64,000 nucleotides of DNA. Source: Nitrospinae bacterium CG11_big_fil_rev_8_21_14_0_20_45_15 (GTDB lineage Bacteria; Nitrospinota; Nitrospinia; Nitrospinales; VA-1). Location: the NCBI GenBank assembly GCA_002787235.1, contig PCWG01000042.1, positions 62,001 to 126,000 on the forward strand, read 5' to 3'. Position 1 is the stretch's first letter. The number at the start of each line of letters is the position of its first letter. The translations under genes and the position numbers were made by a program. Shown here piece by piece: positions 1 through 64,000 of this stretch. Under the pieces are notes generated by a model that saw nothing but the letters and a program-made list of their open reading frames with translations, was not told the origin of the DNA and searched no databases.

Positions 1-1
1 C

Positions 2-121
2 ATGCCTCAGCGTCCCGCCACTCGTGCAAAAATAAAAGACTTGGAATACGACGAAACCCGTTTCCCCATGGAAGAACTCATGGAAAAAGCCCTGAATAAT
101 ATTGAAACGGTTGTCCCTTAA
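2..121 (+). CDS. 3' end of an unidentified protein (partial)
   Basis: An open frame runs from the left edge to a TAA at 119-121, giving at least 39 residues that end in ETVVP. An ATG lies at base 2, but the frame is probably the tail of a longer gene that starts outside the window. The visible part is charged and rich in Glu and Lys, with no motif I recognise. It converges with the addA-like gene on the other strand. The roughly 110 bases between them are AT-rich and show no clear terminator. Confidence 0.45.
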   Translation: MPQRPATRAKIKDLEYDETRFPMEELMEKALNNIETVVP

Positions 122-231
122 TATCAGGATAAAACTTTAAGTTATGTTATGAAAAGGTAAATCCAAAAATAACAGGGATCAAATCTTGAATTCATATAAA
201 TATATAATTTAAAGTACTGAAATAAACTGGT

Positions 232-3200
232 TTAAAAAACAAGCAATCTTTGATGGAGTGGATAATAAAGGGCTTTTCTTATAGGTAAGGTTTCGCCTTT
301 TTTACGAAACAATTCCTCATAGGCATCGAGTTGTGGCTTGTAACGTATTTTTTCTTCACTGAAAAATTTTTCCAATCCCGCGCCTTCATGTTCTCCCGTT
401 TTAAAATCAATGATCCATCGTTTTCCGTCCTCTATAAAAGTCCGGTCGATGACTCGATTTTCAAAGCGGTGTCTGGAGTATGAGGTCAGTGAGTATTCGG
501 ACTTTGCAGAACCGTGATGGGAAAGTACCCATTTCCCGTTGGGGTCTTCAAGCGCGAGATTCAAAGCTTTAAGACCCTTTTCAGTTTGAATTTTAGCCAT
601 TTCACGGGAAAGTCCCTGTGCTTCCAGACTTGCAGTTATGCGGGGTTGCAGAGCTTGAACGCGCTCATTGTTCCACTTTTCCGCACCTTCGGAAGCAATG
701 CTCTGCAGACATTGATGAAGCACGACACCGAGTGAGCGGGCAGTGACACCGGCCCAGTAAAATAGCGGAGACTCTTCTTTCTCCTCGGTTATCTCTTCGG
801 TATCACCCGACTCGATGTTGGGCGCGGGAGAAGGCATGCTAAAGTTTGAAACCAGTCTTTTAATGGAAAGCATTTCTTCTTTTGGTTCTGCGGAAGATTC
901 TTCAGAAGAGTTGCCTTCGAGATTTTTTCCCCAATCGGCTTTTAGAAAATGCCATAAAAAATCCAAGGGTGATCTTTTTCTAGGTTTGGGTTCATCGTCT
1001 TTTATTTCAATGTGACCGAGAAGATGCAAACGTTTTCTGGCACGTGTGGCGGCGACGTAGAGCAGACGAACGGCTTCATAATCATATTTTGAACGGTTGA
1101 TTTCTTTGATGAATTCATAAATGGGAGAAGGCTCACCGCCTTTTTCCTCAATCGGCGCGATGAGAACGCGGTCATTGTGTGGCATCCAATAGGCCAATCG
1201 TTTGCCCTCTGCTTTAGAGGATTTTCCCAATCCTGGCAAAATCACATAATCGAATTCCAAACCTTTCGCTTTGTGCATGGTCATGATTTGCACAGCCGCT
1301 TCCCCTTGGGGAGCGGCGTAGAGGGAATCGAGACGCCTGTGAAAATTCTGGAGTTGGGAGATGTCACCGCTTTCTGTTGCGCTTTCAATTTCATCAAAAA
1401 ATACATCCGTGTCTTCTGATGAACAATTGCCAAGACAGGCGGGGCCGCCCAGACAAATCCATAAGCTTTCTAAAAGATCACGAAAATTCAGAGAGGCGCT
1501 TGCAGATGCCATAGCGGGTTCCATGATGCTTACAAAACGTTGCAGTCGCTGTCTTCCGTCGGAACTGATGCGGTTGGTTACTTCTATATTGCGAATGACT
1601 TCCCACAATGTGAGTTTGTTATCTCCCTCGCGCAGAATTCTTAGATCCGCGATAGACAGACCGCAGAATGGTGCACGCAGGAGTGAAGCCCAGGCGATGT
1701 TGTTATTAGTGGACAACAATGCGCGCGTCAATGCCAGTAAATCGAGTATTGCGGAGCGTGAAGTGAGTGGATCGATTTCTTCGGCGACAAAAGGGATGCC
1801 CTGATTTCTGAATTGACGCACGATTGCGGGCAAGTGATTGCGTGCACGGACGAGGATGGCAACGGAACTGCCGCTTTGATTTTTTAAATAATTTTGTGCA
1901 ATGTTTGCAACCCGTTGAGCTTCGTCAACGGCGGCGGAACGATCTTCGGGTGATCCTTCAAATAGATGTAATTCGACTTCTGAACCGGACTCTTCGGGCA
2001 ATACGGCTGAAGAGGGAGCATAGGCAGTTGCGCCCAAGTTTTCATCATCGCGTACTGGAAAGGCAAGTGTGAAACAATCATTGAACCATTTTACGAGATT
2101 CTTCTGTGATCGAAAGTTTGATTGTAGAGTGAGCGATTCCAGTTTTTTGGGTCCGATGCCTTCATCTCGTGCTTTCAGAAACAGTCCTACCTCGGCGTCG
2201 CGAAACCGATAGATGGATTGTTGGGGATCGCCGACTATGAACAAAGTTCTGCCATCACCAGGTTCCATCCCTTCTGTCAATAATCTGAGCAGATTGAATT
2301 GCTTGAAGGACGTGTCCTGAAATTCATCGATCAAGAGATGGCGTAGCCTGAAATCCATATACAGCATGAGATCCGTGTACTCAAACTCGCCAGAGCTCGA
2401 TTCCCTCACAAGCGATTTCATTGCGGATAGTGAAATTTCTGCATGGTCCACTTTTCGTTTTTCCATGAATACCTGCCGGAGCGTTTGCGAAAGGTCGGGG
2501 AATAATTTCAATGTGTCTTGCAATACTCCCCATTCTTCATCGGTATAATTTGGTGGTGGGAGCTTGCTCACACCCACCAGAATTTCTAACAGTTCTTCTT
2601 CGTTTGAGACAGTTTCTAGCAATGATACAAAGTTGGCTTTAGATTGTTTTTCGACTTTGTCCTTTCCTGCAGGGAAACCCAGGGCTTTATTGATTCCCTT
2701 TGCTTTTCTGGGGTTCCCCTCTTTTGTGAGGAACAGATGTGCAATGGCTTTCCAGATATGTAAATTTTCTATTCGACCGTCGGGGGCATGGCTCAAGTCT
2801 TTCAGCGAGCTGAGCAAATGACTTTCTTCAATGTTGTTTCCTGCATAGCGAGCCAGAGGTATCAAGGCTTCCAACAAGCTTGCGGGAAATTTTTTGCAGA
2901 CTTCATTCAATTTGGCTGATATCAATTCTTGCAGAGGTTCTTCAAAAAATGCACGTGTTGCAGAGGTTATTGCAAACTTCTCAAAAAAAGGTGTCATCCA
3001 TTGATCGCGTTTGTTGAGAAGGTCTACCATGTGCGAGCGAAATCCAGATTTCGAAGCATCCAGATGTTCCAGCAGTCGGCGGATGCGTTCGCCCTGAGGG
3101 GAATCGACTTCGGCTTTGAACAAGAGCCTTCGGGCGGTTTCCTGATACATGTCCTCTGCATTGTCTTCGGGAGTGAGAGGTCCGCCAAGCTTTGACAGGA

Positions 3201-3597
3201 GAGGCATTTGTCGTACGAGGCTCATGCAAAATGAATCGATGGTTTGCACCTTGAGGCGTGCAGGATTTTCCAGCAAGTTCCATTCGCATTTTTTATTTTG
3301 TTGCAATGCCTTGCGTGCCAGATCCCAATTGAGTCGTTGATGGGATTCTTCCGGCGGATCGTTTTGCTCCGCCCTTCGTAATGATTCGATGATGCGGGCT
3401 TTCATTTCTCCTGCGGCTTTGCGGGTGAAGGTCATCGCCAGAATTTGTTCTGGCTTTTCAACCGTTGCGAGCAATCCCAAATAACGTTGAATGAGTAACT
3501 CTGTTTTTCCCGAACCAGCAGGTGCCTGAACGATAAATGATTTTGTTGGGTCCAGTGCACGGATACGTGCGCCCTTATCAGGGATTTCTTCAGTCAT
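232..3597 (-). CDS. addA: AddA/RecB-like UvrD-family helicase-nuclease
   Basis: This 1121-residue protein has the full superfamily 1 helicase layout. The Walker A is APAGSGKT at residues 25-32. The other motifs are LLIDEFQDT (Walker B), VGDPQQSIYRFR, TMHKAKGLEF and VAATRARKRL. A C-terminal PD-(D/E)XK nuclease is marked by IIDFKTG at about 1062-1068. Known AddA/RecB proteins unwind and resect DNA double-strand ends with a nuclease partner to load RecA. Its start overlaps the end of the upstream AddB-like gene by 8 bases, which suggests translational coupling. The family is clear; the exact subtype (AddA versus a RexA-like or other RecB-like form) is less sure. Confidence 0.88.
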   Translation of the reverse strand: MTEEIPDKGARIRALDPTKSFIVQAPAGSGKTELLIQRYLGLLATVEKPEQILAMTFTRKAAGEMKARIIESLRRAEQNDPPEESHQRLNWDLARKALQQNKKCEWNLLENPARLKVQTIDSFCMSLVRQMPLLSKLGGPLTPEDNAEDMYQETARRLLFKAEVDSPQGERIRRLLEHLDASKSGFRSHMVDLLNKRDQWMTPFFEKFAITSATRAFFEEPLQELISAKLNEVCKKFPASLLEALIPLARYAGNNIEESHLLSSLKDLSHAPDGRIENLHIWKAIAHLFLTKEGNPRKAKGINKALGFPAGKDKVEKQSKANFVSLLETVSNEEELLEILVGVSKLPPPNYTDEEWGVLQDTLKLFPDLSQTLRQVFMEKRKVDHAEISLSAMKSLVRESSSGEFEYTDLMLYMDFRLRHLLIDEFQDTSFKQFNLLRLLTEGMEPGDGRTLFIVGDPQQSIYRFRDAEVGLFLKARDEGIGPKKLESLTLQSNFRSQKNLVKWFNDCFTLAFPVRDDENLGATAYAPSSAVLPEESGSEVELHLFEGSPEDRSAAVDEAQRVANIAQNYLKNQSGSSVAILVRARNHLPAIVRQFRNQGIPFVAEEIDPLTSRSAILDLLALTRALLSTNNNIAWASLLRAPFCGLSIADLRILREGDNKLTLWEVIRNIEVTNRISSDGRQRLQRFVSIMEPAMASASASLNFRDLLESLWICLGGPACLGNCSSEDTDVFFDEIESATESGDISQLQNFHRRLDSLYAAPQGEAAVQIMTMHKAKGLEFDYVILPGLGKSSKAEGKRLAYWMPHNDRVLIAPIEEKGGEPSPIYEFIKEINRSKYDYEAVRLLYVAATRARKRLHLLGHIEIKDDEPKPRKRSPLDFLWHFLKADWGKNLEGNSSEESSAEPKEEMLSIKRLVSNFSMPSPAPNIESGDTEEITEEKEESPLFYWAGVTARSLGVVLHQCLQSIASEGAEKWNNERVQALQPRITASLEAQGLSREMAKIQTEKGLKALNLALEDPNGKWVLSHHGSAKSEYSLTSYSRHRFENRVIDRTFIEDGKRWIIDFKTGEHEGAGLEKFFSEEKIRYKPQLDAYEELFRKKGETLPIRKALYYPLHQRLLVF

Positions 3598-6247
3598 CTT
3601 CGTCCTCCGCGAATGCTAAATCATCGGAAGCTTCTATGATTCTGCAGAGGGTTGTGTAGTTACAATTTTTGCAGGTCTGTGCTTTGTGCAGTGGGTCTGG
3701 GTGCAATCGGCCCGCGATCAATTCCTGGGCGAGGTTGTTCAGTTGCGTTTCCCATCGTTCACGAATAGCATTCCAATCTTCGGTTCCTGCTATTTTAAGT
3801 TGTTTCTGCTTTTCCAGATTGGGCAGGTTCAGGTTGAGGTCGCCGACCGGACGCAGTTGTGACTTGTTTTTGAGCAGGAGTGCGATTGCAACGGCATCGC
3901 TTTCCTTTGCGATGGAGTAAAGCGGTAATTGCGGTTCTTCAAGACGATCTTCAAACCAGCGTTTCAATGCCGAACCATGATTGTCTGAGGTTTTGTAATC
4001 GATCAAAATGATTTGACCGTTTTCTGTTTGATCGATGCGATCAATGTACAATTTTAGTTTGAGTCCATTGATTTCGGCTCTGACTTCTCCTTCCTGTTTG
4101 AGGACGATAAAATCATCGGTGCGAAGTGTGTTTTCTTTTTCGAGCCAGTCGCGTACCAATGCAAAGACGCGCTTTTGCTCGACTGCTGAGAACAAGGGTT
4201 GCCATTTTATTTTTCGGGCCGATGATGATTCGAAGGTTTTCTTGATGGCTTGCCACAGGATTTCGTCAAGAGTGTTTGATTGAATGAGATCTTTTAATTT
4301 TTTTTGACTGCGAATTTCTTTCCAAAAATACTCCAGAGTTTTATGCACTATGGACCCGCGTTCGGATTGATCGTAATCATTTTCTGGGATATCAAAATTT
4401 TTTAATTGCAAACGATAGGCCGAAAAAGCTCGAAACGGACAGGCCGCTTGATCGCGCAAGGCTCCACTCCCGCCGGGAAAATTTTTGACCGAATAAAAAG
4501 CATGCTCCTCTGGTGTGAATGGAAGATAGGGCGAATCCTGCCATGTCTCCAGATAAGATTGAGATTGCAAGGCAGATTGCAAGGTCGAAGAAGTTTCGAT
4601 GGGTGCTTGATTAGAAATAGGGACACCGCTCAACAATGGGCTGAGTTGCAGTTCCTTGGTTCCATCCATCTCTGGATAACTGAATATCACCTGATCGGCA
4701 GCGGCTGACAGTCGCTCTAAAGATTGCTGTGCAAATTTTCTTTCCCAGTCGGGATCGGCATGAACGACACCGGCTCTTTTTTGAACGGATAATGGCAAAA
4801 AAGGATTGGGAGAAGCGGGGGTTGGGAATGTTTCTGAATGACAACCCATGACCCACAAATGGTCGAAGCGCATTCCCGAAGATTCCAGAAGGCCAACGAT
4901 CTGTATCGGACGCTCGCGAGTTTTGGCCTGGAATAATCGTTCGGTCAGGATTTGATTCAATATCGTTATGGCGCGCGGTTTTGTGAGACTGCCAACCGCA
5001 TCGTCGAGAGATGACAGGTTATCGAGACATTCCTTCCAGGCAGAGTAGATCTGATAATCGTCTGCGCTGACCCAACCAAAATCTTCTTCCCCGGGCCAAC
5101 CCATTTCGGTAAGAGTTTCAAAAAATAATTTGGCCCATTGACTGGGTAGGCGTTCTTTATTTTGGGATAAATATCCGATCCAGCTTTTAAAAAAAACATC
5201 GAAAGGAGAAGGCGGCGCGGAATTGATATTCAAAGCATTCATGCGATGTGAAGACCATTCCTGTTCCAGAACGATAGCATCTGCGAAATGATTACGGCCA
5301 CAAGCGAAGAAGGGACTTTTTATTAGAAGAGCCAATGCACTCAGGGGTTGAAGTGCCGATGTGGAATTCAGAATCTGCATTCCGGTCCAAATCATCGGCT
5401 CTTTTGCGAGAGGAGTCCCAAGAGAAATATTGAAGGGCGGCTCGCTTTTTTTTTCGGGAGATACTGAGTTTGGGGTTAACTCCATTTTAAATTCCCTGGC
5501 GATCAGGGAACGGTATTGGTCCAGTGAGGAAACGACTACGCCAATCGTTTTATCGGACGAATAAATGGAGCGAATCCACCGCGCACATTGTACGACTTCA
5601 TTTTTTCTGTTTTTATAGGAACGCAGTTCTGTGCCGGTAAACTGGGAATCGGTGGGTGGCTCATCCCAAATAGCCGCGCAACCTTTGCGTTGCAGGAATT
5701 TGACCCAATCCATCAGCCGTGGTGGGGCTTCGAGATAACCCGACAGAGAAATGCGCGGAGGAATTGCAATTTCTCCCTGCTCCATTTTTTTATGTACGGA
5801 AGTTAGAAGCAAGGCAGGGTCAATGGCGTTCAGTTCTGCAAGCCGTTTTTCGTAGCAACGTTTCCATTTGAAGAACTGCCGCGTTTCCTCATTCAAGATC
5901 AGATCGGGAGGGCTGGCCGTTAGCCCGTAATCAACGATGATCTGGTAAGCTTCTTTGGCTTGTTCGGCGGAGGAAGCGAGATGAATGAGGGGAATATCTT
6001 CTTGCGGCAGGGATTGACGGATGATGGTTTCCCAGATTTTCCTGGCTTGCAGGTCGCTGAGGAGGCGACGGTCTGGCAAGGATTCCACCCAGACCTGTTT
6101 GAGCCAGGTATCGAGGGGAAGTATTGCAGGAGCGTCCCAAACTTCGAGCCCTTCGTTCAGGCGATCTTCATTGTATTTCAGCGTGAGCCAGCGGGCGAGC
6201 CGGACGCTTACGGTGAGTACCAGAGACGGCTCAGTGGGTTCTGACAT
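3590..6247 (-). CDS. addB: AddB-like PD-(D/E)XK nuclease with Fe-S cysteines
   Basis: This 885-residue protein is the partner of the following AddA-like helicase. A C-terminal nuclease domain carries LYIDRIDQ and IILIDYKTSD. Cys603 (in ACPFRAF) and Cys859, Cys862 and Cys868 (CxxCx5C near the C-terminus) have the spacing of the AddB/RecB-nuclease iron-sulfur cluster, which staples the nuclease domain. The N-terminal half looks like a degenerate helicase with no obvious Walker A, as in the 'probable DNA repair protein' branch found with AddA-type helicases in Proteobacteria. It lies 6 bases after moaE's stop in map order but belongs with addA. The role in double-strand break end processing is inferred from the pair. 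Confidence 0.82.
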   Translation of the reverse strand: MSEPTEPSLVLTVSVRLARWLTLKYNEDRLNEGLEVWDAPAILPLDTWLKQVWVESLPDRRLLSDLQARKIWETIIRQSLPQEDIPLIHLASSAEQAKEAYQIIVDYGLTASPPDLILNEETRQFFKWKRCYEKRLAELNAIDPALLLTSVHKKMEQGEIAIPPRISLSGYLEAPPRLMDWVKFLQRKGCAAIWDEPPTDSQFTGTELRSYKNRKNEVVQCARWIRSIYSSDKTIGVVVSSLDQYRSLIAREFKMELTPNSVSPEKKSEPPFNISLGTPLAKEPMIWTGMQILNSTSALQPLSALALLIKSPFFACGRNHFADAIVLEQEWSSHRMNALNINSAPPSPFDVFFKSWIGYLSQNKERLPSQWAKLFFETLTEMGWPGEEDFGWVSADDYQIYSAWKECLDNLSSLDDAVGSLTKPRAITILNQILTERLFQAKTRERPIQIVGLLESSGMRFDHLWVMGCHSETFPTPASPNPFLPLSVQKRAGVVHADPDWERKFAQQSLERLSAAADQVIFSYPEMDGTKELQLSPLLSGVPISNQAPIETSSTLQSALQSQSYLETWQDSPYLPFTPEEHAFYSVKNFPGGSGALRDQAACPFRAFSAYRLQLKNFDIPENDYDQSERGSIVHKTLEYFWKEIRSQKKLKDLIQSNTLDEILWQAIKKTFESSSARKIKWQPLFSAVEQKRVFALVRDWLEKENTLRTDDFIVLKQEGEVRAEINGLKLKLYIDRIDQTENGQIILIDYKTSDNHGSALKRWFEDRLEEPQLPLYSIAKESDAVAIALLLKNKSQLRPVGDLNLNLPNLEKQKQLKIAGTEDWNAIRERWETQLNNLAQELIAGRLHPDPLHKAQTCKNCNYTTLCRIIEASDDLAFAEDEDD

Positions 6248-6253
6248 GATTTG

Positions 6254-6691
6254 TCAGGGGGTGTCCTGAACCCATACTTCGCCATTGGTCGTGGTTTCAC
6301 GTTTCCAGATGGGCGTGATGCGTTTCAATTCCGCAATCGCCCATTCACAGGCAAGAAAAGCTTCTTTCCGATGTTCGCCTGCCGCAACGATGAGCACGAT
6401 GTTTTCACCGATGTCGATTTTTCCAATGCGATGGATGATGCTCATGTCAATGATCTTGTAATCAACAATGGCTTGTTGCCGGATCTCTTCCAGTTTTTTT
6501 TCGGCCATTTGAGGATAATGCTCAAAATTCAATTCGGAAATGGTTTCGCCTTTGGACTGCTCGCGACCGGTCCCCAAAAAAGTAACGATGCCACCGATAT
6601 TGGGGGAAACTTTTTTTATCGCTTCGATCTCATCGCTGACGACAAAATCTTCTTTCTGGATTCTGATTTTCGATTCGAGTGCCTGAGTCAT
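6254..6691 (-). CDS. moaE: Molybdopterin synthase catalytic subunit MoaE
   Basis: This 145-residue protein matches MoaE in length and motifs: GGIVTFLGTGR near residue 33, the LNFEHY segment, IHRIGKIDIGE, and PIWKRE near the C-terminus with the catalytic-type lysine. MoaE uses the thiocarboxylated C-terminus of MoaD to put two sulfurs on precursor Z and make molybdopterin. The gene is the last of moaC-moaD-moaE on this strand and lies 20 bases after moaD. MoaA and MoeB are not in the window. A molybdenum enzyme must therefore be encoded elsewhere. Confidence 0.93.
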   Translation of the reverse strand: MTQALESKIRIQKEDFVVSDEIEAIKKVSPNIGGIVTFLGTGREQSKGETISELNFEHYPQMAEKKLEEIRQQAIVDYKIIDMSIIHRIGKIDIGENIVLIVAAGEHRKEAFLACEWAIAELKRITPIWKRETTTNGEVWVQDTP

Positions 6692-6711
6692 GATTTATTA
6701 TCCCTTGATTA

Positions 6712-6963
6712 TTAGATTCCGCCGGAGAAGGGTGGCAGTAAGGCCACTTCATCGCCGTCGTTGAGGATATGATCCAGCGAGACAACGTCAAGGTTGACAG
6801 AAATCATGACTTTTTTCTCCTGGACCATTTTACCCAATTGCGGATTGGTTTTTGAAATAGCCTGGCAGAGTTCGTTGAGAGTCGATCCATTTGCCAGATC
6901 AAAACGGTCTTCTTCTTTTCCTGCAATATTTTTTAGGCTAGCGAAGTATTTTACAATTATCAT
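6712..6963 (-). CDS. moaD: Molybdopterin synthase sulfur carrier MoaD, with an extra C-terminal Ile
   Basis: This 83-residue ubiquitin-like protein starts MIIVKYFASL and ends PPFSGGI. I took the ATG at 6963 because upstream residues in the same frame overlap moaC and look non-coding. MoaD is normally activated on its terminal Gly-Gly by MoeB and then carries a thiocarboxylate to MoaE. Here one isoleucine codon follows the Gly-Gly before TAA (checked codon by codon at 6712-6726). Either the protein is trimmed or activation differs. It sits between moaC and moaE, so the assignment by family and context is strong. Confidence 0.9.
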   Translation of the reverse strand: MIIVKYFASLKNIAGKEEDRFDLANGSTLNELCQAISKTNPQLGKMVQEKKVMISVNLDVVSLDHILNDGDEVALLPPFSGGI

Positions 6964-6994
6964 AAGATTTGTTTGGCATTCAATCCAGCCGGAG

Positions 6995-7501
6995 CTATTG
7001 GTTATTTTCCCGATTGAATACGCCCGATTTGCCGCCGGATTTGTGTGAAAGTTGGATGTTATCAAACTTCATTTCGCGGTCAATGGCTTTGCACATATCG
7101 TATATGGTCAATGCGGTGACCGAAACTGCGGTGAGTGCTTCCATTTCGACACCGGTTTGTCCGGTCACTTTGACGGTTGCGGTGATGTCGATGGAGCTGA
7201 GCCCTGTTTCTGGGGCAGGCTCGTCATTTATGCTGAAATGAATGTCCACCTTGGTCAATAATAGAGGGTGACACATGGGGATGATGTCGAAAGTTTTTTT
7301 TGCACCCATGATTCCCGCAACCTGCGCGACTGCGAGAACGTCACCTTTTTTGATTTGACCTTCTTTAATTCGGCTGAGGGTTTCCGGTTTCATGTGTACC
7401 CGGCCCTCGGCAATGGCTACACGTTCGGTGATGTTTTTTTCACTCACATCGACCATACACGCGCGCCCGTCTTTATTGAAATGTGTCAGTTCAGAGTTCA
7501 T
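6995..7501 (-). CDS. moaC: Cyclic pyranopterin monophosphate synthase MoaC
   Basis: At 168 residues this is the usual MoaC length. It contains [12 protein letters not shown], the [13 protein letters not shown] active-site segment, and [19 protein letters not shown]. MoaC works with MoaA to turn a GTP-derived intermediate into cyclic pyranopterin monophosphate, the first step of molybdopterin synthesis. It is the first gene of the moaC-moaD-moaE unit, with moaD starting 31 bases downstream. The gene diverges from a YdcF-like gene, leaving 48 bases for both promoters. Confidence 0.95.
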
Positions 7502-7549
7502 TTTGTAAGTCTACCTGATATTTTCCCTATTTTCACGTTTTAATCAGCT

Positions 7550-8167
7550 ATGAAAAAACGAAAACTGCCAATCATGTTAGGGGCATTTCTTTTGCTTTGT
7601 GCACTATTTTTAGCAACGCACAAAACCGTTTTACCCTTGTTTGCCGATTTTTTATACATTCAATCACCCCCACAAAAAACGCAGTTGGTCGTTGCGGCAA
7701 CGGCGACGTATTCCCGGTTTCGCTATGCTTTGGACTTGATAAAATCGGGGCAGGGCAAAAATTTGCTTTTGCTTGGGGATACCCGCATAAAAATGCCTGA
7801 ACTGGACAGTACCAAACTGGAGCTTGCTCGTAAAGAGGCTATTGCGGAAGGGATCAATTCTCTGTTCGTCGAGCATTCTACCAGCACACGACACGACGCG
7901 CAGTTGACCCGTGAATTGATGACCGCAAAAGGCTGGACTTCGGTCACAGTTATCAGCGACGCTTACAACATGCGTCGCGTCAAGATGGTATTCGAGGCAG
8001 TTTTAGGAACATCTCCAATTGAAATTATTTATCGCAGTCCCCCTGCGGACAAAAATCCTTATCGTGCTGATCAATGGTGGCGATCACCGGGAAATTTTTC
8101 CTATGTGATCAGCGAATGGATCAAATTCCCCATAAATAAAGTTCTTTTATCACGGGGGCAGGGGTGA
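7550..8167 (+). CDS. YdcF/SanA-like (DUF218) membrane-anchored protein
   Basis: This 205-residue protein has one N-terminal membrane helix (about residues 7-24). A DUF218-type domain follows: ALDLIKSGQGKNLLLLGD, then a Ser-Thr-rich turn (HSTSTRHDA) and TVISDAYNMRRV. DUF218 proteins such as YdcF and SanA are thought to act at the cell envelope, and their reaction is not settled. The domain probably faces the periplasm. The stop overlaps the start of the next gene, a diverged relative, in the form TGATG. The Ser-Asp-x-x-x-Arg segment expected in the family is present here. Confidence 0.65.
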   Translation: MKKRKLPIMLGAFLLLCALFLATHKTVLPLFADFLYIQSPPQKTQLVVAATATYSRFRYALDLIKSGQGKNLLLLGDTRIKMPELDSTKLELARKEAIAEGINSLFVEHSTSTRHDAQLTRELMTAKGWTSVTVISDAYNMRRVKMVFEAVLGTSPIEIIYRSPPADKNPYRADQWWRSPGNFSYVISEWIKFPINKVLLSRGQG

Positions 8168-8808
8168 TGAAATTTGTGAACCAATGGACAAAATGGGGAG
8201 TGTTTTGTTTTGTATTGGTGTTGTTTTTCTATTTGCTGGCTCCGAAAGTATTGACTGGATTGGGTAAATTCCTTTTAGTAGAAGACGCATTGCCTGCAAG
8301 CCTTGTCGCTATTTCTCCTGCATTATCAGAAAAAATTGCTACGGCGTATCGTAAAGGCGAGGTATCCAGGATCTATGTATTCGTCGGGGATCACCGTCGA
8401 TCCTGGAAGGCTCTGAGAAAATTTGATTTCAATCGATGGGTGATGGATCGCGCCAAAGAATTTGGCATCAAAGAAGAAGCGATACAGGTTGTCCGCAGGA
8501 ATCTGGATGTGAGTCCTGAGGCGATGAAAACGCTGGCGCATTTTCTGGCAGAGGAGAAGATCATTTCGGCAGTGGTTTTTAGCCCTTATTATCAAACGCG
8601 TGGTTTTCGTTTTTTTATGGATCGGGCATTGGGTGTCGGTGCAGAATCGCTTTATGTGCAATCTCTGATGAAGCATTCAGAGGAAAATTTTGACCATTGG
8701 TGGTTGAATACGGCTTTGGACAACCTTTATCTTGACCAGTATTTGAAAATATTTTGTTATTACTTCAATGAGGTGTTGGGAACTTCTATTTTTGAAGAGG
8801 CCTCGTAA
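8167..8808 (+). CDS. Diverged YdcF-like membrane-anchored protein
   Basis: This 213-residue protein has the same plan as its upstream neighbour: an N-terminal helix at about residues 12-28, then an alpha/beta domain with YVFVGDHRRSW and FSPYYQTRGFRFFMD. Sequence likeness to the first protein is weak but collinear, which suggests an old tandem duplication. The DUF218 landmarks are eroded. I chose the ATG at 8167, which overlaps the previous stop; a GTG one codon upstream is also possible. The last 49 bases overlap, tail to tail, the VOC gene on the minus strand. Confidence 0.6.
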   Translation: MKFVNQWTKWGVFCFVLVLFFYLLAPKVLTGLGKFLLVEDALPASLVAISPALSEKIATAYRKGEVSRIYVFVGDHRRSWKALRKFDFNRWVMDRAKEFGIKEEAIQVVRRNLDVSPEAMKTLAHFLAEEKIISAVVFSPYYQTRGFRFFMDRALGVGAESLYVQSLMKHSEENFDHWWLNTALDNLYLDQYLKIFCYYFNEVLGTSIFEEAS

Positions 8809-9152
8809 AGGCCCAGAAGATTGCCGTCGGGATCTTTAAAACGTATGAGCTTCCCATAGGGGAAAACTTGAATTGGTTCTTCAAATGAGATGCCTCGTGT
8901 TTTCAACTTTTCGACAGATACTTCGATAGACGTTGCTCCAAAATACAAAGTGGAACGGGGTGTGCTAGCGGTGCATGTCATTGAAGGCTCCAGATGTAGG
9001 GCGAGGCGTTGATCCTGTATTTTGAATTCTGCCCAATCACTTTGCTGGAATATCGGATCGACACGAAACAGATTTTTGTAAAAAATAACAGCTCGCTCCA
9101 TATCGGTGACGGGCCAGGAAATAAAGGCAATGTTTTTTATTACTTTATGCAT
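8760..9152 (-). CDS. Glyoxalase/bleomycin resistance (VOC) family protein
   Basis: This 130-residue single-domain protein has the VOC pattern: an N-terminal strand with DMERAVIFYKNLF, a middle segment, and a C-terminal IRFKDPDGNLLGLYE. VOC proteins bind a divalent metal and act on small molecules such as methylglyoxal adducts or catechols, or bind drugs. The substrate here cannot be told. The gene diverges from the EamA-type transporter with about 25 bases between starts, and its 3' end overlaps the YdcF-like gene by 49 bases. Confidence 0.8.
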   Translation of the reverse strand: MHKVIKNIAFISWPVTDMERAVIFYKNLFRVDPIFQQSDWAEFKIQDQRLALHLEPSMTCTASTPRSTLYFGATSIEVSVEKLKTRGISFEEPIQVFPYGKLIRFKDPDGNLLGLYEASSKIEVPNTSLK

Positions 9153-9176
9153 GTTTGCAGTCGGGGAGGGGGACGC

Positions 9177-10070
9177 TTGTCGTTAATCAGCATCGTTCTC
9201 GTTTTGTTTTCGTGTCTGTGTCATGCCTACTGGAACATTTTAACGCGTTCCAGCTCCAATTCACTTTTTTTTTCAGGTTTGAAGGGAACGGGTATTGTTT
9301 GCCTGGGGGCGTTATTCTTTTTAGATTATGACTTTCAAATGATGGACTCTGCCCTGATTTTCTGGGCAACCCTGTCCGGTGTTTTGCATGGTTTTTATAT
9401 TTTCTGTTTGTCGCGCGCCTATCGTTCGGAAGACATTTCCTATGTTTATCCGATAGCGCGATCGGCTCCTGTGTTTGTTCCACTCTTTGCATTTTTGTTG
9501 CTTGGAGAACGTCTGTCTCCCAATGCATTATTGGCGGTCGTTCTGATAGTATCAGCGGTGTATTTATTGCATTTCGACGGCAACTGGGCTCAGGGATGGT
9601 CCAATCTCTATCAGGCGATTCTTCATAAAAATTTGCGCTGGGCTTATTGGACGCTGGGAATGGTTGTGGCCTATTCGCTTGTTGATAAATTGGGGATGGA
9701 TCATTTTTTCATGCTCTCGCCTGAAAATGGATTGCACAATGGTGCTGCATTTTTTTTCATGGAATCGGTCGTTTGTTTTTTCTTGTACAATGTTTATTTG
9801 TTCCAGACGTATGAACAAAGTGAAATCATGACATTGTGGAAGAACGAATGGCGGAAGGGTTTGTTGGGGGCCATTGCCACACTGGGATCTTATGGTTTGA
9901 TCTGTGGTGTTTTGCAGTTTGAAGAGGTGAGTGCGGTGGTATCATTAAGGCAGATTAGTGTTTGCATGGTGATATACTGGGGGTGTTGGGTCAAACAGGA
10001 ACCCTTTGGCAGGGAGAGGATGGCCGCTGGTTTGTTGATCGTAGCGGGTGTGGTTTTGATGGCTTGGTAA
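9177..10070 (+). CDS. EamA/DMT family transporter
   Basis: This 297-residue, strongly hydrophobic protein has about ten membrane helices. Its first repeat contains YVYPIARSAPVFVPLFAFLLL, typical of the drug/metabolite transporter (EamA) family. The substrate is unknown. The frame is open upstream to 9009, but that part overlaps the VOC gene. I chose the TTG at 9177 because a G-rich Shine-Dalgarno (GGGGAGGGGGA) ends a few bases before it and the protein then starts directly in helix 1. An ATG at 9147 is the alternative. Confidence 0.75.
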   Translation: MSLISIVLVLFSCLCHAYWNILTRSSSNSLFFSGLKGTGIVCLGALFFLDYDFQMMDSALIFWATLSGVLHGFYIFCLSRAYRSEDISYVYPIARSAPVFVPLFAFLLLGERLSPNALLAVVLIVSAVYLLHFDGNWAQGWSNLYQAILHKNLRWAYWTLGMVVAYSLVDKLGMDHFFMLSPENGLHNGAAFFFMESVVCFFLYNVYLFQTYEQSEIMTLWKNEWRKGLLGAIATLGSYGLICGVLQFEEVSAVVSLRQISVCMVIYWGCWVKQEPFGRERMAAGLLIVAGVVLMAW

Positions 10071-10125
10071 TCCAGGGTTACTGGCTGGCAGTGAGTTTTA
10101 TATAAAATTTTTCAGGAGATATCTT

Positions 10126-12918
10126 GTGCAGAAAATAAAATTACCAATCATATGCTGTTTGTTATTTATCTGGATGGCTTGTTGCAGTTTGGCTATCGCG
10201 GCTGACCGAACAACGCAGACCGTTCGTTTGGACAATGGACTTGAAGTTTTATTGATTTCAGATCCGGAAGTGCATCGTAGTGCGGCCGCCTTGGCTGTGG
10301 GTACCGGAATGCTTTATGATCCGCCAGAGAAACAGGGCCTGGCCCATTATCTGGAACATATGCTGTTTCTTGGAACAAAAAAATATCCGGAAGTAGGATC
10401 TTACAAGAAGTATCTGGATGCCAATTCAGGTGCCAGCAATGCGTATACCTCTTCGGTGGTTACCAATTATTTTTTTCAGGTTTCGCACACAGGATTTGAA
10501 GAGGCTTTGGATCGATTCAGCGACTTTTTCAAGGAGCCACTGTTCGATGAGAAGTATGCCGAAAGAGAAGTCAATGCGGTTAGCAGTGAACACGACAAAA
10601 ATAAACGAAGCGATGGCTGGAGACTGTCACGTGTGGAACAATTAACCGCTCGTCCCGGACATCCCATGCGTAGTTTTGGCACCGGTAACAAGGACACTCT
10701 TGCGGGTGACAACAGGCTTGCCTTGCGTGAATTTTTTGAAAAATATTATTCTGCTCGAAATATGAAATTGTCTATGATTTCAAATCTTCCTCTACAACGA
10801 CAGGAAGAACTGGTGCGTAAATATTTTTCTGCGATTCCCGACCGACCGGTTGAAAAACCTTTCATTGATCCGGTATTCAGAGCCCCTTTGGATGGGAAGT
10901 TTCGTTTGCTAAAAGTTAAATCCCTTATGGACTTAAGAACGCTGTCGGTGGAATTCCCTACGATTCGTCTGAACGATTATCTGGAAAGCAAACCTGCGGG
11001 TATCCTTGGATCGATCATTGGTTTTGAAGGGAAAGGGTCGTTGTTATCGCAATTGAAAAAAGAAGGGCTTGCTCTGGGCTTGAGTGCAGGCGGGGGGAAC
11101 AGTCATCCTGATCTCAATACCTTTAGTATCAGTGTTGCCCTAACTCCCAAAGGGGAAGAACAATACTTGACGGTGTTGGAACGAATTTTTTCCTACATTG
11201 ACATGTTGAAAAAGAAGGGTTTTGAAGAGTACACATATCAGGAAAGTGCGGCGATGGCCAAAATTGATTTTGAGTGGAAGGACCCTGATGAAGGGATGGG
11301 CTATGTTTCAGGACGCGCGTCTTTAATGTTTGATTATAAATTAGAAGATGTGGAAACGCTTCCGTACCTTTACAAGAAATACGAGCCTTCTGCTTACCGG
11401 GCTATATTGAACACCTTGGAACCCGAAAATGCACTCGTTGTCTTGCAAACCAATTCGGTGGAGGTGGATCAAATTGAAGAATTTTATGGTGTTGAATATT
11501 CTTTGACTGAAGTAGGTGGCGATGCTTTTGCGCGCTTGCAGTCACCGCAGATGATTGCAGAGTTCAGTTATCCAGATAGAAATAATTTCATTCCCTACAA
11601 TCTGAAAAAAATTGACGAGGAACCTCATAAGGTTTGGGACGATGACAGAGCCCGTGTTTGGTTTAAGTTTGACGACCGCTTTCAACAGCCCAAAGCGTAT
11701 ATGAGTTTCCGCATCGAAACCCCTCTTATTTACGACACGGTCAAAAATTTAATGACGGCTAAACTGTACGATGTTGCTGTTCATGAAGGTTTGAATGAGT
11801 TGGTTTATCCCATTCAGATGGCAGGTCTTTCGTATGCATTGAGTTTGACCAAGAAAGGATTTATTTTCACCATTGGCGGTTATTCAGAGCGGTTGGAAGA
11901 TTTGCTGGTCCTGGTTACGAAACAGTTGAAAGAAATCAATATCAATGAACAAAAGTTCATAGACTTCAAAGAAGTCCTGTTGCGGGAGTTGGAGAACAAC
12001 AAGATGGAGCAGGCGTATAGCAGGGGTGGCTACTATTCGAATTTACTGGTGATGAAAAAACATTTTTCTGACGAGGAAAAAATAGCCGCACTGGAAGGGG
12101 TAAAATTTGAGGATATTCAAAACTATGCGAAATCAGTTTATCGCAAAACATACATTATCGGTGTGGCGCACGGTAACTTGACAGACGAGCAGGTGAAGAA
12201 GAGTGTCGCACTTTTGTTGAACGAGCTGGGTGGGGAACCGCTTCCAGAATCTGATCGTTTTAAAATTGAAGTCGAACGGATGGCTATGGGTGACCAGGCC
12301 GTTTTTTCTCATAAAGTTTTGGATAACAATAATTCTATTTCCTACAGCATTCAATTGGGCGATGAAAGCATCGAACTGCAAGCCAAAGCCTCTATGATTG
12401 CCTCTATTATAAATGGAGATTTTTACACGCAGATGAGGACCAACCAGCAGTTGGGATATATCGTCTGGAGCTTCGATCAAAGAGTTGAAGATTTGATGTT
12501 TTTCAAATTTGTTATCCAATCGGCTACGCACGATCCTTTTGAATTGAAGCGTCGCATAGAAGGTTGGCTGGACACTTCGTCTAAATTATTTGATGACTTG
12601 TCAGACGAAGAATTTGAAAAGCATCGAGAGGGTTTGATCGTTTCTTTAGAAAAGAAGGGCGATAGCATTGGCGAAGTTTTAGGTGAATATTTTCATTTTG
12701 CTACCGAGGAAGAAGCCGATTTTCAATACAAAGAAAAACTGATTCAGGCGGTGAAGTCGTTGAACAAGAAAGAAATTGCTGAATTGGCCCGAAAAACATT
12801 TGTGGATCATACGGCACCACGCCTGTCAGTGATGATGCTTTCGAACAGTTATGATAAAGAAGTTCCGCAAGGAACATTGTTGACTGTGGATGAATTTAAA
12901 AAACGATTTACTCGATAG
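10126..12918 (+). CDS. Periplasmic M16 (insulinase/pitrilysin) metalloprotease
   Basis: This 930-residue protein has an N-terminal signal peptide (hydrophobic stretch at about residues 7-25). The inverted zinc site HYLEH is at residues 74-78, and the third ligand Glu155 lies in EREVNAVSSEH. Length and order fit the one-chain pitrilysin/insulysin type, with an active N-half and an inactive C-half containing TNQQLGYIVWSF. These enzymes degrade peptides in a closed chamber, here probably in the periplasm. The start is GTG with CAGGAGAT upstream. The ABC1-type kinase gene follows 19 bases after the stop. Confidence 0.88.
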   Translation: MQKIKLPIICCLLFIWMACCSLAIAADRTTQTVRLDNGLEVLLISDPEVHRSAAALAVGTGMLYDPPEKQGLAHYLEHMLFLGTKKYPEVGSYKKYLDANSGASNAYTSSVVTNYFFQVSHTGFEEALDRFSDFFKEPLFDEKYAEREVNAVSSEHDKNKRSDGWRLSRVEQLTARPGHPMRSFGTGNKDTLAGDNRLALREFFEKYYSARNMKLSMISNLPLQRQEELVRKYFSAIPDRPVEKPFIDPVFRAPLDGKFRLLKVKSLMDLRTLSVEFPTIRLNDYLESKPAGILGSIIGFEGKGSLLSQLKKEGLALGLSAGGGNSHPDLNTFSISVALTPKGEEQYLTVLERIFSYIDMLKKKGFEEYTYQESAAMAKIDFEWKDPDEGMGYVSGRASLMFDYKLEDVETLPYLYKKYEPSAYRAILNTLEPENALVVLQTNSVEVDQIEEFYGVEYSLTEVGGDAFARLQSPQMIAEFSYPDRNNFIPYNLKKIDEEPHKVWDDDRARVWFKFDDRFQQPKAYMSFRIETPLIYDTVKNLMTAKLYDVAVHEGLNELVYPIQMAGLSYALSLTKKGFIFTIGGYSERLEDLLVLVTKQLKEININEQKFIDFKEVLLRELENNKMEQAYSRGGYYSNLLVMKKHFSDEEKIAALEGVKFEDIQNYAKSVYRKTYIIGVAHGNLTDEQVKKSVALLLNELGGEPLPESDRFKIEVERMAMGDQAVFSHKVLDNNNSISYSIQLGDESIELQAKASMIASIINGDFYTQMRTNQQLGYIVWSFDQRVEDLMFFKFVIQSATHDPFELKRRIEGWLDTSSKLFDDLSDEEFEKHREGLIVSLEKKGDSIGEVLGEYFHFATEEEADFQYKEKLIQAVKSLNKKEIAELARKTFVDHTAPRLSVMMLSNSYDKEVPQGTLLTVDEFKKRFTR

Positions 12919-12937
12919 ATCAAGCAAATCAACAAAT

Positions 12938-14479
12938 ATGAAATTTATTTCTTTAATCAAGCGCGGAGCCAATCTTGTAAAACTTGGCAATGCCGTTCGG
13001 GAGTTCAGGCGTGCTGGTAGTGAAGAAAAAAAACGCTGGGCGAAGAATTATTTGACCGAAGCTTTGGGTGCTTCTCGCGGAATTCCTGCGAAGGTGGGGC
13101 AGTTGATGACGATGGACTCTTCTGACTCCGAGCAACGGGATATTTTAAATCAGTCGATCCCACCGTTATCTATCGAAGAAGTGGAAGAAGTTCTGGAGAA
13201 TGGCTGGGGGGCTCCGTACTCGCAGTTTTTAAGCGGGCTGGAGCCTGTAGGTATATCCGCATCGTTGGGGCAAGTTCATTTTGCTCGGTTGAAAGATGGC
13301 AGGGAGGTCGCTGTCAAAGTTCAATATCCAGGGATTGCAAAATCTGTCGAAGCTGAGATGGATTTGATGGGCTGGTTGCCACGTGTGGGGCCCGTTTCAA
13401 AGTGGGGATTCAATCTGGAAGGATACCGGGATGTTTTTTGGGAAAATCTCAATGAAGAGTTGGATTACCTCAAAGAAGTGGAACAACAGAAGACGTATAA
13501 AGAACTTCTGACTCCTATCAAAGAAGCCATCGTTCCCGAAGTCATCAGCGAACTCTGCAGACCTGGGATATTGGTGCAGGTAAAGGAAGAGGGCTTTGAC
13601 ATTGAGCAGGCCGAGAAAATGGTCCCGGATCAGAAAAAGGCAATGGGGAGAGCATTGCTCAAACATTATTTGCACATGATTTTTCATTGCGGTTATGTGC
13701 ATGCCGATCCGCATCCGGGAAATTTTGCTTTCAGGAAAATGGGGCGCGATGGTTTTGCCGTAATCATTTACGATTATGGATCGGTTTTGAAGATTCCCAC
13801 CGAAGTCCGTCTCGTATTATTACGGATGATTCTGGCATTGCGTCGGCATGAAAATCTTTGCCCGGTTGACTGTTTGAGTGCGATTGGTTTTGATGCTGAA
13901 AAGTTGGCGGATATCCGGTCTGCTTTGCCAGCACTGCTCAGTGTTTTGTTCGAGCCCTTTTTGCAGGAGGCTCCATTTTTAGTGAAGGACTGGCATTTGG
14001 GCGACCGTTTTGACCGAATCGCAGGTGATTTGAAATGGTGGTTTCGATCCGCCGCACCGCCCAACCTGATCTACTTGATGCGAGTCCTGCATGGTCTTGC
14101 AACGATGCTCGACCGTCTGGATGTGCCTGTATCCTGGTTCTTTTTCCTGGACCAGACCTGTGGCGATCTTTATACAGAAGCGATGCAAATTGTTATCCCA
14201 AAAGGAAAAGACGACAGTGGAGTGCGCTTTGACGGTTTGTCGCGTTACTTGAAAATAAATGTGGTCAAGGCGAATGGGAACAAGGTGCGCTTGACGATGC
14301 CAGCTCGTGTTGCTGATGATCTTGAAGATGTGATCGAACCCGATGTTTTGGAATCGATCAAGCGGCAAAATATAAATTTGGACGAAATACAGGAACGAGT
14401 CGTGAAGTCGGGCTTTGTACCGCAGGAAGTTTTCCAACTGGTTGATGAAGAACGGGATGTGCGCGTCTGGCTGGAGTGA
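12938..14479 (+). CDS. ABC1/UbiB-family atypical kinase
   Basis: This 513-residue protein has the ABC1 (AarF/UbiB/ADCK) marks: IPAKVGQLM (the KxGQ motif), SASLGQVHFA with VAVKVQYPGI, and HADPHPGNFAF in the catalytic loop. Family members support quinone synthesis or lipid handling. No ubiquinone genes are nearby, so the role is open. The frame is open back to 12890, inside the M16 gene. I chose the ATG at 12938, where MKFISLIKRG begins a plausible N-terminus. It converges with the next gene, leaving only 7 bases. Confidence 0.82.
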   Translation: MKFISLIKRGANLVKLGNAVREFRRAGSEEKKRWAKNYLTEALGASRGIPAKVGQLMTMDSSDSEQRDILNQSIPPLSIEEVEEVLENGWGAPYSQFLSGLEPVGISASLGQVHFARLKDGREVAVKVQYPGIAKSVEAEMDLMGWLPRVGPVSKWGFNLEGYRDVFWENLNEELDYLKEVEQQKTYKELLTPIKEAIVPEVISELCRPGILVQVKEEGFDIEQAEKMVPDQKKAMGRALLKHYLHMIFHCGYVHADPHPGNFAFRKMGRDGFAVIIYDYGSVLKIPTEVRLVLLRMILALRRHENLCPVDCLSAIGFDAEKLADIRSALPALLSVLFEPFLQEAPFLVKDWHLGDRFDRIAGDLKWWFRSAAPPNLIYLMRVLHGLATMLDRLDVPVSWFFFLDQTCGDLYTEAMQIVIPKGKDDSGVRFDGLSRYLKINVVKANGNKVRLTMPARVADDLEDVIEPDVLESIKRQNINLDEIQERVVKSGFVPQEVFQLVDEERDVRVWLE

Positions 14480-14486
14480 TTCGCGT

Positions 14487-15098
14487 TCAGTTGCGTTGTG
14501 CTTTTTGCAAAGCGGAAAGATTGTCCTGCGCTTCTTTGCATTCCGGATTCAGCTCCACAGCTTTTTGAAAGTTTTGGATAGCTGAACCGAATTGCTTTTG
14601 CGCTTTGTAAAGAATACCAAGATTACTATAGGCGTCGGCATGGTTTGGATTGATGCGAATCGCTTCTAAGTAGGCTTTCTCGGCTTGTGGAAAATTTTTC
14701 TCCATGAAATGGATATTTCCCAGATTGCTGTGCGGGTACGAGAAATCCGGATCGATAACGATCGCATTTTGAAATTGCTCAAGAGCTTCTTTTTTTTTCT
14801 TTTGAGTAGCAAAGATGCTTCCGAGCAAATTATGCAGACTCGAACGCGTTCTTGTGGCCCCTGCCTGCAATTTCACACCTTCTCTGGCCAGAGTTTCGGC
14901 GCGGACGAGTTCTTGCTCGTTTAAAGCCTGAGTCGCCAATTGGAGATAGTCCTCCGCAGTCAGTGGGGCGGTGGGTGGTATGTTTGGCAGGGAAGGCTCT
15001 GGACGTTGATTTTCACGAGATTTATAAATAAAAATCCCAATCATTATAATGATTGCGGCGCAGGCGGCCCAAATAGTTTGTTCGGTCTCTAGTAACAT
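14487..15098 (-). CDS. Membrane-anchored TPR protein
   Basis: This 203-residue protein has one N-terminal helix (about residues 8-24), a Pro-rich linker, then three to four tetratricopeptide repeats. The clearest repeats contain YPHSNLGNIHFMEKNFPQAE and ADAYSNLGILYKAQKQFGSA. TPR domains bind other proteins; the partner is unknown. I chose the ATG at 15098, which has GGAAAATGAT just before it, over a TTG four codons upstream. It is divergent from tatA. Confidence 0.75.
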   Translation of the reverse strand: MLLETEQTIWAACAAIIIMIGIFIYKSRENQRPEPSLPNIPPTAPLTAEDYLQLATQALNEQELVRAETLAREGVKLQAGATRTRSSLHNLLGSIFATQKKKKEALEQFQNAIVIDPDFSYPHSNLGNIHFMEKNFPQAEKAYLEAIRINPNHADAYSNLGILYKAQKQFGSAIQNFQKAVELNPECKEAQDNLSALQKAQRN

Positions 15099-15195
15099 AT
15101 CATTTTCCAAAAGCTAATCTAGCATTATTCAGGGATCAAGCGAAAGAAGCATTTTAACGATAATGGGTGACAGATATGATAAAAAACGTTTTCCC

Positions 15196-15223
15196 TTGTA
15201 ATTAGTAGTTAAAAAATTATAGA
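15196..15223 (+). promoter_or_regulatory. Possible sigma-70 promoter for tatA
   Basis: TTGTAA at 15196-15201 and TATAGA at 15218-15223 are separated by 16 bases and lie about 95 bases before the tatA start, in an AT-rich gap between divergent genes. This is a match by eye only. Confidence 0.4.
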
Positions 15224-15316
15224 CTATATGACTTCAAAAGGTTTCAACGCCGACCGATTTAATTAGCGGATGAGCCGCATTGACGGTTACGATAAATTTT
15301 CAGGAGGGCAGACGAT

Positions 15317-15688
15317 ATGATGGGCATAGGATTACCTGAACTGATGATCATTTTAGTCATTATCATGATCATTTTTGGAGCGGGAAAATTGCCGGAGATT
15401 GGAAGCGCATTTGGGCGAAGCATTAAGAATTTCAAGACTTCAATGAAAGAAGCTCAAGAAGAAGAAGAGACAGGTGGCGCAGAAAATCAGAATGAAGCCC
15501 AGGCGAAAATTGATGAAGCCAATTTGACCGATGAGGAAAAAGCGGCTTTGGCCAGACAAAAAGCCGAAGAAGAAGGTGCCGCTAAAGATAAGGCCATGTT
15601 AGACGAAGCTCAGGCTTTTACTGATTCGCTTCCTCGAAAAGGTTCTTACGATTACGCGCAAGATCAAGCGGATCAAAAAAAGGCTTAA
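15317..15688 (+). CDS. tatA: Twin-arginine translocase subunit TatA/E
   Basis: This 123-residue protein starts with [20 protein letters not shown], the short TatA helix, followed by [17 protein letters not shown], the amphipathic helix. A long, charged, Glu/Ala-rich tail completes it. TatA forms the pore of the folded-protein export machine in the inner membrane. The tail is longer than usual (about 60 extra acidic residues). An AGGAGG-type Shine-Dalgarno lies 8 bases before the first of two adjacent ATG codons. TatB and TatC are not in the window. A strong terminator follows. Confidence 0.93.
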
Positions 15689-15720
15689 ACGATCAAATTT
15701 GATCTGTAAAAGAAATTAAG

Positions 15721-15757
15721 AAAAGCCCCTTTCCGGTACGGAAAAGGGGCTTTTTTT
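15721..15757 (+). terminator. Intrinsic terminator, probably bidirectional
   Basis: AAAAGCCCCTTTCCG (15721-15735) pairs with the right arm at 15739-15754 around a GTA loop, with one bulged base. A run of T follows on the plus strand, and the A-rich left arm gives a U-run on the minus strand. It lies between convergent genes, tatA and the 106-residue unknown gene, and can serve both. Confidence 0.9.
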
Positions 15758-15811
15758 ATTCAAGGTTCGTCAAAATTATTTTTTGACTGGCATCACTTCA
15801 AAAATAGAATC

Positions 15812-16132
15812 CTATTCTTCGTCGTAAGACCAGGGTTCTTTCAAATTGTCTGCAGTCCAGATGGTGAGACCGTCCATATCCTTATAAATTCCCTTGGTGA
15901 AAAAGTTAAAGGGGTCAAAAAAACGAATTCCCTTTTTTTCATCCAACTCAAAATTGACCTTTTCGGTTTGGAGAGGGTTGGCTTTGCATTCAAGGAATCT
16001 ATCTGGCGCGACTTTGGACAGCAGGAAAGCTTCTTTAATTTTCTCGGGATCCAGTGTGCTTTCGGCGACAATTTCTTTAACTTTTCCCATAACGGCAGAC
16101 ACATCTTCTTCTGACAAGTGGTGCATTTTCAT
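15812..16132 (-). CDS. Unknown 106-residue soluble protein
   Basis: The protein starts MKMHHLSEEDVSAVMGKVK and has no signal or membrane segment. It is acidic, with a Phe/Asp-rich centre (FFDPFNFFTKG) and ends KEPWSYDEE. I do not recognise a family. Codon use looks like its neighbours. It is a single-gene unit: a promoter-like sequence lies upstream and the shared terminator lies downstream. Confidence 0.6.
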   Translation of the reverse strand: MKMHHLSEEDVSAVMGKVKEIVAESTLDPEKIKEAFLLSKVAPDRFLECKANPLQTEKVNFELDEKKGIRFFDPFNFFTKGIYKDMDGLTIWTADNLKEPWSYDEE

Positions 16133-16217
16133 AATAAAACCGATTTGTTATATGGTTGAGTATTGCAGGCTCTTTTCCGTTTAAAGAAAAAAGCGATTTT
16201 CGTTTGCGTTTTTACCT

Positions 16218-16244
16218 ATTATACTCTGAATTTTCTTATTTCAA
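16218..16244 (-). promoter_or_regulatory. Possible sigma-70 promoter for the 106-residue gene
   Basis: On the minus strand TTGAAA (16239-16244) and a perfect TATAAT (16218-16223) lie about 85 bases upstream of the gene. The spacer is 15 bases, shorter than ideal, though shifting the -35 to GTTTGA gives 17. This is a match by eye only. Confidence 0.4.
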
Positions 16245-16360
16245 ACCTGTCTGACCGTGTTTATAGACAGTTTTATTCGAAGTAATGTTCGAAAATCTCG
16301 TTTTTTGATAAGTGGAAGCGTTTTTCTTTGAATCTGGACGGATTTCTTCTTCCTGCGGAA

Positions 16361-16402
16361 TATCTCACTTCAAAGGACACATACTCCATTTGGAGTGAGA
16401 TA
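16361..16402. other. 14-base inverted repeat downstream of fliA
   Basis: TATCTCACTTCAAA (16361-16374) faces TTTGGAGTGAGATA (16389-16402), pairing fully with one G-T on a 14-base loop. It lies 25 bases past the fliA stop. No U-run follows, so it is not a classic terminator. It may stabilise the mRNA end, act with Rho, or be a protein site. The rest of the 16133-16426 gap holds only the promoter-like sequence noted above. Confidence 0.5.
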
Positions 16403-16426
16403 CGGGATCAAAATACAGGGTCGTTG

Positions 16427-17185
16427 CTAGAGTTCGTCGGCAATAACAGCTTTGAGTTTGCTACGCAGTCTGAACACGGCCTTAGAGTGAATTTGCGATA
16501 CCCGAGACTCTGTGATGCCTAAAACTTCGCCGATTTCCTTCATCGTAAGTTCTTCGTAATAATACAGCGAGATCATCAGGCGTTCTTTTTCAGGAAGCGT
16601 GTCGATGGCCTTGGCGATGATCCCTTTCAATTCTGTGAGACGCAGTTGGGTTTGTGGGTCGGCTTCACTTTTTCCAGCCAGACAGTCGAGCAAACTTTGT
16701 TGTTCCCCGGTATCTTTCGAAATGCCCAAATCCTCAAGGCTTAAGAGAGGCATGCTACGTGTTTGATTGATGGCTCCGTAGAAATCGTCCATCGAAACAC
16801 CCATTTCCTGAGCAATTTCTTCGTCCTCTGGAGGGCGGCCCAGTTGGGCTTGAAGCTTTTGTACAATTGCATCCATTGTTGAGGCCTTTTGGCGTACCGA
16901 ACGTGGAACCCAGTCCATGGAGCGCAGTTCATCGAGTATGGCTCCTCTGACACGAAATTCGGCGTAAGTTTTGAATTTTGCACCGCGCGTGGAATCGTAT
17001 TTCGAGATGGCGTCAATCAAACCCAGGACGCCCACGCTTATCAGGTCGTCGACTTCGATATGCGGCGGCAGGCGCAAGGCAATGCGATTGGCCACATACT
17101 TGATCATAGGCGCGTATTCCTTGATAACTTCGTCTCTATTTTCAGCGCTGATTTCTATTGGGTCGATCACATTTTCTTTATTCAT
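16427..17185 (-). CDS. fliA: Flagellar sigma factor FliA (sigma-28)
   Basis: This 252-residue protein matches the FliA/WhiG family. Region 2 has HIEVDDLISVGVLGLIDAI and STRGAKFKTYAEFRVRGAIL. Region 3 has LGRPPEDEEIAQEMGVS. Region 4 has YYYEELTMKEIGEVLGITES, the -35 binding helix-turn-helix. FliA directs RNA polymerase to late flagellar and chemotaxis promoters. It is the last gene of the flagellar operon that starts at fliO, 38 bases after the small membrane protein gene. FlgM is not seen here. Confidence 0.95.
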   Translation of the reverse strand: MNKENVIDPIEISAENRDEVIKEYAPMIKYVANRIALRLPPHIEVDDLISVGVLGLIDAISKYDSTRGAKFKTYAEFRVRGAILDELRSMDWVPRSVRQKASTMDAIVQKLQAQLGRPPEDEEIAQEMGVSMDDFYGAINQTRSMPLLSLEDLGISKDTGEQQSLLDCLAGKSEADPQTQLRLTELKGIIAKAIDTLPEKERLMISLYYYEELTMKEIGEVLGITESRVSQIHSKAVFRLRSKLKAVIADEL

Positions 17186-17223
17186 AGGGCGTTACACTTC
17201 TCAATCTGGGCACTGGGATTCAA

Positions 17224-17460
17224 TTAGCCGTTTTCTGATTCCGTTGTTTTATTTGTTTCTGGCACTGGTTCTGTATTTTTTCCTTCTACCATCAAGCTTA
17301 ACAATCCAAAGGCGGCCCCTCCAAATAGAAGGATAGCTGCGGAGCCTCTCAAGAACGCTGTGTAAAAAGTTGCTCCGCTGATGATACTTCCAATCACTAC
17401 AAAGCCAAAAGAGAACAAGCCAAATGACAATGCCAATTTCTTGATCGTTAGTTCGCTCAT
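17224..17460 (-). CDS. Small two-helix membrane protein in the flagellar operon
   Basis: This 78-residue protein has two predicted membrane helices (about residues 8-29 and 36-57) and a short polar tail rich in Glu, Thr and Asn. I do not recognise a family. The ATG overlaps the flhG stop by 4 bases, so the two are translationally coupled, and fliA follows 38 bases later. The position suggests a role in placing or regulating the flagellum, but that is inference. Confidence 0.65.
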   Translation of the reverse strand: MSELTIKKLALSFGLFSFGFVVIGSIISGATFYTAFLRGSAAILLFGGAAFGLLSLMVEGKNTEPVPETNKTTESENG

Positions 17461-18317
17461 TGGATTTGTAACGCACTTCTCCAGAACAGAGGTTGATTTT
17501 CAGGCGCAATCTGTTTTTCTGAAGAAATTTTGTTGGCCAATTCTTTCATGCAGAGACTGGCTTTTGTGTACGGATACAATTGCATGAAAGGTTTCTGGTT
17601 TCTTACGGCTTTTGACACATTGGAGTCATAAACAAGGTGCCCGAGGTATTCAATCGAAACGCCTCGTAAAAATTTATCGGTCACGGCACTGAGATGTCTA
17701 AAAACACCTTGCGCTTCAAATTCTGATTTAACAGAGTTGATAACCACTCTGAAATGTTTTTGTGCGTGCTTTTGATTCAGTATTTTGATCAAGGAGTAAG
17801 CGTCTGTCATTGAAGTGGGCTCGGGGGTGATGACTAAAAGGATCTCACTCGCGGCACTGCAAAAATAAGTGACGTTGGTTGAAATTCCAGCCCCCGTGTC
17901 AAACAAAAGATAATCATAACCCGCGCTGATCCGGTCCAGTTCGTCCATGAGAAGCATTTTCTTTTCGGAGTCGATCTGAGTGAGTTCTTGAAGACCGTCA
18001 CCTGCAGGAAGAAGTCTGATGCCACCCGGGCCTTCGACAAGAATTTCTTCTACCGTTTTTTCGCCTGACAGGACATGCCCTATATGAAATTTTGGGGCCA
18101 ATCCTAAAAGGATGTCGATGTTATTCAATCCGAGATCGGCATCGACAACGATAGTTTTGAAGCCTCTGCTTGCCAGGGCAAATGCCAGATTAGCGACGAC
18201 ATTGGTTTTACCAACGCCGCCTTTGCCGCTACTCACAGCTATGGTTCTCAATGAAGAGCGATTCATGTTTTTGCCTGCAATTTTTCTCAATGTTTCCGCT
18301 TGGTTGCCCTTTTGCAC
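17457..18317 (-). CDS. flhG: Flagellar number regulator FlhG (ParA/MinD ATPase)
   Basis: This 286-residue protein has the deviant Walker A GKGGVGKT at residues 31-38 and VVDADLGLNNIDILLGL. It also has an N-terminal NQAETLRK that fits the FlhG DQAxxLR helix known to stimulate the FlhF GTPase. This supports the GTG start at 18317, which has an AGGAG site 6 bases upstream. FlhG limits flagellar number and counteracts FlhF. It lies directly after flhF and is coupled to the small membrane protein gene. Confidence 0.92.
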   Translation of the reverse strand: MQKGNQAETLRKIAGKNMNRSSLRTIAVSSGKGGVGKTNVVANLAFALASRGFKTIVVDADLGLNNIDILLGLAPKFHIGHVLSGEKTVEEILVEGPGGIRLLPAGDGLQELTQIDSEKKMLLMDELDRISAGYDYLLFDTGAGISTNVTYFCSAASEILLVITPEPTSMTDAYSLIKILNQKHAQKHFRVVINSVKSEFEAQGVFRHLSAVTDKFLRGVSIEYLGHLVYDSNVSKAVRNQKPFMQLYPYTKASLCMKELANKISSEKQIAPENQPLFWRSALQIQ

Positions 18318-18342
18318 TTAGATCTCCTAATCTAGCTTGAAT

Positions 18343-19419
18343 TCAGTTAAAAATCAAACGAATTACCTTTTTCTGGTTCGCAATTTCAATGTCTTCGGGC
18401 ACACGTTGTCCAGAAGTGAAATAGGAAAATGGCAATCGGGTTCGTAATGAAAAGTTTAATAATGATCCGAAATTAAGGCCTTCGTCCAATTTTGTGAACA
18501 GGGCGCGGTCAAGACCCAGGGGTGCTAATTGTCGATGTACGGCATTTAATATTTTTTCTTGCGATGCGATGCTTGCGACAAGATGAGTTTCTACATTTCC
18601 TACCGTTGCAAAAATTTCCTTCAATTCTGCGGCGTACCCGGTGTCTTGATGGCTTCGACCCATTGTGTCTATGAGGATCAAATCTTTGTCGCTGTGTTTT
18701 TTGACGCTACTTTGAAATTCATATTTATCAGCGGCCAGCTCGGTGGGTATTTGCATGATGTCGCCATAAATTTTGAGTTGGTCGAAAGCTCCCATGCGAT
18801 AGGTGTCTAAAGAAATCAAGGCGACTTTCTTTTTTTGGCGCAGTGAAAAATCAGCGGCGAGTTTGGCAATCGTCGTAGTTTTTCCGGCTCCCGTGGGGCC
18901 CACCAGGGCGACACGTTTTTGACTGCCTTCGATGAGTTGGACCGGGCCCGCGCAGTCCATCACCCGGGTTAGCAATTTTGTGATGTCCTTATTCAGTTCG
19001 CCATTGGTTTCAGAGGCGGCTCTGCCTGCTTTCCCAATTATTTTCCCGGCAAGTTTTTCATCGACTCCATTCCCGGTCATTTGTTGAAATATTCCCAATT
19101 GTGATTTGTCCAGACCCAGAAGACGTGCTCTTTCGCTCTGGCTTGCCATTGACATGACGAGGGAGGGCAGGTCCAGAGAATCGTTGTTCCAGAAATGGGG
19201 ATCGGGTTCGTTTGTACCTGGCTTGTTATTGCCCATACTCTGCCAGTTTTCAACAGGAGCGTAGTCGATAGCGGCGGTGATCTCAACTTCTCCTGGCACT
19301 CCCGGTCGGGCAGGTTTGATGCAACGCGAACTGATGATTAAAGCGTCTTCGCCGAGTTCGCGTTTGACGGTATCCAGTGCCCTTGCGTAGCTGGATGATA
19401 TGAATTTTCTAACTCGCAT
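18343..19419 (-). CDS. flhF: Flagellar placement GTPase FlhF
   Basis: This 358-residue protein starts MRVRKFISSSYARAL, the FlhF basic N-terminus, and carries an SRP-type GTPase domain. That domain contains VALVGPTGAGKTTTIAKLA, the KVALISLDTYRMGAFDQL segment, DLILIDTMGRSHQD and TKLDEG. FlhF marks the pole or site for new flagella. The protein is at the short end for the family, with a short linker between the N-terminal and NG domains. Its start overlaps the flhA end by 11 bases. Confidence 0.95.
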   Translation of the reverse strand: MRVRKFISSSYARALDTVKRELGEDALIISSRCIKPARPGVPGEVEITAAIDYAPVENWQSMGNNKPGTNEPDPHFWNNDSLDLPSLVMSMASQSERARLLGLDKSQLGIFQQMTGNGVDEKLAGKIIGKAGRAASETNGELNKDITKLLTRVMDCAGPVQLIEGSQKRVALVGPTGAGKTTTIAKLAADFSLRQKKKVALISLDTYRMGAFDQLKIYGDIMQIPTELAADKYEFQSSVKKHSDKDLILIDTMGRSHQDTGYAAELKEIFATVGNVETHLVASIASQEKILNAVHRQLAPLGLDRALFTKLDEGLNFGSLLNFSLRTRLPFSYFTSGQRVPEDIEIANQKKVIRLIFN

Positions 19420-21508
19420 TGAGGCCTATGATTTTAAGGTTGTTGATTTGCACACTGGGTATGATTTCACTGTGAGATAAAACGACCAGATCGGGCATGA
19501 AGCGTTCTGTAAAACGTCGAAGATGCTGGCGAATCGACGGTGATGCGAGCAAAATAGGAGCGGTTTCCAATTTTGGGGTGATCGCTTCAACCGCTTCTTT
19601 GAGCCCTTTCAATAATTTTTCTGCCACACTCGGTTCCAGAGCAAGGAAAGAGGAACTGTCCGTTCTTTGCACCGATCCCTCCAGAATATCCTCAATACGA
19701 CGATCCAGTGTCATGACGGCGAGTGTGCCATCGCTGGATTGGTATTGTTTGGTGATCGGTCGAGCCATGGCCTGGCGAACATATTCGGTCAACAGATCGG
19801 GATCCGTCGTGGTTCCTGCGTAATCAGCCAATTGTTCGAGAATGGTGCGCAAATCGCGTATGGAGATTTGTTCCCTGAGCAGGTTCTTTAAGACACGCTG
19901 AACTTTACCGAGGGGGAGCAGGTTGGGGATCAGTTCTTCTATTACTTTTGGATTGGTTTCTTTAAATTTATCCACCAGGGCTTGAACTTCCTGACGTCCC
20001 AGCAAGTCCTGTCCATTTCTCTTGATGGTTTCTTTGATATGGGTCGTGATCACGGTAGCAGGATCGACTACGGTGTAACCTGCCATTTGAGCTTCCTGTT
20101 TAGCGTTCGGAGAAATCCATACGGCAGGCAGACCAAATGTGGGCTCTTGTGTTGGAATACCGGGGATCTCCCGTTCAGCTGTTCCTGGATTCATTGCGAG
20201 TAAGCGGTTTATCATAATCAGGCCACGAGCAACCTCTACGCCCTTTATGAGGAGAGCGTATTCGTTGGATTTTAATTGTAAATTGTCACGGATATGGAGT
20301 GGGGGAACGATGAATCCCATTTCTAATGCAAATTGGCGACGAACGGATTTAATACGATCGAGCAGTTCTCCATTGCGGTCGGAATCGACGAGAGGAATCA
20401 ACTCATAGCCGACTTCCAGCTCCATCATGTCGAGAGGCAAGATGGATTCCACTTTTTCCTGAACAGGGGCTTTTGCGGATTCGACTTGTTTATTCGCCGC
20501 AATGAGATTGGTCTTGCCGATATCTTTGTATCTTCGTACACCGATCAGCCCCGATAGAATCGATAATATGACAAATGGGAAATGTGGCAGACCGGGAATC
20601 AAGGCGAAAAAGAACAGTGCACCTGAAGATATCAGGAACGCATTGGGTTGATTGAGCAATTGTTCGATCAAATCTGCCGGCAGATTTTTTGCGGCAGAAG
20701 AGCGGGTAACGACAAGACCTGCGGCGGTGGATATGATGAGTGCCGGGAGTTGGGATACCAGACCATCGCCGATGGTCAGCAGGGTATAAACCTGTGCGGC
20801 TTCAACCGTGTCCATTCCCAGTTGAAATACGCCAATGGCGAACCCGCCCAGAATATTTATCAAAGTGATGAGGATACCCGCGATGGCGTCACCTCGTACG
20901 AAGCGGATCGCACCGTCCATGGAACCGTAAAAGTCCGCTTCATTTTCCAGCTTTTCCCGGCGTACACGCGCTTCCTGCTCGGTGATGATTCCTGCGTTGA
21001 GGTCAGCGTCTATGCTCATTTGTTTTCCAGGGATAGCATCGAGAGTGAATCGTGCGGCGACTTCAGAGGTTCGCACCGAACCTTTGGTGATAACGATAAA
21101 GTTGATCATTACCAGAATAACGAATATGACGGTTCCAACAACGAAGTTGCCACCAACGACGAAGGAACCAAACGATTCGATCACTTCTCCTGCGGCTCCA
21201 GAACCTTCGTTGCCTTGAAGCAGGATGACACGGGTCGTGGCAACGTTCAGTGACAGGCGGAGGAGGGTGACAACCAGCAAAATCGAGGGGAATACCGTAA
21301 ATTCCAGCGGACTCGTCATGAATATGGAAACCAAAAGAATGACGAGTGCCAGTGTGAGACTGAATGACAAGAGCAGGTCCAGCATGAAGGGTGGAACGGG
21401 CATCACCATAATGGCGAGGATTCCCATAATTCCAGCCGCAATGATAGATTCCTCCGGCTTGGCAGAAAATAATTTTAAAACGCCCTCTGCTTCTAATGGT
21501 TTAGCCAT
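19409..21508 (-). CDS. flhA: Flagellar type III export gate protein FlhA
   Basis: This 699-residue protein has about eight N-terminal membrane helices, the FHIPEP-region segment ARFTLDAIPGKQMSIDADLNAG, and a cytoplasmic C-domain that binds chaperone-substrate complexes. It is the main gate subunit that couples proton flow to export of flagellar parts. Length and order are normal. It is preceded by flhB (148 bases upstream) and overlaps flhF. Confidence 0.97.
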   Translation of the reverse strand: MAKPLEAEGVLKLFSAKPEESIIAAGIMGILAIMVMPVPPFMLDLLLSFSLTLALVILLVSIFMTSPLEFTVFPSILLVVTLLRLSLNVATTRVILLQGNEGSGAAGEVIESFGSFVVGGNFVVGTVIFVILVMINFIVITKGSVRTSEVAARFTLDAIPGKQMSIDADLNAGIITEQEARVRREKLENEADFYGSMDGAIRFVRGDAIAGILITLINILGGFAIGVFQLGMDTVEAAQVYTLLTIGDGLVSQLPALIISTAAGLVVTRSSAAKNLPADLIEQLLNQPNAFLISSGALFFFALIPGLPHFPFVILSILSGLIGVRRYKDIGKTNLIAANKQVESAKAPVQEKVESILPLDMMELEVGYELIPLVDSDRNGELLDRIKSVRRQFALEMGFIVPPLHIRDNLQLKSNEYALLIKGVEVARGLIMINRLLAMNPGTAEREIPGIPTQEPTFGLPAVWISPNAKQEAQMAGYTVVDPATVITTHIKETIKRNGQDLLGRQEVQALVDKFKETNPKVIEELIPNLLPLGKVQRVLKNLLREQISIRDLRTILEQLADYAGTTTDPDLLTEYVRQAMARPITKQYQSSDGTLAVMTLDRRIEDILEGSVQRTDSSSFLALEPSVAEKLLKGLKEAVEAITPKLETAPILLASPSIRQHLRRFTERFMPDLVVLSHSEIIPSVQINNLKIIGLNAS

Positions 21509-21656
21509 GATTTTAGGTGCCGGTATTTATTCGTTCAATAATTTGACGGTTTTTTATAATCGGTTGAGTCGGCAAAGTCCTTTAAACAAATGGGCTTATT
21601 AAACGTTCAACCCGAGGGTTTTAAACTGACCCGCTCATATCAAATTAATGCAATAG

Positions 21657-22730
21657 CTATGCCAACGTTTTGTTTTTTAAACGGTAAACGTAGGCCAGGA
21701 TTTCGGCAATGGCTTTGTAGAGGCTGGCCGGGATGGTTTGTCCGATATCTACTGTTTTGTAGAGAGTACGAGCGAGGGGTTTGTCCTCGACCATGGGGAT
21801 ATCGTGCAAGCGAGCAACTTCTCGAATTCTTGCCGCCATTTCGTCTTGTCCCTTGGCGACAACGATGGGAGCCGCGGCACCTTCAGGATCGTATTTGATG
21901 GCGATAGATATATGGGTTGGGTTGGTCACAACAACATCGGCCTGAGGCACTGCCGACATCATACGTTGACGCGCCATGTTCATTTGCGCTGTTCGGATAC
22001 GTTGTTTGATCTGAGGGTTTCCGTCCATTTCCTTACGCTCGTCCTTGACCTCCTGCTTGGTCATTTTGAGGTTTTCCATGTAAGTAAATTTCTGAAAAGC
22101 GAAGTCGAGCGCGGCGAGGATCAACAAAGTCAGAAAAACCTTGAACATGATTTCCATGGCGACATCGCCCATAAATGTCATGATCTGGCTGGAGTTGAGC
22201 CCCATCATGGGAGGGATTTCTTCCCAATGTCCTTGGATCGAATAATAGGCGACGATGGAGATGACAGAGATTTTAAATAGAGATTTGAATAACTCGGCGA
22301 CCGAATTTTTAGAAAATATTCTTCCAAATCCTTTGAGTGGATTTAATTTATTGAATTTGGGTTGTAAGGGTGTGACAGAGAAGTGGAATCCCTGTGTCTG
22401 AAATAAATTAGCGATGATACCGGCGACCATGATGGTGAGCAGGATCGGGGCCAGAATCATGAAAATATGATCGAGTACCCATTTGAACAACGCATACATT
22501 TCTTCAGTTGTAAAATTGGTACTTCCGGCACGGCCCAATATGTCACGCCAGGAGTACATCATTTTTTGAGTGAGTTCTCGACCCGAAAACATAAAGATGG
22601 AAACAGCACCGAGTAGAACAAAACTGGAGGTAATTTCTTTACTGTTGGCAAAGTTACCTTTTTTCTCGGCGTCGGAGACACGCTTGGACGACGCGTCTTC
22701 GGTTTTTTGGTCTTTATTGTCGTCTGACAT
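21657..22730 (-). CDS. flhB: Flagellar export switch protein FlhB
   Basis: This 357-residue protein has four membrane helices and the autocleavage motif NPTH at residues 270-273. Known FlhB cleaves itself there and switches export from rod-hook to filament subunits. The N-terminus (DQKTEDASSKRVSDAEKKG) is typical. It lies 18 bases after fliR. The 148 bases to flhA hold nothing clear. Confidence 0.96.
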   Translation of the reverse strand: MSDDNKDQKTEDASSKRVSDAEKKGNFANSKEITSSFVLLGAVSIFMFSGRELTQKMMYSWRDILGRAGSTNFTTEEMYALFKWVLDHIFMILAPILLTIMVAGIIANLFQTQGFHFSVTPLQPKFNKLNPLKGFGRIFSKNSVAELFKSLFKISVISIVAYYSIQGHWEEIPPMMGLNSSQIMTFMGDVAMEIMFKVFLTLLILAALDFAFQKFTYMENLKMTKQEVKDERKEMDGNPQIKQRIRTAQMNMARQRMMSAVPQADVVVTNPTHISIAIKYDPEGAAAPIVVAKGQDEMAARIREVARLHDIPMVEDKPLARTLYKTVDIGQTIPASLYKAIAEILAYVYRLKNKTLA

Positions 22731-22748
22731 TTTTTTCTCGCGGTTTGT

Positions 22749-23528
22749 TTAAAAGGAACTCAACAAACCTTTGAATTGCGCAGGAAGTAAATTGATCTGG
22801 TTTTGTATGATAATACTGAAAAATGACATGGATATCGCAACCATGACAAGTCCAACTCCAATTTGCAGTGGAAATCCGACGATAAATACGTTCATTTGCG
22901 GTACGGTTCGAGCGACCAGCCCCAGTCCCACCGCGATAAAAAACAGTATCGCCATGGCGGGGGCGGCAATGCGTATTGCGACAGCAAATGAAGACACGAA
23001 AAAATTTAAAATCACTTCCGGGGCATGCGAACCCAGATTGATTGCGCTGACATCTATGAGAAAAAAACTTTGTGTCACTGCCTGGATCATTATGTGATGA
23101 GCATCCAGGGTCAGAAACAGCAAGATCGCTAAAATATTTTGAAACTGTGCGGTGACGGAAACACTGCTCTCAGTCTGAGGGTCAATGACGTTGACCACAC
23201 CAAAACCCATTTGAAAGTCGATAACCGTTCCGGCAATTTGAACGGCGGTGAATATCAGGCGTGCCGTGAAGCCGATTCCAAATCCTATCGTTACTTCTGC
23301 AAACAAATAAGTCGCCAGATCGAAAAGTCCGCGAATGGGTGCGACGGCAACAGTGGGCTGAACTACTGGAAATATGGTGATGCTCATCAGGAAAGCCAGC
23401 CCGATTTTCATTTGTGTGGGAATCTGGCGGCTTCCCAGAATAGGCATGAACAGGAACATGGCCCCGACGCGAAAGAAGACGAAGAAGAAAGCTTCTACTT
23501 CGGCATAATTCAGGTCGAGGATGTCCAT
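22749..23528 (-). CDS. fliR: Flagellar export protein FliR
   Basis: This 259-residue, almost wholly hydrophobic protein begins DILDLNYAEVEAFFFVFFRV and has FliR marks such as PILGSRQIPTQMKIGLA. FliR is part of the FliPQR export gate in the basal body. Its start overlaps the fliQ stop by one base (TAATG), so translation is likely coupled. Confidence 0.95.
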   Translation of the reverse strand: MDILDLNYAEVEAFFFVFFRVGAMFLFMPILGSRQIPTQMKIGLAFLMSITIFPVVQPTVAVAPIRGLFDLATYLFAEVTIGFGIGFTARLIFTAVQIAGTVIDFQMGFGVVNVIDPQTESSVSVTAQFQNILAILLFLTLDAHHIMIQAVTQSFFLIDVSAINLGSHAPEVILNFFVSSFAVAIRIAAPAMAILFFIAVGLGLVARTVPQMNVFIVGFPLQIGVGLVMVAISMSFFSIIIQNQINLLPAQFKGLLSSF

Positions 23529-23797
23529 TATTGAATATACTCTGGAAAGTTAATCAAAATTTTGGCGGTGAAGGAGAGCATGGTTTGTATCAACCAGGGA
23601 AAAAATAATAAAACGGAACCGAAGACCGCAAGAATTTTTGGTATAAAACTCAAGGTCATTTCCTGGATCGAAGTGACTGCCTGAAAAATGGATATGGCAA
23701 GTCCAGTGACCAATCCAAACCCCAGCATGGGAGAGGAAAGAAGCAGGGTTGTTTTTATGCTGTCTATGGCAAAATCTACAATGAAGGCCTGGGTCAT
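23528..23797 (-). CDS. fliQ: Flagellar export protein FliQ
   Basis: This 89-residue protein has two membrane helices and the conserved centre AVTSIQEMTLSFIPKILAV. It assembles with FliP and FliR into the export gate. It lies 10 bases after fliP and overlaps fliR by one base. Confidence 0.95.
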   Translation of the reverse strand: MTQAFIVDFAIDSIKTTLLLSSPMLGFGLVTGLAISIFQAVTSIQEMTLSFIPKILAVFGSVLLFFPWLIQTMLSFTAKILINFPEYIQ

Positions 23798-23807
23798 GGG
23801 TGTCTCC

Positions 23808-24575
23808 TTAGCTGAAGCTTTTCATCAGGGAACCGATGGTCAAGTACCATCCATCCACCATAACGAACAGCATTAATTTGAAAGGCAGTGATATTAAAAC
23901 AGGTGGTAACATCATCATACCCATGGAGAGAAGTATGCTGGCCACGACCATGTCCAGAATCAAAAAGGGGATATAGATCATGAACCCTATTTGGAACGCC
24001 GTTTTTAATTCGCTGATTATGAATGCGGGAATCAAGGCCTGAATGCTGACATCTTTAATGCTGTTGGGCTGTTCACCGCTATTAGAGAGTCTCAGAAACA
24101 AAGCCAGATCTTTTTCTCTGGTTTGAGCCATCATGAATCTTTTCAATGGGATAAAGGCAGAATCAATGGCTTCATTTTGGGATATCTTTTCGTCAAGATA
24201 AGGTTGCAGAGCCTTCTCATTGATCTCCATCCATACAGGGCTCATGACAAAGAGTGTCAAAAACAATGCCAGTCCGATCAAAACTTGTGTGGGAGGCGTT
24301 TGCTGAGTGCCCATGGCTTGCCGCAAGAATGAAAGAACGATGATGATGCGGGAGAATGAAGTGGTCAAAATCAATATCGACGGTGCCAGTGTGAGCACGG
24401 TCAAAAGCAACATGATTTGCAGAGCACTGGATACTTTTTCTGGATCGCTGGCATCTTCCATACCGATCTGAATGTTTGGCAAGGAGACAGCCTGGCTTTC
24501 GCTTTCGGGCAATGCTGTGAAAATGGCCAGAGCCAGTATGACAACCGAAAGCGTTTTTTTAAGTACGGAGTTCAT
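23808..24575 (-). CDS. fliP: Flagellar export protein FliP
   Basis: This 255-residue protein has a signal-like N-terminus ending near residue 28, then FliP marks: TSFSRIIIVLSFLRQAMGTQ, QTPPTQVLIGLALFLT, and DMVVASILLSMGMMMLPP. It forms the gate core with FliQ and FliR. Its start overlaps the fliO stop by 4 bases. Confidence 0.96.
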   Translation of the reverse strand: MNSVLKKTLSVVILALAIFTALPESESQAVSLPNIQIGMEDASDPEKVSSALQIMLLLTVLTLAPSILILTTSFSRIIIVLSFLRQAMGTQQTPPTQVLIGLALFLTLFVMSPVWMEINEKALQPYLDEKISQNEAIDSAFIPLKRFMMAQTREKDLALFLRLSNSGEQPNSIKDVSIQALIPAFIISELKTAFQIGFMIYIPFLILDMVVASILLSMGMMMLPPVLISLPFKLMLFVMVDGWYLTIGSLMKSFS

Positions 24576-25762
24576 GCGATCCTCGTTTTCCCCATGCGTC
24601 GACGAATCTGGCGGGTTACAGCGGCGACAGAATCTTCTTTGTTAGGTTTGTTATCGGTTTTTTCGTCATCAAAGTCTTGCATGTATTTATTGAAAGCACT
24701 TCCGCTGACGGGTTGAGAATCGGTTTTACTGGCTTTGGGAGCTGGGGCACTTGATTTTTGTTTCTGAAATTTATTGCTGATTTGTTTTGCCAGATTATTG
24801 GAGTCGTTTGATTTGAGTTTTTCAATCATTTCGGGATTGTTGATTTCTGCAAGGAAGGAGATATTGTCTTTGGAAACACCCAAAGCAAGTATTTGCCCCG
24901 CGACTTCTACTAGTGCTATGTGTTTCCGGGGTGCAATGAATCCGGTTCCTAAAACTTTGACGAGGCGTTCTCCGTTCCCGAAAGGAGTATTCTTTAAGAC
25001 GTATTTTTTAAATATGTAAAACAGACCCAGCATAAAGCTCAAGACGATGGCCAGCATGCCAAATAATCTTAATATAGAGGGGGTTTCATCCAAGGATTTC
25101 CCCTGCTCACCCAGGTTAAAATAAGAGGGGTCGTTCTCTTTTGTGGTTCGGGTCTTTATATCTGTCGATGGTGTTGGTGAAACCTTGTTTGTCGTTGAGA
25201 TTTCATTTGAGCTGAAATTGTCCTGAGTGACAATCTCAGTGCTTGCCGGGATGTTTTCGGTAAGTGCAGGTCTCTGGTTATCTTCCAGTTCTGCGGCTTC
25301 CACGGTTTGGGCTGTTTCAGCAAGGAGACGACTTAGAAAGTCAGTTTCTGTTTTGTTGATGCGAACCGTCAGAGTATTGCCACGTGTCTCGATATGAATT
25401 CCATCTTTTTTGGATTCCCCATCTTCTGTAAACATAAAACGGGCGCGGACGGTTTTGGAGTCGAATTGGGCGAGATAAATTTGCGGAATTTGGGAATCTT
25501 CCGTTTCAAAATATTTCTTTGCCGGCTCAATATAGGTGCTGGGAAAATCTATTTGAGCCGATTTTTTATAGAAAATGGCTGGTTTGTAGGATTGAACCGA
25601 GTCTCTGAATATAAATCGTACGGTCAGCGCGTCATCTTTTTTATCAAAGGATACGTTTTCCAGAAGGTTCAAGCCCACTAGATTTGCGGCGTCGCTCTGT
25701 CCTTGTACCCCGAATATGAAAATGGAGAGGGTCCATAAAATGATTTTTTTGCGTAGATTCAT
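24572..25762 (-). CDS. fliO: FliO with a long N-terminal periplasmic domain
   Basis: This 396-residue protein has a signal peptide (about 1-26) and a beta-rich domain (about 27-135) resembling an AMIN-type domain. A low-complexity Thr/Ser/Asn/Glu linker follows. A membrane helix (about 230-252) then leads into a FliO domain with RLVKVLGTGFIAPRKHIALV and GQILALGVSKDNISFL. FliO helps assemble the FliP ring. Most FliO proteins are 100-150 residues, so the extra periplasmic domain is unusual. A polar C-tail ends in Arg-rich sequence. It is the first gene of the operon. Confidence 0.85.
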   Translation of the reverse strand: MNLRKKIILWTLSIFIFGVQGQSDAANLVGLNLLENVSFDKKDDALTVRFIFRDSVQSYKPAIFYKKSAQIDFPSTYIEPAKKYFETEDSQIPQIYLAQFDSKTVRARFMFTEDGESKKDGIHIETRGNTLTVRINKTETDFLSRLLAETAQTVEAAELEDNQRPALTENIPASTEIVTQDNFSSNEISTTNKVSPTPSTDIKTRTTKENDPSYFNLGEQGKSLDETPSILRLFGMLAIVLSFMLGLFYIFKKYVLKNTPFGNGERLVKVLGTGFIAPRKHIALVEVAGQILALGVSKDNISFLAEINNPEMIEKLKSNDSNNLAKQISNKFQKQKSSAPAPKASKTDSQPVSGSAFNKYMQDFDDEKTDNKPNKEDSVAAVTRQIRRRMGKTRIA

Positions 25763-26103
25763 AACAAAGCCTTTTACGGGTAAGTGTTTGACGGCGTCAA
25801 TATTTCGTCAAATCATGAGTATGACCGGTATTTAGCAATTGCTATGCCGTTTTGAAAATTTTCCCGGTATAAAACAATATTTAAAGATTTCTTTGAACTT
25901 GGGAGGGTAAAAGGTTCTGCGGCGAGTATTTGAAATGGTAAGTATTTTGGTTTTTTTATTAAGATAGATTTTGACAGTTTTTTTTATCAAAAGCAGAAAG
26001 ATTCTCCCTTATAATGCATCTGTAGCAAGATTTTGCTTAAAATAACACTTATAAAAACGTTACTTAAAACAAGAAACGTGACTATTTAGAAAGGAGATGA
26101 GAG
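25763..26103. other. Divergent intergenic region (fliO / GlcG-like gene)
   Basis: These 341 AT-rich bases separate divergent starts. They hold a sigma-54-like site for fliO (separate entry). On the other side TATAAT at 26010-26015 could be a -10 for the GlcG-like gene, but no good -35 stands at the right distance; a TTGACA at 25971-25976 is too far away. I see no gene in it. Confidence 0.5.
25834..25849 (-). promoter_or_regulatory. Possible sigma-54 (-24/-12) promoter for fliO
   Basis: Read on the minus strand the sequence is CGGCATAGCAATTGCT. The GG and GC are exactly 10 bases apart as sigma-54 requires, TTGCT matches the -12 box fully, and CGGCAT matches the -24 box partly. It lies about 72 bases before the fliO ATG. 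The palindrome AGCAATTGCT within it is a caution. Sigma-54 control of polar flagella genes is well known. Confidence 0.4.
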
Positions 26104-26526
26104 ATGGGGGTATATGACACACGAGACATTTCTGACGATGGTGCCAGAAAAGTTTTGCGAGCGGCTATGGAAAAGTCTAGGGAAATCAATTGCAAGATGA
26201 ACATTGCTGTTGTTGATGCGGGGACCAATCTGAAAACGTTTTTCAGAATGGAAGGAGCCTGGTTGGGAAGCACTGACATTTCCATCAAGAAGGCCAAGAC
26301 CGCCCGGTATTTTGATATGCCTACAGGTGAAATCGGTAAATTGAGTCAACCCGGCGGCCCGCTCTATAATATCGAACACTCCAACGGAGGTTTGATTTCC
26401 TTTCCCGGTGGTGTTCCGCTTAAGGATACGAATGGAAATATTGTGGGTGCTATTGGAGTATCAGGATCTTCCGTTGAAAATGACCACGCTGTCGCGGAAG
26501 CTGGAGCACAAGCCCTTCTGAGCTGA
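26104..26526 (+). CDS. GlcG/HbpS (DUF336) family protein
   Basis: This 140-residue protein has the family pattern: [31 protein letters not shown], and [23 protein letters not shown]. Related proteins bind heme or related ligands (HbpS), or sit in glycolate and propanediol loci (GlcG, PduO-C). There is no such pathway nearby. A strong GAAAGGAG site precedes the ATG, so expression may be high. It is a single-gene unit that converges with folK. Confidence 0.82.
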
Positions 26527-26560
26527 TCAAATCAATTCCAAGACCCTTTAAATCTAAGCT

Positions 26561-27052
26561 TCAATCACTGTAGCGGTTGACTTCTTGACCGGGTGGAAGT
26601 TCGGCAAGCAGTTGACCGCTGGTTTTGTTCAGTTGAGGATGATTCCAGTCGGGTGCAAGTTCGTTCAATGGCTCCAGCACGAAACGGCGGTGGGAGAGTT
26701 CCGGGTGGGGAATTTTAAGGCTATCGGTGGACAGGATTTGCTGGTCGTAAAAAAGAATGTCCAGATCAATTTCACGGGGTCCCCATTTTTTGCGGGCTTT
26801 GCGGCCCATTTCTTTTTCTATGCTGAGGAGATTGTCGAGCAATTCCTGCGGATTGTAGGTGGTCGATATTTTCACAACAGCGTTCACAAACCAATTCTGT
26901 TCGGTTACGCCAATGGGTGCCGTTGTGTAGAAAGAGGATGTTGCGAGCAGGCGAATGCATTTTGTATTTTGCAAATGCTCAATCGCCTGCTCGCAATTTT
27001 TTTTAGCTGAGCCCAGATTAGAACCGATTCCTATAAAAGCTGTGATGCTCAT
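26561..27052 (-). CDS. folK: HPPK, 6-hydroxymethyl-dihydropterin pyrophosphokinase
   Basis: This 163-residue protein has the FolK marks: AFIGIGSNLGSAKKNCEQAI, SSFYTTAPIGVTEQNWFVNA, and GPREIDLDILFY with HPELSHRRFVLEPL. It moves pyrophosphate from ATP to 6-hydroxymethyl-7,8-dihydropterin in folate synthesis. It is the gene after dapL on the same strand, 34 bases downstream. No other folate gene is near. Confidence 0.95.
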   Translation of the reverse strand: MSITAFIGIGSNLGSAKKNCEQAIEHLQNTKCIRLLATSSFYTTAPIGVTEQNWFVNAVVKISTTYNPQELLDNLLSIEKEMGRKARKKWGPREIDLDILFYDQQILSTDSLKIPHPELSHRRFVLEPLNELAPDWNHPQLNKTSGQLLAELPPGQEVNRYSD

Positions 27053-27086
27053 AAATGCGGACCTTTGGTTTTCTGGACTCTTGAAT

Positions 27087-28322
27087 TCAAAAGATGAATT
27101 TTACCGAAGACAGGCGTTCACCGATTTCCTTCATGATGCGTTTTTCTTCTTGTTCGCCTTTGGCGTTGAAGGTTGCTGAGAAACGTACAAAAGGTCCGAC
27201 ATCATCCCAGGGAACGGTCGAGATCATCATTTCCTTGATCAGATATTGCGAGAAGTCTTCGCCGGTTTTAAATTCGGGGCCGCCTTCGATTCCCTTGGGT
27301 GCGCGAACATAGAGGAAAAAGGAGCCGCCGGGCATGGAGGCATTGAATCCTACGGCTCTGAGAGCTGTCACGAGCATGTTTAGGCGTCTGCCGTATTTTT
27401 TGACGATTTCCGCTGTTATTTCAGGATGATCCAGTGCATAGGCACCGGCTTTTTGGATGGCGGCAAACTGACCGGAATCCACATTGTCTTTGACATGGGC
27501 AAAACCTTTGACCATCAACTCGTTGCCGGCAACGAAACCAATGCGCCAGCCCGTCATGTTATAAGATTTTGAAAGTGAGTGTAGCTCGACTCCAACATCC
27601 ATCGCGCCGGGCACTGAAAGGAAACTCAAGGGTTTTCCGCTATAAGTGAGGGCTGTGTAAGCGGCATCCTGAACGATAGCGATGTCGTTTTCTTTGGCGA
27701 ACTGGATGGCCGAAGCGTAAAACTCACGTGTAGCGTTGGCACCGGTCGGGTTGTTTGGGTAATTCAGATAAAGCAATTTGGCGCGCTGGCGTATTTCAGG
27801 AGAAATACTTTTCAAGTCGGGAAGAAAATTATTTTCCTCTGTCAGAGGCAGGTTCACGACTTCTCCCCCCACATATTGTGTGTGAGTTCCCAATACCGGA
27901 TAGCCAGGAACCGTCATGAGGACGACGTCTCCGGGATTGATGAATACCGCCGGTAGCATGGCGAGGGCTGGCTTGGCACCAATGCTGTGAATGACGTGCT
28001 TGCTCGCGTCCAAACCGGAAACGTCACAAACGTTTTCCAAATAGCGAACGGCGGCTTGTTTGAATTCATCAATGCCGTTATCGGTGTAACCCCGGTTTTC
28101 CGGTTTTTCTGCTTCTTCTTTGAGGACTTTTACGACACCGGGAAAAGCCATTTCGTCTGGTTCACCAACGCCCATGTCGAACAATTCCCGGTCGGGGTTG
28201 GCTTGTTGAGCGGCGCGCTTGGCGCGTTTGATTTTCTCAAACTTATAGATTTTAGTGTCTTTTCCAAACTGGTCCCCACCCAATCGATCGGCGAAAAGGG
28301 ATTGTATATAACTTTCTGGCAT
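27087..28322 (-). CDS. dapL: LL-diaminopimelate aminotransferase DapL
   Basis: This 411-residue fold-type I aminotransferase has LLYLNYPNNPTGA, the PLP-lysine segment HSLSKSYNMTGWRIGF, and VRFSATF near the end. The N-terminus (GGDQFGKDTKIYKFEKIKRA) and DMGVGEPDEMAFP are characteristic of DapL. It converts tetrahydrodipicolinate straight to LL-diaminopimelate, bypassing the acylated route to lysine and peptidoglycan. The pathway occurs in Nitrospina-like bacteria, Chlamydiae, cyanobacteria and Desulfo- groups, which helps place the organism. Confidence 0.88.
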   Translation of the reverse strand: MPESYIQSLFADRLGGDQFGKDTKIYKFEKIKRAKRAAQQANPDRELFDMGVGEPDEMAFPGVVKVLKEEAEKPENRGYTDNGIDEFKQAAVRYLENVCDVSGLDASKHVIHSIGAKPALAMLPAVFINPGDVVLMTVPGYPVLGTHTQYVGGEVVNLPLTEENNFLPDLKSISPEIRQRAKLLYLNYPNNPTGANATREFYASAIQFAKENDIAIVQDAAYTALTYSGKPLSFLSVPGAMDVGVELHSLSKSYNMTGWRIGFVAGNELMVKGFAHVKDNVDSGQFAAIQKAGAYALDHPEITAEIVKKYGRRLNMLVTALRAVGFNASMPGGSFFLYVRAPKGIEGGPEFKTGEDFSQYLIKEMMISTVPWDDVGPFVRFSATFNAKGEQEEKRIMKEIGERLSSVKFIF

Positions 28323-28439
28323 GGAAGTAAGCTCCGGATGAATGTGTGTTGATTGGATTAATGATTTAACGGTGTTTCAGACTGTGTTTACTTAATGCAG
28401 AACTCAGAAGGGGCAATCTAGCTAAATTTCAGAGTGCTG

Positions 28440-29528
28440 TCAAGACAGGCCTGTTTTTACAGGTTCAGGAGTTTTTCCGGAAATGCCGGCCGAATCAAAG
28501 GTCGCCATTTCATTGTATATTTTAATGGCAGCTTCTATCAATTGCATGGCCAGAACAGCTCCCGTGCCTTCTCCCAGACGGAGACCGAGATCGAAAAGAG
28601 GCGTTTGTCCGCTCAATTTGAAAAAAGTTTCATGTCCTGCTTCGCACGATCGATGCGAGGCAAAAATATAATCCCGTATGAGGGGTTGAAATTGCATCGC
28701 GAGAACCGCACCGGCTCCTGAAATGAGGCCGTCTATGATGCAGGGTTTTCTACGCACTGCGCAACCGATGATGAACCCTGCCATGGCACCGATTTCAAAT
28801 CCTCCGATTTGAGCGAGAGTGGCGAGAGGATCTCCCGGATTGGGCTGGTGAAGCTGGAGAGCGGATTCTATGGCATCGATTTTTCGTTTCAACCCTGCGT
28901 CGTCTACCCCGGTTCCGCGTCCGATGATCTCGGAAGCCTTTACGGAACCATAAACACACATGAGTGCCGTTGCGGGTGTGGTGTTGCCGATTCCCATCTC
29001 CCCAACAGCGAGCAAGTCATATCCGGCATCAATGGCTTCATAAGCCAATTCAATTCCTGTGTGGATGGAAGCGCGGGCCTGCTCAACAGTCATTGCTGTT
29101 GTGCGGGACATATTTTGAGTTCCATGAGCGATTTTTTTGTGGATCAGACCCGCAACATTTTTGAAGTCGTGGTTGACACCAATATCGACAACCTTCACAT
29201 CCGCGCCGACATGGCGGGCGAGGCAATTGATCGCCGCGCCACCATTCAAAAAGTTGAGAACCATTTGCGGGGTGACCTCTGCGGGGTAAGCACTGACCCC
29301 TTCCTGAACAACACCATGATCGGCGGCAAAGATGTAAACGGATTTCTTTGAAACTCGAACGGGTTGATCGTCATGAATGGCCGCAACTCGGCGGACAATC
29401 TCCTCCAAACGTCCCAGACTGGATGGTGGCTTTGTCTGCGAATCGAGCCGGGCTTGCGCTTGAACACTGGCATCCAGAGATACCGGCTGAATTTGCCGAA
29501 GGACTTCTTCTAATGACACGGCGGTCAA
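28440..29528 (-). CDS. cobT: Nicotinate-nucleotide:dimethylbenzimidazole phosphoribosyltransferase CobT
   Basis: This 362-residue protein has LGRLEEIVRRVAAI, FAADHGVVQEGVSAYPAEVT, GEMGIGNTTPATAL, and LRLGEGTGAVLAM with the catalytic-type Glu. CobT activates dimethylbenzimidazole to alpha-ribazole phosphate, the lower ligand joined by CobS. It is the last gene of the B12 unit, 9 bases after the cytochrome. The start is a TTG at 29528; no strong ribosome site is seen. Its pairing with a BluB domain upstream is functionally coherent. Confidence 0.95.
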   Translation of the reverse strand: MTAVSLEEVLRQIQPVSLDASVQAQARLDSQTKPPSSLGRLEEIVRRVAAIHDDQPVRVSKKSVYIFAADHGVVQEGVSAYPAEVTPQMVLNFLNGGAAINCLARHVGADVKVVDIGVNHDFKNVAGLIHKKIAHGTQNMSRTTAMTVEQARASIHTGIELAYEAIDAGYDLLAVGEMGIGNTTPATALMCVYGSVKASEIIGRGTGVDDAGLKRKIDAIESALQLHQPNPGDPLATLAQIGGFEIGAMAGFIIGCAVRRKPCIIDGLISGAGAVLAMQFQPLIRDYIFASHRSCEAGHETFFKLSGQTPLFDLGLRLGEGTGAVLAMQLIEAAIKIYNEMATFDSAGISGKTPEPVKTGLS

Positions 29529-29537
29529 AGGGATCTT

Positions 29538-29921
29538 TTAAGCGGGGTCATCTTTTTCCTCGCTTTCGCTACTGGCAGTCAACCCTGCGGCTTTCTGGGA
29601 GTAGCGCAGGTATTTGATGATTTCATCGACTTCTGAAGCGTTGACCTTGTTTTTCTGAGCAGGCATTTTTTCAGAACCGTTGAGGATTTGTTCGATCAAT
29701 TCTTTGTCAGAAAAATTTTCAGGCAGATAATCTTCGTCGATAAGTTTAGGAGCCTTGGAGTTTTTTCCAAGAGCGTCGGCACCATGGCAATTGCCGCATA
29801 CCTTATGAAAAGCCTTTTGACCGGCTTTATATTCGTCAGGAACGACCAGAGTCGGCTCTACACCGCAGGCCGATAAATAAAAGGAGGTGGATATTGCAAA
29901 TAATAAAGATTTTATTTTCAT
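29538..29921 (-). CDS. Small c-type cytochrome lipoprotein
   Basis: This 127-residue protein has a lipobox, LSAC, with Cys19 as the lipid site. One heme motif CGNCH lies at residues 42-46, with Met86 (SEKMPAQ) as the likely second ligand. It would be a membrane-tethered periplasmic cytochrome c. Its ATG directly follows the stop of the repeat protein gene (TAAATG), so it belongs to the B12/TonB unit. Why a cytochrome is there is unknown; electron supply for cobalt reduction is one guess. Confidence 0.88.
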   Translation of the reverse strand: MKIKSLLFAISTSFYLSACGVEPTLVVPDEYKAGQKAFHKVCGNCHGADALGKNSKAPKLIDEDYLPENFSDKELIEQILNGSEKMPAQKNKVNASEVDEIIKYLRYSQKAAGLTASSESEEKDDPA

Positions 29922-30662
29922 TTATTCGGGTTGCCTTCTAATAAAGTCAATTTTTCCATCATGGTTACGATCCATTTCTATGCGCACGAGTTTTCCGCTC
30001 GTATCATAGTATTTCCAGCGGTCGATTTTACCATCGTTATTGGTATCAAATCCGGCTTTTTCCAGAATTTTTTTGGCTGTGAAGTATTGCCATTGATCCG
30101 GTTTGGCATCGCCGTTGGTGTCAAACGCGACCGACAGGAGTGTCTCGTCGGGACCGTATTGCTCCCATCGGTCAAAACTTTTATTATTGTCGGTATCAAA
30201 CTCAGCACGCTCAAGTTTTTCATTGGTATCAAAAAACTGCCGTGTATCCATTATATTATCGTGGTTGCGATCCACTTCAATGCGTTGTAATTTTTGATTG
30301 GGACCATAATACTCTTTCCAGTCGATCAGGCCCTTGAAGTCTTTATCTTTTTCTATTCGAATCAATTTGCCATCAGTGGAATAGATTTGGAATTGGTCCC
30401 TTACTCCGTCGAAATTACGATCGATCTCAACTTTAACCGGTTTTTCCCCTTTGTTGTAAAAATCGATCTGATCGATGTTACCGTCGCCATTTTTATCGTA
30501 CTCAATCTTCTCTACTTTGTTGTCCTCGGTCTGGTAATGCCATTGGTCCATTTTCCCATCAAAGTTGGAGTCAATTTGTATGATTTCAGCCGAGGCGGAA
30601 GCACCCGTTAAAAGGCCCGTAAGGACCCATGCGAGAGTGGGGACGTAAAGGTTCATTTTCAT
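29922..30662 (-). CDS. Periplasmic protein of nine exact 25-residue Asp-rich repeats
   Basis: This 246-residue protein has a signal peptide (about 1-25), then repeats starting at Asp31, 56, 81, 106, 131, 156, 181, 206 and 231 without any length change. Each repeat reads roughly DxNxDGxxDxWxxY followed by about 11 residues with an amphipathic strand (KxxRIE). The DxNxDG loops look like calcium sites of the dockerin/EF-hand type. I do not recognise a named family. The start overlaps tonB's stop by 4 bases, and the cytochrome follows with no gap. The link to corrinoid uptake rests on context only. Confidence 0.8.
   Translation of the reverse strand: MKMNLYVPTLAWVLTGLLTGASASAEIIQIDSNFDGKMDQWHYQTEDNKVEKIEYDKNGDGNIDQIDFYNKGEKPVKVEIDRNFDGVRDQFQIYSTDGKLIRIEKDKDFKGLIDWKEYYGPNQKLQRIEVDRNHDNIMDTRQFFDTNEKLERAEFDTDNNKSFDRWEQYGPDETLLSVAFDTNGDAKPDQWQYFTAKKILEKAGFDTNNDGKIDRWKYYDTSGKLVRIEMDRNHDGKIDFIRRQPE
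29925..30572 (-). repeat. Nine tandem 75-base coding repeats
   Basis: The DNA period is 75 bases, in frame with the 25-residue protein repeat; the last copy is truncated to 16 codons. Copies have diverged at the base level while the Asp, Asn, Gly and aromatic codons are kept, which points to selection for the protein repeat and not a recent DNA expansion. Confidence 0.85.
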
Positions 30663-31993
30663 TTCAGTGAAAAAAGAATGGGTAATAAAAAGGTCATTGA
30701 TTCCAAACCCAAAAGGTCAGGAATGGGTGGATATGGCGTAGCCTTGCGTACGGCTGATAATGCGGCAGAATCCAACAAACTGTAGCTGGAGGATTCGTGC
30801 AACGACAAGTCTATAATAGCGCCATTTTTGGCCAAGGTAAATGCTACGACGGGTTGACCTTCGTACAGTCGTTTGCGAGCAATTGGCGGGTAATCCTGAT
30901 TATTCGCGATGCGATTGCGGACTTGCCGGGTGAATTCTCCTTTCAACTGCCCTAAATCAACAGAATCTCCCTGGGAGCCCGATGCACGGGTTTCAGTTGT
31001 TGGAGCGTTCATTCCTTTGGTATCAAGCGATGCCGATACCATCTGATTGGAAAATTGAGAGTCGTTGTCACTGCTGTTTTCATCCTTTTGATCTGTCTCC
31101 GATACGATGCCCTGCTCAAGAAAATCAAGTTTTGATTCGGAAAGAGCAACGATGGAGGATGCTATTTCTTTGATTTCTCTTTGCTCCGAATCAACGACCG
31201 GATGAGAGGGAATGGCGGTATCGACTTCGGTATTCAAACGTTCCTTAAACTCAATGGCCTTGATGTCACCATGCCTGGAAAAATCATTGGATTGTTGAAT
31301 CACACCGGAAGATCGGGCTTCCTCAGCCTTTGTGATGGGAGCCTCAAAATCTGCATCATGTGTTTCCAATGGGGTGATTTCGTTTGCGACATTTGTGAAA
31401 TCAGGCCGATTTGAAACCACATGAATTCTTGTTTTGCTTGAAGCTTTAGACAAAGGAATTACTGCTGTTGCAGATTTTGGAGATACCTTGCTGCTTGTCC
31501 TGAATCGAGAAGTTTGAATCAAGGATATTTTTTGAACCGTCACCGCGAAATTTTTTGCAGGTTGTTGCAGGGGGGTCACCTGATTTTTTTTGGGAAGAGC
31601 GGAAGGATGACTGGCGTGAATTTCCGTTCTATGCGTCTGAGGTATTTTAATCGCAGGATTTTTCGGTGAGAATTGAGCGATTTGTATGGTGGCCGTTTGC
31701 AGGGGAAGTACCGTTCTTTTTAAGAGGGTGACCGGTTGCGCAGACTTTGGTTTTGCAAGCGCGGGAGAGTTTTCAATGGGAGTTTTTGTTTTGGGTTCGG
31801 GCAACAAAGCAGTTTGCGGCTTAGGCACCTCTTTTTGAGCTTCCTTTTGAGGGGCGATGATATGAATTTTAATCGGCGGTGGTGCGTTGTTTTGGGGCAC
31901 AGCATCGAGCACCAACAGTGACACGATGCTTGCCCCAACAAGATGCAAGCCGATTGAAAGTACGTAGGCCTTATGTTGCGTTGTTGATCTCAT
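30659..31993 (-). CDS. tonB: TonB-like energy-transducing protein
   Basis: This 444-residue protein has an N-terminal membrane helix (about residues 14-31), a long Pro/Lys/Ser/Thr-rich periplasmic span, and a C-terminal TonB domain. That domain contains YPPIARKRLYEGQPVVAFTL and DSAALSAVRKATPYPPIPD. TonB passes energy from ExbB-ExbD to outer-membrane receptors; exbBD are not in the window. It lies 12 bases after the BtuM-like gene and overlaps the repeat-protein gene by 4 bases, so it is probably dedicated to BtuB. The ATG follows a GTG by one codon; either may start it. Confidence 0.85.
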   Translation of the reverse strand: MRSTTQHKAYVLSIGLHLVGASIVSLLVLDAVPQNNAPPPIKIHIIAPQKEAQKEVPKPQTALLPEPKTKTPIENSPALAKPKSAQPVTLLKRTVLPLQTATIQIAQFSPKNPAIKIPQTHRTEIHASHPSALPKKNQVTPLQQPAKNFAVTVQKISLIQTSRFRTSSKVSPKSATAVIPLSKASSKTRIHVVSNRPDFTNVANEITPLETHDADFEAPITKAEEARSSGVIQQSNDFSRHGDIKAIEFKERLNTEVDTAIPSHPVVDSEQREIKEIASSIVALSESKLDFLEQGIVSETDQKDENSSDNDSQFSNQMVSASLDTKGMNAPTTETRASGSQGDSVDLGQLKGEFTRQVRNRIANNQDYPPIARKRLYEGQPVVAFTLAKNGAIIDLSLHESSSYSLLDSAALSAVRKATPYPPIPDLLGLESMTFLLPILFSLK

Positions 31994-32005
31994 CACACCA
32001 TTTTT

Positions 32006-32569
32006 CTAAGAGTGTCGAAGTCCTGTGGATCGAATCAGCGATTTATTCGTATTGAATATGAAAAGGATCAGGCTCATGTAAATCAGAGTGTTTCCCACAT
32101 AAGGAATATAATAGGGGGCCGATCTCGTGACATGCTCCGCAATCGTCAAGTGGTCATAATATCCAGAAAAGAAAGAGAACCCGCCGCTGGAAAGAATAAA
32201 TGCAATAGAAGTAGATAGGGCAAGGCTTCCTGCCATAGATTTGGCAGATTCGACGGTGTTCACTCTCAAGCTCAGGAATTGTCGGCCTGTAATCCACAGA
32301 GTCAAATAAGTTGGAATCAAAAAGAAATAAGCAGGTGTTTTACAAAATTCGCTGACACCGTTTGCAAAGGCGTGATTGTCCATCATTGCGGCGGCGATGA
32401 GAAATACGGGAGCCATGATGTATCGACGCAAATAAATGCCACCGATAAAAAAGACAGCCAGTGTTGCATCGGGCAAATCGATGACATTTGAGTGTCCACG
32501 GGTGATGAGAAGTAGAACAAGCAGACCGATGGTTATTTGAAAATCTTTATTTTTTATAACACGATTCAT
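32006..32569 (-). CDS. btuM: BtuM-like predicted corrinoid membrane transporter
   Basis: This 187-residue protein has about six membrane helices. An LPDATLAVFFIGG segment is followed by GVSEFCKTPAYFFLIPTY, whose single conserved-looking Cys is residue 76. BtuM proteins are vitamin B12 transporters with an invariant Cys near residue 80 that ligates cobalt; I recognise the pattern from memory. The ATG at 32569 has a GGAG site 9 bases upstream and is preferred to an ATG at 32620 with none. It directly follows btuB and precedes tonB. A BtuCDF system is also present, so import would be doubled. Confidence 0.6.
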   Translation of the reverse strand: MNRVIKNKDFQITIGLLVLLLITRGHSNVIDLPDATLAVFFIGGIYLRRYIMAPVFLIAAAMMDNHAFANGVSEFCKTPAYFFLIPTYLTLWITGRQFLSLRVNTVESAKSMAGSLALSTSIAFILSSGGFSFFSGYYDHLTIAEHVTRSAPYYIPYVGNTLIYMSLILFIFNTNKSLIRSTGLRHS

Positions 32570-32620
32570 TAACGTGACTCCAGGGTATAGTGTAATCAAC
32601 AGTTTCGATACAAATTCCAT

Positions 32621-34429
32621 TTAAAAATCGTAAACAAAGCCGGCATAGCCACTCACGCCTGCTGTGCTGAAGGTGCTTACCTCTTCATAGTGTTCGTCGA
32701 AAAGATTCTCGATTCGGGCGGTGAGTTTCAATTGCGAGGTCACTTGATACTTTGCGGCGATACGAACCGTTTTGAATGGGTCTACCGTACCAGCCCGGCT
32801 TCGAAATCTCAGACCAACCAGCAGGTTGAAATCCTTTCCAAAATCCTTGCTCAATTGAGTGGAGAATCGATGCTTCGAACGATTGGCCAGTTTGGTGCCA
32901 TTGCCATCGCGTGCTTCGAGCCAGGAGTGGTTGATTGAAATCTGGGAACGGTAGGGCAGTTGTGCGCGAATTTCCGTTTCCGTTCCATTGGTTTTTGCAG
33001 TGCCTACCTGCACCAGTGCAAATGTGGGAGGAGGCGTGATCAGCAGATTGGTGAAGCGCGTTTCAAAATAGGTGATGTCAAAATGCACACGATCCTCCAA
33101 AAGGCTTTGTTTGACACCCGCTTCCCAGCCTTTGCTTTCTTCAGGTTTCAATCCGGCACGACCAAAGTTTGGGAAAAACTGTTGATTGAATGTCGGAGCC
33201 CTGAATCCGGTTGAATAGGACGTATGAATTTTTGTGCCCGTGCTTGCGATACGATAAGCCCCTTCAAATCGATAAGTGAGTGGGTCTTCAAATTCTGACA
33301 ACAAGTCTTTACGGAAACCGCCAGTGAAAGACCATGCCTCCATCCAGTTCATACGCGCCTGCATGAAAAAGCCATAGTTGTGATTGTCGTGCTTGAAATT
33401 CTGCAAAACGTTATGCCCTGCCAGACGCTGGTATTCCATACCAAACACGGTCGATACGTTTTCGTTGATTTCGATGTTATTTTGCAAGTCCAGAGTGATA
33501 TTTCTACTGTAGATCGCATCCTCTTTAGTTGCTTGAGCGTCGCGGGCGACTTCGTAAAAATAACTGGGGCGGAAGGTGATGTCCCACCAATCAGTGATTT
33601 GTTTGTTGATGGGAAGACTGACGTTGAACGTTTTTGTCCCACTTTGTCGAGTGAAGTCATCACCACCATTGAGAGCATCAATATCCACATCAGAAGCTGA
33701 ATAACGACCGATGAAATCGATCCTCAAATCACCTTCTAAATTGGCACCGCCACGTGCAGACAAGGTTGTATTTTCGTAGCCGTCATTTTCGTTCAGGTTT
33801 CGGGCGGAAAAACCGGCACTGTCGGTTCTTGAAGCGGTGACGGAATAGTCCAGCCTGCCGTTCTGGCCCGATGCGCCTATTGTTTCCTTGTATGTAGAAA
33901 AACTCCCGCCTTCAAATGAAGCATACGTAGCGGGCTTTCCACTTCCTTTTTTGGTGATGATATTGATGACACCACCGACCGCATCGGAACCCCATAGAGT
34001 GCTTTGGGGACCTCGTAAAATTTCAATTTTCTGGACGTTGTCGACGTTCAAATCAGCAAAGTTGTAACTCCCCAGGGTGTTGGAATTGACTTGCACTCCG
34101 TCGATCAGGACGAGTGTGGACTCGCTACCGGCACCGCGCAGGAATAGGGTGGAAGTTGCTCCCATGGGTCCGCTTTGGCGCAAATCAACTCCGAGCGCGT
34201 CACGCAAAATATCTCCCACATGGATCTTGCCAGACTGCTTGATTTCTTCTTCTGTGATGACCGTGGCGGAACCGGCATACTGCTCTATGGAAGTTTTGAG
34301 ACGATTGGATGTGATCTCTATTGATTCTAATTTTTCAACGGCTCCCTCGGCCTGAGAGTAAGAGGGAAAACCCAGAATCCCAAAAGGGAGGAGGTACAAG
34401 GCTCCGATGATCATTGTATTGCGTTTCAC
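32621..34429 (-). CDS. btuB: TonB-dependent cobalamin receptor BtuB
   Basis: This 602-residue protein has a signal peptide, a TonB-box-like LESIEITS, and a plug with GSATVITEEEIKQSGKIHVG, LVLIDGVQVNSN, RGPQSTLWGSDAVGGVINII. A 22-strand-type barrel ends GYAGFVYDF with a terminal Phe. It would bring corrinoids across the outer membrane. A GAAAGGAC site 5 bases before a GTG at 34429 decides the start; an ATG five codons upstream lies before that site. The B12 riboswitch ends about 30 bases before the start. Confidence 0.9.
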   Translation of the reverse strand: MKRNTMIIGALYLLPFGILGFPSYSQAEGAVEKLESIEITSNRLKTSIEQYAGSATVITEEEIKQSGKIHVGDILRDALGVDLRQSGPMGATSTLFLRGAGSESTLVLIDGVQVNSNTLGSYNFADLNVDNVQKIEILRGPQSTLWGSDAVGGVINIITKKGSGKPATYASFEGGSFSTYKETIGASGQNGRLDYSVTASRTDSAGFSARNLNENDGYENTTLSARGGANLEGDLRIDFIGRYSASDVDIDALNGGDDFTRQSGTKTFNVSLPINKQITDWWDITFRPSYFYEVARDAQATKEDAIYSRNITLDLQNNIEINENVSTVFGMEYQRLAGHNVLQNFKHDNHNYGFFMQARMNWMEAWSFTGGFRKDLLSEFEDPLTYRFEGAYRIASTGTKIHTSYSTGFRAPTFNQQFFPNFGRAGLKPEESKGWEAGVKQSLLEDRVHFDITYFETRFTNLLITPPPTFALVQVGTAKTNGTETEIRAQLPYRSQISINHSWLEARDGNGTKLANRSKHRFSTQLSKDFGKDFNLLVGLRFRSRAGTVDPFKTVRIAAKYQVTSQLKLTARIENLFDEHYEEVSTFSTAGVSGYAGFVYDF

Positions 34430-34460
34430 GAAATGTCCTTTCATTCGAAGGTAATGATTG

Positions 34461-34601
34461 AGATCGGACAGGTCTCCTGACTTGGGGCTTCCTAGTGACC
34501 GCGCCTTCCCATCTTGATGACAGTGGCAGATTGCGGTTTTCGTACCCGTTACAGTTGCGAGACAGTGCCGGAATTACACCGGACTTCCCTAAACCCGATC
34601 T
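34461..34601 (-). ncRNA. Cobalamin riboswitch upstream of btuB (proximal copy)
   Basis: Read on the minus strand it has the P1 arms AGATCGG/CCGATCT (34595-34601 and 34461-34467), the core TCCGGTGTAATTCCGGCACTG, CGCAACTGTAAC, GGGAAGGCGCGG, and the B12 box AAGTCAGGAGACCTG. All conserved AdoCbl-riboswitch blocks are present. It ends about 30 bases before the btuB start, so it probably hides the ribosome site when B12 is bound. It is a near copy of the switch at 34699-34837. Confidence 0.95.
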
Positions 34602-34630
34602 TTTAAAAACTATTGTGTTTTATAATGTGT

Positions 34631-34666
34631 TTAACGTTTTGAGGCGGTTACTGCTTTGTGGGTCAT
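34631..34666 (-). CDS. 11-residue mini-ORF between the two riboswitches
   Basis: An ATG at 34664-34666 follows a GAAAGGACACCAC ribosome site just like that of btuB, and encodes MTHKAVTASKR before TAA. It lies where a gene controlled by the distal riboswitch should start. It may be a leader peptide, or the remnant left when the switch and gene start were duplicated. It is too short to judge by composition. Confidence 0.4.
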   Translation of the reverse strand: MTHKAVTASKR

Positions 34667-34698
34667 GTGGTGTCCTTTCGCACGAAGGTAATAATTAC

Positions 34699-34837
34699 AG
34701 TCGGACAGGTTTCCTGGCTTGGGGCTTCCTACAGACCGCGCCTTCCCGTCTCGGCGACAGTGGCAAATTGCGGCTTTCGTACCCTTTACAGTTGCGTGAC
34801 AGCACCGGAATCGCACCGGATTTCCCTACATCCAACC
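34699..34837 (-). ncRNA. Cobalamin riboswitch, distal tandem copy
   Basis: On the minus strand it carries TCCGGTGCGATTCCGGTGCTG, CGCAACTGTAAAG, GGGAAGGCGCGG and the B12 box AAGCCAGGAAACCTG. The P1 arms (34831-34837 with 34699-34705) pair with two wobbles. It aligns without gaps to the proximal switch at about 85% identity by eye. It lies 75 bases past the cobU-bluB stop and 97 bases before the proximal copy. Together the pair fills the 34430-34911 gap with the mini-ORF. Confidence 0.93.
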
Positions 34838-34911
34838 GTTCCATGATGGTCAAACGGTGGTTTTGAATTGTCTAAAGAAAGCTAATAAATCAAACAGTCT
34901 GCTTTAAAAGT

Positions 34912-36153
34912 TCAATCTGGAAAATTCAATGTATAACTTTCTGAAGTTCCTTTCCAGCGGTTATAATACACCAGATTTTTTAATGCAAGTCTTTTCCCCC
35001 AGCCAGCGGATTCGAGCATGGGTTTTTTGTAGAAGGATTGGGTGTGTCCTACGCAGAGGTAGGCGACAATCTCTATATTTTCCGGCAAACCGAGATCTTG
35101 CTTGAGGCGTTCGGGATCTATGATGCTGACCCAACCGACTGCGATGCCTTCAGCGCGGGCGGCGAGCCAAAGATTTTGTACGGCACAACAGGCACTGAAA
35201 ACATCGGTCTCTGGCATGGTATTTCGGCCCAGCACATGCGGACCGTTCCGGGTCTTATCGCAGGTGACGACAAGGTTGATTGGGGAATCGGTAATGCCTT
35301 CCAATTTGAGCGATTGATACAGCTCTTTACGCAATCCGGAGTAGTTCTTTTCGGCATCTGCATTTGCGGATGAAAAATTTTTGGCCATCGTTTGTTTGAT
35401 CTCTGGATCGTCGATGACGATGAAATTCCAGGGTTGCATGAAACCGACAGACCCGGCATGATGCGCGGCGTCCAATATTCTTCCCAGTACAGTGGGGTCA
35501 ACAGGGTCGGGCAGAAAATGCCGCATGTCTCTGCGCTTGTAGATGGCTTCGTAAAGGCCCTTCTTTTTCTCTTTGGAAAATTCGTGAGGCTCTGATTTCT
35601 GTTCTGATTCCTGTGGAAGTTTTTCTGCCGCTTTAATAGTGACGGGGATTCCAGAAACCATGTGCACGACCTCATCGAATCCCGTAGCGAATTCCTGGTT
35701 GATTTCTCCCGCAAGGTCTCTAAACTTTCTGCTCAGCGGATCGCCGGGAACGATGCCCGCTCCAATTTCGTTGGTGATGACGATGACGGTGAAAGGAACT
35801 TTCTTGCAAGTTTCAATCAGTGTTTTTACTTTGCTTAGAATGCCAGTATCGTCCATTTCCTGCATGAGCATATTGCTCAACCACAAAGTCAGGCAATCCA
35901 GTAGAACAACATCATTTGACCCCGGCGCAATCTTCAGCATGGTTTTTGTCGGGTCGAGAGGCTCTTCCAATGTGATCCATTCGGGGCCGCGTTCGTCTTT
36001 ATGACGTTGAACGCGATCTTTCATCTCCTGGTCCAGTGTTTCGGCAGTGGCGATGAAATATTTTTTCCCGGCATGCTCATTTCCCAAGGCGAGAGCGCGT
36101 TTGCTTTTTCCGCTTCTTGAGCCACCGGTGAGTAAAATGGTTTTCTTTGACAT
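34912..36153 (-). CDS. cobU: CobU-BluB fusion protein
   Basis: Residues 1-178 form CobU: P-loop TGGSRSGKS at 9-17, the guanylylated-type His51 in QRHKDERGPEW, and ITNEIGAGIVP. CobU phosphorylates adenosylcobinamide and adds GMP. A Glu/Lys/Ser-rich linker (179-197) joins it to BluB (198-413), a nitroreductase-fold domain with YKRRDMRHFLPDPVD, GFMQPWNFIVIDD and LWLAARAEGIAVGWVSI. BluB breaks FMN with oxygen to make dimethylbenzimidazole. I chose the ATG at 36153; upstream in-frame residues overlap cobS. It follows cobS by 40 bases. Confidence 0.92.
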   Translation of the reverse strand: MSKKTILLTGGSRSGKSKRALALGNEHAGKKYFIATAETLDQEMKDRVQRHKDERGPEWITLEEPLDPTKTMLKIAPGSNDVVLLDCLTLWLSNMLMQEMDDTGILSKVKTLIETCKKVPFTVIVITNEIGAGIVPGDPLSRKFRDLAGEINQEFATGFDEVVHMVSGIPVTIKAAEKLPQESEQKSEPHEFSKEKKKGLYEAIYKRRDMRHFLPDPVDPTVLGRILDAAHHAGSVGFMQPWNFIVIDDPEIKQTMAKNFSSANADAEKNYSGLRKELYQSLKLEGITDSPINLVVTCDKTRNGPHVLGRNTMPETDVFSACCAVQNLWLAARAEGIAVGWVSIIDPERLKQDLGLPENIEIVAYLCVGHTQSFYKKPMLESAGWGKRLALKNLVYYNRWKGTSESYTLNFPD

Positions 36154-36193
36154 GTTCAAATGATCCTCTGCAGATTGTGATTGCGTGTCTTTG

Positions 36194-36925
36194 TTATGAG
36201 CAGGCGCAAAATACACCTCCCAAAACAAGAGTCAATGTTTCTATTATTTCTCCCAGCGCACCGAGACCGTCTCCGGTGACACCGCCGATTTTATTTTCAA
36301 ACCAACGCAGTATGCAATAGCCCGTTATAAAAAACAGAAAAAGCACTGCAAGCCCTTCAGCAAGGCCTATATAAAAAGCGAGTGTGAAAGGAATAACACC
36401 TCCCGCAAGGTATTGATATTTTCCTTTTTGGTAGAGCCAGTTGGATAAGGCGGCGTCGGATTGCGGATGACGCATGACAACGAGACCCGTGGTCAACATG
36501 GTCCTTCCCAGAGCCGGGGCAAGGATCAGCCATCCCATTCCATGCTCACCGCATATTGCGAGCAGTCCTGCATATTTTAGCAGAAAGCAGAGGCAGAGGG
36601 TCAACACACCCATAACGCCTATGCGTGGGTCTTTCATGATAAGTAGCGTTTGCTCGCGATCGCGATGCGAGAACATCCCGTCGGCACTGTCCGCAAGTCC
36701 ATCGAGATGAAGTCCTCCGCTGATGAGGGTCAAAAACACGATATCGAATACGGCGCGTAGCGAAGGCGTCAGATAGGCGGCACCGAGCGCGTCTATGGCG
36801 AAAAGCATGCCGCCAATGAGCAAGCCGACGAATGGAAACCAGGCAATTTGACTCCCGTCTTTGGAAAAAGACCGTATGGGAACTGGAATGAGAGTCAGAA
36901 AGCCGAGGGCGGATAAAAAATTCAT
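36194..36925 (-). CDS. cobS: Adenosylcobinamide-GDP ribazoletransferase CobS
   Basis: This 243-residue membrane protein has the conserved SGGLHLDGLADSADGMFSHR and MKDPRIGVMGV motifs, the likely metal and substrate site, and about six helices. It joins alpha-ribazole (or its phosphate) to adenosylcobinamide-GDP, the last assembly step. It lies 8 bases after cobQ and 40 bases before cobU-bluB. Confidence 0.95.
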   Translation of the reverse strand: MNFLSALGFLTLIPVPIRSFSKDGSQIAWFPFVGLLIGGMLFAIDALGAAYLTPSLRAVFDIVFLTLISGGLHLDGLADSADGMFSHRDREQTLLIMKDPRIGVMGVLTLCLCFLLKYAGLLAICGEHGMGWLILAPALGRTMLTTGLVVMRHPQSDAALSNWLYQKGKYQYLAGGVIPFTLAFYIGLAEGLAVLFLFFITGYCILRWFENKIGGVTGDGLGALGEIIETLTLVLGGVFCACS

Positions 36926-36933
36926 TAGGTTTG

Positions 36934-38448
36934 TTATGCCCGATTTATGATTTTAGTTATCAATTCAATATCGATCGAACTTTCAATCCAATCGGCAAGC
37001 CTATCCATGTGTTCGTTTCTAAACTGGTGATAAGAGAACGCTTTTTCTGGCAAAGTCAATCCTCTTCTTTTACGGAGGTGATCGAGTAAAGCATTGCGTA
37101 TCGAGTCTTCATCGAGACAGCCGTGCAGATAAGTTCCAATGACAGAGCAGTCGTCACTGACGATGCCCAACGGACAGGGTGCTTCATTGCCTTCTGGCTG
37201 AAACAGCGGGATCGACGATGGAGAAAATTGGGTAATGCCCGTGTGGATTTCGTAACCTCTGATGGTCAGCTTGTCTTTGAACAAAGGGGATACTGTGGTG
37301 TTGCGAATAACCTGACGGGTGATTTTTTCAGGATGAAGAGTGGTGTCTGCATCGAACAGGTTGAGTCCATCGATTTCTTTGATCTTGCTTTCTGTATTTT
37401 GTGGGTCTCTGATTTTCTTCCCGAGCATCTGGAATCCGCCACAGATTCCAAACAACGTTGTCCCTTGCGACCTGCATCTAGTGATCGCCCGATCCATTCC
37501 AGCATCTTTGAGATACTGCAAATCGTCGATGGTATTTTTACTTCCCGGCAGAATAATCAGGTCGGGTCGACCCAATTGCGAGGGATGAGCAACGTAACGC
37601 AAGGACACATTGGGATCATTGGCAAGTGGTGCCAGATCGGTGAAGTTAGCAACCCTTGGGTACCAAAGCACCGCAATGTCTAATGGATCACCAGAAAATA
37701 CTTGTGCGGGATGGGACCATTGCGGGATCGAGTCCTCTTCATCCACGACCAGATTGCGGAAGTAGGGCAAGACACCCAAAATGGGTTTGTGAGCCAGATC
37801 TTCGAATTGTTTGAGACCTGGCTTGAGAAGCTCGATGTCCCCGCGAAATTTGTTGATTAAAAATCCTGCGACACGGTCTTTTTCACTGGGTTCGAGAAGA
37901 TCAAGGGTTCCCTTCATCCAGGCGAATACGCCGCCACGGTCGATGTCGCCAACGATGATGACCGGGGCATCCACTTGCTCAGCCAGATGCATGTTGACGA
38001 GGTCCCATTGTTTGAGATTGATTTCGGCAGGACTGCCGGCACCTTCGATAACGATCAGATCGTAGTCTTTTGCAAGTGTATCAAAGGCATCTTTTACGAT
38101 CTGTTTGTGTTTTTCATGCCGTTCAAAATAATCCTCGGCGACACGGTTGCCCTGGGCTTTTCCCATGAGGACGACTTGAGAAAGGTTATCGCCAATGGGT
38201 TTGATGAGAATAGGGTTCATCTCCACACGTGGTGCAATATTGCAGGCTTCTGCCTGATAGGACTGAGCCCGGCTGATCTCTCCCCCTTCGGGTGTCACAA
38301 AGGAATTGAGCGACATGTTTTGGGCTTTGAATGGAGCGACCTTCCAGCCTTTTCTGTGCAGGAGTCGGCAGATCCCCGCAGTGATGACGCTTTTACCAAC
38401 ATCGGACCCGGTGCCCTGGATCATCAGTGTTTTTGCTTTATGGGTCAT
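36934..38448 (-). CDS. cobQ: Cobyric acid synthase CobQ/CbiP
   Basis: This 504-residue protein has an N-terminal synthetase domain (LMIQGTGSDVGKSVITAG, FKAQNMSLNSFVT) and a C-terminal class I glutaminase-like domain with LFGICGGFQMLG (nucleophile Cys) and GTYLHG. It amidates four side chains of adenosylcobyrinic diamide. The open frame continues 151 codons upstream, but that part overlaps btuC and is low-complexity shadow; the ATG at 38448 overlaps the btuC stop as ATGA. No earlier corrin genes are present, so it may serve salvage. Confidence 0.95.
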   Translation of the reverse strand: MTHKAKTLMIQGTGSDVGKSVITAGICRLLHRKGWKVAPFKAQNMSLNSFVTPEGGEISRAQSYQAEACNIAPRVEMNPILIKPIGDNLSQVVLMGKAQGNRVAEDYFERHEKHKQIVKDAFDTLAKDYDLIVIEGAGSPAEINLKQWDLVNMHLAEQVDAPVIIVGDIDRGGVFAWMKGTLDLLEPSEKDRVAGFLINKFRGDIELLKPGLKQFEDLAHKPILGVLPYFRNLVVDEEDSIPQWSHPAQVFSGDPLDIAVLWYPRVANFTDLAPLANDPNVSLRYVAHPSQLGRPDLIILPGSKNTIDDLQYLKDAGMDRAITRCRSQGTTLFGICGGFQMLGKKIRDPQNTESKIKEIDGLNLFDADTTLHPEKITRQVIRNTTVSPLFKDKLTIRGYEIHTGITQFSPSSIPLFQPEGNEAPCPLGIVSDDCSVIGTYLHGCLDEDSIRNALLDHLRKRRGLTLPEKAFSYHQFRNEHMDRLADWIESSIDIELITKIINRA

Positions 38449-39449
38449 GCGTTCTTTTTCCTTTTCAGTAGCCATACGAAAAACGGGCCACCTAAAATTG
38501 CGGTGATGACGCCAACGGGAATTTCGGCGGGCGCGATGAGGGTACGGGCAACGGCGTCGCATAAGATCAGAAATGCGGCACCAAACATCATGACACAGGG
38601 CAGTAATAATCGCAGGTCCGGGCCGACGATGAGGCGCACAATATGCGGTGCGATCAAACCGACAAAACCGATGGGGCCGGTGAAGGCCACAACTGTTCCT
38701 GTGATCAATGAGGACACAATGAAACCCGTTTTTTGAATGCGGGAAACGTTGACCCCACGACTGAGGGCGGTGGAAACTCCGGCACTGATCAGGTTGAGGT
38801 CGCGGGCAATGAGCATCAATACAAAAAATCCAAATGCGACAGGGGGGATGATGGATAAGACAGTTGCGTAGTCTGTGATATCGAGTCCGCCCATGAGCCA
38901 TCGGATGATCTGAAACGATTGGGTAAAATCGGAAAGGTAATGAATGAACATCACCAGTGCGGCGAAGAAAAAGTTCGCGGTGACACCGGCGAGCAAAAGC
39001 GTGGAGGTTTGAAATTCATTGTGCCGAACTTTGACCAGACTGAAGACCAGTGCAACTGCCAGCAAGGCACCCATAAACGCGAACAGAGACAATGCCGGAA
39101 TGCCCATGATACGAAAGGTCCAACCCATGGCGATGGACAATACCGCGCCAAATGCGGCTCCACTGGAAACACCAAGTGTGAAGGGTGCGGCCAGATCGTT
39201 TCTGAGCAAAGCCTGAAAGACGGCTCCCGCTATGGCCAAAGCCGAGCCTGCTATGCCAGCGAGCAGGATGCGTGGCAGACGTGCGAGAAACAGGATGTGG
39301 GCATCAATATTTTCCTTGAAGGGTATTTCTGATGAAAAAGCATTTCGCAAATTGATATCGGTCGCACCTATCAAGGGAGCGATGGCAAGGGTTGCCAGTA
39401 AAAAGATCAGGAATATCCCAAGCGTTGTGATGTAGTGTTTTTTTGTCAT
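38445..39449 (-). CDS. btuC: B12 ABC transporter permease BtuC (FecCD family)
   Basis: This 334-residue permease has about ten helices and the FecCD motifs ARLPRILLAGIAGSALAIAG, ALLRNDLAAPFTLGVSSGAA and GFVGLIAPHIVRLIVGPD. It forms the inner-membrane channel for BtuCDF. Starts and stops overlap by 4 bases with btuD and cobQ, so the unit is tightly coupled. Iron-siderophore permeases look alike; the riboswitch and neighbours favour B12. Confidence 0.9.
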   Translation of the reverse strand: MTKKHYITTLGIFLIFLLATLAIAPLIGATDINLRNAFSSEIPFKENIDAHILFLARLPRILLAGIAGSALAIAGAVFQALLRNDLAAPFTLGVSSGAAFGAVLSIAMGWTFRIMGIPALSLFAFMGALLAVALVFSLVKVRHNEFQTSTLLLAGVTANFFFAALVMFIHYLSDFTQSFQIIRWLMGGLDITDYATVLSIIPPVAFGFFVLMLIARDLNLISAGVSTALSRGVNVSRIQKTGFIVSSLITGTVVAFTGPIGFVGLIAPHIVRLIVGPDLRLLLPCVMMFGAAFLILCDAVARTLIAPAEIPVGVITAILGGPFFVWLLKRKKNA

Positions 39450-40255
39450 GCGATATCGGTGGATGCGGGTGCTGATGAAGGGATGGGAGAGACAAGAACA
39501 CCACCGTTAGGATCGCGATACAGTTTCACATTGATGTTGTAAACTTTTTCAAGAATACCGGGCTCAAGCACTTTATCCGGTGTGCCGTCACGAACGATTT
39601 TGCCATTGTCCAGAAGCAGAAGACGTTTGCAAAATTTTGAAGCAAGGTGCAAGTCGTGCATGGCCAGAACGATGGTGGTTTTTCTATCTTGATTGAGATG
39701 TTGCAAGATCTCAAGAATCTGCATCTGGTATTTGATGTCCAGTGCCGAAGTGGGCTCGTCCAGTGCCATCATTTCCGGTTCTTGTGCGATGGCAGAGGCA
39801 ATGAGCACGCGCTGTTTTTCTCCTCCGCTGATTTCATTGAAAGAACGGTCGGAAAAGGCGAGCGTGTGGGTGATCTCCATGGCTTTTTTTGCGATGGCGA
39901 AATCGTTTACACTTTCCATTGCGAGCAGGGAAAGATGCGGGTGACGTCCCATCAAAACGACTTCAGAATTTTTAAAATCGAATGCCAGATTCTGTTCCTG
40001 AGGTGTCCATGCGATGGACTGTGCCAACTTTTTTCTTGTGACCTGTCGGATGTCCTGTTGCTTGAAATAGATAGAATGGGCCGGTGCATCAAGAATGCCT
40101 GCCAATAATTTGAGTAAAGTGGATTTCCCTGACCCGTTGGGGCCGATCAGACCAATGAATTCTCCGGCTTCGATTTTTAAAAAAATATTTTTTAAAATGG
40201 GGGTATCGTCGTACCCGAAGTTAAGATTTTTAGCTGTGAGCAATGGGGATGTCAT
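39446..40255 (-). CDS. btuD: B12 ABC transporter ATPase BtuD
   Basis: This 269-residue ATPase has Walker A GPNGSGKST, signature ISGGEKQRV, Walker B MMALDEPTSALD and the switch histidine in VLAMHDLHLA. Its C-terminal extension (about 20 residues, Ser/Pro-rich) is not part of the core. It powers corrinoid import with BtuC. It overlaps both neighbours by 4 bases. Confidence 0.9.
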   Translation of the reverse strand: MTSPLLTAKNLNFGYDDTPILKNIFLKIEAGEFIGLIGPNGSGKSTLLKLLAGILDAPAHSIYFKQQDIRQVTRKKLAQSIAWTPQEQNLAFDFKNSEVVLMGRHPHLSLLAMESVNDFAIAKKAMEITHTLAFSDRSFNEISGGEKQRVLIASAIAQEPEMMALDEPTSALDIKYQMQILEILQHLNQDRKTTIVLAMHDLHLASKFCKRLLLLDNGKIVRDGTPDKVLEPGILEKVYNINVKLYRDPNGGVLVSPIPSSAPASTDIA

Positions 40256-41214
40256 TTCCGGGTCTGTGTGTTGACAGAGCTTGAATTTTTCTGGGAAAAC
40301 AAACCAGGGTGAATGACTTGCCCGAAGCGTTCGACGGTTTGAGTCAACCGAGGTCCGGGGAGAAGAACGTAATCATCGCCAATGAAAAAGATAGATTTTG
40401 TCTGTACCGCGCGAATGCCGGGGAATCTGCTCCAGGCTACAATGCGTTCTTGTTGTTCTTCAGGACTCAATCGGGATTTTGGACCCGCTTCGATGATGAT
40501 TTCCGGGGAAACTTTAATAATGAATTCTTTGGTCACCTTGGGATAGCGTGCGGCTGTTGGAGGCAAAATATTTTCTCCCCCCGCCAATGTCAGGAGTTCG
40601 TCTAAAAAAGTTCCTTTGCCGACCGCGTACAAATCGCGGCGGGGATCGTTGCTGTCTCCCAAGAGGAGCAGGACCGATTTGGAGTGAACATTTTTCAGCG
40701 CATTCTTGAATTCATTCAACTGAGATTGAATCTTAGCACTCAATTGTTCAGCTTCCTTCTGTTGTCCTGTGAGGTCACCCAATTTTTTTATCGCGGAGTA
40801 AATATCTTTGAGATTGTCGAGCGGGACAGAGAGTGTTTCTATATTTAAATTGCGTGCGTTGGAGGCCAGTCGATTGTTGCCCCCTTGGTAGATGATAAGA
40901 TCGGGACGAAGGGTGATCCAGCTTTCGACACTGGGGTTCAGCAAGCCGCCAATGGAGGGCAGTTTGCAAGCTTCGGGTGGATAGGAACAGAAATCCGTCA
41001 CGGCAACCACTCGGTCGCCTGCGCCTATGGCAAACAATATTTCAGTGGCAGAGGGAGTCGAGGTGATGATGCGTTGATAGGCTGGGACCGATTCTGCAAG
41101 TACCTTGCCGGGAGCAATCAAAAAAAACAATAGAGCGGTCATGGCCCAGATTGTTTTGGAAAACCTGTTTGCAGGGGCAAAGGCCGAACACGATGGGAAA
41201 TTGTGTGTCTTCAT
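40252..41214 (-). CDS. btuF: Periplasmic B12-binding protein BtuF-like
   Basis: This 320-residue protein has a signal peptide ending near LAES (about residue 41) and a class III binding-protein fold: RIITSTPSATEILFAIGAGD, VGVTD-like VAVTDFCSYP, and a long helix. It would hand corrinoids to BtuCD. The ATG at 41214 has an AAGGA site 8 bases upstream. It is the first gene after the 41356-41521 riboswitch, so it heads the btuF-btuD-btuC-cobQ-cobS-cobU/bluB unit. Confidence 0.88.
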   Translation of the reverse strand: MKTHNFPSCSAFAPANRFSKTIWAMTALLFFLIAPGKVLAESVPAYQRIITSTPSATEILFAIGAGDRVVAVTDFCSYPPEACKLPSIGGLLNPSVESWITLRPDLIIYQGGNNRLASNARNLNIETLSVPLDNLKDIYSAIKKLGDLTGQQKEAEQLSAKIQSQLNEFKNALKNVHSKSVLLLLGDSNDPRRDLYAVGKGTFLDELLTLAGGENILPPTAARYPKVTKEFIIKVSPEIIIEAGPKSRLSPEEQQERIVAWSRFPGIRAVQTKSIFFIGDDYVLLPGPRLTQTVERFGQVIHPGLFSQKNSSSVNTQTRK

Positions 41215-41355
41215 CACTTCTATCCTTGTGCAAAGAAGACACCCTGCCGTAAAACGGGGGAGTGGGTCTCTTTGTCGCGAAGAGTTTTTATGGCCTCTGA
41301 AAAGTATCAGGATCTAAAATCTATGCGGGGCACAGATTTCTGAGTGATCCGATGA

Positions 41356-41521
41356 CTGTATCTGAGAGGTCCTTTGAAAGGTATTCTGGCTTCTGGATCG
41401 ATCTACTGTCCGCGCCTTCCCATTTTTCAACAGTGGCATTTGCGGATTTCGTCCCCAGTTACAGCGGCGCGACCACGACGGATTCTCACCGTCTTTCCTT
41501 TTCGTGAATTACAGGATACAG
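41356..41521 (-). ncRNA. Cobalamin riboswitch upstream of btuF
   Basis: On the minus strand the P1 arms CTGTATC/GATACAG (41515-41521 and 41356-41362) enclose GACGGTGAGAATCCGTC, TGGTCGCGCCGCTGTAACTG, GGGAAGGCGCGG and the B12 box GAAGCCAGAATACCT. It differs clearly from the btuB pair, so it was not copied recently. The 140-base expression platform before btuF has an imperfect GC-rich hairpin (about 41239-41272) that could be a terminator or block. With this switch the 41218-41560 gap is explained. Confidence 0.93.
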
Positions 41522-41560
41522 CCTAGCAAAATTGAATGCATTGTCAACTATCGGTTTGGA

Positions 41561-42214
41561 TCAGTCATTAAAAAATAGTTCAATCTGCGCAAGATTTTCG
41601 GCGGTGACTTCATGCCCTTGTTTTGTTTCTCTTGCGTCAGTCTTGTGTCCACGTCCAGAACATTCATCGAGTGCGTATTCTGCCATGAAAGAGGGGACGA
41701 CGTTGTCGTTGAGTCCAAATATCCCCAAAATGTTCGCAGGCGGTTTGGAGGTATTGGTTTCTGGAAGTTCCGGGAGAAATCCGCAGACACTGGCGGTTTT
41801 GCTAATGGGGTGGTTTCCCATGATTGAGTAAACGAGAGCGGCTGCTCCTCCTTGAGAAAATCCCCACAGGCAAACTTGTATGTCGTTGGCCTGATATTCG
41901 TTTTTCGCGGTGTGTATGGCAGAGTCAATGATGCGATCGGCATAGCTCATAAACGCATGGACGGTCTCCAGTTGTTTTGGGCCATCTTTCCACCAGCTCC
42001 ATAAGCCTTTACCGGCATCTATGGGAGCTTCGGGATAGACGGTGAGTGCATTTTTCAGTTGCAGTTTGTTGCCGAGAATCAACATATTTTCCGGTGTTGA
42101 ATCCGCGCCGTGAAAGCCGATCAATAACTTCAACGGAGAATCAGCAGAACGCCCGTGATCTCCCAGAATGATTTTTTTCCCGTCCCACTCGGTGTTTTTG
42201 TATTGGATAGCCAT
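41561..42214 (-). CDS. Alpha/beta-hydrolase, carboxylesterase type
   Basis: This 217-residue protein has the phospholipase/carboxylesterase pattern: LLIGFHGADSTPENML, nucleophile elbow GFSQGG, Asp in FGLNDNVVP and His in KQGHEV. It has no signal peptide. Substrate is unknown, likely short-chain esters. An AAGGA site 6 bases before the ATG at 42214 favours this start over one 11 codons upstream. It lies 84 bases after the CCA-type gene, on the same strand. Confidence 0.8.
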   Translation of the reverse strand: MAIQYKNTEWDGKKIILGDHGRSADSPLKLLIGFHGADSTPENMLILGNKLQLKNALTVYPEAPIDAGKGLWSWWKDGPKQLETVHAFMSYADRIIDSAIHTAKNEYQANDIQVCLWGFSQGGAAALVYSIMGNHPISKTASVCGFLPELPETNTSKPPANILGIFGLNDNVVPSFMAEYALDECSGRGHKTDARETKQGHEVTAENLAQIELFFND

Positions 42215-42298
42215 GAGTTCCTTGTGCTCTTTAATTTGTAATCCCACAGGATTTTTTGTTTGAGGTGTTTTGCTGCTGGTTAGTTATAAAGCATTTTA

Positions 42299-43618
42299 TC
42301 AGAGGACACCGTCTGTTTGTTCCGGCAAGTGCTCTCGCAAAGTTTTCGCCAGTTCCAAAGCTTGCTCTGGAGTGGCGATCTCGCCCAACATTCTCGCGTC
42401 CTCTATTTTATCAAGAATTATTTTAAAATGGGGCCCCGGTTGCATTTTAAATTTATCAATCAAATCGGTGCCATTCAGAAGTACAGGAGAATGCCTTGCG
42501 GGTAAATAGGTTTCTATATAATACCTGGCGATCTGCTGGATATGTTTTTGATGGGCTTGCGCCCAGTCCGGGTTTGTGGAGCAGGCCAGGGTCAGCCCTG
42601 TAAGCGTGTGTGGGTAGGTTGCCTTGGCAAAAGCGTAGATTTGCTTTCCCTGTTCGTTTGTTGCTGTGATGCCAGACAGGTTGTCAACGCTGTAGATACC
42701 GGCTTGCAAGGATGAACTAACCCAGTTGATTTCCGCATTGGAGGCTTTCAAACGTTGCAAAACCTCAACGGCCGGTAATTTTTCGCGGGCATGGGCTGGA
42801 TAGAGGATGGCTGACAATCTCAACAGAATGGCATTTTCAGAAATTTCGGATGCCACATTGACAGAGGTCCCGAAATAATGCGAAGGATTGTCAATGCACG
42901 CATCGAGAAGATCCAGTGTTTTTTTGATTTTATTTTGATGCACGTCTGATGCGGGAAAAATAATTTTTAAAAGTCCACAGTCACAAAAATCAGGGAAATA
43001 GGTGGATGGTTTTTGGGCATTGAGGAATTGTTTGAGCTCATAAAAAATTCTTTCGACGGCGACTTCCTTCATGCGAGATGCATGGCCACGAATTTGTTTT
43101 ATTGTTGCAGGTTCGATTTTAAAATCGAGTTGTGCTGAGAAGCGGAAAGCCCGTAAAACTCGAAGCGGATCTTCTATGAATGTTTCGGTAGAAACAACGC
43201 GAATTATTTTTTGTTTGAGGTCGACCTGACCCTTGCAGGGGTCCACGCAGACAGGTTGCGGATGCAGGCAGGATTCTGCGGGAACGGCCATCGCGTTGAC
43301 TGTAAAGTCTCTACGTAATAAATCTTCCTGAATACTATTTCCTTGTAGGGTTGTGAAATCGAAACTGTATTGCTTGGGGCCAATGATGCGAAAGGTTTCT
43401 CGTCCCGGTGTTTTGTCAAGCTTCACCAGTGGGTAATGATGCTTGTTGGCGAATTCTTTTGCGGTTCGAAGGACGTTGGGGCCGGTGAAATCATAATCCG
43501 ATGAATCCCGGTGTAGAAAAAGGTCGCGTACCGCTCCTCCCACTAGAAACAGTGGCGTCTTGTTTGCGCGAGTGATGCTGAGCAATTGGTTCAGCATATT
43601 TTCGAGAGCAGGATTCAT
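42299..43618 (-). CDS. CCA/poly(A) tRNA nucleotidyltransferase family protein
   Basis: This 439-residue protein has FLVGGAVRDLFLHRDSSDYDF, the class II nucleotidyltransferase motif with two Asp, and EDLLRRDFTVNAMAV with EDPLRVLRAFRFSAQL. It could add CCA, A alone or poly(A); motif details do not settle which. The C-terminal half has no HD phosphohydrolase domain that I can see. Confidence 0.85.
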   Translation of the reverse strand: MNPALENMLNQLLSITRANKTPLFLVGGAVRDLFLHRDSSDYDFTGPNVLRTAKEFANKHHYPLVKLDKTPGRETFRIIGPKQYSFDFTTLQGNSIQEDLLRRDFTVNAMAVPAESCLHPQPVCVDPCKGQVDLKQKIIRVVSTETFIEDPLRVLRAFRFSAQLDFKIEPATIKQIRGHASRMKEVAVERIFYELKQFLNAQKPSTYFPDFCDCGLLKIIFPASDVHQNKIKKTLDLLDACIDNPSHYFGTSVNVASEISENAILLRLSAILYPAHAREKLPAVEVLQRLKASNAEINWVSSSLQAGIYSVDNLSGITATNEQGKQIYAFAKATYPHTLTGLTLACSTNPDWAQAHQKHIQQIARYYIETYLPARHSPVLLNGTDLIDKFKMQPGPHFKIILDKIEDARMLGEIATPEQALELAKTLREHLPEQTDGVL

Positions 43619-43781
43619 TGTGAAATAGTTTCAATTACGGAGAGATTTTTTTACGAAGGGAATTGCATGGGAACCTTCATGATCGCCTGCTTTGAAAATC
43701 TTTCAATGGCGGCTTTCTTTCGGCATCGCAGTATAGAAAATGATTGTTTGTCTCTCCTACGTGGGTCGGTATGGCTCGGTG

Positions 43782-44768
43782 TCAGGCGTTCCAGCCGGAG
43801 CCCAAACGAACCTGTTTGGAAACGAAGATATTGCCGTCTTGTTTGACCAGGTGCAGATCGGTTTGGGTGAGCGAGCTTATAATACGCTGAATATTTTCAG
43901 ATGGCTTGCTTTGCGGGTCTTTGATGAGAAAGGGAATCATTTCATCAACGGAATCTCTGACGCGATCGCTTTCGATGATATAACCCAGATATTTGACTTG
44001 CACGTTGAGGTATTTTTTAACGAGACGAATCAGATTGTCGCCAACATGAATGTCTTTGCGATTGCGCGCGCGGTTGATTATGAGACTGGGGTTGAAATTC
44101 TTCACCGCTCTGTCAACATCTGCAATTTTTTCTGGAGCGATCTCTGCTAGCTTTTTTTTGAGCAGGGAGACAGTGTATGTTTCCATGTCGGCTTGCATGG
44201 GATTGGAATGATCCACCATCTTTTGCAGTTCGGGATTATCGGAAAATTGCTGGTTGATGCTTCGGAACAGGCTGGCCCGGATGAAGCTGAATGTTTTCAT
44301 GACCGAAGTCATTTCCGGTGTGCTGAGTACAATTCCCGGGTTGCTCATATTAAAGAAGTCGATCACATTGAAATTGGTGCCTGGCCCCATGTCTAGCACG
44401 ATGACATCGGCTTGCAGGTTCTTGATGAAATCAATGACGATTTGAATGCAGTCCTGGCTGATATTGGCACTGCCGGGATTATCGCCCGCTCCGCTGACAA
44501 ATTTAAGGTTGTCGATCCCGGTGTTTAAAAGGAGTTTTTCGGGAGAAACTCCTTCGGTGGAAAAAAAATCCTGAAACCCGCATTTGGGATTGTTGATGCC
44601 GAGCAGGGCGTGTAGATTGGAAGCCCCGAAATCGGTGTCAACCAATACGACATTGTGTCCGGCCAAGGCCATTCCCACAGCCAGATTTACGCTGACAATG
44701 CTTTTGCCTATGCCTCCTTTTCCGCCACCTACGGCGATTATTTTTGCTGTGGAGGTTAATGTGCTCAT
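43782..44768 (-). CDS. ParA/MinD-family ATPase paired with an acidic membrane protein
   Basis: This 328-residue protein has the deviant Walker A KGGIGKS at residues 17-23, VLVDTDFGASNLHALLGI, and VIVLDMGPGTNFNVIDFFN. It resembles FlhG in the core but lacks its N-terminal LR helix, and a true flhG is at 17457, so a separate role is likely. ATPases of this type position structures such as chemoreceptors, pili or chromosomes. It starts 15 bases after the acidic membrane protein gene on the same strand. Confidence 0.8.
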   Translation of the reverse strand: MSTLTSTAKIIAVGGGKGGIGKSIVSVNLAVGMALAGHNVVLVDTDFGASNLHALLGINNPKCGFQDFFSTEGVSPEKLLLNTGIDNLKFVSGAGDNPGSANISQDCIQIVIDFIKNLQADVIVLDMGPGTNFNVIDFFNMSNPGIVLSTPEMTSVMKTFSFIRASLFRSINQQFSDNPELQKMVDHSNPMQADMETYTVSLLKKKLAEIAPEKIADVDRAVKNFNPSLIINRARNRKDIHVGDNLIRLVKKYLNVQVKYLGYIIESDRVRDSVDEMIPFLIKDPQSKPSENIQRIISSLTQTDLHLVKQDGNIFVSKQVRLGSGWNA

Positions 44769-44783
44769 TGGTTTGATGGGGTC

Positions 44784-46667
44784 CTATTTTTTATTTTGGT
44801 CTTCAAGGAAAATGAAGGACTCTAGCAAATCGATGTATTCTTTGTCGCTGAGTGCGGGTTTGACATTCTGTGATTTCAGCTCGGCTTTTTGGTAATTCAA
44901 TCCCTGTAGAAAGTTGGTTGTATTCAATGCTTTCTGCGTCCCAGGATCCAGATTTTTTATCGTGTCTATTCTTTCCTGAAATTGCGTGAGTCGGTCTACG
45001 AGACGGTCCACTTTTCTGGAGACGGTTTGATCGACCACGGTTTTGAGTACAGGCTCGCTGATTGCGGGCTCCTCTGTTGTGAGTGACTCTTGTGGTGTTT
45101 CTTCAGAAGAGAATACTGCCCCGGTAATTTTGCTGACAGGCTCAGGCTCAGGCTCAGGTTCAGCTTCAGCATCAGCATCAGCTTCAAATACCTGCTCTAA
45201 ACTGTCGATATTATTTTCTTCTTGATGAATGGGTTCTGTAGAAAGAATTTCTGCTTCCGGCTCTTCCTCTTCGACTTCTTGAGAGGCTAAACTGGCGAAG
45301 TCTGCAAGTGTCATTTCATCTTCCAAGTTGGAATCGGAAGGCAGGGAGACGGTGGTTTCCGGTTTTTGCTGGGCAGAGACATCTTGTCGGGCGGTTTGTT
45401 TGAATTCAGCCAAATCCTCAGGGAGGGTCAGTTCTTCTTCGAGACTGTAGTTGTCTGGTAGCTTTTCCGTGCGGACTTCTGGTTTCGGGCTGACGCCTGT
45501 GTGATAGATTTCTTCAGCGATTTCTTCGAGTTCACGGTCTGTTATTTCAGGACTTGCGACGAGTTCTTCATCAGGCTCGTCGAGGGATGCTTCAGGAAGT
45601 GAAATGGATTTATAGTCAAGGGGTGCGGCTATATGACCTGTGATTTCGTTGATGGAATCTTCCATCTCCTTTTGAAGTTTTCGAATTTCTTCGGCCTGGG
45701 CTGTGGAGTCCGGGTCATCGAGTTCTTCGAGGTCGTCCTCGTCTGTTTCAGGGAAGGGATTGTCCCAATCGAACTTTTCATTCAAGATGCTTTCTAATTC
45801 GGGATTGGCTTCGTTGCGAGTAGCATCTGCTGAATCGAGATCAGATTCATCTGTCTCCTCTATCCGGGAATAGTTTTTTTCCGTTCCATTTTGGTTGATT
45901 TGATTTTGCAAGGTGTTGATGGAGTCTTCCATTTCTGCTTGCAAATCAAGGATCGCCTGGTCTTGCAAATCGTCGAGGTCATCAGACTCTGAAGAGGGCT
46001 CCGAAAAGTGGGAGAGGGTGTCGTCGTCTTGCGATGCATCTAATAAAGATTTTAAAATCGGGTCGAGTTCTTCTTCCTCGGAATTTGTTTGTCCTTCGCC
46101 TTCAGTATTTTTGTCTGAGGTTTTGGTCATTTTAAGTATATGATCCATCGACGCTTCAGAGGTTTCCTGCCTTGCGGAATCTTCTGTTTCCATGCTGTCA
46201 GCAATGTGTTGAAGATCGTCCATGGAGTCTTCTTCATCGCTTTCCTCAAGCTCATTGAAGACGTCCATGGCGGAGTCTTCATCATCCGTGTAATCGGTTT
46301 TAGAGCCCGGGAAAAGAGGGCGTTCGGTGTCGTCTTCGTCATCATCAAAATGGTGGCCACTCTTCAATTCTTCTTCAGAGTCGAAGGAGTCATCGGGGTT
46401 CATGCGATTGATGATTTTGTCGTAGCGTTGCTCCGCTTCCAGATTTATTTTCCGGATTTTGTACATGGCGTAGGGAAAGCCGAAGATAAGGAGTGCGGCG
46501 CTTGCCATGTACAGGGGGTTGTCTAATGCCAGATCAAGGTAGGGCTTGATGATTGAGTAGGATTGATCGTGGTCCAGGCCGAGCAAGTTGTTCAGGGCGA
46601 GCCAAACAGATTCGACCCCTTCCAATATTATTTCCTGAATTGCCTGAATGGATTGGTTTTCGGACAT
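44784..46667 (-). CDS. Large acidic single-helix membrane protein, possible polar landmark
   Basis: This 627-residue protein has one membrane helix at about 51-69, then a basic patch and a long, very acidic, probably disordered region (about 90-540), then a C-terminal helical region (545-625). Short motifs recur: LQAEMEDSIN at 242 and LQKEMEDSIN at 331; LEEELTLPEDLAEF at 409 and LEDEMTLADFASL at 448. The layout recalls HubP/FimV hubs, which bind ParA-type ATPases, but no LysM domain is seen. I do not recognise a family. It is followed by a ParA gene. Confidence 0.7.
   Translation of the reverse strand: MSENQSIQAIQEIILEGVESVWLALNNLLGLDHDQSYSIIKPYLDLALDNPLYMASAALLIFGFPYAMYKIRKINLEAEQRYDKIINRMNPDDSFDSEEELKSGHHFDDDEDDTERPLFPGSKTDYTDDEDSAMDVFNELEESDEEDSMDDLQHIADSMETEDSARQETSEASMDHILKMTKTSDKNTEGEGQTNSEEEELDPILKSLLDASQDDDTLSHFSEPSSESDDLDDLQDQAILDLQAEMEDSINTLQNQINQNGTEKNYSRIEETDESDLDSADATRNEANPELESILNEKFDWDNPFPETDEDDLEELDDPDSTAQAEEIRKLQKEMEDSINEITGHIAAPLDYKSISLPEASLDEPDEELVASPEITDRELEEIAEEIYHTGVSPKPEVRTEKLPDNYSLEEELTLPEDLAEFKQTARQDVSAQQKPETTVSLPSDSNLEDEMTLADFASLASQEVEEEEPEAEILSTEPIHQEENNIDSLEQVFEADADAEAEPEPEPEPVSKITGAVFSSEETPQESLTTEEPAISEPVLKTVVDQTVSRKVDRLVDRLTQFQERIDTIKNLDPGTQKALNTTNFLQGLNYQKAELKSQNVKPALSDKEYIDLLESFIFLEDQNKK
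45137..45188 (-). repeat. Hexanucleotide repeat within the acidic protein gene
   Basis: About eight in-frame copies of CAGGYT-like hexamers encode alternating Glu/Asp with Pro or Ala (EPEPEPEAEADADA read in order). Slippage here would change linker length by two residues without a frameshift. Confidence 0.7.
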
Positions 46668-46922
46668 TTTTTCAACTAAAATGCATTTATTGACCGACCC
46701 GCTCGGTAATGAATTAGAAAAATGAGACTAAAGCAGGGCAACGATCTGGATAAAATTAGCGGATACGTTAAGTTCGCCTGTTCCATTTCGACTACAATCA
46801 CTGAAACAATATTGTATCATAAAATAAAAGAAAATCAGTAAAATTAATCACTTATAGGTTTTTTGAGTTTGGATTGCGAGACGATATTTTGAGGGTCTCA
46901 TCATGAATTTTTGGAGCTGTTT

Positions 46923-47669
46923 GTGGAAAAGTTAAGCGTTATCATTATTACGTATAACGAGGAGGAACATATTGAGCGTTGTTTGAAGAGCGTTCAATGG
47001 GCTGATGAAATTGTTGTGCTTGATTCTTTCAGTACGGATGCGACAGTGGACATTTGCCGTCGTTATACCGACAGAGTGTTTCAGATGGAGTGGCAGGGTT
47101 ATGGCGGGCAGAAGAATCTCGCGGCTGAAAAGGCGTCTCACACCTGGATTTTGAATCTGGATGCGGATGAGGAAGTTTCTTCAGAGGTGGAGAGGGAAAT
47201 CAGGACGTTGATGGAAGTCGGTCCGATGTTTTCTGCCTATGATTTCCCCCGGAAAAATTTCTTTGGGGAGCACTGGATTCGTTTTTGCGGATGGTACCCG
47301 GACAGGATCATTCGCTTGTATGATAAAATGAAAGCCCGATTCACTGAGGGGCGGGTGCATGAAAAAATTGAAACGGCAGGCGGGGTGGGGTCATTGAACG
47401 AGCCCTTACTACATCATTCGTTCAGGGATATGGAAGATTATATTACGCGCCAGAATCGTTATTCCACTTTGAGTGCTCAGGATCGTTTTGATCGAAAGGG
47501 ACCGGTGGGAATCGGGCGAATACTTTTGGGACCTCCCTGGGTATTTATTAAAGTATATATTCTGCGGCAGGGATTTCGTGAGGGGCGACTTGGTTTTTTT
47601 ATCGCGGCATCTATGGCATTTTATTCTTTTTTGAAGTATATAAAAACACATGAATGCAAAGTTTCCTGA
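46923..47669 (+). CDS. Family 2 glycosyltransferase, LPS-core WaaE-like
   Basis: This 248-residue protein has a GT-A fold start SVIIITYNEEEHIERCLKSV, DSFSTDATVDIC, and the DxD motif in LNLDADEEVS. The later ENFFG-type PRKNFFGEHWIRFCGWYPD is typical of WaaE/LpsC-type core glucosyltransferases. The C-terminus has a hydrophobic segment. I chose GTG at 46923, with GGAG 7 bases upstream, over TTG at 46911. The 240 bases before it, shared with the divergent acidic gene, hold a palindrome ACAATATTGT at 46806-46815 and no gene. Confidence 0.82.
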   Translation: MEKLSVIIITYNEEEHIERCLKSVQWADEIVVLDSFSTDATVDICRRYTDRVFQMEWQGYGGQKNLAAEKASHTWILNLDADEEVSSEVEREIRTLMEVGPMFSAYDFPRKNFFGEHWIRFCGWYPDRIIRLYDKMKARFTEGRVHEKIETAGGVGSLNEPLLHHSFRDMEDYITRQNRYSTLSAQDRFDRKGPVGIGRILLGPPWVFIKVYILRQGFREGRLGFFIAASMAFYSFLKYIKTHECKVS

Positions 47670-47789
47670 ATTAAAAGTTGAGTGTGGCTGGGTTTGGGTT
47701 AGAAAAATTTAAGGGTTTGCGTTAAGATGTGTCAGGCAGGTTTAGAGTCCCTGTGTTTAAGACTGTCCCTTCAAATGTAAGAGCATTTT

Positions 47790-48452
47790 TTGAATAAAGC
47801 CCAAATACTGATTATAATGATTCCGGTCGTTTTGTTTTCCTTGACCGTTCATGAATATTCTCATGGAAAAGTGGCTTTCATGCTGGGTGATGACACCGCC
47901 AAGCGACTCGGTCGCCTTTCGTTTAACCCCCTGAAACATCTGGACTTTTTTGGCATTATTTCTTTCTATTTCATCGGCTTTGGTTGGGCCAAACCGGTTC
48001 CTGTAGATCCGAGGAACTTTCGCAATCTGCATAGAGATATGATGTACGTTGCGCTTGCGGGGCCCCTGTCGAATGTGGCTCTGGCAGTTGTTTTTAGTTT
48101 TATTATCCGGGTGATGGAGCCTTACGACAGCCCCGTTGTATTCACCTTGCTTGCTCTGGGCATATTTATAAATACGTCTTTGGCGATTTTCAATTTGCTT
48201 CCGATTTTTCCTCTCGATGGATCAAGCATTCTTAAGGGATTGCTTCCTCATCGGATCGCTGAAAATCTGAGCAATCTGGATCGTTTTGGTGCATTTTTGT
48301 TGCTTGGAGTTATTTTACTGGATCAATTCGCGCATACAGGTATTTTGGGGACTCTTATGGGGAAGCCTCTTACCTACGCGGTCGAGTTTATTACTCAAGA
48401 GCAGTTCTCGAATGTTGTACAAATCATTCAAATGAGTTTTTCGGCACTTTGA
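47790..48452 (+). CDS. Site-2-type (M50) membrane protease
   Basis: This 220-residue protein has about six helices, the zinc site HEYSH at 21-25, and LLPIFPLDGS with Asp143 as third ligand. It is the short, PDZ-free YwhC/SpoIVFB-like subgroup. Such proteases cut membrane-bound regulators or remnants. A stop codon three codons before the TTG at 47790 limits the start. ileS begins 71 bases after the stop. Confidence 0.85.
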   Translation: MNKAQILIIMIPVVLFSLTVHEYSHGKVAFMLGDDTAKRLGRLSFNPLKHLDFFGIISFYFIGFGWAKPVPVDPRNFRNLHRDMMYVALAGPLSNVALAVVFSFIIRVMEPYDSPVVFTLLALGIFINTSLAIFNLLPIFPLDGSSILKGLLPHRIAENLSNLDRFGAFLLLGVILLDQFAHTGILGTLMGKPLTYAVEFITQEQFSNVVQIIQMSFSAL

Positions 48453-48523
48453 TAGTTGTTTTGCTTGCGCTCTCACGTTTGTCGTGGAGCTTTTTTTAAT
48501 TTAATACTTCAAGAATAAAAGCA

Positions 48524-51331
48524 ATGGATTTTAAGGAAACGCTCAATCTACCCAAAACGGATTTCCCCATGAAGGCCAACCTCCTGCAAAAGGAGCCTGA
48601 ATTATTGGCGAAATGGGAAAAAGAAGATTTATACGGGAATATCAGAAAACATTCTTCTGGTAAGCCGCAGTATGTTTTTCATGATGGACCGCCCTACGCG
48701 AACGGTCATATTCATATGGGACACGCCTTGAATAAAATTCTCAAGGATTTTATCGTTAAATTCAAGACGATGAGCGGATTCGACGCAGGGTTCATTCCCG
48801 GTTGGGACTGCCACGGGCTTCCTATTGAACATCAGGTGACGAAAGAAGAGCGGAATAAAAAAAACAATCCGAGCAAGAGTGAAATCCGTAAGCTTTGCCG
48901 GGAATACGCGGCTAAGTTTGTTGATATCCAGCGTGAGGAGTTCGTTCGTCTTGGGGTTTTTGCGGACTGGGCCAATCCTTATCTAACGATGAATTTCTCG
49001 TACGAAGCGGCGATTGTTCGCGAGTTGGGCAAAGTGGTGGAAAAAGGTTTGCTCTACAACGGTTTGAAACCGGTGCACTGGTGTACCTCCTGTAAAACAG
49101 CACTGGCTGAGGCGGAAGTGGAATATGCGGATCGGACCTCTCCCTCGGTTTACGTCAAGTTCCCGCTGCAATCAGGGTTGGTCGCAGATTGGATGAATGG
49201 GGAAACGGCACCTGTTTCAGTGGTGATCTGGACCACAACCCCCTGGACTCTGCCGGCAAATCTTGCAGTCTGTCTGCATCCAGAATTTCAATACGTCGCT
49301 GTAAAAATCAAAGAAGAAATTTTTATCGTAGCGGAAGATCTATTGCCCGCTCTCGTGAAGGAATGGGATGTTCAGGAGCACAAAGTTCTTGGAACTTTGC
49401 AGGGAAAAGAACTGGAGGGCGCGATCTGCCAACATCCTTTTGCGGATCGAGTTTCCACGGTGATTTTGGGTGATCATGTAACTTTGGAGCAGGGGACAGG
49501 TTGTGTGCACACGGCACCCGGCCACGGTCAGGAGGACTATGTCATCGGCCAAAAATATGGGCTGGATACATACAATCCGGTAGACGATGGGGGTGTGTTT
49601 GTTGAAGACCTGCCTTTTTTCGGTGGCATGTTTGTATTCAAAGCAAACGCCGAGATCATTCAAAAACTCGTTGCCGACGGTTACATGGTTTCGCATGGCG
49701 AGATATCCCACTCCTACCCTCATTGTTGGCGATGTCGACAGCCGATCATTTTTCGCGCAACCCGGCAATGGTTTATTTCAATGGAACGCGATGATTTGCG
49801 CACCAAGGCTTTGGAAGCGATTCGTAAGGTGGAATGGATTCCTCCTTGGGGTGAAAGTCGAATTTATGGAATGGTTGAAAATCGTCCGGATTGGTGTGTG
49901 TCTCGTCAACGTGCGTGGGGGGCTCCGGTCGCTGTCGTTTCTTGCAAGACTTGCGGAATACCACTCAGTTCGCCTGAAGTTTTCGATCATATTGCGGAAT
50001 TGATTGCCAAGCACGGTGCAGATTATTGGTTTGATACAGAACTCTTTGATTTGATTCCCAAGGACAGTGTTTGCTCTTGCGGCGGAACGGATTTTAATAA
50101 AGAAGAGGATATTCTGGACGTGTGGTTTGATTCGGGTATCAGCCATGCCGCGGTGATAGAGGCCAACCCGAAATTGAGCTGGCCCGCTGATTTGTACCTT
50201 GAAGGAAGCGACCAGCATCGTGGCTGGTTTCATAGTTCTTTGCTGGAATCGATTGGTGTGCGAGGCGAAGCCCCCTACAAGTCGGTTCTGACGCATGGTT
50301 ATGTGGTGGATGGCAAGGGCAAGAAGATGTCCAAGTCTGCAGGCAATGTGATTGCCCCGCAGAAAATCATAGATCAGTATGGTGCAGAAGTACTTCGATT
50401 GTGGGTGGCATCTGAAAATTACCGCGAAGACATTCGGATTTCGCAAGAGATTTTGAAACGACTTTCCGAAGCGTATCGGAAAATTCGCAACACTTTCCGT
50501 TTCCTGTTGGGAAATCTTTACGATTTTGATCCGCAGAAGGACAAGCTGGCGGTTGAGGATCTGCAAGAAATTGATCGTTATATTCTGTATCGATTTTCAA
50601 TTTTGAAGAATAAAGTTTTAAAGGCTTATTCTACTTACGAGTTTCATACCTTCTATCACGCCTTCTATAATTTCTGTATCGTAGATTTGAGCGCGTTTTA
50701 TTTGGATATCGTCAAGGACAGATTGTACACCTTTGCTCCAGACTCCCCGGGGCGTCGTTCGAGTCAAACGGTTTTGCACATTTTGTTGTTGGATATGGCG
50801 CGTTTGATGGCACCCATATTGAGTTTTACCGCTGAAGAAGTTTGGTCGCATTTGCCTGTTGGCAGTGCCGATGAAAAAAGCGTGCATCTCAGTTCTTTCC
50901 CTGAAAGTTTAGAAATATCATTTGACGATACACTGGCAAAAAAATGGGAGACGCTGGTTGAATTGAAGGGTGAGGTCAGCCAAGCTCTGGAAATTTGCCG
51001 ACGGGAAAAAGTCATCGGTCATTCTTTGGACGCACATGTGCAAATTGTTTTGCCTGAGAAATTACGTACCCTTTTGCAGGATGATCTGGAAGAGTTGAAA
51101 ATAATTTTTATCGTATCTCGTGTGGACGTTGTGGATGATTTGAGTGCGATCGAAAATGCATGGAACTGCGAGTCTCTCAAAGGTGTTGTTATTGCTGTTT
51201 CAGCCGTTGGTGGTGAAAAGTGCGAACGTTGCTGGAATTACTTTGATCCAAAGACAGGAGAAGAGCCTGCATCCGCCCTTTGTGAAAAATGTGTTGAAAA
51301 TCTGGAGTACCCAAAGAGGACGGGTAATTGA
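48524..51331 (+). CDS. ileS: Isoleucyl-tRNA synthetase
   Basis: This 935-residue protein has the HIGH-type motif HMGH at residues 64-67, KMSKS at 601-605, and a C-terminal zinc site CERC...CEKC. WTTTPWTLPANLA marks the editing domain. It charges tRNA-Ile. The length and C-terminal zinc finger fit the bacterial type. lspA overlaps its stop, a common ileS-lspA arrangement. Confidence 0.97.
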   Translation: MDFKETLNLPKTDFPMKANLLQKEPELLAKWEKEDLYGNIRKHSSGKPQYVFHDGPPYANGHIHMGHALNKILKDFIVKFKTMSGFDAGFIPGWDCHGLPIEHQVTKEERNKKNNPSKSEIRKLCREYAAKFVDIQREEFVRLGVFADWANPYLTMNFSYEAAIVRELGKVVEKGLLYNGLKPVHWCTSCKTALAEAEVEYADRTSPSVYVKFPLQSGLVADWMNGETAPVSVVIWTTTPWTLPANLAVCLHPEFQYVAVKIKEEIFIVAEDLLPALVKEWDVQEHKVLGTLQGKELEGAICQHPFADRVSTVILGDHVTLEQGTGCVHTAPGHGQEDYVIGQKYGLDTYNPVDDGGVFVEDLPFFGGMFVFKANAEIIQKLVADGYMVSHGEISHSYPHCWRCRQPIIFRATRQWFISMERDDLRTKALEAIRKVEWIPPWGESRIYGMVENRPDWCVSRQRAWGAPVAVVSCKTCGIPLSSPEVFDHIAELIAKHGADYWFDTELFDLIPKDSVCSCGGTDFNKEEDILDVWFDSGISHAAVIEANPKLSWPADLYLEGSDQHRGWFHSSLLESIGVRGEAPYKSVLTHGYVVDGKGKKMSKSAGNVIAPQKIIDQYGAEVLRLWVASENYREDIRISQEILKRLSEAYRKIRNTFRFLLGNLYDFDPQKDKLAVEDLQEIDRYILYRFSILKNKVLKAYSTYEFHTFYHAFYNFCIVDLSAFYLDIVKDRLYTFAPDSPGRRSSQTVLHILLLDMARLMAPILSFTAEEVWSHLPVGSADEKSVHLSSFPESLEISFDDTLAKKWETLVELKGEVSQALEICRREKVIGHSLDAHVQIVLPEKLRTLLQDDLEELKIIFIVSRVDVVDDLSAIENAWNCESLKGVVIAVSAVGGEKCERCWNYFDPKTGEEPASALCEKCVENLEYPKRTGN

Positions 51332-51840
51332 GAAATAAATATTTGTCGCTACTGCTTTGCTCGAACTTTTTGATCATTCTTGACCAATTTACAAAGTATT
51401 TTGTGATATCGCATATTCCGCGTCATCACTCGATCTGGGTAGTGGATCATTTTTTCAGTATCACTCATATTCGTAATTCAGGAGTGGCATTTGGTCTGTT
51501 TGCAAGTCACTCCTCGGAGTACAAGGCCCTTATATTTGTATTGATTTCAACGATCGCAATCTTTGCGATTTTGATTATCTTTCATCAGACAAGAGAGCAA
51601 CAGCGGCTGGTTCTTTTTGGTTTGACCTTGATTTTCAGCGGCGCGATCGGGAACTTGATTGACCGAGTGCTACATGGTGAAGTTATAGATTTTATTTACT
51701 TTCACTTCGGGGATTTCCATTTTCCAGCGTTCAATGTAGCCGATTCCTGCATTTCTATTGGCGTGGGTTGCATGGTTCTTGATTTGTTTAAAAATACCCC
51801 ACCATCAAATCCGGAAACAGATTTGAAGGGCCCTGCCTGA
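51328..51840 (+). CDS. lspA: Prolipoprotein signal peptidase LspA
   Basis: This 170-residue protein has four helices and the two Asp motifs, GAIGNLIDRVLHGEVIDF and FNVADSCISIG. It removes signal peptides from lipidated lipoproteins in the inner membrane. The TTG start overlaps the ileS stop by 4 bases, and GAGGA lies upstream. Lgt, which acts in the step before, follows 39 bases after the stop. Confidence 0.96.
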   Translation: MRNKYLSLLLCSNFLIILDQFTKYFVISHIPRHHSIWVVDHFFSITHIRNSGVAFGLFASHSSEYKALIFVLISTIAIFAILIIFHQTREQQRLVLFGLTLIFSGAIGNLIDRVLHGEVIDFIYFHFGDFHFPAFNVADSCISIGVGCMVLDLFKNTPPSNPETDLKGPA

Positions 51841-51879
51841 TTAAGAGCTCAAACCAGCTCATAGGAGTTTTAAAGACAC

Positions 51880-52671
51880 ATGCATCCCATTTTGCTGGAA
51901 TTTGGTTTCGTCAGAATTTTTACCTATGGCCTTCTGGTGGCTACGGGTTTTTTTATGGCGATCATGCTGGCTGCTCACCTTGCCAAGAAAGAAGGCATGG
52001 ATCCGCAACAGATCATTGACCTTTGTTTTTACATCATGATCGCGTCGCTTCTGGGTGCTCGAGTTTTATACATTGTGGTCGAACATGAATATTTCACCCA
52101 ATATCCACTGGAAGCATTTAAATTCTGGAAGGGTGGGTTGGTATTTTATGGTGGTTTGATAGGCGGGATGATTGCGGCGGCGGTTTACATGAAACGCCAG
52201 CGGATGAATTTTTGGAAGGTCGCCGATTTATTGGCTCCCGCACTCGCTCTGGGGCAGGGAATTGGACGCTGGGGTTGCTTTTTTGCCGGCTGTTGCTATG
52301 GCGGAAAAACCGACCTTCCCTGGGCGATCGTATTCACCGACCCCAAATCGCTGGCCCCTTTGGGGGTGCCCTTGCATCCCACTCAGATTTACTTGTCTTT
52401 GAATGCGATTGCGATATTTTTGTTCCTTTTATGGTTGCTTAAAAGAAAGCAATTTGACGGACAGGTCATCTGGTCTTATGGAGTGTTGTATTCTATCGGG
52501 CGATTTGTTATAGAATACTTCCGGAATGATGATCGCGGTTTTGTGATTGAGGGTGTTTTATCTACTTCACAGTTTGTGGGTATTTTGTTTTTACTCATCT
52601 CCATAGTCATGCTGATAGTTTTGAGAGCCAAAAGTTTGCGTGGTCGGTCAAATCTGCCGAAAGGACACTGA
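51880..52671 (+). CDS. lgt: Prolipoprotein diacylglyceryl transferase Lgt
   Basis: This 263-residue membrane protein has the Lgt signature ALGQGIGRWGCFFAGCCYG and GVPLHPTQIYLSL, and an Arg-rich GRFVIEYFRND segment. It transfers diacylglycerol to lipobox cysteines. Its substrates here could include the cytochrome lipoprotein at 29538. It ends two bases before the ATG of the next small gene. Confidence 0.96.
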   Translation: MHPILLEFGFVRIFTYGLLVATGFFMAIMLAAHLAKKEGMDPQQIIDLCFYIMIASLLGARVLYIVVEHEYFTQYPLEAFKFWKGGLVFYGGLIGGMIAAAVYMKRQRMNFWKVADLLAPALALGQGIGRWGCFFAGCCYGGKTDLPWAIVFTDPKSLAPLGVPLHPTQIYLSLNAIAIFLFLLWLLKRKQFDGQVIWSYGVLYSIGRFVIEYFRNDDRGFVIEGVLSTSQFVGILFLLISIVMLIVLRAKSLRGRSNLPKGH

Positions 52672-52672
52672 C

Positions 52673-52975
52673 ATGAATTCAGAGGATCGTGGGAAAATCT
52701 CTATTCGTCCGTTGGAATCTGTTTGGGTACGGCGAGGTAAGGATGCTGTCCGAAAAATTTCGTCAAAAATGTTGGTTCCTAATATCAAGGCCGGAAAACT
52801 TTTTGGCGACGATGAGGTTTCAGGCGACTGTAAAAGTTGGATTCGCTTGGAGCGACATTCCCAATTGTCCCATTATTTTAAAAGTTCAACGGAATGGGTC
52901 AATCCTGAAATTTCACAAAAAGCGCATGCTCAATTAGAAGAATTGGCGGGAATGCTTGAAGATCTTAATAGTTAA
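52673..52975 (+). CDS. Unknown 100-residue soluble protein
   Basis: The protein starts MNSEDRGKISIRPLESVWVR and has no signal or membrane segment. A basic N-half (RRGKDAVRKISSKML) is followed by DCKSWIRLERHSQLSHYF and an acidic end. I do not recognise a family. A GAAAGGAC site lies 7 bases before the ATG, supporting this start over an earlier one inside lgt. It lies directly after lgt. Confidence 0.6.
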   Translation: MNSEDRGKISIRPLESVWVRRGKDAVRKISSKMLVPNIKAGKLFGDDEVSGDCKSWIRLERHSQLSHYFKSSTEWVNPEISQKAHAQLEELAGMLEDLNS

Positions 52976-53064
52976 TCTATACTTGCAGGGAAAAGTTAGA
53001 TTTTGATTCAATCCATTGAATGCTGAATGATAAACTGGAAACCTGTAAAAGAGTACCTTGCTAA

Positions 53065-53895
53065 ATGGACGCAAAAGAAATTATTGAAGATTGGGTTTCA
53101 TCGGCACCGGTGGTTTACCTCAAATTGAAAGAAGCCATCAAGGATCCCGATAGCACGTTTGATGATTTCTCGCTGATTTTGTCTAGCGACGCGGCGATTT
53201 GCGCGCGTTTATTGAAGATCGTTAACAGCGCATTTTACGGCTTTAGTTCTAAAATAGAGACCGTAACGCATGCACTGAATATTCTAGGCGTCTTGCAAAT
53301 ACAGGACTTGGCCCTGGCGATATCGGTCATGGAAAAATTTGATGGTATCCCGCCCGAATTAGTGAATATGGATTCTTTTTGGCGGCATTCAATCGCCTGT
53401 GGTGTTATTTCCAGAAAAATTGCACTCGATTTTGATTTGAAAAATTCCGAGCGTTGTTATGTAGCCGGGCTATTGCATGACATTGGCAGTTTGATTATTT
53501 TTAAGAAAAATGCCGAAACCGAATTGGAAATTTTAAAAGATTGTGAAGCCAATGGAACAAATTTATTCAAAGAAGAAACCAAACGATTTGGATACGATCA
53601 TGCCGATGTGGGTGGAGCTCTTCTAGAATCCTGGGGCCTTTCCTACAGCCTCATACGAGTCGCTTTATGTCACCACTTTCCCCAAGGTGCCGATGTGGAT
53701 TCCCCTTTGGCAGATGTGGTACACATCGCCGACCATGTTGCTTACGATATGGGATTGGGAACCAGCGGAGAACTTTTTGTCCCTGAATTGAGTGAGGGGA
53801 TTCTTGAGAAACTTGAAATTCCTGCGGATTATATTCAGGATTTCAGAAAAGATGTAGAAGAGGAGTACTTAGCGGCGACACAGGTATTCCTCTGA
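53065..53895 (+). CDS. HDOD-domain signalling protein
   Basis: This 276-residue protein is one HDOD domain: ICARLLKIVNSAFYGFSSKI, VTHALNILGV, and CYVAGLLHDIGSLI, in which the HD pair is kept, then RFGYDHADVGGALLESWGL. HDOD proteins relay signals in motility, cyclic-di-GMP and stress pathways; their chemistry is often absent. A receiver-only protein follows 103 bases later, so the two may act together. Confidence 0.85.
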   Translation: MDAKEIIEDWVSSAPVVYLKLKEAIKDPDSTFDDFSLILSSDAAICARLLKIVNSAFYGFSSKIETVTHALNILGVLQIQDLALAISVMEKFDGIPPELVNMDSFWRHSIACGVISRKIALDFDLKNSERCYVAGLLHDIGSLIIFKKNAETELEILKDCEANGTNLFKEETKRFGYDHADVGGALLESWGLSYSLIRVALCHHFPQGADVDSPLADVVHIADHVAYDMGLGTSGELFVPELSEGILEKLEIPADYIQDFRKDVEEEYLAATQVFL

Positions 53896-53998
53896 GGGCT
53901 TGTTAAAGAACACCGCATACAATCTTTGCTTATCCTGTGTAGGTGATTTATTCTGGATGCAGGTTGTGTTTGGTGTTCTTTTTAAATAGGAATAGATT

Positions 53999-54427
53999 GT
54001 GGAAAAATCAAAAGTTCAGGATTCTTCGGAATTGAGTCCTTCATTAAATAGCAAGGGTGAGTGCAAAACCATTTTGTATGTGGATGATAATGAAGACAAT
54101 CAGGCCCTTGTTAAAAGAATCATTCGCGACGAGATCAATTTTGAATTGATTTCAGCCGAGGATGGAATCAACGGGATACGATTGGCAGAAGAACATCTTC
54201 CAGATTTGATTTTAATGGATATCAATTTGCCGGGTATGAATGGAATCGAAGTGTTTCGCCGGCTGAGAAAAATAGAGGCAACCAAAGATATACCTGTTTG
54301 GGCAGTGAGTGCGAATTCATTTCCCCCAGAAATCGACTCTGCATTAGAAGTCGGTTTCGATCAATATGTTGTGAAGCCTATCAACATCCGCTCTTTTATG
54401 GAAAGAATCCATCAAGAACTGGATTGA
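53999..54427 (+). CDS. Receiver-only response regulator
   Basis: This 142-residue protein is a single receiver domain after a 20-residue Ser-rich lead. Asp29/Asp30 (YVDDNEDN), Asp74 in LILMDINLPG as the phosphate site, Ser104 and Lys127 (VVKPI) are all present. With no output domain it probably binds another protein, as DivK or CheY do. The start is GTG with AGGA 8 bases upstream. No kinase gene is near. It converges with batE, leaving 4 bases. Confidence 0.88.
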   Translation: MEKSKVQDSSELSPSLNSKGECKTILYVDDNEDNQALVKRIIRDEINFELISAEDGINGIRLAEEHLPDLILMDINLPGMNGIEVFRRLRKIEATKDIPVWAVSANSFPPEIDSALEVGFDQYVVKPINIRSFMERIHQELD

Positions 54428-54431
54428 ATTT

Positions 54432-55211
54432 TTAGTATCCTCTCCTTTCCTGAATTTGCAGAGAATCATTTCGAGTCCAACCCGTTTTTCCAGAACCCAT
54501 TGAAATTTTCTCCCAATCTCCCTGATGGTCGAGAATTTTTATGACGGCCCCTTCATGCAATTCGAATAGAGTTTTCGCCTCCGCACCCGGGGACGAGACA
54601 ACCTGAATGGTTTTAGTGAGAACCACGGCCAGTTGCTCCTGAGAGTCGAAATAAAACCGGGTTCCTGCGCCACAAATTGACAACAGGAGCAAACCCAAGA
54701 CGGTTTTTCTGGCGATATCTAAAACTGCAATGGGTTGATAGTGCCATGCGATCATCGACAACCAGAAAAGAAAATTCAGACTGAGAACCAGACAACCGTG
54801 TTCTCTTAGATTCAAATCGTTCGCCCAGAATAACAGCGCGGTGACAGCATTTTCATTGTTGGGCATGAGACGGTCCTCGGTCTTGCTCAATGTGAAATCG
54901 AGATTGGCCCGAATCTGATCTTCGCGAGGGAGAAGTTTTTGCGCCTCTATATAGTTGAAAATAGCTTTCCCCATTTCGCCCGTTCTGAAATAAGCGTTCC
55001 CCAAATTATAATAAAGAAATCCATTTTGAAATCCTTCTTCGCGGACCGATTCGTAGAGGGCGATGGCTTCTTTAAAATTTCCAGTCAGATAGAGTTCATT
55101 TCCGTGGTTGATTTTGATCGATGCACTATCGGTATTTGCCGCCAATGGTTTCGGAAAAAAAGTAAACATTGTGCCGAAGAGTGTGAAAAGTAAAACGTAA
55201 ATGATTCTCAT
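54432..55211 (-). CDS. batE: BatE-like TPR and SH3 membrane protein
   Basis: This 259-residue protein has a signal peptide, two to three TPR repeats (GFLYYNLGNAYFRTGEMGKA) and two membrane helices near the centre (about 136-185). It ends in a bacterial SH3-like domain with VVSSPGAEAKTLFELHEGA. It is the last gene of the Bat unit and starts within the last bases of batD (4-base overlap). Bat proteins are linked to stress and oxygen tolerance in Bacteroides; the molecular job is not known. Confidence 0.75.
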   Translation of the reverse strand: MRIIYVLLFTLFGTMFTFFPKPLAANTDSASIKINHGNELYLTGNFKEAIALYESVREEGFQNGFLYYNLGNAYFRTGEMGKAIFNYIEAQKLLPREDQIRANLDFTLSKTEDRLMPNNENAVTALLFWANDLNLREHGCLVLSLNFLFWLSMIAWHYQPIAVLDIARKTVLGLLLLSICGAGTRFYFDSQEQLAVVLTKTIQVVSSPGAEAKTLFELHEGAVIKILDHQGDWEKISMGSGKTGWTRNDSLQIQERRGY

Positions 55212-57031
55212 TTTTTACGCTCCATTTCGTCCAGCAGTTTCACAGACTCTTCCAGTAGCGATTCTTTGGAAATATCTGTTCCTGGAGAAAACTGCAATGC
55301 TTCAAATCTTTCCAGCAAACGGCAGGTTGCCAGCTTGATATCACTTTCTATGGAGGCGTTCTCCAACAGATTTTCTGCTTCCTTAGAGGTTAGAGTGGCA
55401 CCGGTGAATTGATATTTATTTCCAATGTATTCTCTAAGAATATGGGACAATTCGCTCACAAAGAGTTTGGACGTTTCAATAGATGTGATTTGATCCAGAC
55501 GTTGACGAGCCTGTTTGTATGCCCCCTGGCGTTTGAAATAGTCCGGATCCAGTTTTCTCCTGCGCAGGTGATTGGAATGTTTTCCCGCAATAATGAACAG
55601 TAAGACCGGCAAAATAATTAAAACCAGAGAACCCATTTTGTCGCGACCGGAAATGCTTTGATCCTCAAAATCATCGGCGTTCAAGTGGATGGGAAAGATA
55701 TCCTCGCCTAAAATTTTCACATTGTTTTCACGTGACTCGGTTTGTGCCGAGAAATCCTTCATGGATTCTTTTGACGCTTCCTGAATTTCTTTTGCGGGTT
55801 TGGAGGTCAGGTAAATAGGCTGGGTCTGTATGGTTTTATAGCGTTCTTTTGATGGATCAAAGTAAGACAGGAAGACCGGCGGAATTAAAAGTTTTCCCGG
55901 CTTTAATGGGACCAGTGCAAATTTGAAGGTTTTCCTGCCACCCATTTTTTGGTTTTGAATGGTTTGCTCAAAGACAGGTTGATCGGCGTAGATCTTAAAA
56001 TTTTCAGAGATATCTTTCAATTCAAGGTTGGCCTGATCGATGTTTCCCGTTCCGGTTATCGCAAGTGTGAGCGTTGTTGTGTCGCCTACTTCCAGTTCCG
56101 CTTTTCCCAGTTCGGCCGACAATTGAATGTTTCCGACAAGTCCGGAAAAATTTTCAGGTTTTCCAGTTTTGGGTAAGGGGCGGACGTTCAGGTTGAAAGC
56201 CCGGGTTTGTAAAACCTTATGCTGGATTTGTGCCCGTGATTGAAAAAAGGGATTGTCAAAAATATCATCCATCGGGCTTCTTCTGGAGGGGGCTCTGTTG
56301 GAACGATACAGTAAATCCATTTCGAGAATTGCCGGTGGGATTTCAGCCGCTCCCTCTTGCATTGGAATATAGGCAATGGGCAGTTCCAGAACTTTCCAGA
56401 CAACTCCATCGATATTTTGATCGTAGTTTTGGGTTTTCCCCAGAGTTTCTTTGCGGAATTTTAATTGATCGTAAGGTGTGTCCAGGTTCAGATTCTGAAC
56501 GCCGGTTTTGCGGAAGAATTTGAAAATGTAAAGGACCTGTTCACCGATGTATGGATTGGTTTTCGACACATGTGCTTCCACATAGGCGGGTGCCTCGGCT
56601 TTGGATTCTGCAGTAGCCGGGGTGACGTTGATCTGGATCGGTTTTGTTTTATAGAGCTTGCCATCGACTTTCATTGTTGCAGGACCCAGGGTGAACGTAC
56701 CTGCTTTTGTTGGCGTTAAAATAAAAGAATGGGTCGAGCGTGTTGAAATACTGCCATTGATGATTTGAGTGGATGACGATGTCCCACCGGTACGGACACG
56801 AAAATCCGGCAAGGGAGGCAGTTGGGGTTGTGGTGTGTTTTGTGCTCCATGTGCGGTGATTTTCAGGTAGATTGAGTCTTCAAGTGTCAGACGGTTTTTA
56901 TCTACTTCTGCCGACAGGGTGATTTCTTCCGCATAGAGCCTGGGTATAGAACAAAAAAACAGTACGGCGAAAATAATAAGAAAAACAATAGGCCGGGAAT
57001 TTAATAAAACAGGTGAGGTTTTCATAAACAA
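55208..57031 (-). CDS. batD: BatD, Bat operon oxygen-tolerance protein
   Basis: This 607-residue protein has a signal peptide, repeated immunoglobulin-like domains with RVRTGGTSSSTQIINGSIS near the start and QQGAAEIPPA-like segments, and one membrane helix near residue 470. A cytoplasmic helical end completes it. This is the BatD layout. It ends over batE by 4 bases and starts just before the batC stop. It likely sits in the periplasm beside the BatA/B von Willebrand domains. Confidence 0.82.
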   Translation of the reverse strand: MFMKTSPVLLNSRPIVFLIIFAVLFFCSIPRLYAEEITLSAEVDKNRLTLEDSIYLKITAHGAQNTPQPQLPPLPDFRVRTGGTSSSTQIINGSISTRSTHSFILTPTKAGTFTLGPATMKVDGKLYKTKPIQINVTPATAESKAEAPAYVEAHVSKTNPYIGEQVLYIFKFFRKTGVQNLNLDTPYDQLKFRKETLGKTQNYDQNIDGVVWKVLELPIAYIPMQEGAAEIPPAILEMDLLYRSNRAPSRRSPMDDIFDNPFFQSRAQIQHKVLQTRAFNLNVRPLPKTGKPENFSGLVGNIQLSAELGKAELEVGDTTTLTLAITGTGNIDQANLELKDISENFKIYADQPVFEQTIQNQKMGGRKTFKFALVPLKPGKLLIPPVFLSYFDPSKERYKTIQTQPIYLTSKPAKEIQEASKESMKDFSAQTESRENNVKILGEDIFPIHLNADDFEDQSISGRDKMGSLVLIILPVLLFIIAGKHSNHLRRRKLDPDYFKRQGAYKQARQRLDQITSIETSKLFVSELSHILREYIGNKYQFTGATLTSKEAENLLENASIESDIKLATCRLLERFEALQFSPGTDISKESLLEESVKLLDEMERKK

Positions 57032-57032
57032 A

Positions 57033-57818
57033 TCACCAGTCCTGACGCATTGAAGCTGAGGGATGTTTTTTTGCCAGTTGCTTCTGGATAAATTCTTTTC
57101 TATTTTCGTTCAATGCGTTCAAACGTCGCTCGGCTTCCTCTTGTGTCATTTCCCCTTGTTGCCGAGTGGTGTCAGAGTCCTTAGGGTCATGTTTTTGTTC
57201 TGATGGATTGGCGGCTTGACGATCCTCTTTAAATTTATTTTCTGCATTGGGGTCGGGTTTTGGTTTTTGAGGATCTTTTTTACCATCAGCTTCTTGAGGT
57301 GAGGAAGAATCTGAAGAGGAGTCATCGTCCTTCTTATTTTGTTGTGATTCCTTTTTCTTTTCTTCCTGTTTTTTCTTTTTGATTTGCTCTCTTACAAACT
57401 CCAGATTGTATTTGGCGTCCATGTCGGATGAATCCAGCTCCAGAGCTTTTCGATAAAGGTCTTCAGCTTCCTCCAGCTTTCCCATTCGGAAGAGTGTGTT
57501 GCCTGAATTGTATAATGATTTTTGTTGTAGAGCCTTGTCTTGTGATAAAGAACCGGATTGGCGATAGGCGGACAATGCGTTTTCAAAATTGCCGGATTTG
57601 TAGGCACTGTTGGCCAAGTTATAGGCGATGCGCGAATCTTCGGGGTTTTCTGAATATTCCTGCTCGAATTTCTGTTCGGATTCTTTGTATTTTCCGTTCC
57701 GATACAAGGTTTCTGCTGAGACGTTATCCAGTGGGTTAGAAAAGCATTGGAGCACATCGGTTGATGAGAAATAGACCGATATCAATCCCAACATGAAGAT
57801 GATTTTTTTGGAGGTCAT
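57033..57818 (-). CDS. batC: BatC-like TPR protein with a charged tail
   Basis: This 261-residue protein has a weak signal or membrane segment (about 6-20), three TPR repeats (SRIAYNLANSAYKSGNFENA and LYNSGNTLFRMGKLEEAEDL), and a Lys/Glu/Gln/Asp-rich C-tail. I chose the ATG at 57818; the frame is open for 78 more codons upstream, but those residues look non-coding. No clear ribosome site stands before the ATG. It separates from the BI-1 gene by 220 bases of odd spacer. Confidence 0.7.
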   Translation of the reverse strand: MTSKKIIFMLGLISVYFSSTDVLQCFSNPLDNVSAETLYRNGKYKESEQKFEQEYSENPEDSRIAYNLANSAYKSGNFENALSAYRQSGSLSQDKALQQKSLYNSGNTLFRMGKLEEAEDLYRKALELDSSDMDAKYNLEFVREQIKKKKQEEKKKESQQNKKDDDSSSDSSSPQEADGKKDPQKPKPDPNAENKFKEDRQAANPSEQKHDPKDSDTTRQQGEMTQEEAERRLNALNENRKEFIQKQLAKKHPSASMRQDW

Positions 57819-57820
57819 CG

Positions 57821-58099
57821 ATGATCGAAAATTTGTCAAGAATCCGGGAGACTGGCAAGCCGCCGGTAACACTGAACGATGTGTTGCGAGATTTTGGAAC
57901 GGAACCGGTGCAACCAGGAGTTCGTTTTTATCACCCAGAATCTGCCCGGATTCAGATTGGCGGCAAAAAAGATCGCAAATTTTGTTGCCCCGTGGCACGT
58001 GTCCACGGGGCAACGGGTATTGATTTTCAGAGATACAATTACTCTCTGTCACCTATCAAACGAAGCATCATGAGGAAAAGGTTGATGAAATCGAGATAG
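57821..58099 (+). CDS. Possible small protein antisense to the Bat spacer
   Basis: A 92-codon frame starts at an ATG with a perfect GGAGGT site 5 bases upstream (57810-57815), inside the spacer before batC, and ends in the 3' end of the BI-1 gene. The translation is plausible in composition (Asp, Pro, Arg) but matches nothing I know. The spacer also stays open on the other strand, so this may be chance. Its real status needs homologues. Confidence 0.2.
   Translation: MIENLSRIRETGKPPVTLNDVLRDFGTEPVQPGVRFYHPESARIQIGGKKDRKFCCPVARVHGATGIDFQRYNYSLSPIKRSIMRKRLMKSR
57984..58014. repeat. Perfect 12-base inverted repeat in the Bat spacer
   Basis: GTTGCCCCGTGG (57984-57995) and CCACGGGGCAAC (58003-58014) pair perfectly around a 7-base CACGTGT loop. 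This is GC-rich against its surroundings. Neither strand has a following U-run, so it is not a standard terminator. It lies 25 bases downstream of the BI-1 stop and may separate BI-1 from batC expression. Confidence 0.75.
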
Positions 58100-58740
58100 A
58101 GTGTGAGTGCACCAATGACTGCTTCTTTGGTGTCTTCCTCGGTGCCTTCATTCCCTAAAATGTTCATCTCCTTGATTTTCTGTGTGTCGTAAGCGGTCAA
58201 GCCAACGAACACCAGAATACCTGCATAGGTGATGATCCAATGCAATCCACTGCTCTGCAGGAAGATATTCACGACAGAGGCAAGGATGATACCTATCAAT
58301 CCCATGAACATGAAACCGCCCATGGAGGTCAGGTCTTTTTTAGTCGTGTAACCGTAAAGGCTCATGGCTCCAAAAGTACCTGCGGTCACCACAAATGTGG
58401 AGGTGATGGATGCCGCTGTGTACATCATGAAGATGGACGAAAATGTTATTCCGGTAAGCCCTGCATAAAGGAGAAATACTCCTGTCGCCTGACTTGCGGA
58501 CATATGCTGTACTCTGGCCGAAAGATAAACCACCAATCCCAATTGTGCGATTATCAGAAAGATTGGGACCAGAGAACTGCTGAAGATGAGAGAGGCCAAG
58601 GTGTCGTTATGTGAAACGTAATAAGCCATAACACCTGTTACCGCAAGGCCGGAGGTCATCCAATTATAGACTCTCACCATGAACCGTTGTTGCTCTGAAG
58701 CAACCGCGTCTATGTGTGTGGCGTGCGATAAGTTTTCCAT
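58039..58740 (-). CDS. Bax inhibitor-1 / YccA family membrane protein
   Basis: This 233-residue protein has seven membrane helices and BI-1 marks: FMVRVYNWMTSGLAVTG, GFMFMGLIGIILASVVNIF, and GLTAYDTQKIKEM with GALTLYLDFINLFLMMLR. E. coli YccA of this family restrains FtsH protease; other members leak calcium. It stands between batB and batC, facing the same way, with 142 bases before it and 220 bases after it. Confidence 0.9.
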   Translation of the reverse strand: MENLSHATHIDAVASEQQRFMVRVYNWMTSGLAVTGVMAYYVSHNDTLASLIFSSSLVPIFLIIAQLGLVVYLSARVQHMSASQATGVFLLYAGLTGITFSSIFMMYTAASITSTFVVTAGTFGAMSLYGYTTKKDLTSMGGFMFMGLIGIILASVVNIFLQSSGLHWIITYAGILVFVGLTAYDTQKIKEMNILGNEGTEEDTKEAVIGALTLYLDFINLFLMMLRLIGDRE

Positions 58741-58882
58741 TGCTGTTTCCTTTTTAAATATGTTTATGAGATTGAAGCGATCCTAAAACAAGAAAATATT
58801 AATACTGACACAGTATAAATGAGATTTCTGGCTGAAAAGTCAAGTTTCTGCATTAAAGATTACTGACTTAAGTTTATCAAAT

Positions 58883-59911
58883 TCAGGCCTCTTTCTGAGA
58901 TAAATTTTGCCCTCGAATCACTGATGGTTTGTTTTCGTTTTGCAAGGTTGCAAACCCCAAACATATCAATGCCAGAAAGGCGGGCCATTGAAAGCGTTCT
59001 TGCCAGCGTTTCCTTTTATCAATATTCAGTTCTTTTTGGGTGACGTTCTTTTTAAGTCGTTCAAAGTAAATGGTTTCAAGATCCAGATCTCCTGAAATTG
59101 AGCGTACATAGCTTCCCTGAGTGGTTTTCGCTATTTCTATCAAAGCGGTTTCGTCCAATTTGGTCAAAACCACTTCTCCATTTTGATCTTTTTTAAAGCC
59201 ACCTTCTGGCTCAGGAATAGGAGCTCCCTGTTCTCCGCCAACGCCAATGATGAATATTTTAACCCCTTGCTCTGCCGCAAATTGTGCGGCCGATTGTGCA
59301 TCGCCTTCTTGATCTTCACCGTCGGTGATCAATATCAACGCCTTTGATTTCTTTTCCTTTTGACTGAAGGCCTGAACCGCTGTGCGAATGGCAGTCCCTA
59401 AAGCGGTTCCCTGCACAGGAATCAGATCACTGTCCAATGTTTCCAGAAATATGCGCGCGGCGGAATAATCGAGTGTGAGCGGACATTGCAAGAATGCAGT
59501 CCCGGCAAATGCGACCAGTCCGATACGGTCGCCATTCATGAGGTTTAATAGATCGGAAATTTCTCTTTGTGCCCGTTTGAGCCGACTGGGTTTCACATCT
59601 TCTGCCAACATGCTGTTGGAAACGTCCAGAGCAACGATGATGTCCACACCTTCGCTATGGATTTCTTCCCATTGATAGCCCCAGCGGGGTTGGGTCAACG
59701 ACAGCAAACCGAAAAACAGCGCAAGGAGTAATAACACGTTGCGCTGTTTTTGATTTTTCCAGACGACTTCCGGTACCAGCCGTTGGGCCATGAGGGAGCC
59801 ACAAAATTTCTGCACCAGTGCGCGTTTCTTTTTGAAGGCACTGACCAGGAACAGAATCAATGGGATCATCAGCCAGAAGAAGTGAAAGTACATGGGGGCA
59901 CCAAAACGCAT
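58883..59911 (-). CDS. batB: BatB, von Willebrand factor A membrane protein
   Basis: This 342-residue protein has membrane helices near the start (about 8-25 and 58-75) and end. Its VWA domain carries the metal site IIVALDVSNSMLAEDV and ITDGEDQEGDAQ. The ATG at 59911 overlaps the batA stop (TGATG) and has GGAGGA upstream, so the earlier in-frame start inside batA is wrong. It acts with BatA and MoxR in a presumed envelope complex. Confidence 0.85.
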   Translation of the reverse strand: MRFGAPMYFHFFWLMIPLILFLVSAFKKKRALVQKFCGSLMAQRLVPEVVWKNQKQRNVLLLLALFFGLLSLTQPRWGYQWEEIHSEGVDIIVALDVSNSMLAEDVKPSRLKRAQREISDLLNLMNGDRIGLVAFAGTAFLQCPLTLDYSAARIFLETLDSDLIPVQGTALGTAIRTAVQAFSQKEKKSKALILITDGEDQEGDAQSAAQFAAEQGVKIFIIGVGGEQGAPIPEPEGGFKKDQNGEVVLTKLDETALIEIAKTTQGSYVRSISGDLDLETIYFERLKKNVTQKELNIDKRKRWQERFQWPAFLALICLGFATLQNENKPSVIRGQNLSQKEA

Positions 59912-60909
59912 CAGGGAATCCTCCGTAAAATTGTCTGGCTCAAGATCATTTCCAATAGGATCAACAGCAAGCCGGAAATCATAAACCATGGGAAGAGCTC
60001 GGTGTATTCCGAGTGGTCAATGGTTTTAACTTCGGATTTTTCCATTTGATCGATCTCGTCGTAAATTGATTTCAAGGATTCCTGATCTGTTGCGCGATAA
60101 TATTTCCCGCCGCTCATTTCCGAAATTTTTCGCAGGGTTTCTTCGTCGATTTCGACATCCTGATACACGTATTGCGGGCCTAAAAACGAGTCCACTAAAA
60201 AGGGTGCCTTTCCCTTGGTTCCGACTCCAATGGAATGTATTTTAATTCCAAATGTTTTTGCAATCTCAGCCGCTTGCAAGGGTGTTATGGACCCTGCATT
60301 GTTCAAACCGTCGGTCAACAGAATGATGATTTTGGATTTGGATTCTAAATCTTTCAATCGTTTGGTAGAAACCCCGATTGCCGAGCCGATGGCTGTTGCG
60401 TCACCGGCCATTCCTATCTCAAGTTTTTGTAAAAAACTTTGCAGGATAGAGCGGTCTAGAGTCAGTGGACATTGGGTATAAGCTTCCGCTCCAAATACGA
60501 CCATGCCAATGCGATCGTTTTCACGCCGGTCGATGAAGCTTGAAACGACGTTGCGGACGGCATCGAGTCGCGTGATATGCTCTTCGCCTTCACTGAAATC
60601 CAAAGCTTGCATACTGCCAGATACATCTATGGCCAATACGATGTCCACACCACGGGTTAGAATTTCAGTGGTTTTATGCCCTTCTTGCGGTCGCGCAAGT
60701 GCCAGAACAAAGCAGATGCCCGCCAGCGACCATAGAACAATGGGAATCCTGGAGAAAATTCGGGTTTTCCCAGTGTCTACTTGTTTCAGAAGTTTCAGTG
60801 ATGAGAAACCGATGGACGTCCAATGCTTGTTTCCTCGGAACAGGAGCAGTGCGGGATAGAGGATCGCCAGAACCAGAAACCAGGGGTCTTCAAATTGAAA
60901 AAATTTCAT
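59911..60909 (-). CDS. batA: BatA, von Willebrand factor A membrane protein
   Basis: This 332-residue protein has helices at about 8-25 and 55-72 and a C-terminal one, and a VWA domain with DIVLAIDVSGSMQALD and ILLTDGLNNAG. It is a paralogue of the next gene, batB. The ATG at 60909 (MKFFQFEDPWFL) is chosen; an earlier start overlaps the BatD-like gene. It lies 4 bases past that gene's stop. Confidence 0.85.
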   Translation of the reverse strand: MKFFQFEDPWFLVLAILYPALLLFRGNKHWTSIGFSSLKLLKQVDTGKTRIFSRIPIVLWSLAGICFVLALARPQEGHKTTEILTRGVDIVLAIDVSGSMQALDFSEGEEHITRLDAVRNVVSSFIDRRENDRIGMVVFGAEAYTQCPLTLDRSILQSFLQKLEIGMAGDATAIGSAIGVSTKRLKDLESKSKIIILLTDGLNNAGSITPLQAAEIAKTFGIKIHSIGVGTKGKAPFLVDSFLGPQYVYQDVEIDEETLRKISEMSGGKYYRATDQESLKSIYDEIDQMEKSEVKTIDHSEYTELFPWFMISGLLLILLEMILSQTILRRIP

Positions 60910-60913
60910 AAGG

Positions 60914-61987
60914 CTAAGATTGGGAAGAACTCGGATGATTTGTCTGATGTTCTTCGTGAGAAACAATCGTTGCTGTCTCTAGGAGAGTCAACCGGCAGTC
61001 CTCTATAAATTTTAGAACAGCTTCCGCATCGTCACCCGAAAAAGCAGTTTGGGCTTTGGCAAATTTGATCCTGTCGATTCGTTGCAGCAGGAAGGACAAT
61101 CGGTCGACTTTGTGTTCCCCCCATTCATTATTGCGTTTTGCCCATTGAATGATCTCTTCAGTGGTCCAGTCCAAAGCGGGGAGAGTGTATTGACTCCCTA
61201 AATAACGACGAAAAATTTCAGACAATTCAAAATAATATTCTCTGACTTTTTCCGATTCGAGATAACCTTTTTTCTCCAGTTCTTTCAATTCGAGTAGGGC
61301 GCGTTCGTAGGCCGACAGGGGGGCAACCTCTTTGGAAAACTGAACAGGCTGAGACAACTTTCTGTTTTTCCACGCCCGATAGCCCAAATATAGAAGTATT
61401 AAAACGAGGGTTCCATACAGGAACCATTGCGTCCAATTTGGTGGGGATTCTATGATCGGTTTGATATCGCGAATGTCTTCCGGTTCGCCTTGCAATCTCA
61501 AAACAGAGTGAACGCTTATATTTGCAGGCGAAGCCTGAATCTGGCCGTCGGTGGCAGAGCCGTCTGCACGCTTCACTTGAAATTTTAATTCTACGCCGGG
61601 TAAGGGCGTGTCACCAATTTCATCGGCACGCAGTTGAACGATCAGGGTTTCTTCAATCTGCTCACCCATCTGTTTTTTTACGGGGGGGTGCTGGTCGATG
61701 ATGTCAAAGCCCGAAACTTTTGGAATTTCGACGGGCAATAATTGAATGTCTGGATCGTGCGTGACCACCAGAGTCCAATCAACGACATCCCCGAGAGTAG
61801 CTGTATCGGGTTTGACATAGGACTGGACGGAAATAGGCGACAAAGCCTCTTTCTGCCCAGGGGCTTGCGCTTTTGCAAATCCGTGCCACAGCACAAGAGA
61901 TAAAAGCAGTGCGACACTGCAAATAAAACGGCCGATACGAGTTTGTCGTTTTATCAATTTTTGGGTCTGCGAATATTTGTAAGGCAA
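60914..61987 (-). CDS. BatD-like membrane protein in the MoxR/Bat unit
   Basis: This 357-residue protein has a signal peptide (about 19-41), a beta-rich periplasmic domain, a membrane helix at about 185-204, and a helical cytoplasmic end (REYYFELSEIFRRYLGSQY). The end resembles the C-terminal part of BatD. I call it BatD-like; it may be a DUF4381-type protein. The TTG at 61987 has AGGA upstream; a TTG at 61957 overlapping the previous stop is an alternative. It lies between DUF58/TPR and batA. Confidence 0.65.
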   Translation of the reverse strand: MPYKYSQTQKLIKRQTRIGRFICSVALLLSLVLWHGFAKAQAPGQKEALSPISVQSYVKPDTATLGDVVDWTLVVTHDPDIQLLPVEIPKVSGFDIIDQHPPVKKQMGEQIEETLIVQLRADEIGDTPLPGVELKFQVKRADGSATDGQIQASPANISVHSVLRLQGEPEDIRDIKPIIESPPNWTQWFLYGTLVLILLYLGYRAWKNRKLSQPVQFSKEVAPLSAYERALLELKELEKKGYLESEKVREYYFELSEIFRRYLGSQYTLPALDWTTEEIIQWAKRNNEWGEHKVDRLSFLLQRIDRIKFAKAQTAFSGDDAEAVLKFIEDCRLTLLETATIVSHEEHQTNHPSSSQS

Positions 61988-62436
61988 GAATCGATGTCCT
62001 GATTCAATTTAGTTTGTAATTCTTTGGATGGCTGGTTCAGCTCGGCATGATAAAACCAAACGAGTGCCTCGCCGCAATTTCCAAGTTTTTGATAGAGCCG
62101 ACCGGCTTTATGCGCCGCTGTGGCTCGCTCTGGACCCCGCACCGATGCGGTTTCCAGATATTTTATGTATTGCTGTACCGCTTGTTCATAGAGACCCGCT
62201 TCGTCCAGCCGGGCACCGAGTAATGGAAGTTGCTCGGTCCAAATGGATAAAGAAGGTGTCTCTGCGGGTGTGGAAGAATTCTTTTTGTTATTCACAATAG
62301 GTGATTTCAGAAACTTCGTGAACACCGCACCCATTGCGATCAACGTCAGTAACGTTAAAATGATGATAGGAATCTTTATGGAGAGTCCCACTTTATTTTT
62401 TTGCTTGTAGGGATTTTCTATTTCCATAGGGTACAT
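61954..62436 (-). CDS. Small membrane protein with TPR-like region
   Basis: This 160-residue protein has one N-terminal helix (about 20-38) and a helical TPR-like region with AGLYEQAVQQYIKYLETA and HKAGRLYQKLGNCGEALVW. Three ATG codons (62466, 62436, 62427) could start it; none has an ideal ribosome site. It lies between the DUF58 gene and the BatD-like gene and probably belongs to the same complex. Confidence 0.6.
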   Translation of the reverse strand: MYPMEIENPYKQKNKVGLSIKIPIIILTLLTLIAMGAVFTKFLKSPIVNNKKNSSTPAETPSLSIWTEQLPLLGARLDEAGLYEQAVQQYIKYLETASVRGPERATAAHKAGRLYQKLGNCGEALVWFYHAELNQPSKELQTKLNQDIDSCLTNIRRPKN

Positions 62437-62473
62437 TAGCCTTTGCAGTAAAAAAGGGTGACACATCCGCGCA

Positions 62474-63424
62474 TCAGCGTCTTTTTTCTCTTTGTTTGAA
62501 GAAACGGATGATCGGTTGAGTCAGTGATTTTCGCGTGTCGATATCAATCACACCCACACCCAGAGAACGAAACAGTTTTAGAAAATCAGTATGTGCCTGC
62601 TCGGCGATTTGACGATACTGTTTTCGCAAAGCGTCATTGCCAGAATTTGCCAGATATTTTTCACCCGTTTCTTTATCTTCCAGGTACAGCATTCCCACAT
62701 TGGGCCAATCAAATTCACGTGGATCGCGAATACAGATAGCGACCAGATCGTGCTTTTGGTTGGCAAGCTTCAAACTTTTTTCAAATCCGGAATCCTGAAA
62801 ATCTGAAATCAGGAATGCGACGCTTTTACGTTTTTGAATTCGCGTCAAGTATTCCAGAGGAAGTTTGAGGTCGGTTCCCTTGCCCTCTGGATTGAATTCA
62901 AGGATAGAGCGTATGATATTCCAGATATGCGCTTTGCCTTTTTTGGGTGGAATGTAACGTTCGATACGGTCTGAAAATACGATGAGGCCGACTTTGTCGT
63001 TATTTTTGATCGCAGAAAATGCCAGTAGAGAAGCGATCTCGGCGGCGATTTCACTTTTTGAATGTTCTCCCGTTCCAAAATTTCCAGAGGCACTGACATC
63101 GACGAGCAGAGTCACCGTCAATTCACGTTCCTCGATAAATTCTTTGATGAAGGGATGGCTCATGCGCGCCGTTACATTCCAGTCGATCAGGCGGACATCG
63201 TCACCGGGAGAATACTCCCGAACTTCGCTGAACTCCATACCACGGCCTTTAAAGGCCGAGTGGTACTCGCCCGTCATGAAATCATCGACGAGATGATTGG
63301 TTTTGATCTGGATCGCTCTCACCTTCTTCAAAAGATCCGAAGAGGTAACATTTTCTGCCGGAGCAGAAGGTGACAGGGGAGGGGCAAACCAATCTTTAAG
63401 TTTTGTAAACGGGGCGAAAGTCAT
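62474..63424 (-). CDS. DUF58 domain protein of the MoxR/Bat unit
   Basis: This 316-residue protein has the DUF58 core EFSEVREYSPGDDVRLIDWN with RMSHPFIKEF, followed by a VWA-like fold with LLVDVSASGNFG. It has no membrane segment. DUF58 proteins almost always sit beside moxR. It starts 16 bases after the moxR stop. Confidence 0.9.
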   Translation of the reverse strand: MTFAPFTKLKDWFAPPLSPSAPAENVTSSDLLKKVRAIQIKTNHLVDDFMTGEYHSAFKGRGMEFSEVREYSPGDDVRLIDWNVTARMSHPFIKEFIEERELTVTLLVDVSASGNFGTGEHSKSEIAAEIASLLAFSAIKNNDKVGLIVFSDRIERYIPPKKGKAHIWNIIRSILEFNPEGKGTDLKLPLEYLTRIQKRKSVAFLISDFQDSGFEKSLKLANQKHDLVAICIRDPREFDWPNVGMLYLEDKETGEKYLANSGNDALRKQYRQIAEQAHTDFLKLFRSLGVGVIDIDTRKSLTQPIIRFFKQREKRR

Positions 63425-63440
63425 AACTTTCGATCAGAAT

Positions 63441-64000
63441 TCATGGAACTTCAATGGTGTCAAAAATCTTCTTCAATAATTGGTCAGAATCGACATTCTC
63501 AGCTTCCGCTTCGTAAGACAGGATAACACGGTGGCGCAATACATCCATGCCTACCGTTTTGATATCATGCGGGACCACATAGCCTCTGCCCTGTACAAAG
63601 GCATGTGCCTTGGCGGCCCGGTGCAGAAAAATCGAAGCACGTGGCGAAGCCCCGAATTGAATCAATGCCGAAAGATCCGAAAGGCCGTATTCGGCAGGGA
63701 TCCGCGTTGCGGCTACAATGTTCACGATATAATCTTCGAGATTTTCGTCGATGTAAATAGTGTCAAACACTTTACGCGCACGCACCAGATCCTCAGGCCC
63801 TATGACAGGTTGAGCGGTGACATGTTCCTTTTGCGAAGACATCATCTGCATGATTCGTTTTTCTTCCACTTTTGAAGGATAGTCGACTTTGAGCTTGAAA
63901 ATGAAGCGATCTACTTGTGCCTCTGGAAGAGGGTAGGTGCCTTCTTGCTCAATGGGATTTTGCGTGGCGATGACCATGAAGGGCGATTCGAGTTGAAACG
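63441..64000 (-). CDS. moxR: MoxR-family AAA+ ATPase (C-terminal part, runs off the window)
   Basis: About 186 residues are visible, and the N-terminal end with Walker A lies beyond the right edge. The visible part has [20 protein letters not shown] with [12 protein letters not shown], the MoxR sensor 1 region, then the lid with [19 protein letters not shown]. MoxR acts as a chaperone-like ATPase for VWA proteins such as BatA/B. It heads the unit in the window. Confidence 0.93.

Follow-up and report, generated by a model that had tools for sequence, protein, structure and literature searches.

A single open reading frame joins CobU to BluB in the Nitrospinales: a new arrangement of two well-known cobalamin enzymes

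The nucleotide loop of cobalamin is assembled from two arms. On one, CobU phosphorylates adenosylcobinamide and then converts adenosylcobinamide phosphate into AdoCbi-GDP; on the other, BluB uses reduced FMN and oxygen to generate 5,6-dimethylbenzimidazole (DMB), from which CobT forms alpha-ribazole phosphate, and CobS then joins both arms (PMC8123684). A fusion between enzymes of this pathway is known from Propionibacterium freudenreichii and other Actinobacteria, in which BluB is linked to CobT2 (PMC4657239). The protein described here resembles BluB-CobT2 in that BluB is joined to another enzyme of lower-ligand or loop assembly, with both halves complete and a linker between them. In the actinobacterial protein, however, BluB is N-terminal and its CobT partner uses the BluB product, whereas here BluB is C-terminal, the partner, CobU, acts on the other branch and CobT is encoded by a separate gene. 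Compared with stand-alone CobU (Salmonella 1c9k and 1cbu; NF004469), the protein has the same domain, P-loop and guanylylation histidine, but carries an additional C-terminal BluB. With stand-alone BluB (Sinorhizobium meliloti 2isj; TIGR02476) it shares the domain, the equivalents of Asp32 and Ser167 and about half of its residues, but it adds an N-terminal CobU and in most species provides no start codon for BluB itself. Both genes can also be found side by side without being joined: in Nitrospira, Omnitrophota and Bradyrhizobium bluB and cobU are separate neighbours in one cobalamin cluster and, in the first two of these, bluB comes first, the opposite order to that of the fusion, with the genes about 600 bp apart. 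The first-pass annotation of this DNA knew of no description of a CobU-BluB fusion, and we likewise found no report of one in the open-access literature. In CobU-BluB, two well-known enzymes stand in a new domain arrangement.

The fusion gene lies in a 64,000-nucleotide stretch of a Nitrospinae genome, referred to here as the window, in which all the features described are on the minus strand. Its frame runs uninterrupted from an ATG at position 36153, with AGAGGA on its 5' side, to a stop at 34912 (34912-36153), and encodes a protein of 413 amino acids for which orthologues were found. The original observation that one frame holds a complete CobU and a complete BluB was borne out by full-length profile matches. 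Residues 6-173 (35635-36138) match the whole of Pfam PF02283 (E 8e-54; 182 bits against a cut-off of 27), and this half also scores above the cut-off of NF004469 (176 against 161). It contains the P-loop GGSRSGKS (residues 10-17; 36103-36126) and, in alignment with 1c9k, the equivalent of the guanylylated histidine of CobU, H51 (36001-36003), which is invariant. Residues 192-395 (34969-35580) match the equivalog TIGR02476 (E 3e-80; 268 bits against a cut-off of 150, with 204 of 205 positions matched) and S. meliloti BluB 2isj (E 5e-66). Alignment with 2isj identifies D209 (35527-35529) and S343 (35125-35127) as the equivalents of BluB Asp32 and Ser167, and both are invariant in 28 sequences; in work on the S. 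meliloti enzyme these two positions reportedly separate BluB from other nitroreductases. Residues 174-191 (35581-35634) form a charged interdomain linker that contains no ATG, GTG or TTG. The linker had been described as charged and 19 residues long; it is indeed short and charged, but measures about 18 residues between the domain matches.

Structural comparisons divided the protein in the same way. In alignments with solved structures the C-terminal part matched BluB 2isj and the N-terminal part matched CobU 8yep and 1c9k, and an AlphaFold2 model (mean pLDDT 73), for which 27 sequences were aligned, displayed two domains matching BluB 2isj and the CobU structures and a low-confidence linker, with pLDDT below 50 across residues 178-208. 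A profile search of the fusion protein gave no match to the CobT domain PF02277. On these sequence comparisons both halves look like complete enzymes with their key residues intact. A search of its own genome returned the fusion protein as the sole CobU match and as the sole BluB-grade match, the other nitroreductase match being 26% identical.

Uninterrupted fusions are present in 28 of the 77 Nitrospinota genomes searched, the window's own included (L083-L110). All 28 belong to the window's own order, the Nitrospinales, where they are spread over several families and where most relatives that have retained the genes share the join; the other 27 orthologues are 54-86% identical to the window's protein, most of them 54-65%. 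Two of these genomes, G010 (3,921,641 bp) and G047, are single-contig chromosomes; one further apparent fusion, in G036, is interrupted by contig ends. Within the P-loop G10, G11, R13, S14, G15 and K16 are invariant in the 28 sequences, and the last serine is replaced by threonine in one. The linker varies in both sequence and length while the two active sites are invariant, as would be expected if both halves were under selection and the linker served simply as a tether.

CobU also occurs in other orders of the class, but with no BluB fused to it. In a scan of GTDB with one genome per species, 18 loci among the best 80 had both domains in register, all of them from Nitrospinota, and in one of the 18 (L017, on a contig shared with G019) the genes are separated by a stop codon; the remaining loci among the best 80 hold BluB alone or both genes apart. 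Among 198 Nitrospirota genomes no fusion was found, each match being confined essentially to one domain, and none appeared in about 1,180 genomes from three other phyla when the joint score that a fusion should reach was required, a threshold that could miss a very divergent one. No fusion was found on plasmids, one plasmid record having both genes together but annotated separately. As far as searched, the fusion is confined to one order, and the suggestion that it might already be common in databases holds inside that order only. Six other genomes of the order (G016, G022, G034, G040, G049 and G056), 94-97% complete, gave no CobU or BluB match, and these organisms are probably dependent on intact imported cobalamin.

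Close relatives display the same two genes in other states. In G018 (L111) and G019 (L112), both of genus g16, cobU and bluB share a frame but are distinct genes, and the junction, which consists of the end of CobU, a TAA, three codons and the ATG of BluB, equals the fused junction in length. The fused and split states are about one stop codon apart. The linker lacks ATG, GTG and TTG in 20 of the 28 fused genes; the internal bluB start is thus missing in most species, and there the join is obligatory. In two further genomes, G020 and G031, CobU is kept with an aminotransferase (CobD-like) gene directly after it, and no trace of a BluB remnant was found in either. The CobU of G031 nests deep within the fused clade, indicating that BluB was lost there from a fusion. 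In a tree of CobU plus BluB the split genus was placed near the base without resolution. An AU test did not reject all fused forms as one clade (p-AU 0.42), but for the gene tree it did reject (p-AU 0.018) the grouping by which genome taxonomy places the split genus and a fused genus in one family. The simplest reading is that the split form is ancestral and that one stop codon was lost; alternatively, an earlier fusion may have been undone by a single fission, or transfer may have occurred.

It could be argued that the join is neutral, and that the loss of a stop between co-transcribed genes in the same frame was harmless and spread by descent. The single codon that separates the two states, the freely drifting linker and the persistence of species with split or single genes all fit such a history, which we regard as a tentative possibility, somewhat on the improbable side, as the fusion has been kept in 28 genomes from several families across deep divergence, with its internal start mostly lost. 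It should be emphasized, however, that long retention does not prove benefit.

The gene is embedded in a region devoted to cobalamin. Directly upstream is cobS (36194-36925; TIGR00317 above cut-off), which occupies this position in nearly all examined loci, cobD, cbiB and cobT lying downstream in several. Next come cobQ, encoding cobyric acid synthase (36934-38436), and a B12 ABC importer resembling btuC-btuD-btuF, identified by profile matches (38445-41217). NF001989 matches residues 157-652 of the cobQ ORF as listed (36934-38901), the approximately 155 extra N-terminal residues of which overlap btuC in a different frame; the true cobQ start is probably near 38436. A cobalamin riboswitch (41359-41533; Rfam RF00174, 77.6 bits) heads this importer-cobQ-cobS-cobU/bluB run, and in four relatives cobalamin riboswitches are found upstream of cobS. 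On the other side of the fusion gene two tandem cobalamin riboswitches (34450-34869; RF00174, 92.2 bits at 34687-34869 and 94 bits at 34450-34613) precede an ORF for a TonB-dependent receptor (32621-34444), considered btuB-like from its position after the B12 riboswitches. Both tandem aptamers are complete and 84.5% identical over 142 bases, and the second ends a few bases from the btuB start; a same-genus relative, L016, also has the tandem (7294-7479 and 7566-7730), and the riboswitch there is single in L122. The gene for CobT, the enzyme that uses DMB, is separate and lies 5.4 kb downstream of the fusion gene (28440-29528; PF02277, E 7e-133). Beside the TonB gene in this B12 uptake region is a gene for a secreted-looking protein with repeated D-x-N/D-x-D motifs (29922-30662), the EF-hand match of which is sub-threshold only.

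The window's own genome, which is 97.5% complete, gave no match to the corrin-ring enzyme CbiC/CobH (PF02570) in a search whose controls were positive. Among the selected pathway families searched, the genome has CobT, CbiB, CbiZ, CobQ, CobS, BtuCDF-like genes, a BtuB-like receptor and MetH. The lack of CbiC/CobH, combined with import and with CbiZ, CbiB, CobQ, CobS and CobT, points to a setting of salvage and not of de novo synthesis, in agreement with the published view that Nitrospinae are B12 auxotrophs with a salvage route (PMC8026999). The gene set of the CbiZ route (CbiZ, CbiB, CobU, CobS and CobT) is present and, to judge from it, the host probably remodels imported corrinoids via CbiZ; in relatives the cluster adds CobD, CobB and a CbiZ-like gene. 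The CbiZ amidohydrolase, encoded at G000:C21:29400-30044 (L128) in a genome that lacks CbiC/CobH, suggests that these marine nitrite oxidisers remodel foreign cobamides. The available text of PMC8026999 contains no mention of CbiZ.

The best explanation, which we hold to be highly probable, is that the single chain comprises a working CobU and a working BluB that are tethered but independent, and that it acts in salvage and remodelling under riboswitch repression. The cobU and bluB sequences, set in the same frame behind cobS in the Nitrospinales and roughly one stop codon from being separate, would yield a protein in which the CobU half, as adenosylcobinamide kinase and adenosylcobinamide-phosphate guanylyltransferase, makes AdoCbi-GDP, and the BluB half converts FMNH2 and O2 into DMB. 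The separate CobT would turn DMB into alpha-ribazole phosphate, and CobS would then join the AdoCbi-GDP arm and the alpha-ribazole phosphate arm of the nucleotide loop. The fusion would in this way help to salvage imported corrinoids and remodel them into cobalamin, and the cobalamin riboswitch would repress it. The first-pass annotation had proposed that the two feeds of CobS are tied in a fixed ratio. The fusion does fix a 1:1 molar ratio of the enzymes on the two branches, but an enzyme ratio is not a flux ratio, and DMB, the product of BluB, is not a substrate of CobS, since CobT stands between them. The accompanying proposal that BluB marks the cell as at least microaerobic follows from the oxygen requirement of BluB chemistry, and it fits a lineage of nitrite oxidisers that are aerobic (PMC8026999).

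A different view is that the join gives the protein a distinct mechanism, either forming a larger assembly or holding BluB near CobS and CobT at the membrane, such that DMB reaches CobT without loss. In solved structures CobU is a trimer and BluB a dimer, and the numbers of chains in the PDB entries, 3 and 8, agree, a combination that would lend itself to a larger assembly. The comparable BluB-CobT2 fusion, moreover, is reported to use DMB efficiently (PMC4657239). In the protein described here, however, the consumer of DMB, CobT, is outside the fusion, the linker is unconserved, and there are species in which the genes are split or CobU stands alone; the release of DMB by Nitrospina gracilis, if that organism carries the fusion, would be the opposite of tight channelling (PMC11428151). 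We consider a mechanism of this kind unlikely, and slightly more doubtful still is its most elaborate form, in which a single chain that combines a trimer former with a dimer former assembles into a closed higher-order particle or array, bringing DMB synthesis next to CobT and CobS. Were such a particle to exist, it would be a natural nucleotide-loop assembly complex with which a B12 auxotroph turns foreign corrinoids into cobalamin. That a sequencing or assembly error joined two genes is next to impossible and was rejected, for although the junction stop codon named in advance as the sign of such an error does occur, it is an in-frame TAA in two relatives with an orderly two-gene arrangement, and 28 genomes are fused, the same frame recurring in independent assemblies of 28 species that include the single-contig G010 and G047.

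A tethered CobU and BluB bears on how cobalamin salvage is read from genomes and cultures of these bacteria. Among the known nitrite oxidisers of the ocean Nitrospinota are the most abundant (PMC8026999), and the same study lists yvqK, bluB and cobS, but not cobU, for cobinamide salvage in its three genomes. G010, which was matched to one of the three, that of Ca. Nitronauta litoralis EB, carries the fusion, and thus the CobU step missing from that list is supplied by the gene named bluB. The auxotroph N. gracilis releases DMB as a dominant exometabolite and, in co-culture, its DMB synthase gene and a gene for the adenosylcobinamide-phosphate step rise together (PMC11428151). If N. gracilis has the fused gene, as many of its relatives do, the two rising genes could be one gene and one transcript, and the release of DMB could be overflow from BluB that is made whenever CobU is made. 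The Nitrospinales offer, within one order, a natural comparison of the fused, split and single-domain forms.
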